Positions 1 through 37,558 of a stretch of 37,558 nt of DNA are shown here, piece by piece. The stretch lies in the NCBI GenBank assembly GCA_902774015.1, contig CACYHB010000018.1, forward strand, positions 1 to 37,558. Direction: 5' to 3'. The notes beneath the pieces are model-generated. The model was not told the DNA's origin, ran no database searches, and saw nothing but the letters and a program-made list of their open reading frames with translations. The position numbers and the translations under genes are program-made. How positions within the stretch are numbered: the stretch's first letter is position 1; the number at the start of each line of letters is the position of its first letter. The stretch comes from Oscillospiraceae bacterium. Its GTDB lineage: Bacteria; Bacillota; Clostridia; Oscillospirales; Oscillospiraceae.

Positions 1-309
1 CAGACGGTCCAGGAACTCCCACATGCGGTCCTGGCGCAGGGTGACCTTCACGCCGACCTTCATGCCCTCACGGAGCTTGAAGTTGGCGACGGACTTGCGG
101 GCCACGGTGGCAACGGCGTGCTGACCGGTGATCGCGGAGATCTCCTTGATGACGCCGTCGAGGGCCTTGGCATTGTCCTTGCAGTCGCCGCAGCCGACAG
201 AGACAACGATCTTGTCGATCTTGGGGATCTGCATCACGGACTTGTACTGGAACTTCTCCATCAGAGCAGGAGCAACTTCCTTGACGTACTTTTCCTTCAT
301 TCTGGTCAT
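1..309 (-). CDS. rplE: 50S ribosomal protein L5, N-terminal part (cut by window edge)
   Basis: L5 binds 5S rRNA and sits in the central protuberance of the large subunit. The visible 103 residues begin [17 protein letters not shown] and include the family segments [30 protein letters not shown] and [15 protein letters not shown], ending at WEFLDRL. The reading frame runs off the left edge of the window, so about 75 C-terminal residues are missing. The ATG at 309 is preferred over the one at 300 because AAGGAG lies about 11 nt upstream and because the family usually starts M-x-R-(L/M)-KEKY. It follows rplX in the S10-spc operon, the expected order. Confidence 0.96.
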
Positions 310-330
310 AAGTCAGTTATCTCCTTTCTC

Positions 331-636
331 TCAGATTTCAGCGCCGCACTTCTTGCAGACGCGGGTCTTCTTGCCGTCGGTGATCTTGTGGGCAACGCGG
401 GTGGCCTTGCCGCACTTGGGGCACACGAGCTGGACCTTGCTGACGTAGAGCGGGGTCTCGACCTTGATGATGCCGCCCTCCTGGCCCTGCTGACGGGGCT
501 TCTGGTGCTTGGTGGCAACATTGACGCCTTCCACGACGACCTTGGCGGCCTTGGGATCGGCGATCAGGACCTTGCCCTGCTTGCCCTTGTCCTTACCGGA
601 CAGAACAACGACTTTATCGTCTTTCTTAATGTTCAT
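331..636 (-). CDS. rplX: 50S ribosomal protein L24
   Basis: L24 is an assembly-initiating protein of the large subunit. The 101-residue product starts [23 protein letters not shown], the KOW motif that marks the family, and ends with a C-terminal CxxC pair set (CPKCG at about residue 74 and CKKCG at about 94) that resembles a zinc-binding knuckle found in many Firmicute L24 proteins. Length is normal. It lies between the damaged rplN and rplE in the S10-spc operon, with spacing of about 16-21 nt on either side. Confidence 0.97.
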
Positions 637-652
637 TCTCTTTTGCCCTCCA

Positions 653-1001
653 TCAAATCACTTCGGGAGCCAGGGACAGGATCTTCATGTATTCCTTGTC
701 GCGCAGCTCACGGGCGACGGGCCCAAAGATACGGGTGCCGCGGGGGTTCTTATCGCCGGTGTTGATCAGAACCGCAGCGTTCTCGTCGAAGCGGACATAG
801 GTGGACGGTGCGGACCACAACAGCCTTCACCACGTCGCCCTTTTTGACGGAACCGCCGGGCGCCGCCTTGCGGACGGAGCAGACGATGACGTCGCCAACG
901 CTGGCATACTTGCGCTTGGAGCCGCCCAGCACGCGGATGCACTTGAGTTCCTTGGCGCCGGTATTGTCGGCAACCTTCAGATAAGTTTCCTGCTGAATCA
1001 T
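653..1001 (-). pseudogene. rplN: 50S ribosomal protein L14, frameshifted by an internal deletion
   Basis: The first 66-67 codons are a clear L14 ([17 protein letters not shown]...[12 protein letters not shown]). The frame then breaks near 798-806 and runs into [10 protein letters not shown] and a premature stop at 750. The missing C-terminus is present in another frame, as [19 protein letters not shown] and then [20 protein letters not shown] and [10 protein letters not shown], with a stop at 653-655. Against E. coli and B. subtilis L14, about 8 residues (the xGxRRxDG loop) are lost, a net deletion of about 23 nt. L14 is essential, so this is either an assembly or sequencing error or a strain-specific lesion with another copy elsewhere. 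Both flanking genes are intact. Confidence 0.9.
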
Positions 1002-1013
1002 GCTGCCGCCTCC

Positions 1014-1277
1014 TTACTTAGCCTTCTCAACGATTTCGACCACGCGCCATCTCTTGTCCTTGGACAGGGGGCGGGTCTCCATCACGCGGACGATATCGCC
1101 GACGCCGCACTCGTTGTTCTCGTCGTGGGCTTTCAGACGGTAGGTCCGGCCGATGATCTTCTTGTAGGTCTTGTGAGCGACCCGGTCCTCAACGATGACG
1201 ACCACGGTCTTGTCCATCTTGTCGGAAACGACCTTGCCCACGCGGACCTTACGGGAAGTAGTTCTCTCAGTATTCAT
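1014..1277 (-). CDS. rpsQ: 30S ribosomal protein S17
   Basis: S17 binds 16S rRNA early in small-subunit assembly. The 87-residue protein has the family segments [38 protein letters not shown] and [20 protein letters not shown], covering the OB-fold. Length is typical. It sits between rpmC and rplN, the usual order of the spc half of the cluster, with a short intergenic gap consistent with co-transcription. Confidence 0.98.
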
Positions 1278-1291
1278 TCTTCCTTACCTCC

Positions 1292-1480
1292 TCAGTTCTG
1301 CTTCTCACGAAGCACGGTCTTGACGCGAGCGATGTCGCGGCGGGTGGCAGAGATCTTGGTGGGGTTGTCAAGATGATTGGTGGCATGCTGCATGCGGAGC
1401 ATGAACAGATCCTTTTTCAGATCGACGAGCTTGGCTTCCAGCTCGCTGACGGACATGGAGCGAATTTCGTTTGCCTTCAT
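1292..1480 (-). CDS. rpmC: 50S ribosomal protein L29
   Basis: L29 lies near the peptide exit and docks trigger factor and SRP. The product is 62 residues, starting [20 protein letters not shown] and ending RTVLREKQN-like ([10 protein letters not shown]). An ATG four codons upstream (1492) would overlap rplP; the ATG at 1480 is chosen because the family starts MKANEIR and because it places the start 1 nt after the rplP stop (1482-1484), which suggests translational coupling. Confidence 0.96.
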
Positions 1481-1481
1481 C

Positions 1482-1913
1482 TTATTCACCACCGTTCTCA
1501 GACTCGGTGCCCTTCGCGACGATCTTGGTCTTGATGGGCAGCTTGTGGCTGGCCAGACGCAGAGCCTCGCGGGCGGTCTCCTCGGGGACGCCGGCGATCT
1601 CGAACATCACGCGGCCGGGCTTGACGACTGCGACCCAGTACTCGGGGGAGCCTTTACCGGAACCCATACGGGTCTCGGCGGGCTTGGCGGTAACGGGCTT
1701 GTCGGGGAAGATCTTGATCCACACCTGACCGCCGCGCTTGGTGTAGCGGGTCATGGCGATACGGGCGGCCTCGATCTGGTTGGAAGTGATCCAGCCGGGC
1801 TCCTGCGCCGCAAGGCCGAACTCACCGTAGGAGACGACGTTGCCGCGGGTGGCTTTGCCCTTCATGCGGCCGCGCTGAACTCTGCGGTATTTGACTCTTT
1901 TAGGCATTAACAT
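1482..1913 (-). CDS. rplP: 50S ribosomal protein L16
   Basis: L16 organises the A-site region of 23S rRNA. The 143-residue sequence starts [19 protein letters not shown] and contains the family blocks [38 protein letters not shown] and [19 protein letters not shown]. Length is normal. It shares its first base with the end of rpsC (stop around 1913) and ends 1 nt before rpmC, a tightly packed operon arrangement. Confidence 0.98.
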
Positions 1914-2791
1914 CAGTTGTTGCCTCCTTCCTTAGCGGGAGCGGCGGGACGGGGTCCGCGGTTGTAGCCGCCCTGACCCTGGGGTCTGCTGCCATAGCCG
2001 CCCTGACGGTTGCCGTCGCGATTGTCGCGATTGTAGCCGCCCTGGCGATTGTCGCGGTTGTAGCCGCCCTGACGGCGGTCGCCGCCGCGGCGGTCGTCTC
2101 TGCGACGGCGCTCGCCGGCGGGCTTGGAGAGATCCATCGTGCGCGGGGTGGTGCGCAGGGTCTGGGAGAGGACCTCGCCTTTGTAGATCCAAACCTTGAC
2201 GCCGATGCGGCCGTAGGTGGTGTTCGCCTCGGCAAAGCCGTAGTCGATGTCGGCGCGGATGGTCTGCAGGGGGATGGTGCCCTCGTGGTAGCACTCGGAG
2301 CGGGCAATCTCAGCACCGCCCAGACGGCCGCCGCACTTGACCTTGATGCCGCGGGCGCCCATTCTCATGGCGCGGCCCATGGCGTTCTTCATGGCGCGGC
2401 GGAAGCCGATGCGCTTCTCCAGCTGCTGGGCGATGTTCTCGGCCACCAGCTGTGCGTTCGTATCGGGAGTGCGGACTTCGACGATGGAGAGAGCCACGGG
2501 CTTGCCGATGAGCTTCTCGACCTCGAGGCGCAGCTTCTCGATCTGCTCGCCGCCCTTGCCGATGACGACGCCGGGACGGGCGCAGTGGATATAAATGCGG
2601 ACCTTGGCGGAATCGCGCTCGATCTCGATGGTGGGAACTCCGGCGGAATTCAGGGTCTTCTTCAGGAACTCACGGATCTTGTGATCCTCGACGATCAGAT
2701 CGCCGACTTTGTCCTCGCGCGCATACCAGCGGGAATCCCAATCCTTGATAACGCCAACGCGCAGGCCGTGGGGATTAACTTTCTGTCCCAT
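1913..2791 (-). CDS. rpsC: 30S ribosomal protein S3 with a long Gly/Arg/Asn/Tyr-rich C-terminal tail
   Basis: S3 forms part of the mRNA entry channel. Residues 1-220 are a standard S3: [20 protein letters not shown] start, type II KH domain with GKGG at about residues 78-81, and a C-domain ending near [18 protein letters not shown]. The protein then continues for about 65 residues, giving 292 rather than the usual 210-220. The tail is built from repeats of the type QGGYNRDNR (twice), with [20 protein letters not shown] and a proline/alanine end. It is basic and probably disordered, similar to RGG-type RNA-binding tails. Such S3 extensions are, to my recollection, known in some Clostridia; function is unknown. 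Confidence 0.96.
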
Positions 2792-2810
2792 TCTATTCTG
2801 CCTCCTTCCC

Positions 2811-3158
2811 TTAGTCTCTCTCAGCCACAGCGATCATGATGTGGCTGGTGCGCTTGTTGATACGGTACATACGGCCCTGAGCTCTGGGCATGCCCCGCTT
2901 GAGGATGGGGCCGGCGCCGGCGAAGGTCTCGCAGACGTAGAGCTTCTCAGGATCCATTTCGAAGTTGTTCTCGGCATTGGCCATGGCGCTCTTGAGCACC
3001 TTGATCATCAGCTCGCAGCCGGCCTTGGGGGTGTTCTCCATGAGAGCCATGGCGACCTTGGCGTCCTTGCCGCGGATCATGTTGCAGATGATCTCAACCT
3101 TGCGGGGAGAAATACGGGCGTATTTGTGCTCCGCACGGGCAATTTTCTTCTCGTCCAT
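2811..3158 (-). CDS. rplV: 50S ribosomal protein L22
   Basis: L22 lines the peptide exit tunnel through its beta-hairpin. The 115-residue protein shows [19 protein letters not shown] near the N-terminus, [19 protein letters not shown] centrally, and the hairpin region [20 protein letters not shown] followed by [12 protein letters not shown]. Length is typical. It lies between rpsS and rpsC as in all S10 clusters, with good spacing for a ribosome-binding site (GGAGGAGA) upstream. Confidence 0.98.
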
Positions 3159-3170
3159 TTTCTCTCCTCC

Positions 3171-3443
3171 TTACTTGCCGGTCTTGCTGCCGGCATGGCC
3201 GCGGAAGGTACGGGTCGGGGCGAACTCGCCCAGCTTGTGACCGACCATATCCTCGGTGACATACACGGGAACGTGACGGCGGCCGTCGTGAACGGCGATG
3301 GTGTGTCCGACGAAGGACGGGAAGATCGTGGAGGAACGGCTCCAGGTCTTGACGACCTGCTTGCTGCCGCTCTTGTTCATCTCATCGACTCTCTTCAGCA
3401 GCTCGGGAGCGGCGAAGGGGCCCTTCTTAATGCTTCTGCTCAT
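3171..3443 (-). CDS. rpsS: 30S ribosomal protein S19
   Basis: S19 is in the head of the small subunit and contacts S13 and 16S rRNA. The 90-residue protein begins [20 protein letters not shown] and carries the signature [20 protein letters not shown] followed by [20 protein letters not shown] and [11 protein letters not shown]. Length is normal; the position between rplB and rplV is canonical. Confidence 0.98.
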
Positions 3444-3457
3444 TTACGATTCCCTCC

Positions 3458-4294
3458 TTACTTAGCGTTGCGGCGCTTGACGATGAACTTATCGGTGGCG
3501 TTCTTCGTCTTGCGGGTCTTGTAACCAAGCGCGGGCTTGCCCCAAGGAGTGACAGGGCCGGGACGGCCGACAGGGGACTTGCCCTCGCCGCCGCCGTGGG
3601 GGTGGTCAACGGGGTTCATGACGGAGCCGCGCACGGTGGGACGGATGCCCATGTGGCGTTTGCGGCCGGCCTTGCCGATGTGGACGTTGGCGTGGTCGAT
3701 GTTGCCGACCTGGCCGATGGTGGCATAGCAGTCGAGGCGGACCTTGCGCATCTCACCGGAGGGGAGGCGGACGGTGGCCATGCCGTTTTCCTTGGCCATC
3801 AGCTGGGCGGCGACGCCGGCGCTGCGGACGAGCTGGGCGCCCTTGCCGGGGTAGAGCTCGATGTTGTGGATCACGGTGCCGACGGGGATGTTCTGCATGG
3901 GCAGAGCGTTGCCGGGCTTGATGTCGGCGGAGGCGGAGGCGAGCACAGTGTCGCCGATGCTCAGGCCGACAGGAGCCAGGATGTAGCGGCGCTCGCCGTC
4001 AGCGTACTCAACGAGAGCGATGAACGCGCTGCGGTTGGGGTCGTACTCCAGGCGGAGGACCTTGCCCTCGACGTCCAGCTTGTTGCGCTTGAAGTCGATG
4101 ACACGGTACTTCTGGCGGTTGCCGCCGCCCTGGTGGCGGACGGTGATGCGGCCGTAGCTGTTGCGGCCGGAGTGCTTCTTGAGGACCTCGACGAGGGACT
4201 TCTCAGGCTGGGCGTGCTTGTCAACACCGTCAAAGCCGGAGACGGTCATGTGACGCCGGGAAGGGGTAGTAGGTCTGTAAGTTTTGATAGCCAT
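3458..4294 (-). CDS. rplB: 50S ribosomal protein L2
   Basis: L2 is needed for subunit association and the peptidyl-transferase centre. The 278-residue protein starts [21 protein letters not shown] and has the blocks [37 protein letters not shown] and, near the C-terminus, [20 protein letters not shown] with the conserved histidine around residue 228. Length matches the family (275-278). It is the sixth gene of the S10 half of the cluster. Confidence 0.98.
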
Positions 4295-4308
4295 TCTTTC
4301 TTCCTCCC

Positions 4309-4605
4309 TTAAACCATGCCTTCAAAGAGCTCAATGTTCTTGGAGTCGGCACTGAGCTTCACGACGGCCTTTTTCCAGGAGGCAGTCTTGCCCATGGGGT
4401 AGGCGCCCTGACGCTTGGCCTTGCTGCGCACGTGCAGCGTGGTGACCTTGATGACGGTCACGCCGAAGATCTCCTCGATCGCCTTCTTGATCTCGATCTT
4501 GTTGGCGTCCTTGGCAACTTCAAACGCGTACTTCTTGATGTCCAGGTCTTCCATGGACTGCTCGGTGATGATGGGGCGAATGATAACGTCGTATGCGGTC
4601 TTCAT
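4309..4605 (-). CDS. rplW: 50S ribosomal protein L23
   Basis: L23 sits at the tunnel exit and is the docking site for trigger factor and SRP. The 98-residue product begins [20 protein letters not shown] and includes [20 protein letters not shown] and [20 protein letters not shown]. Length is typical. Its ATG shares one base with the rplD stop (TGATG arrangement at 4605), indicating translational coupling. Confidence 0.97.
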
Positions 4606-5228
4606 CAGGCGAACACCTCCTCGATCTTGGCAAGGGCAGCCTTGTCGACGACCAGCTTGCCGTTGGTGAGAATCATATACGGGCTGAGGATGGTGGCGAT
4701 GGTGGTGGAGACGCCGGCGATATTGCGGGCGGACTTGATGACCTTCTCGTCCACATTCTCGGTGACGACCAGAGCCTTGTTCTCAACGCCGACCTTGCCG
4801 AGGAACTCGGCGAAAGCCTTGGTCTTGATCTCGTCCATCTTCAGGCCGTCAACGACGATGATTTCGTTCTCGGCAGCCTTGGCGGAGAGCGCGGACTTGA
4901 GAGCCAGTCTCTTGACCTTCTTATTGAGGGTGTAGCTGTAGTCCCGGGGCTTGGGAGCGAACGCAACGCCGCCGTGATACCACACGGGGGAGCCGGCATA
5001 GCCGGCGCGGGCGCGGCCGGTGCCCTTCTGGCGCCAGGGCTTCTTGGTGGTGTAGGAAACCTCACCCTTGGTGAGCGCGCTCTGGGTACCCTGACGGCAG
5101 TTGGCCAGGTGATTCTTGACGGAATCATGCAGAACGCTCTTGTTCGGCTCGATGCCGAAAATGGCCTCGGAGAGCTCGATCTCGCCGATCTTCTCGCCTG
5201 CCATATTGAAAACATTCGCTTTAGGCAT
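4605..5228 (-). CDS. rplD: 50S ribosomal protein L4
   Basis: L4 contributes the extended loop of the exit tunnel and in many bacteria represses its own operon through the S10 leader. The 207-residue protein has the loop region SYTTKKPWRQKGTGRARAGY followed by AGSPVWYHGGVAFAPKPRDY, and a C-terminal globular domain with VVTENVDEKVIKSARNIAGV. Length is normal. The presence of an attenuator-like hairpin in the leader upstream of rpsJ makes L4 autoregulation plausible here, but this is inference. Confidence 0.97.
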   Translation of the reverse strand: MPKANVFNMAGEKIGEIELSEAIFGIEPNKSVLHDSVKNHLANCRQGTQSALTKGEVSYTTKKPWRQKGTGRARAGYAGSPVWYHGGVAFAPKPRDYSYTLNKKVKRLALKSALSAKAAENEIIVVDGLKMDEIKTKAFAEFLGKVGVENKALVVTENVDEKVIKSARNIAGVSTTIATILSPYMILTNGKLVVDKAALAKIEEVFA

Positions 5229-5247
5229 TTATGCTGCTCTCCTTTCT

Positions 5248-5976
5248 TTACTTGGTACGGGCGGAAGCCTTCTGCGGGTTGACACGGGCGGAAGCCTTCT
5301 GCGGGTTGACGCTGATGCCGGCGCCTTCGCCCTTCTTGACGGGCTGGGTCTTGGCAGTGCTCTTGATGTACACGATGCTGCCCTTGGGGCCGGGGACGGC
5401 GCCGCGGATGGCGATCATGTTGAGCTCGGAATCAACCTTGACGATGTCCAGATTCTGGACGGTGACCTGATCCACGCCCATGTGGCCAGCCTGCTTCTTG
5501 CCCGGGAAAATGCGGGAAGGATCGGTGCTGGAACCCATGGAACCGGCGTGACGGTGAACGGGACCGCCGCCGTGGCTGGTGGGGGTGCGGCCCTGGCCGA
5601 AGCGCTTGATGACGCCGGCGTAGCCCTTGCCCTTGCTGGTGCCGGTCACGTCGACCTTCTCACCCTCGGTGAAGAGATCGGCCTTGACCACGTCGCCAAC
5701 TTCCAGCTTGCTGCTGTCCTCGAGACGGAACTCCTTGAGGTGCTTGACCATGCCCACGCCGGCCTTCTTCAGGTGGCCCTGCTCAGGCTTGGACAGCTTC
5801 TTTTCGCCTACTTCTTCGTAGCCGAACTGGACGGCTTCATAGCCTTCCTTTTCCTTGGTCATCTTCTGCACGACCACGCAGGGGCCGGCTTCAATGACAG
5901 TGACCGGAATGACCTTTCCGGCCTCGTCGAAGATCTGCGTCATGCCGACCTTCTTGCCAATGATGGCTTTCTTCAT
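5248..5976 (-). CDS. rplC: 50S ribosomal protein L3 with duplicated C-terminal peptide
   Basis: L3 nucleates 50S assembly near the peptidyl-transferase centre. The 242-residue sequence opens [20 protein letters not shown] and has the signature [22 protein letters not shown] and [20 protein letters not shown]. The usual length is about 205-215; here the protein runs on by about 30 residues and ends with a nine-residue peptide present twice in tandem ([18 protein letters not shown], then TK). The duplication comes from a perfect 27-nt tandem repeat (5257-5310), so it is in frame and probably tolerated. Confidence 0.97.
5257..5310 (-). repeat. perfect 27-nt tandem duplication inside rplC
   Basis: Two identical 27-nt units lie head to tail at 5257-5283 and 5284-5310. 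They encode the repeated nonapeptide VNPQKASAR at the C-terminus of L3. Being a multiple of three, the duplication preserves the frame. Perfect identity suggests a recent slippage event or purification by recombination; an assembly artefact is possible but less likely for so short a unit. Confidence 0.97.
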
Positions 5977-6133
5977 GTTATTTCCTCCTAACGGTTATTG
6001 GTTGCCTCGCTTGGCCCGGGGGTCATCCCGTCCAGAGGCTGGCAACTTAACCCGTTCACATACGCAAGCTGTGAACTATGGGTCATTTACAATGGTGTGC
6101 TGCTTGGGCTGTTGGGTCAGCCCGGGGTTCCCT
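5977..6133 (-). other. structured rpsJ-rplC intergenic region (157 nt)
   Basis: This gap is long for an S10 cluster, where rpsJ and rplC are normally within tens of bases. It contains at least two clean stems: GGGCTG/CAGCCC at 6106-6123 with a 6-nt loop, and GTTCACA/TGTGAAC at 6054-6076 with a 9-nt loop. No U-tract follows either, so they do not look like terminators. I see no consensus promoter. They may be mRNA processing or stability elements or part of a regulatory leader for rplC; this is not resolved. Confidence 0.55.
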
Positions 6134-6451
6134 TTAGAGCTTGATCTCGATCTCGACGCCGGCGGGAACTTCGAGGTTCATCAGAGCCTCGACGGTCTTC
6201 TGGGTGGGAGAGACGATGTCGATCAGGCGCTTATGGGTGCGGCGCTCGAACTGCTCACGGCTGTCCTTGTACTTGTGGACGGCGCGCAGGATGGTGACGA
6301 TCTCGGTCTTGGTGGGCAGGGGGATGGGTCCGGAGACCTTGGCGTCGGTGCGCTTGGCAGCCTCGACGATGGTTTCGGCGGCCTTGTCGATGAGCTGGTG
6401 GTCGTAGGCCTTGAGACGGATGCGGATCATGTTCTTGTTGGTGCTTGCCAT
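6134..6451 (-). CDS. rpsJ: 30S ribosomal protein S10
   Basis: S10 is a head protein of the 30S subunit and, as NusE, a partner of NusB in antitermination. The 105-residue product starts [20 protein letters not shown] and has [20 protein letters not shown] and [20 protein letters not shown], ending EIEIKL. A longer in-frame extension to 6541 exists, but the ATG at 6451 matches family length and follows AAAAGGAGAA. It is the first gene of the S10 operon, downstream of a leader of about 300 nt. Confidence 0.97.
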
Positions 6452-6566
6452 TTGGGTTTTCTCCTTTTTCGTACGTTTTCTTTCGGCGGCATTGGGTCCC
6501 GCCCTTATGCGTACGGATGAAACCTCGCATTTCCTGTACACACAACCGTGCGTATCAGGCCGCGTC

Positions 6567-6595
6567 CGAAAAACAAACCGGCCAATCCTGGCCGG
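6567..6595 (-). terminator. attenuator-like intrinsic terminator in the S10 leader
   Basis: On the minus strand a perfect 7-bp stem CCGGCCA/TGGCCGG with a GGAT loop is followed by TTTGTTTTT. It lies about 115 nt before the rpsJ start and about 165 nt after the promoter, inside the untranslated leader. In E. coli L4 binds the S10 leader to stimulate termination at such a site, and L4 leaders are also described in Firmicutes. The L4-binding part was not identified here, so the autoregulatory role is inferred. Confidence 0.7.
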
Positions 6596-6765
6596 CTTCG
6601 CTCCGGGCGCGCGATATACGCGTGTACCGGATAGGTTTCAGCCGCCCGATTGCGTGCCGACACCGGGTCGACACCGGACATACTCCACGGAAGTTACCTC
6701 GCTTTCACGAGCAATCTCCCGCTTCCTCGCATAATACGCCCGTGCTCTCGCACACGCGCTTGAAT

Positions 6766-6794
6766 AATATAACAGACCGGTAACAGGATGTCAA
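6766..6794 (-). promoter_or_regulatory. S10 operon promoter with A/T-rich upstream element
   Basis: Minus strand TTGACA (6789-6794), 17-nt spacer, TATATT (6766-6771). The ~60 bases further upstream (about 6795-6860) are strongly A/T-rich with runs such as AAAAAACTT and CACAAAAATT, which resembles an UP element. The same boxes and spacing recur at the rplJ promoter. Transcription would start near 6759, leaving a leader of about 300 nt before rpsJ. Confidence 0.88.
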
Positions 6795-6977
6795 GAGAAT
6801 TTTTGTGATTTTCGCAGAAGTTTTTTGAAAAGTTTGTGAGACTTTTACAAATTGTTGAAGGGCCTTTTCCCGCTCCTCCCGTGTCCCACGATCTTGTGGT
6901 TCTTCATGGGCGGAAGCACAATTATACACTATATTATCATCCTCTGTGTTCTGATAACATTTGCTGCGTTTTTTAAG

Positions 6978-7425
6978 AACCGTTTCTTTCCTGTTCGCGG
7001 AAAGAAACGGTTTTTACACTCCAAAGAAAGGCGACAAGGGGAGGTGTCCCCTTGACCCCTCGCAGAAATGGGGAATCTAAGGGCAGAACCGGGGTCGCCG
7101 CTAAAGCAGATACGCGTGGAGGCTTACCCCGCATACCGCTGCCGCTCCCCGGTACTCCTGACGCAGATTGCCGCCCGCTCCCCACCGCGGCTCGCGGGTT
7201 TCGGATTCGACCAAGCCGCCGGAACGTGCTTTTCGGAGCTTTCGTGCTGTAAAACATAGCGGCAGCAAACACCCGGGCGCACAGGGCTGTCCAAGATTCG
7301 GACGGCGGCGACCTACGATCAGACCTTGTGTTGCCCACTCTGACAAGCGCCCTTTTCTTTCTTACACCGGGCGCGGCGCTGTCTTTCTTTTCGGGCAAGT
7401 ACCGAAAAGAAAGACAGGGGGGCGC
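6978..7425 (+). repeat. non-coding repeat element, left copy (inverted relative to right-end copy)
   Basis: This stretch of about 450 bp has no plausible gene. It starts with a perfect 14-bp hairpin (arms 6978-6991 and 6999-7012, 7-nt loop) followed by TTTTT, and ends with another perfect 14-bp hairpin (7381-7394 and 7402-7415, 7-nt loop) followed by AGGGGGGCGC. Blocks between them (GTCGCCGCTAAAGCAGATA at about 7094, GCGGCGACCTACGATCAGAC at about 7305, TTCTTTCTTACACCGGGCGC at about 7357) recur in reverse orientation at 37106-37558. It has no transposase; it is probably a dispersed structural or MITE-like repeat. The identity of the family is not known to me. Confidence 0.8.
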
Positions 7426-7565
7426 TTTATGCGGTTTTGGCCCTGCGAACAGGCGGGAAAGATGTTTTCCCTTCTCCTCATCCGCCCCCGCTGCCGATTG
7501 CTTTTCCCTCTTGTTTATGCTAAGATAAATTTTACTATATTATAGATAAGACTGGAGGCTTGCGT

Positions 7566-9056
7566 ATGATGCAGCGGAAAAGCAATCCCGGCGTGATCGC
7601 CGGCCTTGCTCTCATCTTCTTGCTCCTGCTCGCCGCAAACTTCCTCACGCCGATGACGGCGGACGATTTTCTGTTCTCCTTCAGCCATGCCCACTGGAGC
7701 CGTCTCACCGGCGTGGACGAGATCATCCCCTCCATGGCCGCCCTGCGGCAGAACACCAACGGCCGTGTGCTGGCCCACTTCTTCGTGCAGCTCTTCCTGC
7801 TCTGGCCCCGGCCAGTGTTCAATATCCTCAACGCCGTCATGGGCACCCTGCTCTTTTATATATTATATAGGTATATACGCCGCGGGGAGCGGGCGCGGGA
7901 TCTGCTCCTGTTTCTGCTCTTGTTCTCTCTTCTTTTCATTCTGCTCCCCGCCTTCGGGCAGGTCTTCCTCTGGCTCACCGGCGCCTGCAACTACGCCTGG
8001 ACCGCGGTCTTGACCTTCGCCTTTCTCTATCCTTTCTTTGCCGAATATATGGGGCCGGCAGGAGAAGCGCCGCTTCTCCTGCGCGTCCTGCATCTGCCTT
8101 TGGCTTTCGCAGCCGGCGCCTGGTCGGAGAACGGATCGCTCGCGGTCCTGTGCGCCGCCTTTGCCTTTCTGGGGCTGTGCCGGCTGCGGGAAAAGAAGCT
8201 GCCCCGCACGCTCGCGCTGCGCTTTCTGGTCGCCTGCGGGGGCTTCCTCTTTCTGATGAGCGCCCCTTCCGAGTGGAGCGGACGGAGGGGCGAAGTGTCC
8301 GAGAGCACGCTGACGAAGGCCCTCTCCCGCCTCTCCGGGCAGTTCTCTCCCACTGTGCTTCTGCTGCTGGGTCTTGCGGCGCTGCTGGCGGCAGCGGCCG
8401 CCGTATGGCTGCTGATCCGGAAAAGGAAGCTCGGCTGCCGGCTCTGCCGCGGAGCGCTGGCGCTTGCCTTTCTGGCGGGGCTGATTCTGTTCTGGCGGCG
8501 GGACGGCGCGGCTGCAGCTTTTGTTTCCGACACGGTCATGCTGCTCTTTGCCTCTCTCTGCCTCTGGGCCTATCTGATGCTGCTGGGGCTGGAAAAGGGG
8601 CTGGACCGGCGCACGATGCTCAGTGCGCTGATCTTCGCTCTGGCGGGGCTTGCCTCCGTGCTCATTTTCCTGGTGGCGCTCTACTTCCCCGCCCGCTCCG
8701 CCTGTCCCTTTATCTGTTATACCGCGCTTGCGGATGCGCTGCTGCTGGGAGCGCTCTGGGACCGGGGCAGCCGCAAGCCGCTCCTGGGCGGCGCCCTTGC
8801 CGCCTGCGCGCTGACGCTGCTGCTTCTTCCCATGGCGGCCGGAGACCTGGTCTCCGTCCACCGGCAGAGCGAAGCGCGTGTCTCCATGCTGCTGGAGGCC
8901 GCGCAGACGCCCCACGCCCAGGTGGTCGCGGAGCCTGTGATCGCCCGCAGCAAGTATCCCGCCACATGGCCCGGGGACGAGAGCTACTTCAGCTTTGACA
9001 TCGCCATGTATTACGGGCTGGACAGCTTTCAGGTCACCGAATACGTCAACGATTGA
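7566..9056 (+). CDS. multi-pass membrane protein, DUF6056-like (possible GT-C fold), paralogue 1
   Basis: The 496-residue protein is almost entirely hydrophobic, with an N-terminal membrane segment (GLALIFLLLLAANFL) and roughly ten more. Its first external loop has TPMTADDFLFSF, an acidic pair placed as in GT-C glycosyltransferases, followed by NTNGRVLAHFFVQLFLLWPR and, after the next helices, FLWLTGACNYAW and AGAWSENGSLA. This pattern resembles the uncharacterised DUF6056 group, from memory. The ATG at 7566 is chosen over the TTG at 7560 because GGAGG ends 7 nt upstream. It is followed 9 nt later by a homologous gene. A polysaccharide or teichoic-acid related role is only a guess. Confidence 0.85.
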   Translation: MMQRKSNPGVIAGLALIFLLLLAANFLTPMTADDFLFSFSHAHWSRLTGVDEIIPSMAALRQNTNGRVLAHFFVQLFLLWPRPVFNILNAVMGTLLFYILYRYIRRGERARDLLLFLLLFSLLFILLPAFGQVFLWLTGACNYAWTAVLTFAFLYPFFAEYMGPAGEAPLLLRVLHLPLAFAAGAWSENGSLAVLCAAFAFLGLCRLREKKLPRTLALRFLVACGGFLFLMSAPSEWSGRRGEVSESTLTKALSRLSGQFSPTVLLLLGLAALLAAAAAVWLLIRKRKLGCRLCRGALALAFLAGLILFWRRDGAAAAFVSDTVMLLFASLCLWAYLMLLGLEKGLDRRTMLSALIFALAGLASVLIFLVALYFPARSACPFICYTALADALLLGALWDRGSRKPLLGGALAACALTLLLLPMAAGDLVSVHRQSEARVSMLLEAAQTPHAQVVAEPVIARSKYPATWPGDESYFSFDIAMYYGLDSFQVTEYVND

Positions 9057-9065
9057 GGCGCCGCC

Positions 9066-10358
9066 ATGAATCGACTGTATGCGCGAAAAACCTATATCGC
9101 ATTCCTGGCGCTGGTGTTCTGCTGGATGCTGGCGATCACCTGCCTGTCCCCCATGGTGGCGGACGATTACTCTTACTGTTTTGCCTGGGGGGACAACGCG
9201 CGCGTGGTCAGCCTTGCGCAGATCCCCCGCTCCATGGCGATCCACCGGGAGCTCACCAACGGCCGGGTCTTCACCCACGGTCTTGTTCAGCTGCTGCTGA
9301 TCCGCCCGAAAGCGCTCTTCAACCTCCTCAACGCTCTCAACGCCGTGCTGATTCTGAGTCTTTTCGCCCGCTGTCTGGAGGACAAAGGACACCTGCCGGC
9401 GCTGATCGCTGCCGCCTCCCTGCTGTGGACCTTCCAGCCCGCTTTCGGCGAGGTCTCCCTCTGGCTCACGGGCGCTGTCAATTACAGCTGGGGCGTCAGC
9501 CTGTTTCTGCTCTTTCTCCGGCCCTACACGGCGGATTTTCTCGGCATTGCCCGCAGAAAAAGCTGGTGGAGGACGCTGCTGTTTCTGTGTCTGAGCTTTG
9601 TGGCCGGGTCCTGGTCGGAGAGCGGCTCGCTCGCCGCGCTTTTCGCCGCGCTGTGTCTTGCGGTGCTGACCGCATGCAGAGAGCGCAGGCTGGATGGGAC
9701 GGCCCTTGCGGGCATCCTTCTCGGCGCGGCAGGCTTCGTCTTTCTGATGACCGCGCCGGCCACCGGCGGACGCGCGGGCAGCACCGATCTCTCGGCGGCG
9801 CTGTCAAACTTCCTGCTGATCGCAGCTGAGACGCTGCGGAGGCTGGGGCTTCTGTATCTGCTCTGGCTGCTGTGCTTTGTTCTGGCACTCAGGGCCGGGG
9901 GCGACAAAAAGCGCATCACCCTTGCGGTCATCCTGCTGCTCTCGGGTCTCGGTGCGCTCGCGGCCTATTCCTTCGCTCTGTACTTTGCAAAGCGGCATTT
10001 CTGCACTACGGTCTTCTTCACCTCCCTGTCCGTCATGCTCCTGCTGGAGCAGGCGCTGCCCGCCTCGGGCAAGGTCCTTCGCCGCACCGTCTGCGCGGCG
10101 CTGGCGGCTCTGTTCCTCCTGCGCTTTGCCTTTGGCATGCTGGACATCGCGGTGGTCTATAAAAAATCCCTGGAGCGCGAAGCGCTGATCCGGGAAGCGC
10201 TCGCGCAGGGCGCGGAGGAGATCACACTGGAGAGCTACGTGCCCCGCTCCGGCTGCAGCGTAGCCTTCACCCTCGACCCCTCGCCGGAGGAGTGGCCGAA
10301 CTACAGCGTGGCCGACTACTACGGGTTTGAGAAGGTCATTGGCTATTATCCGGAGTGA
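9066..10358 (+). CDS. multi-pass membrane protein, DUF6056-like, paralogue 2
   Basis: This 430-residue protein is a tandem paralogue of the gene upstream. Shared motifs are SPMVADDYSYCFAW (versus TPMTADDFLFSF), LTNGRVFTHGLVQLLLIRPK, QPAFGEVSLWLTGAVNYSWG, AGSWSESGSLAALFAALCLA and a C-terminal ADYYGFEKVIGYY (versus AMYYGLDSF). It is shorter mainly in the C-terminal half. The conserved Asp pair, Asn-Gly-Arg and Trp-Leu-Thr-Gly motifs suggest a shared active site facing outside. The two genes probably form one transcript ending at the terminator at 10384. No neighbouring glycan genes help to define the substrate. Confidence 0.85.
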   Translation: MNRLYARKTYIAFLALVFCWMLAITCLSPMVADDYSYCFAWGDNARVVSLAQIPRSMAIHRELTNGRVFTHGLVQLLLIRPKALFNLLNALNAVLILSLFARCLEDKGHLPALIAAASLLWTFQPAFGEVSLWLTGAVNYSWGVSLFLLFLRPYTADFLGIARRKSWWRTLLFLCLSFVAGSWSESGSLAALFAALCLAVLTACRERRLDGTALAGILLGAAGFVFLMTAPATGGRAGSTDLSAALSNFLLIAAETLRRLGLLYLLWLLCFVLALRAGGDKKRITLAVILLLSGLGALAAYSFALYFAKRHFCTTVFFTSLSVMLLLEQALPASGKVLRRTVCAALAALFLLRFAFGMLDIAVVYKKSLEREALIREALAQGAEEITLESYVPRSGCSVAFTLDPSPEEWPNYSVADYYGFEKVIGYYPE

Positions 10359-10383
10359 AAAACGGACAGTGCCAGCAAAGATA

Positions 10384-10433
10384 AGGATAGCCGCGCCGGC
10401 ATATACGCCGGCGCGGCTATCCTGTTATTTTTT
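10384..10433 (+). terminator. strong intrinsic terminator after the membrane-protein pair
   Basis: A perfect 17-bp stem (10384-10400 with 10407-10423), loop ATATAC, is followed by GTTATTTTTT. It ends the plus-strand pair and sits between two convergent transcripts; the minus-strand side has only a weak T-tract (TTATCTTTG), so it is mainly a plus-strand terminator. Confidence 0.95.
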
Positions 10434-10452
10434 CCTATCCACGGGCTGCTGA

Positions 10453-10716
10453 TCACCGACCGCTGATCGCTATGATTTCGCGCAGCTCCTCCACGCGCCG
10501 CAAGATCTCCTCTGCCTCCCGGCGCAGGGTCTCTCCCGCCGGCGTCAGGCCGAGGACGCGGTTGCCGCGCTCCAGCAGCCGGGCTCCCAGCTCCTCCTCC
10601 AGGGCGGTGATCGCCCGGCTGGTGGTGGAGTGGCTGATGTAGAGCTTTTTCGCCCCGCGGGTGAAGCTGCGTTCCTCCGCCACGGCGAGAAAGATCCGAA
10701 GCTGTTCCAGTTCCAT
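10453..10716 (-). CDS. solo LysR-type DNA-binding domain protein
   Basis: The 87-residue product is a winged helix-turn-helix of the LysR family and nothing else: MELEQLRIFLAVAEERSFTR, GAKKLYISHSTTSRAITALE, EELGARLLERGNRVLGLTPA, then a linker-helix start ETLRREAEEILRRVEELREI. Normal LysR regulators have about 290-320 residues, with a ligand-binding domain that is absent here; no remnant is found before the terminator at 10433. The ATG overlaps the cdd stop by one base (TGATG), so the two are translationally coupled. It could be a genuine minimal regulator or the stub of a truncated gene. A frame-compatible longer ORF is not used because it belongs to another frame over cdd. Confidence 0.85.
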   Translation of the reverse strand: MELEQLRIFLAVAEERSFTRGAKKLYISHSTTSRAITALEEELGARLLERGNRVLGLTPAGETLRREAEEILRRVEELREIIAISGR

Positions 10717-11096
10717 CAGAAGTTGAAGGTGTGGGGCAGCAGCTCCGAGAGCTTGTAGCTCACGTAGCGGTTGCCGGCCTTGGCGCAGAGCACCTCCATC
10801 TCCGGCGAAAACTCCGCCAGAAACTGACGGCAGGCGCCGCAGGGCGTGCACCAGTTCTCGCTGTCGGCGTAGATGGCGATGCGGCGGAAGCTGCGCCGCC
10901 CTTCGCTGACGGCCTTGCAGCAGGCGGTGCGTTCGGCGCAGATGGTGCTGCCGAGGGCGGCGTTCTCCACGTTGCAGCCGGTGTAGACCGTGCCGTCGTC
11001 GCATTCGATGGCCGCGCCCACCGGGAAATGGGAATAGGGCACGTAGGCGTTGAGCGAGGCCTCCCTGGCCAGGGACATCAGTTGTCTGTCGGTCAT
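10716..11096 (-). CDS. cdd: cytidine deaminase
   Basis: Deaminates cytidine and deoxycytidine to uridine and deoxyuridine in pyrimidine salvage. The 126-residue protein has the zinc motif CAE with Cys53 and Glu55 (TICAERTACC) and PCGACRQ with Cys86 and Cys89, plus VPYSHFPVGAAIE near the N-terminus. The ATG at 11096 follows GAGGAG and matches family length; an 11-codon extension to 11129 is unlikely. It is followed by an overlapping LysR-domain gene and preceded, 43 nt away, by a solute-binding protein gene on the same strand. Confidence 0.97.
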   Translation of the reverse strand: MTDRQLMSLAREASLNAYVPYSHFPVGAAIECDDGTVYTGCNVENAALGSTICAERTACCKAVSEGRRSFRRIAIYADSENWCTPCGACRQFLAEFSPEMEVLCAKAGNRYVSYKLSELLPHTFNF

Positions 11097-11139
11097 GTTT
11101 TTCTCCTCTTCCAAATCCGGTTCCGTCACAGGACAGGGT

Positions 11140-12795
11140 TCAGTCGTTTTTCAGGTCGATGACCCAATTTTCAAAGTTGTAGAGCGGATTGCCCGCGTTG
11201 GGTTCCACACCCTTGCAGACGCCGCGGCGGGTGATGATCTGCTGCTTTTCAAAGCCGATGGTGATGAGCGAGCTGGTCTGGCCGGTCAGATACTGGGCGA
11301 ACTGGTAGTAGGCGCCGGGCCGGGAAGCATTGCTCGCCGCCAGGTAATTCTCGATCTGATTGACGACGGTGGCGTCGGAGGATCGGCTGTAATTGATGTT
11401 GGTGCGCTCGTTTTCCTCCTTGCGGGGCTGCAGCAGCTCCGTCAGGTCGAAGTTGGCCCGCAGCTTCACCTCGCCGTAGTACATATCCAGCGGAACCGTC
11501 TGCTCGCCGGTGTTGCTGACGGCGATCTCGCCCTCCTCCAGAGCTTTCATGTACGCGTCCCAGGTCATCTCATGGACCGTGACCTTCAAACCCAGGCTTG
11601 CCATGTCCTCCTGGAATTTGCGCACCACGCCTGCCTTGGCGCTGCTGTCGGCGCAGACGGCTATGTTCAGGTCGATCTCCTGGGGGGAGCCGTTCATGAA
11701 CTCCAGCATGCCGTCCTCGTCATAGTCGCGCACGCCCGCCACCTCCAGGATCCTGCGGCAGCTCTCCAGGTTGTACTCCAGCCCGCTCACAAGGCCCGCG
11801 GGATAATCCCGGCAGCCGGGGAGCATGGGGATGGGCGTGGCCACGCCGTTTCCGTGCAGCAGCTCCACCAGGTACTCCCGGTCGAAGGCGTGCTGCATGG
11901 CCAGGCGGAAGTAGCTGTAGCGGCCCAGCATGCTCTCCTCGTTGAACATGACATAGTGCATGTTGGTGGTGTTGAAGGTGTGGATCTCGTTGGTGCTGGC
12001 ATAGCCCAGGTTCGTATAGCTGGAGGGATCGTTGGTGACCACGTCGATCAGACCGCTTTCAAAGGCGGAGATGATCTCGTCGGCGGTCTTGTATTCCTTG
12101 AGGTAGATCTCCTTGACCGGCAGCTCCTCATAGCCGGGCCAGGTCTCGGCGGCCAGGAGCTTGGTGCCGTCCTCGTTGTACGTATAGGGGCCGCTGCCGA
12201 TGGGCGTGTTGCCGTAATCCCGCTTCTCGCCGTAGGTGCCGGATTTGATGATGGGGATATTCAGCAGGCGGATAAAGGCCGCGTCGCCGATGCCCAGGGT
12301 CACAAACACCACGCCCTCGCCGGGGGATGCGCCCTGAAAGCTGGAAAAGCGTCCGGCAAAGCGGTCCGCATTCACGGCAAGGCCCAGGGAATAGCTGATG
12401 TCCCGGGGCGAGACCTCGCTGCCGTCGTGGAAATAGTGGCCCTCGCCCACGGTCAGCGTCCAGTTCTTCCCGTCCTCCGAGCATTCCCACTCGCTGATGA
12501 CGCCCGCGCCCTCAATGACCTCGCAATTGTCGTCCAGCTCGATCATGTTCTCATAGACCAGATCGCAGATGAGCTGATTGGAGTGGTTGGTGGCCACCAG
12601 CGGATTGCGGCTGTATTTGATGTTCACGTTCATGGTGAACTTTTCGTCCGCCGCCGAGCCCTTGACGATCTCGGTGCCGCCGGTGGAGTCCGGGATCTCG
12701 TTGGGATCGCTCTCCTGCCTGCCGCAGGCGGAAAGGCTCAGCAGCGCCGCCAGGGCCAGCAGCAGGGCCAGGAATTTCTTTGTCTTTTTGCTCAT
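11140..12795 (-). CDS. family-5 extracellular solute-binding lipoprotein (peptide/nickel ABC type)
   Basis: The 551-residue protein starts with a signal peptide and lipobox LSLSAC with Cys24, so it should be anchored in the membrane as a lipoprotein. The mature part has SBP_bac_5 features: NPLVATNHSNQLICDLVYEN (family pattern for the N-terminal ligand lobe), NWTLTVGEGHYFHDGSEVSP (the conserved F/W..R..V.FHDG-type block) and ENLDPLR-like hinge regions (weak). It is an orphan: no permease or ATPase genes lie near it. It probably captures oligopeptides or a similar ligand and works with transporters encoded elsewhere, or serves as a nutrient sensor. GAGGA precedes the ATG. Ligand unknown. Confidence 0.88.
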   Translation of the reverse strand: MSKKTKKFLALLLALAALLSLSACGRQESDPNEIPDSTGGTEIVKGSAADEKFTMNVNIKYSRNPLVATNHSNQLICDLVYENMIELDDNCEVIEGAGVISEWECSEDGKNWTLTVGEGHYFHDGSEVSPRDISYSLGLAVNADRFAGRFSSFQGASPGEGVVFVTLGIGDAAFIRLLNIPIIKSGTYGEKRDYGNTPIGSGPYTYNEDGTKLLAAETWPGYEELPVKEIYLKEYKTADEIISAFESGLIDVVTNDPSSYTNLGYASTNEIHTFNTTNMHYVMFNEESMLGRYSYFRLAMQHAFDREYLVELLHGNGVATPIPMLPGCRDYPAGLVSGLEYNLESCRRILEVAGVRDYDEDGMLEFMNGSPQEIDLNIAVCADSSAKAGVVRKFQEDMASLGLKVTVHEMTWDAYMKALEEGEIAVSNTGEQTVPLDMYYGEVKLRANFDLTELLQPRKEENERTNINYSRSSDATVVNQIENYLAASNASRPGAYYQFAQYLTGQTSSLITIGFEKQQIITRRGVCKGVEPNAGNPLYNFENWVIDLKND

Positions 12796-12852
12796 AGGTT
12801 TTTCCTCGCATAGGAGTAATAATCAACAGATTGCACGGTAAACATGGGGGTG

Positions 12853-12900
12853 TTCAGAGGGGCGCTCCCCTCTGTTTTTTCGCCCCGAAAGGCGAAAAAC
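12853..12900 (+). terminator. plus-oriented terminator-like hairpins with no plus-strand gene upstream
   Basis: CAGAGGGG/CCCCTCTG (loop CGCT) at about 12855-12874 is followed by TTTTTT, and immediately after it TTTTTCGCC/GGCGAAAAA forms a second stem. The T-run is on the plus strand although both flanking genes are on the minus strand, so the element cannot terminate a known transcript. It is the left end of a 200-bp intergenic region dense in hairpins (12843-13054). Confidence 0.6.
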
Positions 12901-13025
12901 AAAATTGAAATCCGTTTCCGGCGGGGCTGTGCCTCGCCAGAAACACGCTACGCCGAGCTTTGCGAGGCCTCGCGCCGACCAAAGCAGGCTTCAGGCCTGC
13001 TGCGATGAGCGCGAGTGTCCTCTGA

Positions 13026-13054
13026 CTGCCAGGCCCCCTCAAGGGGCTTGGCAG
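13026..13054 (-). terminator. hairpin at the pgeF 3' end
   Basis: CTGCCAGGCCCC paired with GGGGCTTGGCAG, loop CTCAA, spans the pgeF stop codon (13039-13041). Stem is about 11 bp with one mismatch. There is no clear U-tract on the minus strand, so it may be a stability or attenuation element rather than a strict terminator. Confidence 0.45.
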
Positions 13055-13842
13055 TTAAGACAGATGACCGCCGCCTGGCCGCCCCGTTTTCCCTTGGTAT
13101 AGCGATGGGACCAGTATTTCTCATGGCTGCAGAAGGTGCACTCTTCGGAGACGTCGATCTGTCCGGCGGGGACGCCGAGCTGCACGAGCCTGCGCTTGTT
13201 GGCCGCGCGCAGGTCCACCAGGGTCTTGCCGTCGGCGCGGCGGGTAAAAAAGCCCTCCGTGTCGCCGCCGAGCCAGGCCGTCACAGCCTCGGGCACGTCG
13301 TCGTCGGTCTCGAAGCAGCACTTTCCGATGGCGGGGCCGATGGCGGCGCAGACCGTCTCCGGCTTCGCGCCGAGGCTCTCCATCCGGGTCAGCGCGTTAT
13401 GCAGAATATCCCCCACCGAGCTGCGCCAGCCGCAGTGGATCGCGCCGATCACGCCGTGTCTCTCGTCGCAGAGAAGCACCGGCACGCAGTCCGCCGTGAA
13501 GCAGAAGATGGGCAGACCCCTTGTGGCCGTCACGATACCGTCCGCCTCATAGGGGACCGGCGTGAGGCACCTGTGCCTGTCCGCCTCCGTGACGATGCGC
13601 ACCGTATTGCCGTGCACCTGTTTTGTGACGGCGCAGTCGTCCTCCCCCACGCCGAAGAGCGCGGCGACCCGGCGGAAGTTTTCGCGCACCCGCTCCGGCT
13701 CGTCGCCCTTGTCGCTCAAAAGGTTGAGCGTCGCCAGATGATCCTCGCTCACGCCGCCGTACCTCGTCGTAAAGGCGTGGCGCAGCGGAATGAGCGTGGA
13801 GGTCATATAGATCAGCTCGTCCTGGTGTTTTTCAATGAACAT
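13039..13842 (-). CDS. pgeF: purine nucleoside phosphorylase of the YfiH/LACC1 (PgeF) family
   Basis: Members cleave purine nucleosides with phosphate and show adenosine deaminase activity; the family was earlier called polyphenol oxidase or laccase-domain. The 267-residue protein has the conserved triad His77 (KQVHGN), Cys119 (FTADCVPVLL) and His136 (GAIHCGWR), and the motif GPAIGKCCFE. Length is typical. It is followed by a hairpin over its stop codon and lies between the solute-binding protein gene and secA; in many Firmicutes it has different neighbours, so no operon function is implied. Confidence 0.94.
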   Translation of the reverse strand: MFIEKHQDELIYMTSTLIPLRHAFTTRYGGVSEDHLATLNLLSDKGDEPERVRENFRRVAALFGVGEDDCAVTKQVHGNTVRIVTEADRHRCLTPVPYEADGIVTATRGLPIFCFTADCVPVLLCDERHGVIGAIHCGWRSSVGDILHNALTRMESLGAKPETVCAAIGPAIGKCCFETDDDVPEAVTAWLGGDTEGFFTRRADGKTLVDLRAANKRRLVQLGVPAGQIDVSEECTFCSHEKYWSHRYTKGKRGGQAAVICLNCQAP

Positions 13843-13882
13843 AGATTCTTTTCCTTACTGTATTGCAAAAGACCGCATTGCT

Positions 13883-14040
13883 GCGTCTTTGCTTCTTCTG
13901 CCCCCGGCAGCGCAAAGCCGCTTTCGGCGCCTTGCCGCTTTTGCCGTTCCCGGTCCGGGCTTGTTCGCCTCGGACCGCCAACGGCGCGGCTGCGGTAATA
14001 GCGTCTTTGCTTCTTCTGCCCCCGGCAGCGCAAAGCCGCT
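13883..14040 (-). repeat. pair of identical 40-nt direct repeats around the secA 3' end
   Basis: Copies at 13883-13922 and 14001-14040 are identical in all 40 positions I can compare, with a period of 118 nt. Each can fold on itself through CTGCC/GGCAG and an outer GCTTTGC/GCAAAG-like pairing. The second copy ends right at the last codons and stop (14039-14041) of secA. No ORF of merit uses them. They may be a REP-like element or a relic of a segmental duplication of the secA 3' end. Confidence 0.9.
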
Positions 14041-16810
14041 ATTCATTTCTTCCGCAGCACTCTTTGTATTTGAGGCGGCGGCTGCCGTCGGCCTTCATCT
14101 TGCCGCATGGGCAGGGGTCGTTGCGGCCGGGCTTGGGCAGCTTTTTGACCGGCTTTTTCTTGACCGGCTCGCCGCCCACGTTGGCCGCCGCGTTTTTCGC
14201 CACAGCCTTGCGCTCGATGGGCGCCTCCCGGCGGATCTGCACGGTGAACAGGCGGCGCACGGTCTCCTCACGGATGCCGTGGACCATGGCCTCGAACATG
14301 TCAAAGCCTTCCTGCTTGTAAGCGTCGATGGGCTTGACGTTGCCGTAGCCCCGCAGCCCGATGCCCCGCTTGAGTTCGGTCATGGCGTCGATGTGGTCCA
14401 TCCAGTACTCGTCCACCACGCGCAGCATGATGACCCGCTCCAGCTCCCGCATCAGCGGGGTGTCGTTGGGTCCCATGCCGAAAGCGGTCTCCCGCTCGGC
14501 GTAGAGCTTTTCCGCCTCGGCGGTAACGGCGGCGCTGACTTTCTCAGCGTCCGCCCGGCCCTTGAAGTCCTCCATTCTCACCGCGCCGCGGCGCAGGAAC
14601 AGTTTCTCAAAGGGGGCAAGTGCGGCGTCCAGCTGGGCCTGGTTCTCGGCGGGCGTGCCGCCCAGGCCGTCCGTGACGGTGCTTTGCACGAACTCCGAGA
14701 GCATGCCCATGATCTGGGGACGCAGATTCTCGCCGTCCAGCACCTTGCGGCGCTCGCCGTAGATGATGTTGCGCTGCTGGTTCATCACGTCGTCGAACTC
14801 CAGCACGCTCTTTCGGGTCTGGAAGTTGCGGCTCTCGACGGTCTTCTGGGCCTGCTCGATGGCGCCGGAGAGCAGCTTTGCGTCCAGCGGCATGTCCTCC
14901 TCCATCTTGAGCGTCTCCATCATGCCCATGACCCGCTCGGAGCCGAAGAGGCGCATGATGTCGTCGGTCATGGCGAGATAGAAGCGGCTCTCGCCCGGGT
15001 CGCCCTGGCGGCCGGCGCGGCCGCGCAGCTGGTTGTCGATCCGTCGGCTCTCATGCCGTTCGGTGCCCAGGATAAAGAGGCCGCCCGCGGCGCGGACCTT
15101 CTCGGCCTCTGCGGATGTGACCTTTTTATGCTCCGCCATGCGCTCGGCAAAGAGCTTCCTGGCGGAGAGGATGTCCTCGTTTTCAGTCTCGGCATAGCCG
15201 GTGGCCTCGACGATGACGGCGTCGTCATAGCCCGCCCTGCGCAGATCCTCGCGGGCCAGATACTCGGCGTTGCCGCCCAGCATGATGTCGGTTCCGCGGC
15301 CGGCCATGTTGGTGGCGATGGTGACGGCGCCGAGCTTGCCGGCCTGGGCCACGATCTCGGCTTCCTTCTCGTGGTACTTGGCGTTCAGGACCGTGTGCGG
15401 GATGCCGCGGGCACGGAGGAGCTTCGAGAGATATTCGCTCTTCTCAATGCTGACGGTGCCCACCAGCACGGGCTGCCCCTTCTCGTGGCACTGTACGATC
15501 TGCTCGATGATGGCGCGGTTCTTGCCCACCTCGTTTTTGTAGACCACGTCCGGGTTGTCGATGCGGATGACGGGCTTGTTGGTGGGGATCTCGATGATGT
15601 CCAGCTGGTAGATGGCGCCGAACTCCTCCGCCTCGGTGGCGGCGGTGCCGGTCATGCCGGAGAGTTTGCCGTAGAGGCGGAAATAGTTCTGGAAGGTGAT
15701 GGTGGCGAGGGTCTTGTTCTCCTTCTGAACGTCCACGTGTTCCTTGGCCTCAATGGCCTGGTGCAGGCCCTCGGAATAGCGGCGGCCCAGCATCAGGCGG
15801 CCGGTGAACTCATCGACGATGATGATCTCGCCGTCCTTGACGATGTAGTCGATGTCCCGCTTCATGATGCCGTGGGCCTTCAGGGCCTGGTTGATGTGGT
15901 GGGACAGGGTGGCGTTTTCCATGTCGGCCAGATTTTCCAGGCCGAAGGCTTTCTCGGCCTTGGCGATGCCGCGGGCGGTGAGGGTGGCGCTGCGCGCCTT
16001 CTCGTCCACCACGTAGTCGGCGTCCAGATCCTCGCTCTCCTCCTCCTTCTCGTCCACGGAGGCGTAGACGATCTTCTTGAGGCGGCAGACAAAGTCGTCC
16101 GCCTGGCGGTAGAGGTCGGTGCTTTCGTCGCCCTGGCCGGAGATGATGAGCGGGGTCCTGGCCTCGTCGATAAGGATGGAGTCCACCTCGTCCACGATGG
16201 CGAAGGCGTGACCCCGCTGGACCATCTGTTCTTTATAGAGGGCCATGTTGTCCCGCAGGTAGTCAAAGCCCATCTCGTTGTTGGTTCCGTAGGTAATGTC
16301 GCAGTTGTAGGCGGCGCGGCGCTCGTCGTTGTCGAGCCCGTGGACGATCAGGCCCACGGAGAGGCCCATGAAGCGGTGCACCTTGCCCATCCACTCGCTG
16401 TCGCGGCGGGCCAGATAGTCGTTGACGGTGACGATGTGCACGCCCTCGCCGGTCAGGGCGTTCAAGTAGGCGGGCAGCACGGCCACCAGAGTCTTGCCCT
16501 CGCCGGTTTTCATTTCGGCGATACGGCCCTGGTGCAGCACGATGCCGCCGATGAGCTGCACGCGGAAGGGCTTGAGCCCCAACACGCGCCAGCTGGCTTC
16601 CCGCACGGCGGCGTAGGCCTCGGGAAGAAGCTCGTCCAGGGTTTCGCCGTTTTGCAGACGGTCCTTGAACTCCTCCGTCTTGTCCCGCAGCTCGCTGTCC
16701 GTCAGCGCCTGCATCGCGGGCTCCAGCTTCTCGATTTTATCTGCGATCGGATAGATCCGTTTCAGTTCCCGGTCAGAATAGCTGCCGAAGAGCCTGGTCA
16801 AAAATCCCAT
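14039..16810 (-). CDS. secA: preprotein translocase ATPase SecA
   Basis: SecA drives export of unfolded proteins through SecYEG. The 923-residue protein starts [19 protein letters not shown], with the Walker A motif MKTGEGKT at about residues 100-107, Walker B-type [19 protein letters not shown] at about 205-222, the helicase-like [12 protein letters not shown], and the C-terminal zinc-binding tail (RNDPCPCGK...KYKECCG) that binds SecB or lipids. Length is normal for SecA with this tail. An extended -10 upstream is given as its likely promoter. The stop lies inside a 40-nt repeat. Confidence 0.98.
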
Positions 16811-16876
16811 AGCTTACTCCTCTGCTGTCGGCGTCCGCGCCGTCAGGGGCGAAACGCACGGAATGATACAGGATAG

Positions 16877-16905
16877 AGTATATCATAAGAATATGAATAA
16901 AAAAA
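16877..16905 (-). promoter_or_regulatory. probable secA promoter (extended -10)
   Basis: TATACT (16877-16882, minus strand) is preceded by TGA, giving an extended -10; the -35 is a poor TTTTTT at 16900-16905 with a 17-nt spacer. Start of transcription would be about 60 nt before the secA ATG. Confidence 0.5.
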
Positions 16906-16966
16906 GTCTGTTCCGGGCAAAAAATGCGCTCCCCCGTTGTCCGCATTTTTGTCTCCGCTTTGTTTC

Positions 16967-16995
16967 TTGTCCTGCTCCGGGTTCTGTGCTAAAAT
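16967..16995 (+). promoter_or_regulatory. promoter of the UPF0371 gene
   Basis: TTGTCC (16967-16972), 17-nt spacer, TAAAAT (16990-16995) preceded by TG, so an extended -10. Transcription would start about 40 nt before the ATG at 17045. Confidence 0.65.
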
Positions 16996-17044
16996 ACTTT
17001 GCTGTGTAGAAAAGAACCGGAAACAGAGACATGAGGATGAACAA

Positions 17045-18532
17045 ATGAACAGAATGGGATTTGACAACGAAAAATACGTGAAGCTCCAGTCTCAGAACAT
17101 CCGTGACCGCATCGCCAAGTTCGGCGGCAAGCTGTATCTGGAATTCGGCGGCAAGCTGTTTGACGACTACCACGCCTCCCGTGTGCTGCCGGGCTTCGCG
17201 CCGGACAGCAAGGTGAAGATGCTGCTGGAGATGAAGGACGAGGCGGAGATCGTGATCGCCATCTCGGCCGACGACATCGAGCGCAGCAAGCGCCGCGGCG
17301 ACCTGGGCATCACTTACGACGAGGATACGCTCCGCCTGATCGACGCTTTCCGCGGCATCGGCCTCTATGTGGGCAGCGTGGTCATCACCCACTACCGCGG
17401 GCAGGCCATCGCCGACAAGTTCATGGCCCGTCTCGGCGCGCTGGGGGTCAAGACCTACAGGCACTACATCATCCCCGACTATCCCGCCAACATCCCGCTG
17501 ATCGTCTCGGACGAGGGCTTCGGCCGCAACGAGTACATCGAGACCGAGCGCAGCCTGATCGTGGTCACCGCCCCCGGGCCGGGCAGCGGCAAAATGGCCA
17601 CCTGTCTCAGCCAGCTCTATCACGAGCACAAGCGGGGCGTAGCCGCCGGCTACGCCAAGTTCGAGACCTTCCCGATCTGGAACCTGCCCCTCAAGCACCC
17701 GGTGAATCTGGCCTACGAGGCCGCTACCGCGGACCTGGACGACGTGAACATGATCGACCCCTTCCATCTGGAGGCCTACGGCGTCACCACCGTCAACTAC
17801 AACAGGGACGTGGAGATCTATCCCGTGCTGGCGGCCATGTTCCGTCAGATCTACGGGGAAACGCCCTATAAGAGTCCCACGGATATGGGCGTCAACATGG
17901 CCGGCTACTGCATCGTGGACGATGAGGCCTGCCGCGAGGCCAGCCGTCAGGAGATCATCCGGCGCTGGTACGCCGCCGCCGTCTCCGCCCGCCAGGGTCT
18001 GAGCAGCCAGAACGAGGTGCGCAAGATCGAGCTTATCATGAACTCTCTCGGCACCGGGCCGCAGGATCGCCCCGTGGTCGCCGCCGCGCTGGCGAGGGCC
18101 GAGGAGACCGGCGGTCCCGCCATGGCCATCGAGCTGCCGGACGGGAGCATCGTCACCGGCAAAACCAGTTCCCTCCTGGGCGCCGCCTCGGCCTGCCTCC
18201 TGAACGCCCTGAAGAAGCTGGCCGGCATCGACAAGAAACTGCTGCTGATCGCGCCGGGCGTCATCCAGCCGATCCAGCATCTGAAGGTGGAACACCTGGG
18301 CAACCACAATCCCCGCCTGCACACCGACGAGCTGCTGATCGCCCTGTCCATCTGCGCGGTCACCAACCCCATGGCCGCTTACGCCATCGACCAGCTGGAC
18401 AAGCTGCGGGGCTGCGAGGCTCACTCCAGCGTGATCCTCTCCCATGTGGATGAGGAGCTGTTCAAGAAGATCGGCGTAAACCTCTCTTTCGAGCCCAAAT
18501 ATCAGGCCAAGAAGCTGTTCCACAAAAAATAA
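17045..18532 (+). CDS. UPF0371 / DUF1846 family protein
   Basis: The 495-residue protein aligns closely with the UPF0371 family as I recall it: MGFDNEKYVKLQSQNIRDRI, LYLEFGGKLFDDYHASRVLP, ISADDIERSKRRGDLGITYD, a nucleotide-binding-like loop APGPGSGKMATCLSQLYHE, KFETFPIWNLPLKHPVNLAY, DMGVNMAGYCIVDDE and CEAHSSVILSHVDEELFKKI. The GPGSGK stretch suggests ligand or phosphate binding but the activity is unknown; structures exist for family members. The ATG at 17045 matches the family start; the ORF continues upstream without support. A perfect terminator follows at 18544. Confidence 0.93.
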   Translation: MNRMGFDNEKYVKLQSQNIRDRIAKFGGKLYLEFGGKLFDDYHASRVLPGFAPDSKVKMLLEMKDEAEIVIAISADDIERSKRRGDLGITYDEDTLRLIDAFRGIGLYVGSVVITHYRGQAIADKFMARLGALGVKTYRHYIIPDYPANIPLIVSDEGFGRNEYIETERSLIVVTAPGPGSGKMATCLSQLYHEHKRGVAAGYAKFETFPIWNLPLKHPVNLAYEAATADLDDVNMIDPFHLEAYGVTTVNYNRDVEIYPVLAAMFRQIYGETPYKSPTDMGVNMAGYCIVDDEACREASRQEIIRRWYAAAVSARQGLSSQNEVRKIELIMNSLGTGPQDRPVVAAALARAEETGGPAMAIELPDGSIVTGKTSSLLGAASACLLNALKKLAGIDKKLLLIAPGVIQPIQHLKVEHLGNHNPRLHTDELLIALSICAVTNPMAAYAIDQLDKLRGCEAHSSVILSHVDEELFKKIGVNLSFEPKYQAKKLFHKK

Positions 18533-18543
18533 AGAAAACGCAG

Positions 18544-18587
18544 GGGAATCCCCGGCGGCGCAAAGCGCTGCCGGGGATTCCCGTTTC
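18544..18587 (+). terminator. terminator after the UPF0371 gene
   Basis: A perfect 13-bp stem GGGAATCCCCGGC/GCCGGGGATTCCC (18544-18556 and 18570-18582) with a 13-nt inner loop that itself can pair (GCGC/GCGC) is followed by GTTTCTG. It lies between convergent genes and may act on both strands. Confidence 0.85.
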
Positions 18588-18612
18588 TGTTACCTGCGTG
18601 CGGAGCATTCGG

Positions 18613-19482
18613 TCAGTCGTCGATCTTGAAGCCCTCGCCGTGGACCTCCGTGGAGTCGGTGACGAATGTGAAGGCCTTCGGATCGGTCTGGCGGATCAGG
18701 CGCAGGGTCTGCGCCAGCACATTGCGGCGGGTGACCGTGATGACCATGTGCTTGTCCCCGCCCGTATAGCCGCCGCGGGCCGAGACCAGCGTGGTGCCCC
18801 GGTCGGTCCGCTCATTGAGCACCCGGGAGATCTCGTCGCCATGCTCGGTGATGATATAGATGACCTTGGCATAATCCACGCCCTGGGCCAGCGCATCAAT
18901 GACCTTGGAGGAGAGATAGATGGCGATGGCAGAATAGAGCGCCACCTCGATATCCCGGAAAACAAGCACCGCGATCACCACAACAGAGGCGTCGATGAGC
19001 AGGAGCATGATGCCGTTCGGGACGTTGGGAAAGGGCTTTTTCAGCAGCAGGGCCGCCAGATCCGTGCCGCCGGTGCTGATGCCCCGGAGAAACAGGATCC
19101 CGACGCCCAGGCCGGACAGAACGCCGCCGGCAACGGCCGCCAGCAGCTCGTTGTTGGAATAGCCCGGCAGGAAATAGGTGAAGAGATCAATGAAGAAGGA
19201 CAGCAGCACCGTCGCGAGCAGCGTCAGGGTAAGGGGCCGCGGCCCCAACAGCCGCCAGGCCGCAAGCATCAGCGGCACGTTGAGCATCAGCGCCCAGACG
19301 CCCACCGAGATCGGCGTGATATAGGCGAGCGCCGTCGCAAGACCCGAAACGCCGCCGGGGGCGATGTCGTTCGGAACGGTGAACACGGCAATGGCCAGGG
19401 CGACCAGCGCGCTGCCGAGCACGGAATAGACAAGATCCAGCAGGAAGCCCTTCCAGCCCTGCGGTCCCAGGATAAGCTTCAT
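18613..19482 (-). CDS. YitT-family multi-pass membrane protein (DUF161 + DUF2179)
   Basis: The 289-residue protein has five to six membrane segments in the N-terminal two thirds (YSVLGSALVALAIAVFTVPN, IAPGGVSGLATALAYITP, GVLSGLGVGILFLRGISTGG) and a cytoplasmic C-terminal DUF2179 domain (KVIYIITEHGDEISRVLNER, GTTLVSARGGYTGGDKHMVI). The GG(V/T)SG and RGISTGGTD motifs are typical of the YitT/YqfU group. Function is unknown in this family. The ATG at 19482 is preferred, since GGAG lies 7 nt upstream, over the earlier in-frame ATG at 19533; total length then matches homologues. An extended -10 promoter is visible about 80 nt upstream. Confidence 0.92.
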   Translation of the reverse strand: MKLILGPQGWKGFLLDLVYSVLGSALVALAIAVFTVPNDIAPGGVSGLATALAYITPISVGVWALMLNVPLMLAAWRLLGPRPLTLTLLATVLLSFFIDLFTYFLPGYSNNELLAAVAGGVLSGLGVGILFLRGISTGGTDLAALLLKKPFPNVPNGIMLLLIDASVVVIAVLVFRDIEVALYSAIAIYLSSKVIDALAQGVDYAKVIYIITEHGDEISRVLNERTDRGTTLVSARGGYTGGDKHMVITVTRRNVLAQTLRLIRQTDPKAFTFVTDSTEVHGEGFKIDD

Positions 19483-19561
19483 GGCACACTCCAGGAGGGC
19501 GATTCTGTCGGCCTGCGGTCTGCTTGCCGCCATCGCCCCGTTTTCGGTATAAGGTAAACCG

Positions 19562-19590
19562 AGTATAGCACATTCCGGCGGCTTTGAACA
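19562..19590 (-). promoter_or_regulatory. promoter of the YitT-family gene
   Basis: TATACT (19562-19567, minus strand) preceded by TGTGC (extended -10), with a weak -35 TGTTCA at 19585-19590 and a 17-nt spacer. Confidence 0.6.
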
Positions 19591-19614
19591 GGCCCGCAAA
19601 CCCCTGAACGAAGG

Positions 19615-19643
19615 AAACGGCATGACTTTCCGTCATGCCGTTT
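19615..19643. terminator. symmetric intrinsic terminator after abrB
   Basis: AAACGGCATGAC/GTCATGCCGTTT (19615-19626 with 19632-19643, 5-nt loop) has T-runs on both strands (TTTTGGTCTTTT on plus, TTTCC on minus). It separates the end of abrB (minus) from the YitT-family promoter. Confidence 0.7.
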
Positions 19644-19679
19644 TGGTCTTTTGATCCGGTTTCCGGCGTCGTCCGCCGC

Positions 19680-19925
19680 TTATTTCTTTTCGCAGAGCTT
19701 GGCGATGCAGTCAGCGCATACGCTGCGTCCCCGGAAGCTCACGATATTTTTGGTGCTGTCGCAGAAAACGCAGGCAGCCTGATACTTGCGCAGAATAATG
19801 CCGTCTCCCTCTACATATATTTCCAGTGCGTCTTTTTCCGCAATATCCAGGGTGCGGCGCATTTCAATCGGTAAAACGATTCGGCCCAACTCATCCACCT
19901 TGCGGACGATACCCGTAGATTTCAT
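19680..19925 (-). CDS. abrB: AbrB/SpoVT-family transition-state regulator with a Cys4 tail
   Basis: The 81-residue protein starts MKSTGIVRKVDELGRIVLPI followed by EMRRTLDIAEKDALEIYVEG, the SpoVT-AbrB DNA-binding domain. The C-terminal part has four cysteines as CVFC (52, 55) and CADC (70, 73), a likely zinc knuckle seen in clostridial AbrB proteins but not in B. subtilis AbrB. It is a global regulator of the transition to stationary phase and sporulation in the family. The promoter at 19975-20002 is near-consensus. It lies divergent to spmAB, fitting a sporulation neighbourhood, although no regulatory link is shown. Confidence 0.93.
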   Translation of the reverse strand: MKSTGIVRKVDELGRIVLPIEMRRTLDIAEKDALEIYVEGDGIILRKYQAACVFCDSTKNIVSFRGRSVCADCIAKLCEKK

Positions 19926-19974
19926 CTCTTCCTCCTAAACCATACAAAATCTCACTTCTCGTGTGATGTTAATT

Positions 19975-20002
19975 ATTATACCATATTCGACAAAGTCTGC
20001 AA
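19975..20002 (-). promoter_or_regulatory. abrB promoter
   Basis: TTGCAG (19997-20002), 16-nt spacer, TATAAT (19975-19980), all read on the minus strand; the region is A/T-rich. Confidence 0.75.
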
Positions 20003-20039
20003 CTATAAATTTAACAAAATTTTTCAAGAGGATTCGATC

Positions 20040-20606
20040 GTGTTTTCATTCATTCTTACCGTCATGGTTCTGGGGAGCGTCCTCGCCTGTGCTGCCGAAG
20101 GCCGGCCGGAAGCCGGAAACGCGCTCATGGAGGGTTCCGCCGAAGCCGTGAGATTCTGCCTCTCCGCGGCCGGCCCCCTGTGTCTCTGGAGCGGTGTGCT
20201 GGAGCTGCTGGAGCGCTGCGGCGGCACGGAGAAGCTCAGCGCTGCGATGAAGCCGGTCCTGGGGAGGCTCTTTCCCCGCGCCTCCGCCGACCGGGATGCC
20301 TTTGACGCGCTGAGCGAAAACGTCTGCGCAAATCTGCTGGGGCTTGGAAATGCCGCCACGCCCGCAGGGATCCGCGCCGTTCAGCGCATGAACGCGCTGG
20401 GGCCGGAGAGCCGGGACGAGCTTTCTCTCTTTGTGGTGCTCAATACCGCCTCCATCCAGCTTCTCCCCACGACCATCGCTTCCGTCCGGGCGGCGGCAGG
20501 GGCCGCCGCTCCTTTCGACGTTCTCCCCGCCGTGCTCCTCAGCTCTCTCTGCTCGGTATCGGCCGGGCTGCTGGCGGCGACATTTCTGCGGCGGATCTGG
20601 CGGTGA
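20040..20606 (+). CDS. spmA: spore maturation protein A
   Basis: SpmA and SpmB are nucleoside-transporter-gate-fold membrane proteins needed for core dehydration of the spore. The 188-residue product starts with GTG at 20040, preceded by AGAGGA, and contains segments typical of SpmA: ALMEGSAEAVRFCLSAAGPLCLWSGVLELLER and NLLGLGNAATPAGIRAVQRM and VVLNTASIQLLPTTIASVRA. The stop overlaps the spmB GTG by 4 nt, so the two are coupled. In B. subtilis these genes depend on the mother-cell sigma factor E; a sigma-E promoter was not confidently found. Confidence 0.95.
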   Translation: MFSFILTVMVLGSVLACAAEGRPEAGNALMEGSAEAVRFCLSAAGPLCLWSGVLELLERCGGTEKLSAAMKPVLGRLFPRASADRDAFDALSENVCANLLGLGNAATPAGIRAVQRMNALGPESRDELSLFVVLNTASIQLLPTTIASVRAAAGAAAPFDVLPAVLLSSLCSVSAGLLAATFLRRIWR

Positions 20607-21124
20607 GGGCGCTTCTCACTATGTTCCCCGCGCTGCTGGTCGGCGCGCTGCTGCTGACGGGGCTTCTGCGCGGCGTGGATGTATACGCTGCGCTGCGTGA
20701 TGGCGCAAGGAAAGGGCTTTTTGTCTGTCTGGATCTGCTGCCGCCGCTGCTGGCGCTCTTTCCGGCGCTGGCGCTCTTTCGCGCCTCACCCCTGCCGGAA
20801 CGGCTGGAGGCGCTTCTGCGGCCTCTCTTCGCCGTGCTGGGCATCCCGCCGGAGACCGGCCTGCTCCTGCTGCTGCGGCCTCTCTCCGGCGGCGGTGCCA
20901 TGGCGGCTGCGGCCGAGCTGATCTCCCGCTTCGGGCCGGACTCGCTTGTGGGGAGAACGGCGGCGGTGATGCTCGGCTCCAGCGAGACCACGCTCTATGT
21001 GGCGGCGGTCTATTTTTCTGCGGCGGGCATAAAAAACAGCCGCTGGGCGATCCCCGCGGCCTTGTTTGCCGATCTGATGTGTTTTCTGTCCTCCGCCTGG
21101 CTTTGCCGCCTGTTCTGGGGCTGA
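20603..21124 (+). CDS. spmB: spore maturation protein B
   Basis: The 173-residue membrane protein shows SpmB blocks: GLLRGVDVYAALRDGARKGL, LLPPLLALFPALALFRASP, LLRPLSGGGAMAAAAELISR, GPDSLVGRTAAVMLGSSETT and LYVAAVYFSAAGIKNSRWAI. Start is GTG at 20603 inside the 3' end of spmA (GTGA overlap). It is followed 30 nt later by the convergent end of sigG; the trio forms a sporulation cluster. Confidence 0.95.
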   Translation: MRALLTMFPALLVGALLLTGLLRGVDVYAALRDGARKGLFVCLDLLPPLLALFPALALFRASPLPERLEALLRPLFAVLGIPPETGLLLLLRPLSGGGAMAAAAELISRFGPDSLVGRTAAVMLGSSETTLYVAAVYFSAAGIKNSRWAIPAALFADLMCFLSSAWLCRLFWG

Positions 21125-21154
21125 GTCCCGGCGTGTTTGCGCCTGCATCCGATT

Positions 21155-21931
21155 TTACGCCGTCATGTTCTTTTTGATCAGCCGAATGGCGTTTTTCTCC
21201 AGTCGGGAGACCTGCGCCTGGGAGATCCCCACCTCCTGTGCCACCTCGGTCTGGGTACGACCCTCGTAAAAGCGCAGAGCCAGGATCCGCCGTTCCCTCT
21301 CGCTCAGCCGGCGCAGCGCATCCTCCAGAGCGATCTGCTCCAGCCAGTGTTCGTCGGTATTGCGGGTATCCCCGATCTGATCCATCACCGTCACGCTCTC
21401 CCCGGCCTCGCTGTAGACCGGGTCATACAGGCTCACCGGGTCACAGATGGCTTCCAGCGCGAAGCCCACCTCCTTCCGCGGGATGCCGAGCGCCCCGGCG
21501 ATGGTCTCCAGCTCCGGCTCCCGGCCGGTCTCCGCCAGGAGCTTTTCCTTGACCTGCAGCACCTTATAGGCCGTGTCCCGCATGGAGCGGGAAACCCGCA
21601 CGGCGCTCCGGTCCCGCAGGAAACGCCTCAGCTCCCCGGCGATCATGGGAACGCCGTAGGTGGAAAACTGGACGTTCTGGTTCAGGTCGAAGCAATCGAC
21701 GGCTTTGATAAGGCCGATCACACCGACCTGAAAGAGGTCGTCCATGCTCTCACCCCGGCCCGAAAAACGCTGCACGACCGAAAGCACCAGCCGCAGGTTG
21801 CCGGAAATCAGCTTCTCCCGGGCATCCTTGTCCCCGGCATGGGATTTCTCCAGAAGGATTCGGGTCTCTGCCCCTTTCAGCACCGGCAGCTCTGCGGTAT
21901 TCACCCCGCAGATCTCGACCTTTCCCTGCAT
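21155..21931 (-). CDS. sigG: forespore-specific sigma factor G
   Basis: SigG directs late forespore gene expression after engulfment. The 258-residue protein begins MQGKVEICGVNTAELPVLKG and carries the full sigma-70 regions: GNLRLVLSVVQRFSGRGESM, DDLFQVGVIGLIKAVDCFDL, FSTYGVPMIAGELRRFLRDR, VRVSRSMRDTAYKVLQVKEK and region 4 LRRLSERERRILALRFYEGR, EVAQEVGISQAQVSRLEKNA. It matches B. subtilis SigG closely in length and motif order. The ATG at 21931 sits 13 nt after GGAG; a TTG one codon upstream (21934) is an alternative. The ribosome-binding site lies in a hairpin (21936-21966). spoIIGA and sigE, which usually precede sigG, are not present. Confidence 0.96.
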   Translation of the reverse strand: MQGKVEICGVNTAELPVLKGAETRILLEKSHAGDKDAREKLISGNLRLVLSVVQRFSGRGESMDDLFQVGVIGLIKAVDCFDLNQNVQFSTYGVPMIAGELRRFLRDRSAVRVSRSMRDTAYKVLQVKEKLLAETGREPELETIAGALGIPRKEVGFALEAICDPVSLYDPVYSEAGESVTVMDQIGDTRNTDEHWLEQIALEDALRRLSERERRILALRFYEGRTQTEVAQEVGISQAQVSRLEKNAIRLIKKNMTA

Positions 21932-21935
21932 CAAA

Positions 21936-21966
21936 AACACCACTCTCCTTTTCAAAGAGTGGTGTT
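21936..21966 (-). promoter_or_regulatory. hairpin enclosing the sigG Shine-Dalgarno
   Basis: An 11-bp perfect stem AACACCACTCT/AGAGTGGTGTT, loop of 9 nt containing AAAAGG, spans the SD (AAAAGGAG, 21945-21952) and ends 4-5 nt before the ATG. Folding would hide two SD bases in the stem and crowd the start site. It is followed by TTTTTG, so it could also act as a weak terminator. To my recollection a translational restraint in the sigG leader is known in B. subtilis; here the arrangement is seen directly. Confidence 0.8.
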
Positions 21967-21969
21967 AGT

Positions 21970-21990
21970 ATTTCCCGCGCCGCGGGAAAT
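21970..21990. other. 21-bp perfect palindrome between etfA and sigG
   Basis: ATTTCCCGCG-C-CGCGGGAAAT is perfectly symmetric around a single central base. No U-tract follows on either strand, so it looks more like a protein-binding site or a stem element than a terminator. It lies just upstream of the sigG leader hairpin and downstream of etfA. Confidence 0.6.
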
Positions 21991-22074
21991 GATACCGCGG
22001 CGCCGAGCGGCGGAGCCGTATTCAAACAAGGTCCTGCTATTGGGACATCCGCTGTGTTTTCAGGATTCAGCCAT

Positions 22075-23085
22075 TCAAGCGCGCTTCTTCATTTGCTTCA
22101 GTTTTTCAATCATCCTCTCGCAAACCTCGTCCATGTCGCCCACGATCCCGTAGTCGCAGTACCGAAAAATGGCGGCATCGGGATCTTTGTTGACTGCCAC
22201 GATCCGGTCGGAGTCGGTAATGCCGGTAACGTGGTTGACAGCGCCGGAAACGCCGAAGGCAATGTAGAGCTTTGGCTTGACCACCGCGCCGGACTGGCCT
22301 ATGACCAGTTTGAAGGGCAGAAGGCCGCGGTCGAAAACGGGTCTGGTGCAGCCGATCTTGCCGCCGAGAAGCTCCGCCAGTTCCCGGTACCTGGGAAGTC
22401 GGTCGGCTCCCTTCATGCCGTTGCCCACGCAAACGATCACATCCGCGTCCGCGATGTTCAGACTCTCGTCGGCTTCGTCGGCCCTGAAGTCCAGTCTCTT
22501 CGTGCGTATCTCTTCAACGGGAACGTCGAAGACCTCTTCCGTGGTGATGCACTCACGCCTGCCGGCGGGAGCGTACTTAAACGTTCCGGGACGGATCGTG
22601 CCCACCTGAGGGCGCATGTCCGGTACGGTGATGACAGCCATCATCTTACCGCCCACGGCAGGCTCCACGAACTCGATGTCGCCAGTCTCCGGATTCCAAT
22701 TAAGCTGTGTGGCATCGGAAGTACAGCCTGTCGGCAGGCGGCAGGCAAAGCGGGGCGCAAAGTCACGTCCGAAAATGGTACCGCCCACGAAAACGGCGCT
22801 TGGCTTGTACTTCCGGCAAAGCTCGGTAAAGAGCCCGGTGTATGCGTCGGTACTGAAGGTATCGCAGCCGGTGCCGCTGACATGGATGATCTTGTCCACG
22901 CCGCACTCCCGCACCTTGTCCTTCTCCCCCTCGGGAAGTTCCCCCACGATGACCGCGGTCAAAGGCTCACGGGAAGCGTCGCATATTTTGCGGATCTCGC
23001 AGCACAGCTCAAGAGATACGGGATGAACGGTCTTGCCGTCGTGCTCGATAAATACCCACATCTCCCTGTATTCGTTCTTGTTCAT
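22075..23085 (-). CDS. etfA: electron transfer flavoprotein, alpha subunit
   Basis: EtfA with EtfB forms a flavin electron carrier. The 336-residue protein has the C-terminal FAD-binding signature PKLYIAFGVSGAVNHVTGIT, DRIVAVNKDPDAAIFRYCDY and GIVGDMDEV, and an N-terminal domain with LTAVIVGELPEGEKDKVREC. The extra N-terminal ferredoxin-like Fe-S domain present in some bifurcating EtfA proteins is not seen. It is the third gene of the FAD-oxidase-etfB-etfA operon, 13 nt after etfB. Confidence 0.95.
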   Translation of the reverse strand: MNKNEYREMWVFIEHDGKTVHPVSLELCCEIRKICDASREPLTAVIVGELPEGEKDKVRECGVDKIIHVSGTGCDTFSTDAYTGLFTELCRKYKPSAVFVGGTIFGRDFAPRFACRLPTGCTSDATQLNWNPETGDIEFVEPAVGGKMMAVITVPDMRPQVGTIRPGTFKYAPAGRRECITTEEVFDVPVEEIRTKRLDFRADEADESLNIADADVIVCVGNGMKGADRLPRYRELAELLGGKIGCTRPVFDRGLLPFKLVIGQSGAVVKPKLYIAFGVSGAVNHVTGITDSDRIVAVNKDPDAAIFRYCDYGIVGDMDEVCERMIEKLKQMKKRA

Positions 23086-23097
23086 TGCGGCACCTCC

Positions 23098-23892
23098 TTA
23101 AAGCAGGTCGCCGAGAAGACAGAGGAGCTTCTCCACGTTCCTGTCTGTGCTGCCCTCCTCTATCATCATGCCGGGCTCGCCGGTCACCGGCGGATAGGTG
23201 CGGGGGACCTTGGTGGGAGAGCCGGGGTCGCCGATCTGCGCGGGGTCCAGGCCGGGAATCGCGGCGGAAGTGAACTTGCTGATCTCCGCAAAGCGGGAGG
23301 CCCGCCAGCTCCTGAGGTTTGGAATGCGGGGCCGGTAGTTGGTCTTTTCCACGGTAAACAGGCAGGGGAATTTTGCCTCGCAGGTCTCGACGCCCTTTTC
23401 CAGCTCACGTTCGGCAATCACGGTCCTCTTCTCAGGATCGATGGATTTGATGAGGGACATGGAGCTGACCAGACTCGCGCCGAAGCGCTCGGCAAGCTGA
23501 GCGCCCATCTGCCCGGTAGCGCCGTCAAGCGACTCCTTGCCGCAGAAGATCAGGTCGAACTCGCCCAAAAGCTTTGCGGCGGAGAAGATCACATAGCTGG
23601 TTGCCAGTGTGTCAGCATTGGCAAAGGCGCGGTCGGACAGGAGAACAGCCCTGTCGGCTCCGGAGGCAAGGCATTCGCGGAGCGCCTCCATAGCCATGTC
23701 GGGGCCCATCGTGATGCAGGTGACGGAGCCGCCGTACTGCTCCCTGGTGCGGACAGCGGCTTCCAGCGCGAAGGCGTCCAGAGGATTCAGAATGGAGGGA
23801 ACGCCCGCACGGATAAGGCTTCCGGTGGCGGGATCGATCTTCACGAGGTTCACGTCGGGAACCTGTTTGACGCAGACTAAGATATTCAGCAT
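23098..23892 (-). CDS. etfB: electron transfer flavoprotein, beta subunit
   Basis: The 264-residue protein starts MLNILVCVKQVPDVNLVKID and includes LNPLDAFALEAAVRTREQYG, CITMGPDMAMEALRECLASG, DLIFCGKESLDGATGQMGAQ and the conserved KTNYRPRIPNLR stretch of EtfB (as EKTNYRPRIPNLRSW). A longer in-frame ORF upstream belongs to another frame over the oxidase gene; ATG 23892 lies after GGTGGGGGAG. With the FAD oxidase upstream and etfA downstream it forms an operon like lctBCD of acetogens, in which lactate oxidation is coupled to NAD through flavin-based electron confurcation. Confidence 0.95.
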   Translation of the reverse strand: MLNILVCVKQVPDVNLVKIDPATGSLIRAGVPSILNPLDAFALEAAVRTREQYGGSVTCITMGPDMAMEALRECLASGADRAVLLSDRAFANADTLATSYVIFSAAKLLGEFDLIFCGKESLDGATGQMGAQLAERFGASLVSSMSLIKSIDPEKRTVIAERELEKGVETCEAKFPCLFTVEKTNYRPRIPNLRSWRASRFAEISKFTSAAIPGLDPAQIGDPGSPTKVPRTYPPVTGEPGMMIEEGSTDRNVEKLLCLLGDLL

Positions 23893-23905
23893 CTCCCCCA
23901 CCTCC

Positions 23906-25330
23906 TTACACACTGTGGCAGACCTTGCCGGGATTGAGGATCCCGTCGGGGTCAAACACCTTCTTGATCGCGCCCATAAGGCCATATGCGGTATCGCCCA
24001 CGGACTCGCGCAGATATTCCTTCTTGGCGTGACCGATGGAGTGCTCACCGGAGACCTGCCCGCCGAATTCGGTGCATTTGGCATAGCACCTGTCCATGAG
24101 GGCCTTGACGCGGCGCTTGAATTCATCCTCTTCAAGGTCGTTTGAGCAGCAGTAGATGTGCAGGTTCCCGTCGCCCGCGTGGCCGAAGGAGCGGACATAC
24201 ACGCCCTGACGCGCCGCCTCATCGTGGGTGTAGACGAGGAATTCGGCGATCTTGTCAACGGGGACCACAACGTCCATCTCGTCAAGAAGCCTGGTTTCCG
24301 CCTCAATGACGGTGAGAAATGCGCTCCTTGCCGCCCAGACGTCCTTCTTGAGGTTATCTGTCCATACGACCAGAACATCGTACGCGCCGGTCCTCTCCGC
24401 GACCTCGCCCAGACGATCCATCTTGCCGATCAGCTCGGCCTCGCTGCTGCCCACCAGGGTGACGAGTATGTATGCGCCCGCCTCCTTGCCGCCTACCGCA
24501 GTTGGGAAGACTGCGTTGCCGGTGAAAGCCGCGGAAGAATCCACGATGTCGCGCTCCATGAACTCGATGGACTGGGGGTCGAGGTTGGCAAGCTTGATCG
24601 AAGGCACAGACGCGATGGCAGAGGCAATGTCGCTGAAGGGCAGAATGAGGGAAACGTCCATGATGGGCCTGGGAATGAGCTTCAGCGTCAGCTCGGTGAT
24701 GATGCCGAGGGTGCCCTCGGAGCCGACCATCAGATGCAGAAGCGAATAGCCGGAGCTGGTCTTGCACACGGTCTTGCCCAGCTTCAGGATCTCACCGCTG
24801 GGGAGGACGACGGTCATGGCGAGAACGTAGTCGCGGGTAACGCCGTACTTGACAGCCCTCATGCCGCCGGCGTTGGTGCTGACGTTGCCGCCCACGGTAG
24901 CGGTCTTCTCGCCGGGATCCGGCGGGTACATGAGCCCGTGGGCCAGAGCATCCGCCGCAAGATCGCTCAGCAGCACCCCAGGCTGGGTGTGAACGACGAG
25001 GTTGCTCATGTCGTAAGAGAGGATCCTGTTCATTCTTTCTGTGGAAATCACGATGCCGCCGTTCACGGGGACGCAGCCGCCCACAAGCCCCGTTCCCGCA
25101 CCGCGCACGGTGACGGGAATCTTGTTGGCAGAGCAGATCTTCATGATCTCCGATACTTCCTCCGTGGTCTCGACGAGACACACCGCATCGGGAAGCGCTT
25201 TCCCGTAGATGGGCATTTCGTCGTGGGAGTATTCTTCTTTGACGTTTTCGCCCGCGGAGAAACGCCGCGCACCCACGACCGCGCGCAGCTGCTCCGCTGT
25301 TTCAGGCGTCAATTTGTTATATTCTGCCAT
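23906..25330 (-). CDS. FAD-binding oxidase, GlcD / Etf-linked lactate dehydrogenase type
   Basis: The 474-residue protein has the FAD-binding PCMH domain (PVTVRGAGTGLVGGCVPVNG and LSYDMSNLVVHTQPGVLLSD and TVGGNVSTNAGGMRAVKYGV) and the C-terminal oxidase domain with SFGHAGDGNLH and QVSGEHSIGHAKKEYL. It belongs to the glycolate oxidase GlcD/D-lactate dehydrogenase family. In Acetobacterium woodii the homologue LctD works with LctB and LctC (EtfB and EtfA); the same gene order oxidase-etfB-etfA is seen here, so lactate or another 2-hydroxyacid is the likely substrate. No lactate permease is adjacent. GGAGGAAGCGCCT precedes the ATG. Confidence 0.9.
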   Translation of the reverse strand: MAEYNKLTPETAEQLRAVVGARRFSAGENVKEEYSHDEMPIYGKALPDAVCLVETTEEVSEIMKICSANKIPVTVRGAGTGLVGGCVPVNGGIVISTERMNRILSYDMSNLVVHTQPGVLLSDLAADALAHGLMYPPDPGEKTATVGGNVSTNAGGMRAVKYGVTRDYVLAMTVVLPSGEILKLGKTVCKTSSGYSLLHLMVGSEGTLGIITELTLKLIPRPIMDVSLILPFSDIASAIASVPSIKLANLDPQSIEFMERDIVDSSAAFTGNAVFPTAVGGKEAGAYILVTLVGSSEAELIGKMDRLGEVAERTGAYDVLVVWTDNLKKDVWAARSAFLTVIEAETRLLDEMDVVVPVDKIAEFLVYTHDEAARQGVYVRSFGHAGDGNLHIYCCSNDLEEDEFKRRVKALMDRCYAKCTEFGGQVSGEHSIGHAKKEYLRESVGDTAYGLMGAIKKVFDPDGILNPGKVCHSV

Positions 25331-25737
25331 AGGCGCTTCCTCCTGATCCTTTCACACGTTGGTTTTACTATGCCTGAGGCCAACTCTCCGCATTCGGCCG
25401 TGATCGCCGTCCGTATCTCCGCTCTGTACGCTGCCGTCTGTCAATTGTCCGGATCGGGACTAAAAGTCGTTTCCTACCAATACCCGTGAGATGAGGTTTC
25501 CTGTAAAAGAGTATAAGCCGGATTCCCGGTTTTGGAAAGCTGAGATCTCTTCGGCCGGTCCGGATACGGCGGAGACGTCCGGCGCAGGGATCCATGCGTT
25601 CATCCAGAACGCAGGAGGCCCCGTCCCGGCCCCGCCGGCACCTCTGTCCCGGGATCGCTTTTTCCGACAGATTCTTTTCCGCTGCGGGAGTGTAACGAAA
25701 AATCCGTCTGCGCCCCGAAAAAACTCGCAAAAAAGTG
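25331..25737. other. intergenic region without recognised gene
   Basis: About 400 bp between the divergent FAD-oxidase gene and the rplJ promoter. On the minus strand a TTGACA-like box occurs at 25439-25444 but no good -10 lies 16-18 nt beyond. No repeat, RNA or coding signal is evident. Confidence 0.5.
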
Positions 25738-25766
25738 TTGACAAGGGCCACGGCCTGGTATATATT
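25738..25766 (+). promoter_or_regulatory. rplJL promoter
   Basis: TTGACA (25738-25743), 17-nt spacer, TATATT (25761-25766): identical boxes and spacing to the S10 promoter. The transcript has a leader of about 145 nt before rplJ. Confidence 0.93.
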
Positions 25767-25773
25767 ATTTGAG

Positions 25774-25822
25774 CGCTCCGAAGACAGCAGGTGGGTTCTG
25801 CCCGTAAATCCTGCCGAGGACA
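25774..25822 (+). ncRNA. L10 leader (ribosomal protein L10 autoregulatory RNA)
   Basis: The segment CGCTCCGAAGACAGCAGGTG followed by GTAAATCCTGCCGAGGA matches the conserved L10 leader: a stem around CAGCAGG/CCTGC with the flanking CCGAAGAC and CCGAGG. L10 in complex with L12 binds it and represses rplJL. It is placed between the promoter and an attenuator (25848-25883). Identity rests on motif recognition. Confidence 0.85.
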
Positions 25823-25847
25823 TCAACAAGCTTTGATTGTTTTTGTG

Positions 25848-25883
25848 CCTTTGCGTCTTTTCGGATGCAGAGGTTTTCTTTTT
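25848..25883 (+). terminator. attenuator in the rplJL leader
   Basis: CCTTTGCGTC (25848-25857) pairs with GATGCAGAGG (25864-25873), ten pairs including two G-U, loop TTTTCG, followed by TTTTCTTTTT. It lies 38 nt before the rplJ ATG. The L10 leader upstream would control whether it forms. Confidence 0.75.
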
Positions 25884-25920
25884 GGGCGCGACTGATATCG
25901 TGTGGAGGTGAAAAACACAC

Positions 25921-26454
25921 ATGCCGAACGCAAAGGTTCTTAGCGAAAAGCAGGCGATCGTCGAAGCCCTCGCCGAGCGCATCAAGAACGCGGGTTCCGG
26001 CGTCCTCGTCGACTACAAGGGTATCACCGTGGCCGAGGATACCGCGCTGCGTACCGAGCTGCGCAAGGACGGAGTGGAATACACCGTCGTCAAGAACACC
26101 CTGACCAGAAAGGCCCTGGACAAGCTGGGGATGAGTGATCTCGATCACGTCCTCAACGGCACCACCTCTCTGGCTACCGCCGAGAATGATCCCATTGCTC
26201 CTTTCCGCATCATCAACGACTACAGCAAGAAGCTGGGCGACCGCTTCAACATCAAGGCTGCCTTCATGGAGGGCAAGGTCCTGAGCGAGTCTGAGATCGC
26301 GGAGATGGCAGAGCTGCCCGGCAAGGACGCTCTGTACGCCAAGGTTCTGGGTACCATGATCGCTCCCATCACCGGTCTGGCCGTCTGCCTGGGTCAGATC
26401 CTCGAGCAGAAGGGCGGCTCTCTGGAGTCCGCTGAGGCAGAAGCTGCCGAATAA
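25921..26454 (+). CDS. rplJ: 50S ribosomal protein L10
   Basis: L10 anchors L7/L12 dimers on the stalk. The 177-residue protein begins MPNAKVLSEKQAIVEALAER and has GVLVDYKGITVAEDTALRTE, YTVVKNTLTRKALDK and a C-terminal L12-binding helix (GKDALYAKVLGTMIAPITGL, CLGQILEQKGG). A GTGGAGGTGAAAAA stretch provides the ribosome-binding site. rplK and rplA do not precede it, so this is a separate rplJL unit. Confidence 0.97.
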   Translation: MPNAKVLSEKQAIVEALAERIKNAGSGVLVDYKGITVAEDTALRTELRKDGVEYTVVKNTLTRKALDKLGMSDLDHVLNGTTSLATAENDPIAPFRIINDYSKKLGDRFNIKAAFMEGKVLSESEIAEMAELPGKDALYAKVLGTMIAPITGLAVCLGQILEQKGGSLESAEAEAAE

Positions 26455-26490
26455 TCCGGCACTCACAAATTTTTAATGGAGGAATTTATC

Positions 26491-26862
26491 ATGTCTGAGA
26501 AAATCACTGCCATGATCGAAGAGATCAAGGGTCTGTCCGTTCTCGAGCTGGCTGAGCTCGTTCACGCCCTGGAGGACACCTTCGGTGTCTCCGCCGCCGC
26601 CGTCGCCGCCGGCCCCGCCGCTGGTGCCGCTGCCGCTCCCGTCGAAGAGAAGACCGAGTTTGACGTTGTCATGACCAGCTTCGGCGCTGAGAAGATCAAG
26701 GTCATCAAGGAAGTCCGCGGTATCACCGGTCTGGGCCTGGCCGACGCCAAGGCTCTGGTCGAAGGCATCCCCGCCAAGATCAAGGAAGCTGTCTCCAAGG
26801 AAGACGCCGAGGCCCTCAAGGCCCAGCTCGAAGCTGTCGGCGCCACCGTCGAGCTCAAGTAA
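26491..26862 (+). CDS. rplL: 50S ribosomal protein L7/L12
   Basis: The stalk protein recruits translation factors. The 123-residue product begins [20 protein letters not shown] and has an Ala/Pro hinge ([20 protein letters not shown]) and the C-terminal factor-binding domain [40 protein letters not shown]. The ATG at 26491, preceded by GGAGG, is used rather than an upstream in-frame ATG at 26476. A strong terminator follows and rpoB does not; comEB lies convergent instead. Confidence 0.97.
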
Positions 26863-26875
26863 TTCGAGTGCAAGC

Positions 26876-26917
26876 GAAACGAAAACCACTCTCTTCGGAG
26901 AGTGGTTTTTCGTTTCC
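26876..26917. terminator. bidirectional terminator between rplL and comEB
   Basis: GAAACGAAAACCACTCTC pairs with GAGAGTGGTTTTTCGTTTC around a TTCG tetraloop (about 18 bp). A/T runs on both sides of the stem suit termination on both strands. Confidence 0.92.
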
Positions 26918-26920
26918 TGT

Positions 26921-27412
26921 TCACTTCTCCCCGATCCAGATGATGCTGTCGTCGTTTTCGATCCAGTCGCTGACCGGGATGGTGCGGTAGTTGCGCTCGT
27001 CCACGCGGATGACGATCTTCTCAATGCCGGCGTTGATGATCTGCCGCTTGCACATGGAGCAGCTCATGGCGTCGGGCAGGAGGGCGTTGGTCTTGGCGTC
27101 CCGGCCCACCAGATAGATGGTGGCGCCGATCATGTCCCGCCGGGGGGCGGAGATGATGGCGTTGGCCTCGGCGTGGACGCTGCGGCAGAGCTCGTAGCGC
27201 TCGCCGGAGGGGATGTGCAGGTTTTCCCGGTTGCAGAAGCCCAGGTCCGTGCAGTTGCGGCGGCCGCGGGGCGCGCCGTTGTAGCCGGTGGAGATGATCT
27301 CATCGTTGCGCACGATGATGGCGCCGTACTTGCGGCGCAGGCAGGTGGAACGCTCCAGAACGGAGTTGGCAATGTCCAGATAATAGTTCTGTTTGCTGGT
27401 TCGGCTGTCCAT
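26921..27412 (-). CDS. comEB: dCMP deaminase (ComEB-like)
   Basis: Converts dCMP to dUMP for thymidylate synthesis. The 163-residue protein has the zinc motifs HAEAN (His80, Glu82) and PDAMSCSMC (Cys118, Cys121), typical of deoxycytidylate deaminases, plus YNGAPRGRRNCTDLGFCNRE with extra cysteines that may bind a structural metal. It is convergent with rplL and has its own promoter at 27445. ComEB is often next to competence genes, but none is present here. Confidence 0.93.
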   Translation of the reverse strand: MDSRTSKQNYYLDIANSVLERSTCLRRKYGAIIVRNDEIISTGYNGAPRGRRNCTDLGFCNRENLHIPSGERYELCRSVHAEANAIISAPRRDMIGATIYLVGRDAKTNALLPDAMSCSMCKRQIINAGIEKIVIRVDERNYRTIPVSDWIENDDSIIWIGEK

Positions 27413-27444
27413 GGCAGGATCCCTCTTCTCTCTCGGTTTTCTAT

Positions 27445-27473
27445 ATCTTATCTCAGCTTTCCCGCTCCGTCAA
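27445..27473 (-). promoter_or_regulatory. comEB promoter
   Basis: TTGACG (27468-27473), 17-nt spacer, TAAGAT (27445-27450), minus strand. Confidence 0.75.
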
Positions 27474-27532
27474 GCGCAAGCCGAAGCTTCCCGCATCATC
27501 CTTCCAAAATCTGTAGCTTTTTTATGCGGCAT

Positions 27533-27542
27533 ATGATATAAT
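27533..27542 (+). promoter_or_regulatory. extended -10 promoter before queH
   Basis: TGATATAAT with the hexamer TATAAT at 27537-27542 and TG one base before. The -35 is weak (TGTAGC at 27512). Transcription would start near 27549, about 40 nt before queH. Confidence 0.6.
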
Positions 27543-27589
27543 ACAAATAATAATCTGGTGAAGTTTCACGGATTCCCGGCAGGAAGCAT

Positions 27590-28228
27590 ATGAATCAACG
27601 AAATTATCAAAGAGAACTGGACCGGATCATCCAGAAACAGGGGAGCAAAAAGCCCCGCGTGCTGCTGCACAGCTGCTGCGGCCCCTGTTCCAGCGCCGTG
27701 CTGGAATACCTGACCCAATATTTTGACGTGACCCTCCTCTGGTATAACCCGAACCTCTATCCCCAGGCGGAGTTTGAGCGCCGTTTCCGGACGCAGGTGG
27801 AGCTCGTTGAGAAAATGGGGCTGACCGAACAGGTGAGCATTCTCGCCGAGCCCTGGAAGCACGAGGACTACGACCGGCGCGTCAAGGGATTGGAGGACGA
27901 GCCGGAGGGCGGTCGTCGCTGCACCGAATGCTTCCGTCTGCGGCTTCTGGAGTGTGCCAGGCTCGCAAAGCACTACGGCTTCGACTATTTCTGCACTACC
28001 TTGACCCTCTCCCGGCACAAGGACGCCCAGCGCATCAACGCCCTGGGCGAGGAGCTCGGCCGCGCCGCCGGGGTGCGGTGGCTGCCCTCGGATTTCAAAA
28101 AGCAGGGGCGGGAAATGCGCTCGACGGAGCTTGCCGAGCAGTACGGTCTCTACCGGCAGCTCTACTGCGGCTGCGAATACTCCCTGCACAGGCGCGAGAC
28201 CCACGGGCAGGAGGACGCCGCAGAATAG
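27590..28228 (+). CDS. queH: epoxyqueuosine reductase QueH
   Basis: QueH (formerly DUF208) performs the last step of queuosine synthesis, reducing epoxyqueuosine in tRNA without cobalamin. The 212-residue protein has the Fe-S and metal ligand motifs HSCCGPC (residues 27-33), RRCTECFRLRL (about 107) and YCGCEY near the C-terminus, and FCTTLTLSRHKDAQRI. Length is normal. It is directly followed by a preQ1-I-like riboswitch and the putative queuosine-precursor transporter queT. Other que genes are not in the window. Confidence 0.96.
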   Translation: MNQRNYQRELDRIIQKQGSKKPRVLLHSCCGPCSSAVLEYLTQYFDVTLLWYNPNLYPQAEFERRFRTQVELVEKMGLTEQVSILAEPWKHEDYDRRVKGLEDEPEGGRRCTECFRLRLLECARLAKHYGFDYFCTTLTLSRHKDAQRINALGEELGRAAGVRWLPSDFKKQGREMRSTELAEQYGLYRQLYCGCEYSLHRRETHGQEDAAE

Positions 28229-28235
28229 CCGAACC

Positions 28236-28268
28236 GCTGGTTTCCACACCCAGCTAAAAAAATGGAGG
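28236..28268 (+). ncRNA. preQ1-I-like riboswitch controlling queT
   Basis: A very short aptamer is visible: stem P1 GCTGG (28236-28240) with CCAGC (28250-28254), loop TTTCCACAC, then an A-rich tail TAAAAAAA and TGG (28263-28265) that can pair with CCA (28244-28246) of the loop to make the H-type pseudoknot. The tail runs straight into the Shine-Dalgarno GGAGG (28264-28268) of queT. Ligand binding would hide the SD, a translational OFF switch. This is the architecture of class I preQ1 riboswitches, and the downstream gene is a queuosine-precursor transporter. Confidence 0.8.
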
Positions 28269-28277
28269 TTCCCGATC

Positions 28278-28808
28278 ATGAAAAAGACCGCTTCGACCCA
28301 TCGCATCGCTCTGGCCGCCGTTGTGGGCGCCGCCTACGCGGTGCTGACCATTCTCCTCGCCCCCATCAGCTACGGCGCCGTACAGTGCCGCATCTCGGAG
28401 GCGCTGTGCATTCTCCCCTTTTTCCTCCCCTGCACGGTCTGGGGCCTCTTTGCCGGATGCATCCTGGCAAACCTGATCACAGGCAACGTGTTCGACATCG
28501 TCTTCGGCTCGCTGGCCACGCTTTTCGCGGCTCTCATCACAGCGCGGCTCGGCAAAAAACGGCGTACTATCGGCACGGAGCTTCTGGCCTGCTTTCAGCC
28601 GGTGATCTTCAACGCCGTCATCATCGGCGCCGTGATCACCAGGGGCTATGAGGGCCTGAGCCTCTTTGCGCACTGGGACGTGTTCGCGGCCAACATGCTC
28701 TGGGTCGGCCTGGGCGAGGCGCTGGTGCTGTACGCCCTGGGCTTCCCGCTGATGCGCTGGCTCCCGGGAAAAAAGTTTTTCCGCCGCATGATGGAAAAGA
28801 TCAACTGA
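28278..28808 (+). CDS. queT: queuosine precursor transporter QueT (ECF S component)
   Basis: The 176-residue protein has about six membrane helices: IALAAVVGAAYAVLTILLAP, then ISYGAVQCRISEALCILPFF and LPCTVWGLFAGCILANLITG, ending MLWVGLGEALVLYALGFPLM. The pattern AVQCRISEAL after helix 1 is characteristic of QueT-type substrate-binding proteins that work with the shared ECF module. The ATG at 28278 follows GGAGG and the preQ1-like aptamer, which supports a queuosine-precursor substrate. EcfAAT are not in the window. Confidence 0.92.
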   Translation: MKKTASTHRIALAAVVGAAYAVLTILLAPISYGAVQCRISEALCILPFFLPCTVWGLFAGCILANLITGNVFDIVFGSLATLFAALITARLGKKRRTIGTELLACFQPVIFNAVIIGAVITRGYEGLSLFAHWDVFAANMLWVGLGEALVLYALGFPLMRWLPGKKFFRRMMEKIN

Positions 28809-28833
28809 CCGGAAATATAAAAGGAGTGTTATC

Positions 28834-29715
28834 ATGAAAGTCCGCAAAGCCATTATCCCCGCCGCGGGCCTCGGCAGCCGGCTGCTGCCCAACACCAAGA
28901 GCATCCCCAAGGAGATGCTGCCCCTGGTGGACAAGCCTGTCATCCAGTACATCGTGGAGGAGGCCGTCTCCGCCGGTGTGGAGCAGATCCTGATCATCAC
29001 CAACCGCGGCAAGAACCCCATTGAGGACTATTTCGACTATGCGCCGGATCTCGAAGCCCGCATGCGCGAGGACGGGAAGATCAAGGAGGCCGAGACCATC
29101 CGCCGGGTGGCCGACATGGCCGACGTCTTCTTCCTGCGCCAGAAGGAGACCAAGGGTCTGGGCCACGCCGTATGGCGCGCCAAGAGCTTCGTGGGCAACG
29201 AGCCCTTCGGCGTCCTCCTGGGCGACGACATCATGCTGGGACAGAAGCCGGTGCTCAAGCAGCTGGTGGAGGCCGCCGAGGCCAACGAATGCAGCGCCGT
29301 GGCCATCCACAGGGTACCGGACGAGCTGATCGTCAAGTATTCCTCCGTACGGCTGGAAGAGCAGCGGGGCGACCGGGTCTACCGCATCAGCGACATGAAC
29401 GAGAAGCCCACGCTGGAGGAAAAGCTCTCGGACTACGCGATCCTGGGCCGCTACGTGCTGACCCCCGCCATTTTCGACATTCTGGAGCACACCGCCCCCG
29501 GCCGCAACAACGAGATCCAGCTCACCGACGGCATGAAGGAGCTGGTACGGCACGAGCGCATGGTGGGCGTGGACTTTGAAGGACGCCGTTATGACACCGG
29601 CAACCTCAAGGGTTACCTGGAGTCCATCATCGACTTTGCCCTGCAGAACGAGGAGGCCGGCCCCTGGCTGCGCCGGTTCATCCTCGACAAAGCGGAGCTG
29701 CTGCGGGAGAAGTGA
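28834..29715 (+). CDS. galU: UTP-glucose-1-phosphate uridylyltransferase
   Basis: Makes UDP-glucose from UTP and glucose-1-phosphate for cell envelope polymers. The 293-residue protein begins MKVRKAIIPAAGLGSRLLPN and contains the nucleotidyltransferase signature GLGSRLLPNTKSIPKEMLPL, then ETKGLGHAVWRAKSFVGNEP, FGVLLGDDIMLG and QLTDGMKELVRHERMVGVDF. Length is normal. GGAG precedes the ATG. It is probably on its own or the queT transcript. Confidence 0.97.
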   Translation: MKVRKAIIPAAGLGSRLLPNTKSIPKEMLPLVDKPVIQYIVEEAVSAGVEQILIITNRGKNPIEDYFDYAPDLEARMREDGKIKEAETIRRVADMADVFFLRQKETKGLGHAVWRAKSFVGNEPFGVLLGDDIMLGQKPVLKQLVEAAEANECSAVAIHRVPDELIVKYSSVRLEEQRGDRVYRISDMNEKPTLEEKLSDYAILGRYVLTPAIFDILEHTAPGRNNEIQLTDGMKELVRHERMVGVDFEGRRYDTGNLKGYLESIIDFALQNEEAGPWLRRFILDKAELLREK

Positions 29716-29752
29716 TCCCCGCCGGCCGCTGCCTGTTGAACACCGCCGTGAC

Positions 29753-29781
29753 TTGACATTTCCCCGCGGGAGGACTACAAT
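29753..29781 (+). promoter_or_regulatory. thiT promoter
   Basis: TTGACA (29753-29758), 17-nt spacer, TACAAT (29776-29781). Transcription would start near 29788, just before the TPP aptamer. Confidence 0.88.
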
Positions 29782-29797
29782 AGCCGCGTCAAGTAAA

Positions 29798-29892
29798 TAT
29801 GGGGAGCTGGGTGATCCCGGCTGAGAAGGGGTAAGCGAGCCTCTAAACCCAGGAACCTGATCCGGGTAATGCCGGCGTAGGAAACAGAGTAC
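29798..29892 (+). ncRNA. TPP riboswitch (THI element)
   Basis: Conserved TPP aptamer elements are present in order: GGGGAGCTGGGTGATCCCGG with CTGAGA (the thi-box), then ACCCAGGAACCTGATC, CGGGTAATGCCGGCGTAGG. The thi-box consensus CTGAGA plus ACCTGATC and GCGTAGG is diagnostic. It is upstream of thiT and an intrinsic terminator (29900), so it should turn transcription off when thiamine pyrophosphate is abundant. Confidence 0.95.
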
Positions 29893-29899
29893 GCAGTTT

Positions 29900-29931
29900 G
29901 CCGCAGGTTCGCGATCGAGCCTGCGGCTTTT
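29900..29931 (+). terminator. TPP riboswitch expression-platform terminator
   Basis: GCCGCAGG (29900-29907) pairs with CCTGCGGC (29920-29927), 12-nt loop, followed by TTTTG. It is placed between the TPP aptamer and thiT. Confidence 0.8.
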
Positions 29932-29974
29932 GCGCCGCTGCTTCCCACTATTATTTTTTTTGGGAGGTACAAAC

Positions 29975-30535
29975 ATGAAAAAGAATCTCACCGTCCGCGC
30001 GCTGACCGAGGGCGCCATCTTTGTGGCCCTGGCCTGGCTGATCGGCTATCTCAAGCTCTTTGAGCTGCCGCAGGGCGGCTCCGTGAACCTGGCCATGCTG
30101 CCCATCTTCATCTACTGCGCCCGCTGGGGCTTCGGGCCCGGCATGCTGGCCAGCTTTGTCTATTCCCTGCTGAAGCTGTTCCTGGACGGCGCCTACGCCT
30201 GGGGCTGGCAGTCCATGCTGGGCGACTACATCGTGGCCTTCACCGTTCTCGGTCTGGCCGGGCTGTTCTTCAGGCGGAAAAACGGCTTCTTCATCGGTAC
30301 CGTGGTCGGTTCTCTGGCCCGCTTCCTTGTCCACTATCTGGTAGGCGTCTGGGTCTGGGGCGAATATATGCCCGAGAGCTTTTTCGGCATGACCATGACC
30401 ACCCCCTGGTTTTACTCTCTCCTGTATAACGGCAGCTTCATGCTCATCGACATGCTCCTCTGCCTGGTGATCGGCGCCCTGCTGTGGAAGCCCATGGGCA
30501 GGTATCTGCGCGGCGAGGATCTCCGGAGCGCCTGA
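29975..30535 (+). CDS. thiT: energy-coupled thiamine transporter ThiT
   Basis: ThiT is the substrate-binding S component of an ECF transporter for thiamine. The 186-residue protein has six membrane helices, with the family features EGAIFVALAWLIGYLKLFEL, QGGSVNLAMLPIFIYCARWG, GAYAWGWQSMLGDYIVAFTV and ARFLVHYLVGVWVWGEYMPE, the aromatic residues (Trp, Tyr) that line the thiamine pocket. The ATG at 29975 follows GGGAGG. It is controlled by the TPP riboswitch just upstream. EcfA, EcfA' and EcfT are not in the window. Confidence 0.95.
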   Translation: MKKNLTVRALTEGAIFVALAWLIGYLKLFELPQGGSVNLAMLPIFIYCARWGFGPGMLASFVYSLLKLFLDGAYAWGWQSMLGDYIVAFTVLGLAGLFFRRKNGFFIGTVVGSLARFLVHYLVGVWVWGEYMPESFFGMTMTTPWFYSLLYNGSFMLIDMLLCLVIGALLWKPMGRYLRGEDLRSA

Positions 30536-30551
30536 GAAAAGTAACTTTTTG

Positions 30552-30581
30552 TTGACAAAGGTGCATGCCATACGCTATAAT
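30552..30581 (+). promoter_or_regulatory. rpmH operon promoter
   Basis: TTGACA (30552-30557), 18-nt spacer, TATAAT (30576-30581). It is followed at once by a terminator hairpin whose left arm starts at 30584, so the start site would lie within that arm. The arrangement is described under findings. Confidence 0.9.
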
Positions 30582-30583
30582 GA

Positions 30584-30616
30584 CCACTCGGCACCCCAAG
30601 TGCCGAGTGGTTTTTT
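30584..30616 (+). terminator. terminator embedded immediately after the rpmH -10
   Basis: An 11-bp perfect stem CCACTCGGCAC/GTGCCGAGTGG (30584-30594 and 30600-30610) with a CCCAA loop is followed by TTTTTT. It would stop read-through from thiT; a transcript from the rpmH promoter starting near 30588 would carry only part of the left arm. Confidence 0.85.
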
Positions 30617-30684
30617 CCGTCAACTACTTCGCCCTGCTCCGGCGGGACGATGTTGAGTATTACAGTTTGAAAGGAGTGCACGAA

Positions 30685-30819
30685 ATGCTTCGTACCTACC
30701 AGCCCAAGAAGCTCCAGCGCAAGAAAGAGCACGGCTTCCGCAAGAGAATGAAGACCGCCAACGGCCGCAAGGTCCTCGCCCGCCGCAGAGCCAAGGGCAG
30801 AGCCAAGCTCAGCTACTGA
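30685..30819 (+). CDS. rpmH: 50S ribosomal protein L34
   Basis: The 44-residue protein is a typical L34: [20 protein letters not shown] then [20 protein letters not shown]. The ATG at 30685 follows AAAGGAGTGCACGAA; upstream codons in the same frame are not needed. It is the head of the classic rpmH-rnpA-yidD-yidC-jag cluster, but dnaA, usually divergent to rpmH near oriC, is not present; thiT lies in that place. Confidence 0.97.
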
Positions 30820-30862
30820 TCCCCGGGCACCCCGTGAGCAGGAAAGCGTAATACTGAAACTC

Positions 30863-30882
30863 AGGCCGGAGCGATCCGGCCT
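30863..30882 (+). other. hairpin between rpmH and rnpA
   Basis: AGGCCGGA/TCCGGCCT with a GCGA loop is a perfect 8-bp stem with no long U-tract (TAAGGTGTTTTG). It may reduce read-through or be a processing site, which would help the high L34 to RnpA ratio. Confidence 0.5.
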
Positions 30883-30921
30883 TAAGGTGTTTTGTCAAAA
30901 GATTGTGTCGAGGGTAAACCG

Positions 30922-31269
30922 GTGAAAGTCCGCTATACGCTAAAAAAGAACAGTGACTTCCGCCGCCTCTACGCCAAAGGCAAAAGCGCGGTCAACCCTT
31001 ATCTGGTGGTCTACTGCCGCCGCAACCGGGAAGGCGTCAACCGTCTGGGCTACACCGTGTCCGTCAAGCTGGGGCACGCCGTCGTCCGGAACCGGGTGCG
31101 CCGCCGTCTGCGGGAGATCGTCCGTCTCAATTCCCCGAAGCTGAAAAGCGGCTGGGACATTGTGGTGGTCGCCCGCTCGCGCTGTGTCGAGGCGGAGTAC
31201 CGCGAGCTGGAGAAGGCCTTTCTCCGCGCCTGCGGCAAGCTGGGTCTTTTGCAGGAGGCTGAGTCATGA
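30922..31269 (+). CDS. rnpA: ribonuclease P protein component
   Basis: RnpA assists the RNase P RNA in 5' maturation of tRNA. The 115-residue protein has the conserved RNR motif ([20 protein letters not shown], residues 56-58 onwards) and the N-terminal [20 protein letters not shown]. It starts with GTG at 30922, preceded by GAGGG, and overlaps yidD by 4 nt (ATGA). Confidence 0.96.
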
Positions 31270-31484
31270 AAAAGCTCATGATCGCCGCCATCCGCTTTTA
31301 CCAGCGGCACATTTCCCCCTCCCGGCAGCCCTGCTGCCGCTTTATGCCCACCTGCTCCCGCTATGCGATCCAGGCCATCGAAAAATACGGCGCCCTGAAG
31401 GGCGGCTGGATGGCTCTGCGCCGCATCTGCTGCTGCCATCCCTTCTATCACGGGAAGCGCGGCGTCTATGATCCCGTGCCCTGA
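31266..31484 (+). CDS. yidD: membrane protein insertion efficiency factor YidD
   Basis: The 72-residue protein contains the family signature [20 protein letters not shown] and [20 protein letters not shown], ending [20 protein letters not shown]. YidD is thought to help membrane protein insertion; the exact role is unclear. Its ATG overlaps the rnpA stop, indicating translational coupling. Confidence 0.96.
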
Positions 31485-31523
31485 GCACAGGATCACCCCC
31501 ATATTTTTTTAGAGGAGTACACT

Positions 31524-32864
31524 ATGTCTTTCGGGGAAATCATTACCTGGCCTTTTGCCAAGCTGATGGTCTGGTTTTATAACCTGAGCCACAACTACGG
31601 CATCGCGCTGATCTTCTTTGCCCTGGCCGTAAACCTGATCATGACCCCGTTCATGGCCAAGAGCAAGAAGAGCATGATGCGCCAAACCCGCCTGCAGCCC
31701 CGGATCCAGGAGCTGCAGAAACGCCATGAGGGCAACCCCCAGAAGCTCAACGCCGAGATGCAGAAGCTCTACCGCGAGGAGGGCGTCAACCCCATGTCCG
31801 GCTGCCTCTGGTCCCTCATCCCCTTCCCCATCCTGATCGCCCTGTACAGCGTCGTCCGCCAGCCCCTGACCCGCATGATGTTCGTGGCCAAGGACTTCGT
31901 GACCGTGCTGCAGGACTTCTTCGTTGAGAAGGGCCTTTACACCGTGGCCACCGGCCGCGCCAGCGCCTACTATGAGATCGAGCTGACCAAGCTGACCCAC
32001 GCCAACTGGGACGCCGTCACCGCCGGGCTTGCGGACAAGCTGGATCCCAACCTCATCAACATCGACTTCGGCTTCCTGGGGCTCAACCTGGGCGACCAGC
32101 CCAGATGGAACTTCTTCATGAACACCGACTGGAGCGACGCTTCCGTGTGGGGGCCGGCTCTCGGTCTGTTCCTGATCCCCTTCATCTCCGCCGCCCTCTC
32201 CTGGGCCAGCATGAAGCTGAGCACCAAGATCAATCCCACCGCCGGCCAGGACGCCCAGGCCAAGGCCACCATGAACAGCATGAACCTGATGATGCCGCTC
32301 ATGTCCATCTGGATCTGCTTCGTCATGCCCGCCGCCATGGGCATCTACTGGATCGCCAACAGCGTCTTCGGCATGGCCCGCGACTACATCCTCACGAAGG
32401 TCTTCATGAAGCAGCTGGCTGTGGAGGAGGCCGAGCGCGCCGCCCTGCGCAGCGCCCGCGAAAAGGAGCTGGAGGAGAAGCGCGCCGAGACCGAGCGCCT
32501 GAAGGCCGAGGGCAAGACCGAAGTCAACGCCAACACCAGCAAGAAGAAGCTGCAGGCCGGCGAAAAGCAGAAGGCCGCCGAGCGCAAGGCCGCCCTTGAC
32601 CGGGCCGACCGCGCCGCGCGCCGCGAGCGTCTGGGCATCGCCGAGACGGAGAAGCCCGCCTCCCAGGTGGGCAACCGCCGCTATGCCCGCGGCCGGGCTT
32701 ACGTTCCCGATCGTTTCACCAATCCCGAGAATGCCGAGGCCGCAACTCTCGCTGCCGCCGAGGCCTCCGAGGGCGCCGACGCCATCGACTACAGCATGGA
32801 GGAACCTGAGGAAATGCCGGTCGATACCGCCGTCAACGACGCCGTCGAGGAAAAGAAGGAGTAA
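31524..32864 (+). CDS. yidC: membrane protein insertase YidC/OxaA
   Basis: Inserts membrane proteins independently of, or together with, SecYEG. The 446-residue protein has the YidC core: a first transmembrane segment YGIALIFFALAVNLIMTPFM, the coiled hairpin KKSMMRQTRLQPRIQELQKR, GCLWSLIPFPILIALYSVV, and two C-terminal helices ending near GIYWIANSVFGMARDYILTK. A long basic and acidic C-terminal tail (from about residue 290, rich in Lys, Arg, Glu, Ala) follows, as in several Gram-positive YidC proteins, and may bind ribosomes. It lies in the rpmH cluster, upstream of jag. There is no lipobox, unlike Bacillus SpoIIIJ, which suggests the N-terminal anchor differs. Confidence 0.95.
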   Translation: MSFGEIITWPFAKLMVWFYNLSHNYGIALIFFALAVNLIMTPFMAKSKKSMMRQTRLQPRIQELQKRHEGNPQKLNAEMQKLYREEGVNPMSGCLWSLIPFPILIALYSVVRQPLTRMMFVAKDFVTVLQDFFVEKGLYTVATGRASAYYEIELTKLTHANWDAVTAGLADKLDPNLINIDFGFLGLNLGDQPRWNFFMNTDWSDASVWGPALGLFLIPFISAALSWASMKLSTKINPTAGQDAQAKATMNSMNLMMPLMSIWICFVMPAAMGIYWIANSVFGMARDYILTKVFMKQLAVEEAERAALRSAREKELEEKRAETERLKAEGKTEVNANTSKKKLQAGEKQKAAERKAALDRADRAARRERLGIAETEKPASQVGNRRYARGRAYVPDRFTNPENAEAATLAAAEASEGADAIDYSMEEPEEMPVDTAVNDAVEEKKE

Positions 32865-32869
32865 TCAGC

Positions 32870-33661
32870 ATGCTTAAATATCTGGAAAAGACCGGCAAAA
32901 CGCCGGACGATGCCATCGCCGCCGCGCTGGCCGAGTTGGGCATGAGTCGGGACGACGTGTCCGTGCAGATCCTGGAATTCGGGAAGACCGGCTTCCTGGG
33001 CATCGGCGCCTCTCCCGCCGTCGTGCGTGTCAGCTACGAGGCGGAGGACGAACCCGTTGTCGAGGCTCCCGCTCCTGCGCCCGCCCCTGCGCCCAAAACG
33101 CCCAAAGCGCCGAAGGCCGCAGCCCCTGCACCCGCCCCTGCACCCGCTCCTGTCGTCGATGAGAACGCCGACTATGCCGCCATCCGCAGCTTCCTGACGG
33201 GGCTTCTGGAGCGTATGGGCATCAAGGCCGACATCGACATCAGCGAGCGTGAAAACGGGGGCATCAACGTCAACCTCTCCGGCAGCGGCATGGGCGCCAT
33301 CATCGGCCGCCGCGGCGAGACGCTGGACGCCATTCAGCACCTGACCAACTACGCCGTCAACCGCGGCAGTGACAAGCACCTGCACATCAGCGTGGACGCC
33401 GAGAACTACCGCAGCAAGCGGGAAGAGTCTCTGGCACGCCTGGCCGAAAAAATGGCCGAGAAGGCCATCAAGTACAAGCGCAGCATGGCGCTGGAGCCCA
33501 TGAATTCCTACGAGCGTCACGTGATCCACACCGCTCTGCAGAACTACGAGGGCGTCACCACCAGCTCCACCGGCGTGGAACCCAACCGCCGCGTCGTAGT
33601 CTCCTACGTCAAGCCCGAGACGCCTGCCGGCAGCAAGCCGCAGAGCCGCGAGTGGGCCTGA
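32870..33661 (+). CDS. jag: Jag/KhpB RNA-binding protein
   Basis: The 263-residue protein has Jag_N (residues 1-52), an Ala/Pro-rich linker (APAPAPAPKTPKAPKAAAPA, about 66-98), a KH domain with GRRG at 146-149 (GMGAIIGRRGETLDAIQHL), and an R3H domain with the RxxxH motif (Arg216, His220 in NSYERHVIHTAL). KhpB works with KhpA in RNA regulation and cell-envelope elongation in Gram-positives. It follows yidC by 5 nt and is coupled to it. Confidence 0.96.
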   Translation: MLKYLEKTGKTPDDAIAAALAELGMSRDDVSVQILEFGKTGFLGIGASPAVVRVSYEAEDEPVVEAPAPAPAPAPKTPKAPKAAAPAPAPAPAPVVDENADYAAIRSFLTGLLERMGIKADIDISERENGGINVNLSGSGMGAIIGRRGETLDAIQHLTNYAVNRGSDKHLHISVDAENYRSKREESLARLAEKMAEKAIKYKRSMALEPMNSYERHVIHTALQNYEGVTTSSTGVEPNRRVVVSYVKPETPAGSKPQSREWA

Positions 33662-33709
33662 TCCCAAAAAACATTTACACTATGTGCACAGCACATCGGA
33701 GGTAACACA

Positions 33710-33937
33710 ATGATTTTTGATCAAGTCAGAAACGCGCTCGCCAAGCAGTTTGAGCTGGATCCCGAGACCATCACCCTCGACACCAATCTGATCGACGATC
33801 TGGGCGCCGATTCCCTGGACGTGGTGGAGCTCATCATGTCCCTGGAGGATGAGTTCGGCATCGCCATTTCCGATGAAGACGCCGCCCAGCTCTATACCGT
33901 CGGCCGCATCGTCGAGTACCTGGAGAAGCTGCAGTAA
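33710..33937 (+). CDS. acpP: acyl carrier protein
   Basis: Carries acyl chains in fatty acid synthesis as a phosphopantetheine thioester. The 75-residue protein has the DSLD motif with the phosphopantetheine Ser35 ([20 protein letters not shown]) and is acidic. GGAGG precedes the ATG. It is an isolated acpP next to the jag end, not in a fab cluster, and is followed by a terminator. Confidence 0.97.
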
Positions 33938-33969
33938 CGCTCTAACGAAGAAAAGCAAAATGCACAAGA

Positions 33970-33997
33970 ATACGCTCCCATGAGGGAGCGTATTCAT
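33970..33997 (+). terminator. terminator after acpP
   Basis: GAATACGCTCCC/GGGAGCGTATTC (12 bp, loop ATGA) followed by ATTTATC. The T-tract is weak but the stem is perfect. Confidence 0.75.
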
Positions 33998-34025
33998 TTA
34001 TCTGTCTGATTTTCCTCCGCTTCAA

Positions 34026-34054
34026 TTGACAAAGCAGGGCAAAAAGGCTATAGT
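34026..34054 (+). promoter_or_regulatory. metNIQ operon promoter
   Basis: TTGACA (34026-34031), 17-nt spacer, TATAGT (34049-34054). Transcription should start near 34061, about 25 nt before a Met-rich leader ORF. Confidence 0.9.
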
Positions 34055-34085
34055 ATGCCCATCCTTTGAAAGGAGCGAACCGTCT

Positions 34086-34190
34086 ATGGCTAACATCGGC
34101 AGCAAGATGATGGCTGGGATGCGCATGTGCGGCATGCGCATGATGATGTGCGCGCAAAAAAGCGGTTCGCCCGATTTCACAGCCACCTGA
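34086..34190 (+). CDS. 34-residue methionine-rich leader peptide of metNIQ
   Basis: A short ORF starts with ATG at 34086, ten bases after a strong SD (AAAGGAG, 34069-34075), and ends with TGA at 34188-34190. It has nine Met among 34 residues (positions 1, 8, 9, 12, 14, 17, 19, 20, 21) and two Cys; residues 8-22 read MMAGMRMCGMRMMMC. The rest (for example KSGSPDFTAT at the end) is not hydrophobic. It lies between the metNIQ promoter and a strong terminator, like trp or his leader peptides. Ribosome stalling at Met codons when charged tRNA-Met is low could decide read-through. I know of no such leader described for metNIQ in Firmicutes; novelty needs a search. Confidence 0.75.
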   Translation: MANIGSKMMAGMRMCGMRMMMCAQKSGSPDFTAT

Positions 34191-34224
34191 ATGATCTGAC
34201 AAATCATCCGGCCGGGAAGCGAGC
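34165..34224 (+). promoter_or_regulatory. candidate antiterminator pairing in the met leader
   Basis: GTTCGCCCG (34165-34173) can pair with CGGGAAGCGAGC (34213-34224) over about nine pairs with a three-base bulge, using the left arm of the terminator. A ribosome stalled on the Met cluster (to about 34148) would leave 34165-34173 free and favour this pairing; a ribosome reaching the stop at 34190 would cover it. The pairing was found by hand and was not energy-tested. Confidence 0.45.
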
Positions 34225-34246
34225 GGGCTCGCTTCCCGGCTTTTTT
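34211..34246 (+). terminator. strong intrinsic terminator in the metNIQ leader
   Basis: GCCGGGAAGCGAGC (34211-34224) pairs with GCTCGCTTCCCGGC (34227-34240), 14 bp, followed by TTTTTT (34241-34246). It lies 20 nt after the leader stop codon and 123 nt before metN, on the promoter-metN path, so transcription has to read through it. Confidence 0.95.
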
Positions 34247-34282
34247 GTGCGCTTCCTCCGGGCGGGGGAGACAGAACCGGCG

Positions 34283-34330
34283 CAACCCCTCGGTCGCTTT
34301 GCGACAGCTCCCCTTACACAGGGGAGCCAA
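34283..34330 (+). repeat. REP-like palindromic repeat upstream of metN
   Basis: AACCCCTCGGTCGC then GCGAC and AGCTCCCCTTACACAGGGGA: two stems, GTCGC/GCGAC (34293-34305) and GCTCCCC/GGGGAGC (34307-34327, 7-nt loop). This looks like a short repeat common in intergenic regions of Oscillospiraceae and relatives, as I recall. It lies in the leader between the terminator and metN. Confidence 0.55.
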
Positions 34331-34368
34331 AGAGGAAATTATATTGTATTGAAAGACAGACGTCAGCC

Positions 34369-35358
34369 ATGATCGAACTGAAACAACTTTGCAAAACCTA
34401 CTCGGCGCCGGACAAGGAGATCCACGCCCTGGAGGACATCAACCTCAGCATCCGCGACGGTGAGATCTTCGGGATCATCGGCCTCTCCGGCGCGGGCAAG
34501 AGCACCCTGGTGCGCTGCATCAATCTCCTGGAGGTGCCCACCTCCGGCCAGGTGCTGGTGGACGGGAAGGATCTCACGAAGCTTCCCCGGAAGGAACTGC
34601 TGCTCCTGCGCCGCTCCATCGGCATGATCTTCCAGAGCTTCAATCTGCTGGAGCAGCGCAACGTTTTGAAAAACGTGTGCTTCCCGCTGGAGATCGCCGG
34701 CGTGGACCGGAAGACGGCGGAGAAAAAGGCGCGGGAACTGCTGGGCATCGTGGGTCTTGCCGACCGGGCGGACTCCTACCCCTCCCAGCTCTCCGGCGGT
34801 CAGAAGCAGCGCGTGGCCATTGCCCGCGCCCTGGCCACGGACCCCAAGTACATCCTCTGCGACGAGGCCACCTCCGCCCTGGACCCCAACACCACCCGCT
34901 CGATCCTGGATCTGCTGCGGCAGATCAACCGGGACCTGGGCGTTACCATCATCGTCATCACCCACGAGATGAAGGTCATCGACCAGATCTGCGACCGGGT
35001 GGCCGTCATCGACCACAGCCGCATCGCCGAGGAGGGAAAAGTGAGCGAGGTCTTCACCTCCCCCCAGTCCCAGATCGCAAGAGATCTGATCATCCCCCGC
35101 GACCGGGCGGCCCTGGACACCAAGGGCGGGCGGCATATCCGCATCACCTTCAACGGCAGCTACTCCCAGGAGCCGGTGATCTCCAACATGGTGCTGGAGT
35201 GTCAGGCGCCGGTCAACATCCTCTTTGCCGATACCAAGGAATTTGAGGGCGTCATCTACGGCCACATGATCGTTGAGCTGCCGGCCGACCCCAAGCAGGC
35301 GGACAAGATCCTGGTCTGGCTGAAAAACAGCCCGGTGGAATGGCGGGAGGAGGTCTGA
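34369..35358 (+). CDS. metN: methionine ABC transporter ATP-binding protein
   Basis: MetN energises uptake of methionine with MetI and MetQ. The 329-residue protein has Walker A GLSGAGKST (residues 38-46), signature LSGGQ (141-145), Walker B ILCDEATSALDP, and a C-terminal NIL/ACT-like regulatory domain (about 240-329) that senses intracellular methionine (GRHIRITFNGSYSQEPVISN). The ATG at 34369 has only a weak Shine-Dalgarno (GAAAGAC region) and may depend on the leader. The stop is 3 nt before metI. Confidence 0.96.
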   Translation: MIELKQLCKTYSAPDKEIHALEDINLSIRDGEIFGIIGLSGAGKSTLVRCINLLEVPTSGQVLVDGKDLTKLPRKELLLLRRSIGMIFQSFNLLEQRNVLKNVCFPLEIAGVDRKTAEKKARELLGIVGLADRADSYPSQLSGGQKQRVAIARALATDPKYILCDEATSALDPNTTRSILDLLRQINRDLGVTIIVITHEMKVIDQICDRVAVIDHSRIAEEGKVSEVFTSPQSQIARDLIIPRDRAALDTKGGRHIRITFNGSYSQEPVISNMVLECQAPVNILFADTKEFEGVIYGHMIVELPADPKQADKILVWLKNSPVEWREEV

Positions 35359-35361
35359 GAT

Positions 35362-36042
35362 ATGCTGTCTGATATGTTCTACAAGCTCTGGAGCGCGGGT
35401 CTCATCCAGAAGGGCATTTGGGAGACCATCTATATGACCCTTCTCTCCACCGCCGTCTCTTATGTGATCGGCCTTCCCCTGGGCGTGATCCTCACGGTCA
35501 CCGACAAGGGCGGCATCCACCCCATCCCCTGGCTCAACCGGGTGCTGGGCGTGATCGTCAACTTCTTCCGCAGCATCCCCTTCATCATCCTGATGGTGGC
35601 CATGCTGCCGGTGGCCAAGTTCGTGGTCGGCACCTCCCTGGGCAACAAGGCCATGATCGTCATGCTGGTCATCGCCGCCGCGCCCTACATCGCCCGCATG
35701 GTGGAATCCTCCGTCAAGGAGGTGGACGCCGGCGTCATTGAGGCCGCCCAGGCCATGGGCGCCACCAATTTCCAGATCGTCCGGAAGGTGCTGCTGCCGG
35801 AGGCCAAGCCCTCCCTGATCCTGGGGGCCGTGATCTCCATGGTCACCATCCTGGGCTACTCGGCCATGGCCGCCACCATCGGCGGCACCGGCCTCGGCCA
35901 GATCGCCATCAGCTACGGCCACCAGCGCTTCAACCCGGACATCACCTGGATCTGCGTTTTTCTGACTGTTTTGATCGTTCAGATCATTCAGGAGGTCGGT
36001 ACCGCCATCGCGCACCGCACCGATAAAAGAGCAAAACAATAA
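35362..36042 (+). CDS. metI: methionine ABC transporter permease
   Basis: The 226-residue permease has five to six membrane helices and the cytoplasmic EAA-type loop (EAAQAMGATNFQIVRKVLLP) that docks MetN. Blocks include VSYVIGLPLGVILTVTDKGG, LGVIVNFFRSIPFIILMVAM and GTGLGQIAISYGHQRFNPDI. Start ATG at 35362 follows GGAGGAGG in the metN end. Confidence 0.97.
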   Translation: MLSDMFYKLWSAGLIQKGIWETIYMTLLSTAVSYVIGLPLGVILTVTDKGGIHPIPWLNRVLGVIVNFFRSIPFIILMVAMLPVAKFVVGTSLGNKAMIVMLVIAAAPYIARMVESSVKEVDAGVIEAAQAMGATNFQIVRKVLLPEAKPSLILGAVISMVTILGYSAMAATIGGTGLGQIAISYGHQRFNPDITWICVFLTVLIVQIIQEVGTAIAHRTDKRAKQ

Positions 36043-36066
36043 GCACAATATCAGGAGGAAAACAAA

Positions 36067-36954
36067 ATGAAAAAGACACTGGCACTCATTCTCACCGCAG
36101 CACTGGTCCTTCTCACCTTCGCAGCCTGCGGAAACACCGCCCCTGCGCCCGCCGCCACCGAGGCCGCCCCCGCTGCCGATCAGGCCGCTCCCGCCGAAGA
36201 GGCCGCCGCTCCCGAGACCGTCAAACTCACCGTCGGCGCAAGCTCCACCCCGCACGCGGAGCTGCTGGAGATCGTCAAGCCCGCGCTCGCCGAGCAGGGC
36301 ATCGAGCTCGACGTCGTGATCTATGACGACTACGTGCTGCCCAACACCGCCCTGCAGGACGGCACTCTGGACGCAAACTACTTCCAGCACACCCCCTACC
36401 TCAACAGCTTCAACGCCTCCAACGGCACCGATCTGGTCTCCGCCGGCCTCATCCACTATGAGCCCTTCGGCATCTACAGCCAGACCGTCACCGACCTGAA
36501 GGAGCTGGCCGACGGCGCCACCATCATCGTCCCCGACGACGATTCCAATCAGACCCGCGCCCTGCTCCTGCTGCAGCAGGAGGGCCTCGTGGAGCTGCCC
36601 GACGGCGCTTCCGTGGATAACGGCGTGACCCTGCTCGACATCGTGGACAACAAGGGCTACAACGTGCAGGCCGTGCAGGCTGACGCCGTTCCCTCCCTGC
36701 TGGCAAACTCCGACGCGGGTACCGTGGCCGTCATCAACTACAACTACGCGCTGGGCGCAGGTTTCAAGACCACCGATGCCCTGGCCATTGAGGACGCCTC
36801 CGGCAACGCCGCCCAGACCTACGCCAACATCATCGCCGTCCGCCGCGGCGACGAGACCCGTCCCGAGATCCAGGCTCTGGTGGCCGCCCTGCAGGCGGGC
36901 GCCGTGGACGCCTACAACGAGCAGACCGGCGCCGGCATCGTCGGCATCCAGTAA
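36067..36954 (+). CDS. metQ: methionine-binding lipoprotein MetQ
   Basis: The 295-residue protein starts with a signal peptide and lipobox LTFAAC (Cys21), then an Ala/Pro/Glu-rich linker (about residues 22-55) and the NLPA domain: VGASSTPHAELLEIVKPALA, DVVIYDDYVLPNTALQDGTL, ANYFQHTPYLNSFNASNGTD, and ATIIVPDDDSNQTRALLLLQ. The fold binds D- or L-methionine. GGAGGAAAAC precedes the ATG. A terminator follows at 36973. Confidence 0.97.
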   Translation: MKKTLALILTAALVLLTFAACGNTAPAPAATEAAPAADQAAPAEEAAAPETVKLTVGASSTPHAELLEIVKPALAEQGIELDVVIYDDYVLPNTALQDGTLDANYFQHTPYLNSFNASNGTDLVSAGLIHYEPFGIYSQTVTDLKELADGATIIVPDDDSNQTRALLLLQQEGLVELPDGASVDNGVTLLDIVDNKGYNVQAVQADAVPSLLANSDAGTVAVINYNYALGAGFKTTDALAIEDASGNAAQTYANIIAVRRGDETRPEIQALVAALQAGAVDAYNEQTGAGIVGIQ

Positions 36955-36972
36955 GCTCCTCTCAGCCATACG

Positions 36973-37003
36973 CAGCCGCCGCCCTCCGGGCGGCGGTTTT
37001 TTC
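36973..37003 (+). terminator. terminator after metQ
   Basis: CCGCCGCCC/GGGCGGCGG (loop TCC) followed by TTTTTTC. Perfect 9-bp stem; ends the metNIQ operon. Confidence 0.93.
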
Positions 37004-37105
37004 ATGGCCGAAGGCGGTTTATTTGTGGGTTATGGGGGAAGAGACAGGCTGGGAATAACCTATACATTATTTTCCGGCGTGTTTCCAGGCGTTCGCCTGC
37101 GTATT

Positions 37106-37558
37106 GCGCCCCCCATTCTTTCTTTTTGGAACATGCCCAAAAAGAAAGAACGCGCCGCGCCCGGTGTAAGAAAGAAAAAGGCGCTTGGCAGAGCGGGGCA
37201 CCATAAGGTCTCATCGCAGGTCGCCGCCGGCCTGTTGCTGGCATGCAAGCTACGCTTCGGTGTCCGCTGCCGCTATGGTGTGCAGATCCTGCTTTGTGCG
37301 TCTCCCCGATAGGCGGCTCGATGCAGGGAAATCTTGCCTGTAGGGGCCGGCGTTCCGACGGCCCTCCATTTTTCAAACAGCGAGCCGCGGGGACGTGCGG
37401 GATATAATCCCGGTCATAAGTACCACTGAGCGGCAGCGTTATGCGGGGCAAGCTGCTACGCATATCTGCTTTAGCGGCGACCCGTGATTAGACCATGTGT
37501 CGTCCGCTCTGACAAGCGGCCTTTCTCTTTGGAGTACAAGAACCGTTTCTCTTTCCGC
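37106..37558 (-). repeat. non-coding repeat element, right copy (cut by window edge)
   Basis: This region of 450 bp or more is gene-free and is the inverse of 6978-7425. On the plus strand it begins GCGCCCCCC, then a 14-bp hairpin (arms 37116-37129 and 37137-37150, 7-nt loop), and ends with AACCGTTTCTCTTTCC (the outer hairpin arm, cut at 37558). Within it, 37165-37220 and 37475-37545 are themselves inverted copies of a unit of about 60 nt (GCGGCGACC... then AGACC... then CTCTG.CAAGCG), giving internal terminal inverted repeats. No transposase is present. Confidence 0.8.

Follow-up and report, generated by a model that had tools for sequence, protein, structure and literature searches.

A candidate methionine attenuator: a conserved Met-rich leader ORF upstream of metNIQ in Oscillospiraceae

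In the trp, his, and leu attenuators, of which E. coli trpL and hisL are examples, a Shine-Dalgarno (SD)-led ORF with cognate codons is followed by mutually exclusive, overlapping RNA arms, an intrinsic terminator, and the cognate operon. In the trp layout, arm 1 is the stretch holding the cognate codons, and the first hairpin of the trp leader pauses the polymerase. No leader peptides were known outside Proteobacteria and Actinobacteria, the erm type excepted, before a report of His leader peptides in Firmicutes (PMC2965389; see also PMC9413887). A 2013 comparative survey lists His, Leu, Thr, and Trp as attenuator specificities, and Ile/Val and Phe types are known besides (PMC3766115); a Cys-type attenuator was proposed in 2021 (PMC8632094). 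The literature searched, which covered few subscription papers, yielded neither a title nor an abstract about leader peptides with Met codons, and within that literature the leader-peptide attenuator class has no methionine member.

The leader described here lies upstream of metNIQ in an Oscillospiraceae bacterium, in a window of 37,558 nucleotides (the whole stretch of DNA that was analyzed). It has all of the parts of the trp, his, and leu attenuators named above and would work like trp and his, but it differs from them in its amino acid, in its hosts (Clostridia and two Synergistaceae records), in its use of the ribosome-binding site (RBS) as arm 1, and in the control of uptake plus metA and metY. 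With the Met T-box (RF00230) it would share tRNA-Met charging as input, the same kind of gene, and a terminator as output, as in the L. lactis met operon (PMC7058034) and S. aureus metICFE (PMC3771891); unlike the leader, a T-box works independently of translation, by direct binding of uncharged tRNA. The S-box, or SAM riboswitch (RF00162), is the common controller of met genes in Firmicutes, but it senses SAM and in the window's genome occurs only before metK. The Streptococcus fthC motif also combines a uORF with a terminator and has a proposed link to methionine; in contrast, it is proposed to sense tRNA-fMet initiation at one start codon, and no Met-rich ORF is described in the available part of that report (PMC11109978). 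Another sulfur-amino-acid uORF attenuator, uORFC-8-2 before cysS in Rhodobacterales, differs in having two Cys codons, in belonging to Alphaproteobacteria, and in lying upstream of a tRNA synthetase (PMC8632094).

The features of the locus are listed in Table 1. The promoter, SD, 34-codon ORF with nine Met codons, terminator, and metNIQ gene order given in a first-pass annotation of this DNA were all confirmed. The ORF extends from the ATG at 34086 to the stop codon at 34190 and encodes MANIGSKMMAGMRMCGMRMMMCAQKSGSPDFTAT. Besides the start there are eight Met, all in residues 8-21, and the probability of at least 8 Met in 33 sense codons was 2.6e-8 at the local base composition. In 59 of 73 leaders, a TATAAT-like site (at least 5 of 6 positions) occurred at a distance of 15-75 nt before the ATG, a count that has no shuffle control. 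By PF04204, no metA was detected in the window's genome (94% complete), and with no MetA found the organism possibly depends on methionine uptake.

Table 1. Positions of the leader, its RNA arms, and the downstream genes in the window
Feature	Position	Strand	Evidence
Sigma-70-type promoter, TTGACA-17-TATAGT	34026..34054	+	11/12 consensus matches
Shine-Dalgarno AAGGAG of the leader ORF	34070..34075	+	sequence; aligned in alignment A1
Arm 1, GCGAACCG, SD to start-codon spacer	34075..34082	+	perfect complement of 34163-34170
Leader ORF, 34 codons plus stop, nine Met codons	34086..34190	+	sequence and homologues
Met-codon hairpin, ATGCGCATGT-GCG-GCATGCGCAT, possible pause hairpin	34119..34141	+	base before ATG and resampling
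Arm 2, CGGTTCGCCCGATTTC, ORF codons 26-31; pairs with arm 1 or arm 3	34163..34178	+	duplex, RNAalifold, covariation
Arm 3, made up of the terminator 5' arm and the first base of the loop; pairs with arm 2 as antiterminator	34210..34224	+	
Intrinsic terminator (arms 3 and 4), 14 pairs at 34210-34241, loop of 4, U-run	34210..34246	+	
metN, methionine ABC transporter ATPase	34369..35358	+	TIGR02314, 371.3 bits (below the cut-off of 499.7)
metI, permease	35362..36042	+	NF008049, 217.9 bits (cut-off 212)
metQ, substrate-binding lipoprotein	36067..36954	+	NF008285, 130.7 bits (below the cut-off of 374)

Conservation of the ORF upstream of metN had been proposed as a check on the first reading. Relatives of metN were taken from 60 related genomes, 32 of which had a match at 1e-60, and from at least 80 named records. 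Counting that of the window, 104 distinct regions upstream of metN were compared, and 39 of them had an accepted Met-rich leader (at least 3 internal Met); MARIFNNMMMAEMCMCGMCMMMRAQKCGSPSSSAI (L031) and MRSFRIVNCMMMGMMYMFRMCMMMCAQKHDSPCFVSI (L036) are examples. The filter also passed L051 and L080, whose ORFs were taken to be internal to other genes and were not counted. The screen found no leader in the remaining 65 regions, some of which were shortened by contig ends and others of which were full length, and these leaderless regions include genomes of the same genus. We also scanned the two strands of 510 kb around metN in 80 records for ORFs that follow an SD, have 12-50 codons, and contain at least 4 internal Met and at least 14% Met. 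There were 29 such ORFs on the plus strand and 7 on the minus strand, and 27 of the 29 were at the head of a met operon. The Met-rich ORF is thus conserved upstream of metN, and it was also found upstream of metQ, metA, and metY.

The Met codons are specific to the reading frame. In 93 leaders, the window's included, Met accounted for 25.1% of in-frame codons compared to 1.1% and 0.3% in the two other frames and 2.0% in the window's MetNIQ, and each leader had 5-11 internal Met codons (L093, L073, L107, L058, L059, L060, L063, L067, and L074 were left out of these codon counts). A chance ORF is ruled out by the conservation together with the frame-specific Met content. Cys made up 9.0% of leader residues. 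The codon directly before Met was TGC in 130 of 130 cases for Cys (TGT never), TAC in 20 of 20 for Tyr, and CGC in 38 of 53 for Arg, whereas Cys codons in other positions were TGC 103 times and TGT 41 times.

We surveyed the family with a covariance model built from 24 leaders, at a threshold of E 0.01 or better. The model returned 109 rows in 96 of 400 family genomes and 40 of 106 genera. On inspection, 75 rows were directly before metN, metQ, metA, or metY (73 genomes, 26 of 106 genera), 2 were before cysteine genes (L264 and L286), 1 was before a BPD-type permease (L175), and 1 was at a contig end (L177). The other 30 rows (29 stretches), including L278 near a generic ABC protein, had no leader before a met gene; the count of 96 genomes is therefore overstated, and 73 were verified. 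Besides the window's own row, 69 rows were strong (E 6e-6 or better). The first gene after these was metN in 34, metQ in 22, metY in 6, metA in 5, one other gene, and one contig end, so that 67 of 69 have met genes downstream and show the cognate-gene feature of attenuators. Likewise, a terminator followed the ORF in 67 of these 69 strongest matches. Of 39 weak rows, 7 were before met genes (L265, L266, L267, L269, L270, L287, and L299), 2 were the cysteine rows, and 30 were not leaders. Three MetY (TIGR01326) and three MetA (of the homoserine O-acetyltransferase kind) were confirmed by Pfam and NCBIfam; the remaining gene labels come from BLAST against two MetA and two MetY of leader loci and the window's MetNIQ. 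The leader thus appears to be one member of a regulon, which the first-pass annotation had missed.

Two Met-rich leaders were before genes of other kinds. L175 (G027:C5) precedes the BPD-type permease, beyond which there is also a MetN-like ATPase, and L245 (G572:C35; the ORF of L187) precedes a 415-aa protein. It is possible that these downstream genes are further methionine-related genes.

Arm 1, which was not recognized in the first-pass annotation, is the leader's own RBS. In the window, GCGAACCG pairs perfectly with CGGTTCGC (34163-34170), so arm 2 can sequester this site. In contrast to the trp layout, arm 1 is the SD region rather than the stretch of cognate codons, and a hairpin of its own, lying between arms 1 and 2, is formed by the Met codons. 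When 34061-34246 was folded, the minimum-energy structure had arms 1 and 2 paired and included the terminator (z -3.12; 1 of 200 shuffles was as good). A pairing found by hand in the first-pass annotation, 34165-34173 with 34213-34224, was nearly right: the conserved core of the 2:3 pairing in the window is 34165-34170 with 34219-34224, and its extension is 34175-34178 with 34215-34218.

The arms were tested by duplexing the SD region, the ORF end, and the terminator 5' arm, either matched or permuted between leaders. In a first set, the 1:2 and 2:3 duplexes were stronger within than between leaders. With 62 independent leaders, the 1:2 duplex had -18.20 kcal/mol when matched compared to -14.06 when permuted, and the 2:3 duplex -14.09 compared to -11.49, each with 0 of 5000 permutations as good. 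The 1:3 control gave -7.68 compared to -7.54 (1462 of 5000), and in the 48 more distant of these leaders it leaned the same way (251 of 5000). The counts for the 62 leaders are not probabilities, because the leaders are related. Repeats (L111, L112, L113, L115, L119, L120, L145, and L158) were left out of this set, as were L093, L136, and L177 (no terminator was found in L136 or L177), and L080, L100, and L105 were kept.

RNAalifold on a MAFFT alignment (A1) recovered the 2:3 helix unsupervised. Arm 1 and the terminator are poorly aligned in A1, in which spacing varies; this is why RNAalifold shows only the Met hairpin and the 2:3 helix, and why 1:2 was tested by matched and permuted duplexes. 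In A1, 89.8% of the cells of the 2:3 helix were paired, compared to 24.5-53.0% when the helix was slid, and 11 cells were changed on both sides compared to 3.7 in shuffles (0 of 500). Weaker measures were pairs with a double change (4 compared to 1.9; 15 of 500) and further pair types (11 compared to 9.8; 107 of 500). The proposal that an alternative pairing competes with the terminator is therefore upheld by a pairing that is both favorable and covarying. The C-terminal part of the leader peptide varies between genera and looks shaped by RNA pairing.

The GCGCATG/CATGCGC stem suggested earlier proved to be part of the conserved Met-codon hairpin. In 89 leaders (those excluded from the codon counts, plus L100, L105, L173, and L175, were left out), C preceded ATG in 233 of 247 Met codons at three hairpin positions compared to 91 of 223 other Met codons. 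For 86 of the 89, the stability of the Met block was above the average for its synonymous resamples, and in the median leader 20% of the resamples were as stable as the real block. The hairpin showed no clear covariation, with an A-C mismatch seen 2 times at the variable pair compared to 3.5 expected from column totals. By analogy with the first hairpin of trp, it may pause the polymerase. After the Met block, Ala was present in column 34 of the leader-peptide alignment in 76 of the 89 leaders (GCC 40, GCG 23, GCT 8, GCA 5), and the residue before it was R, C, or H in 81. The third codon base is free, which points to selection on the residue; no RNA pairing that explains this Ala was found.

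Outside the family, eight SD-led Met-rich leaders were found before metY, metQNI, or metNIQ in other families of the class Clostridia, an assignment taken from the names of near relatives (L183, L184, L188, L194, L198, L213, L215, and L212, the last with a longer stretch, L246). L214 (longer stretch L250) has a Met-rich ORF with no SD. This order and class survey used a sequence-only model (R2), and 30 of the 59 loci returned were inspected; 20 of the 30 had no leader before a met gene. R2 is noisy, in that below about E 1e-6 most inspected order and class matches were ATG repeats, and its tallies (65 of 197 and 76 of 341) were therefore not used as prevalence. Two Synergistaceae records had leaders before metQNI (L100, E 1.2e-5, and L105, E 0.0013), and their arm 2 contains TCTCCTCC, the complement of the leader SD GGAGGAG. 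A third Synergistaceae record, L101, had no leader, and L088 had only 20 nt of upstream sequence.

The two cysteine rows were both followed by cysE, a label that rests on best matches below the TIGR01172 cut-off. At L286 (G409:C30), an SD-led, Cys-rich peptide, MRRFVCISFADAVCVCCCRAQNSSAFCR, has no internal Met, keeps RAQN at the position after the Met block, and is followed by a terminator and cysE. At L264 (G397:C42), a Met- and Cys-rich peptide, MNRFAMNNMVMCMPMCMCMCCCAQFCHAFSADGIGA, and a terminator precede cysK and cysE, and its arm 2 can form duplexes with the SD region (-15.2) and with the terminator arm (-20.0, a helix of 16 bp). These loci are possibly a cysteine version of the same scaffold. 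In these two cases, which are few, the leader codons match the operon, as would be expected for an attenuator.

The first-pass annotation had seen no S-box or T-box at this site, and our scans agree. At Rfam gathering scores, neither RF00162 nor RF00230 matched the window's leader, nor did any described leader model among the amino-acid leader families of Rfam. Up to E 10, the region 34000-34400 had six matches, all implausible (e.g., eukaryotic microRNAs). The leader was accordingly judged not to contain an S-box, a T-box, or any other RNA in Rfam. Among 40 metN loci scanned, a T-box was present within 300 nt upstream of metN in 5 (L061, L062, L064, L095, and L099) and an S-box in 3 (L089, L090, and L097); at about 0.9-1.0 kb upstream, L082 and L084 had a T-box and L102 had an S-box. 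The nine scanned metN loci that bear a leader (L058, L059, L060, L063, L067, L073, L074, L100, and L107) had neither. There was also no S-box or T-box at 40 further leader loci, where the only Rfam match was a THF riboswitch beyond the first gene, at L141. Four aligned T-boxes of sister metN genes all had GAA-C/G-AUG-G (4 of 4), a position that we take to be the specifier, i.e., Met. The window's genome has six T-box matches, all on other contigs, and exactly one S-box, which precedes what is presumably metK, as recognized from its sequence. An S-box was found in 266 of 400 family genomes at E 0.001. On this reading, SAM synthesis would be governed by SAM and methionine supply by Met-tRNA.

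We folded the leaders with a ribosome at different positions, another check that had been proposed for the first reading. With the ribosome as a barrier, arm 3 capture in the window was 0.70-0.79 for a stall at any Met codon, 0.00 at the stop codon, and 0.31 with no ribosome. Of 101 leaders, 97 had a capture in the Met-stalled state that was more than 0.1 above that at the stop codon, and none had the reverse. This contrast is partly trivial, since a ribosome at the stop codon hides most of the upstream RNA, and the spacer was therefore shuffled as a control. Shuffling reduced capture from 0.715 to 0.561. The real spacer was above the shuffled mean in 88 of 99 leaders and above all 15 shuffles in 22 of 99, with about 6 expected (L073, L093, and L107 were left out). 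In the same type of calculation, E. coli trpL had a similar capture of 0.62 when stalled and 0.00 at the stop codon; E. coli hisL had 0.81 and 0.80, which marks the limit of the method.

When pairing was allowed to bridge the ribosome, capture in the window was 0.31-0.40, hardly if at all above the value with no ribosome; the means over leaders were 0.51-0.54 with no ribosome, 0.54-0.57 for a Met stall, and 0.43-0.49 at the stop codon. Because bridged pairing brings the states close together, an attenuation model needs the ribosome to act as a steric barrier. Whatever the state of the ribosome, the full-length terminator dominates at equilibrium (0.98 in the window), so antitermination would have to be kinetic. 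The same test gave 0.82 for trpL and 1.00 for hisL; since these proven attenuators behave alike, dominance of the terminator at equilibrium does not count against attenuation. With no ribosome, the fraction of RBS bases paired with downstream RNA was 0.47-0.52 on average over leaders.

Taken together, these data make it very likely that the leader controls methionine uptake through ribosome-mediated transcription attenuation, with charged tRNA-Met as the signal that is sensed. The attenuator features present in the sequence are the cognate ORF, the terminator, the 2:3 antiterminator, and the 1:2 protector, and the stall and stop behavior is reproduced in silico with the ribosome as a barrier. 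This reading has its basis in the conservation of the ORF, the codon bias, the terminator, the covarying 1:2 and 2:3 arms, and the regulon. The proposal of ribosome-mediated attenuation made in the first-pass annotation is accordingly supported at the sequence level by the conserved Met-rich ORF and the covarying alternative pairing.

We infer translation, stalling, kinetics, and the sign of the response as follows. RNA polymerase would transcribe the leader, and a ribosome would load at the SD (arm 1). When methionine is plentiful, the ribosome would clear the Met block and cover arm 2 near the stop codon, so that arm 3 would pair with arm 4 and transcription would terminate. After termination, arm 2 may re-pair with arm 1, which would close the leader RBS and keep the terminator state. 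When charged tRNA-Met is scarce, the ribosome would stall in codons 8-21, upstream of arm 2, and separate arms 1 and 2. Arm 2 would then capture arm 3 before arm 4 is made, with read-through into metNIQ. The RBS-as-arm-1 layout is a simple design. If true, the list of attenuator amino acids would gain one from a widespread Met leader, which would also suggest how a large group of gut and rumen Clostridia controls the uptake and synthesis of methionine at loci in which neither an S-box nor a T-box was seen (the window and 49 other leader loci scanned). Such a leader would, in addition, be an example of an exchange at one operon between two RNA devices, the T-box and the leader peptide.

A switch that mainly reads the loading of fMet-tRNA ribosomes at the start codon, with the internal Met codons only tuning it, would agree with an arm 1 that includes the SD or the SD-to-start spacer, with about half of the RBS bases being predicted to pair when no ribosome is present, and with the match of the Synergistaceae arm 2 to the leader SD. 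Sensing of initiation by tRNA-fMet has been proposed for the streptococcal fthC uORF (PMC11109978), and S. aureus has a Met T-box specific for the initiator (PMC3771891). Initiation sensing alone, however, has the wrong sign, in that low methionine would mean fewer initiations and would favor 1:2 pairing and termination, and it leaves the 5-11 internal Met codons of each of the 93 leaders unexplained; we regard it as improbable. A combination is more plausible but still doubtful: a two-input switch in which the internal Met codons read elongator Met-tRNA and the RBS as arm 1 reads fMet-tRNA initiation, on a wide scaffold (Oscillospirales, other Clostridia, Synergistaceae) that stands in for the Met T-box and is re-coded for cysteine before cysE. 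Methionine is special in that it also starts every protein. If this were true, expression would peak at a moderate shortage, when ribosomes load but stall, and would drop again when fMet-tRNA becomes too scarce for initiation.

Two explanations place the function in the peptide. Arrest of translation by the nascent peptide, as in leaders of the TnaC and ErmCL type, with methionine or SAM bound in the ribosome, is consistent with the Ala after the Met block and its free third base, with the R, C, or H before it, and with the RAQN retained by the Cys-rich L286. The other C-terminal residues, however, vary between genera and are apparently shaped by RNA pairing, and arrest by abundant methionine would require the opposite wiring, which leaves this explanation little probability. 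Slightly less probable still, the ORF could encode a small protein, rich in Met and Cys, that has an independent function (e.g., metal binding) and to which the terminator belongs. The Met and Cys contents of 25.1% and 9.0% would suit such a protein, but the ORF keeps a constant place before met genes, arm 2 covaries with the terminator and the SD, and the codon choice before Met (always TGC for Cys and TAC for Tyr, mostly CGC for Arg) points to selection at the RNA level. A riboswitch that binds SAM or tRNA but has diverged beyond recognition by Rfam might be considered, as S-boxes or T-boxes serve related operons elsewhere. Against it, even at E 10 there was no plausible match, the conserved sequence is an in-frame ORF, a normal S-box is kept at metK, and no S-box or T-box was found at 49 further leader loci; we consider such a riboswitch extremely unlikely.

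Several minor observations were made in the course of the analysis. Upstream of metN, L063 and L067 each have two tandem leaders with a terminator after each. The first leaders of these two loci and the leaders of L059, L060, and L074 have few Met and share a RAE/RAD...GL/GF-like end, and they may constitute a second leader class. SD-led Met-rich small ORFs were also seen upstream of metN in L073 (Erysipelotrichaceae; MVKSVMMMMSNNTKQWVLAASNSTTH, terminator present) and L107 (Spirochaetales; MRNTNAMSMMMCLSMMPSRA, no terminator found), and these two leaders perhaps have independent origins. Elsewhere in the window, Rfam matched a TPP riboswitch at 29791-29900 (+), an L10 leader at 25760-25888 (+), and an S10-Clostridia leader at 6654-6735 (-). 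Between the terminator and metN, the window has a hairpin, GCTCCCCTTACACAGGGGAGCC (34307-34328), that is single copy in the window and that we take to be repeat-like; the close relatives L031 and L032 also have an extra hairpin-like sequence between the terminator and metN.
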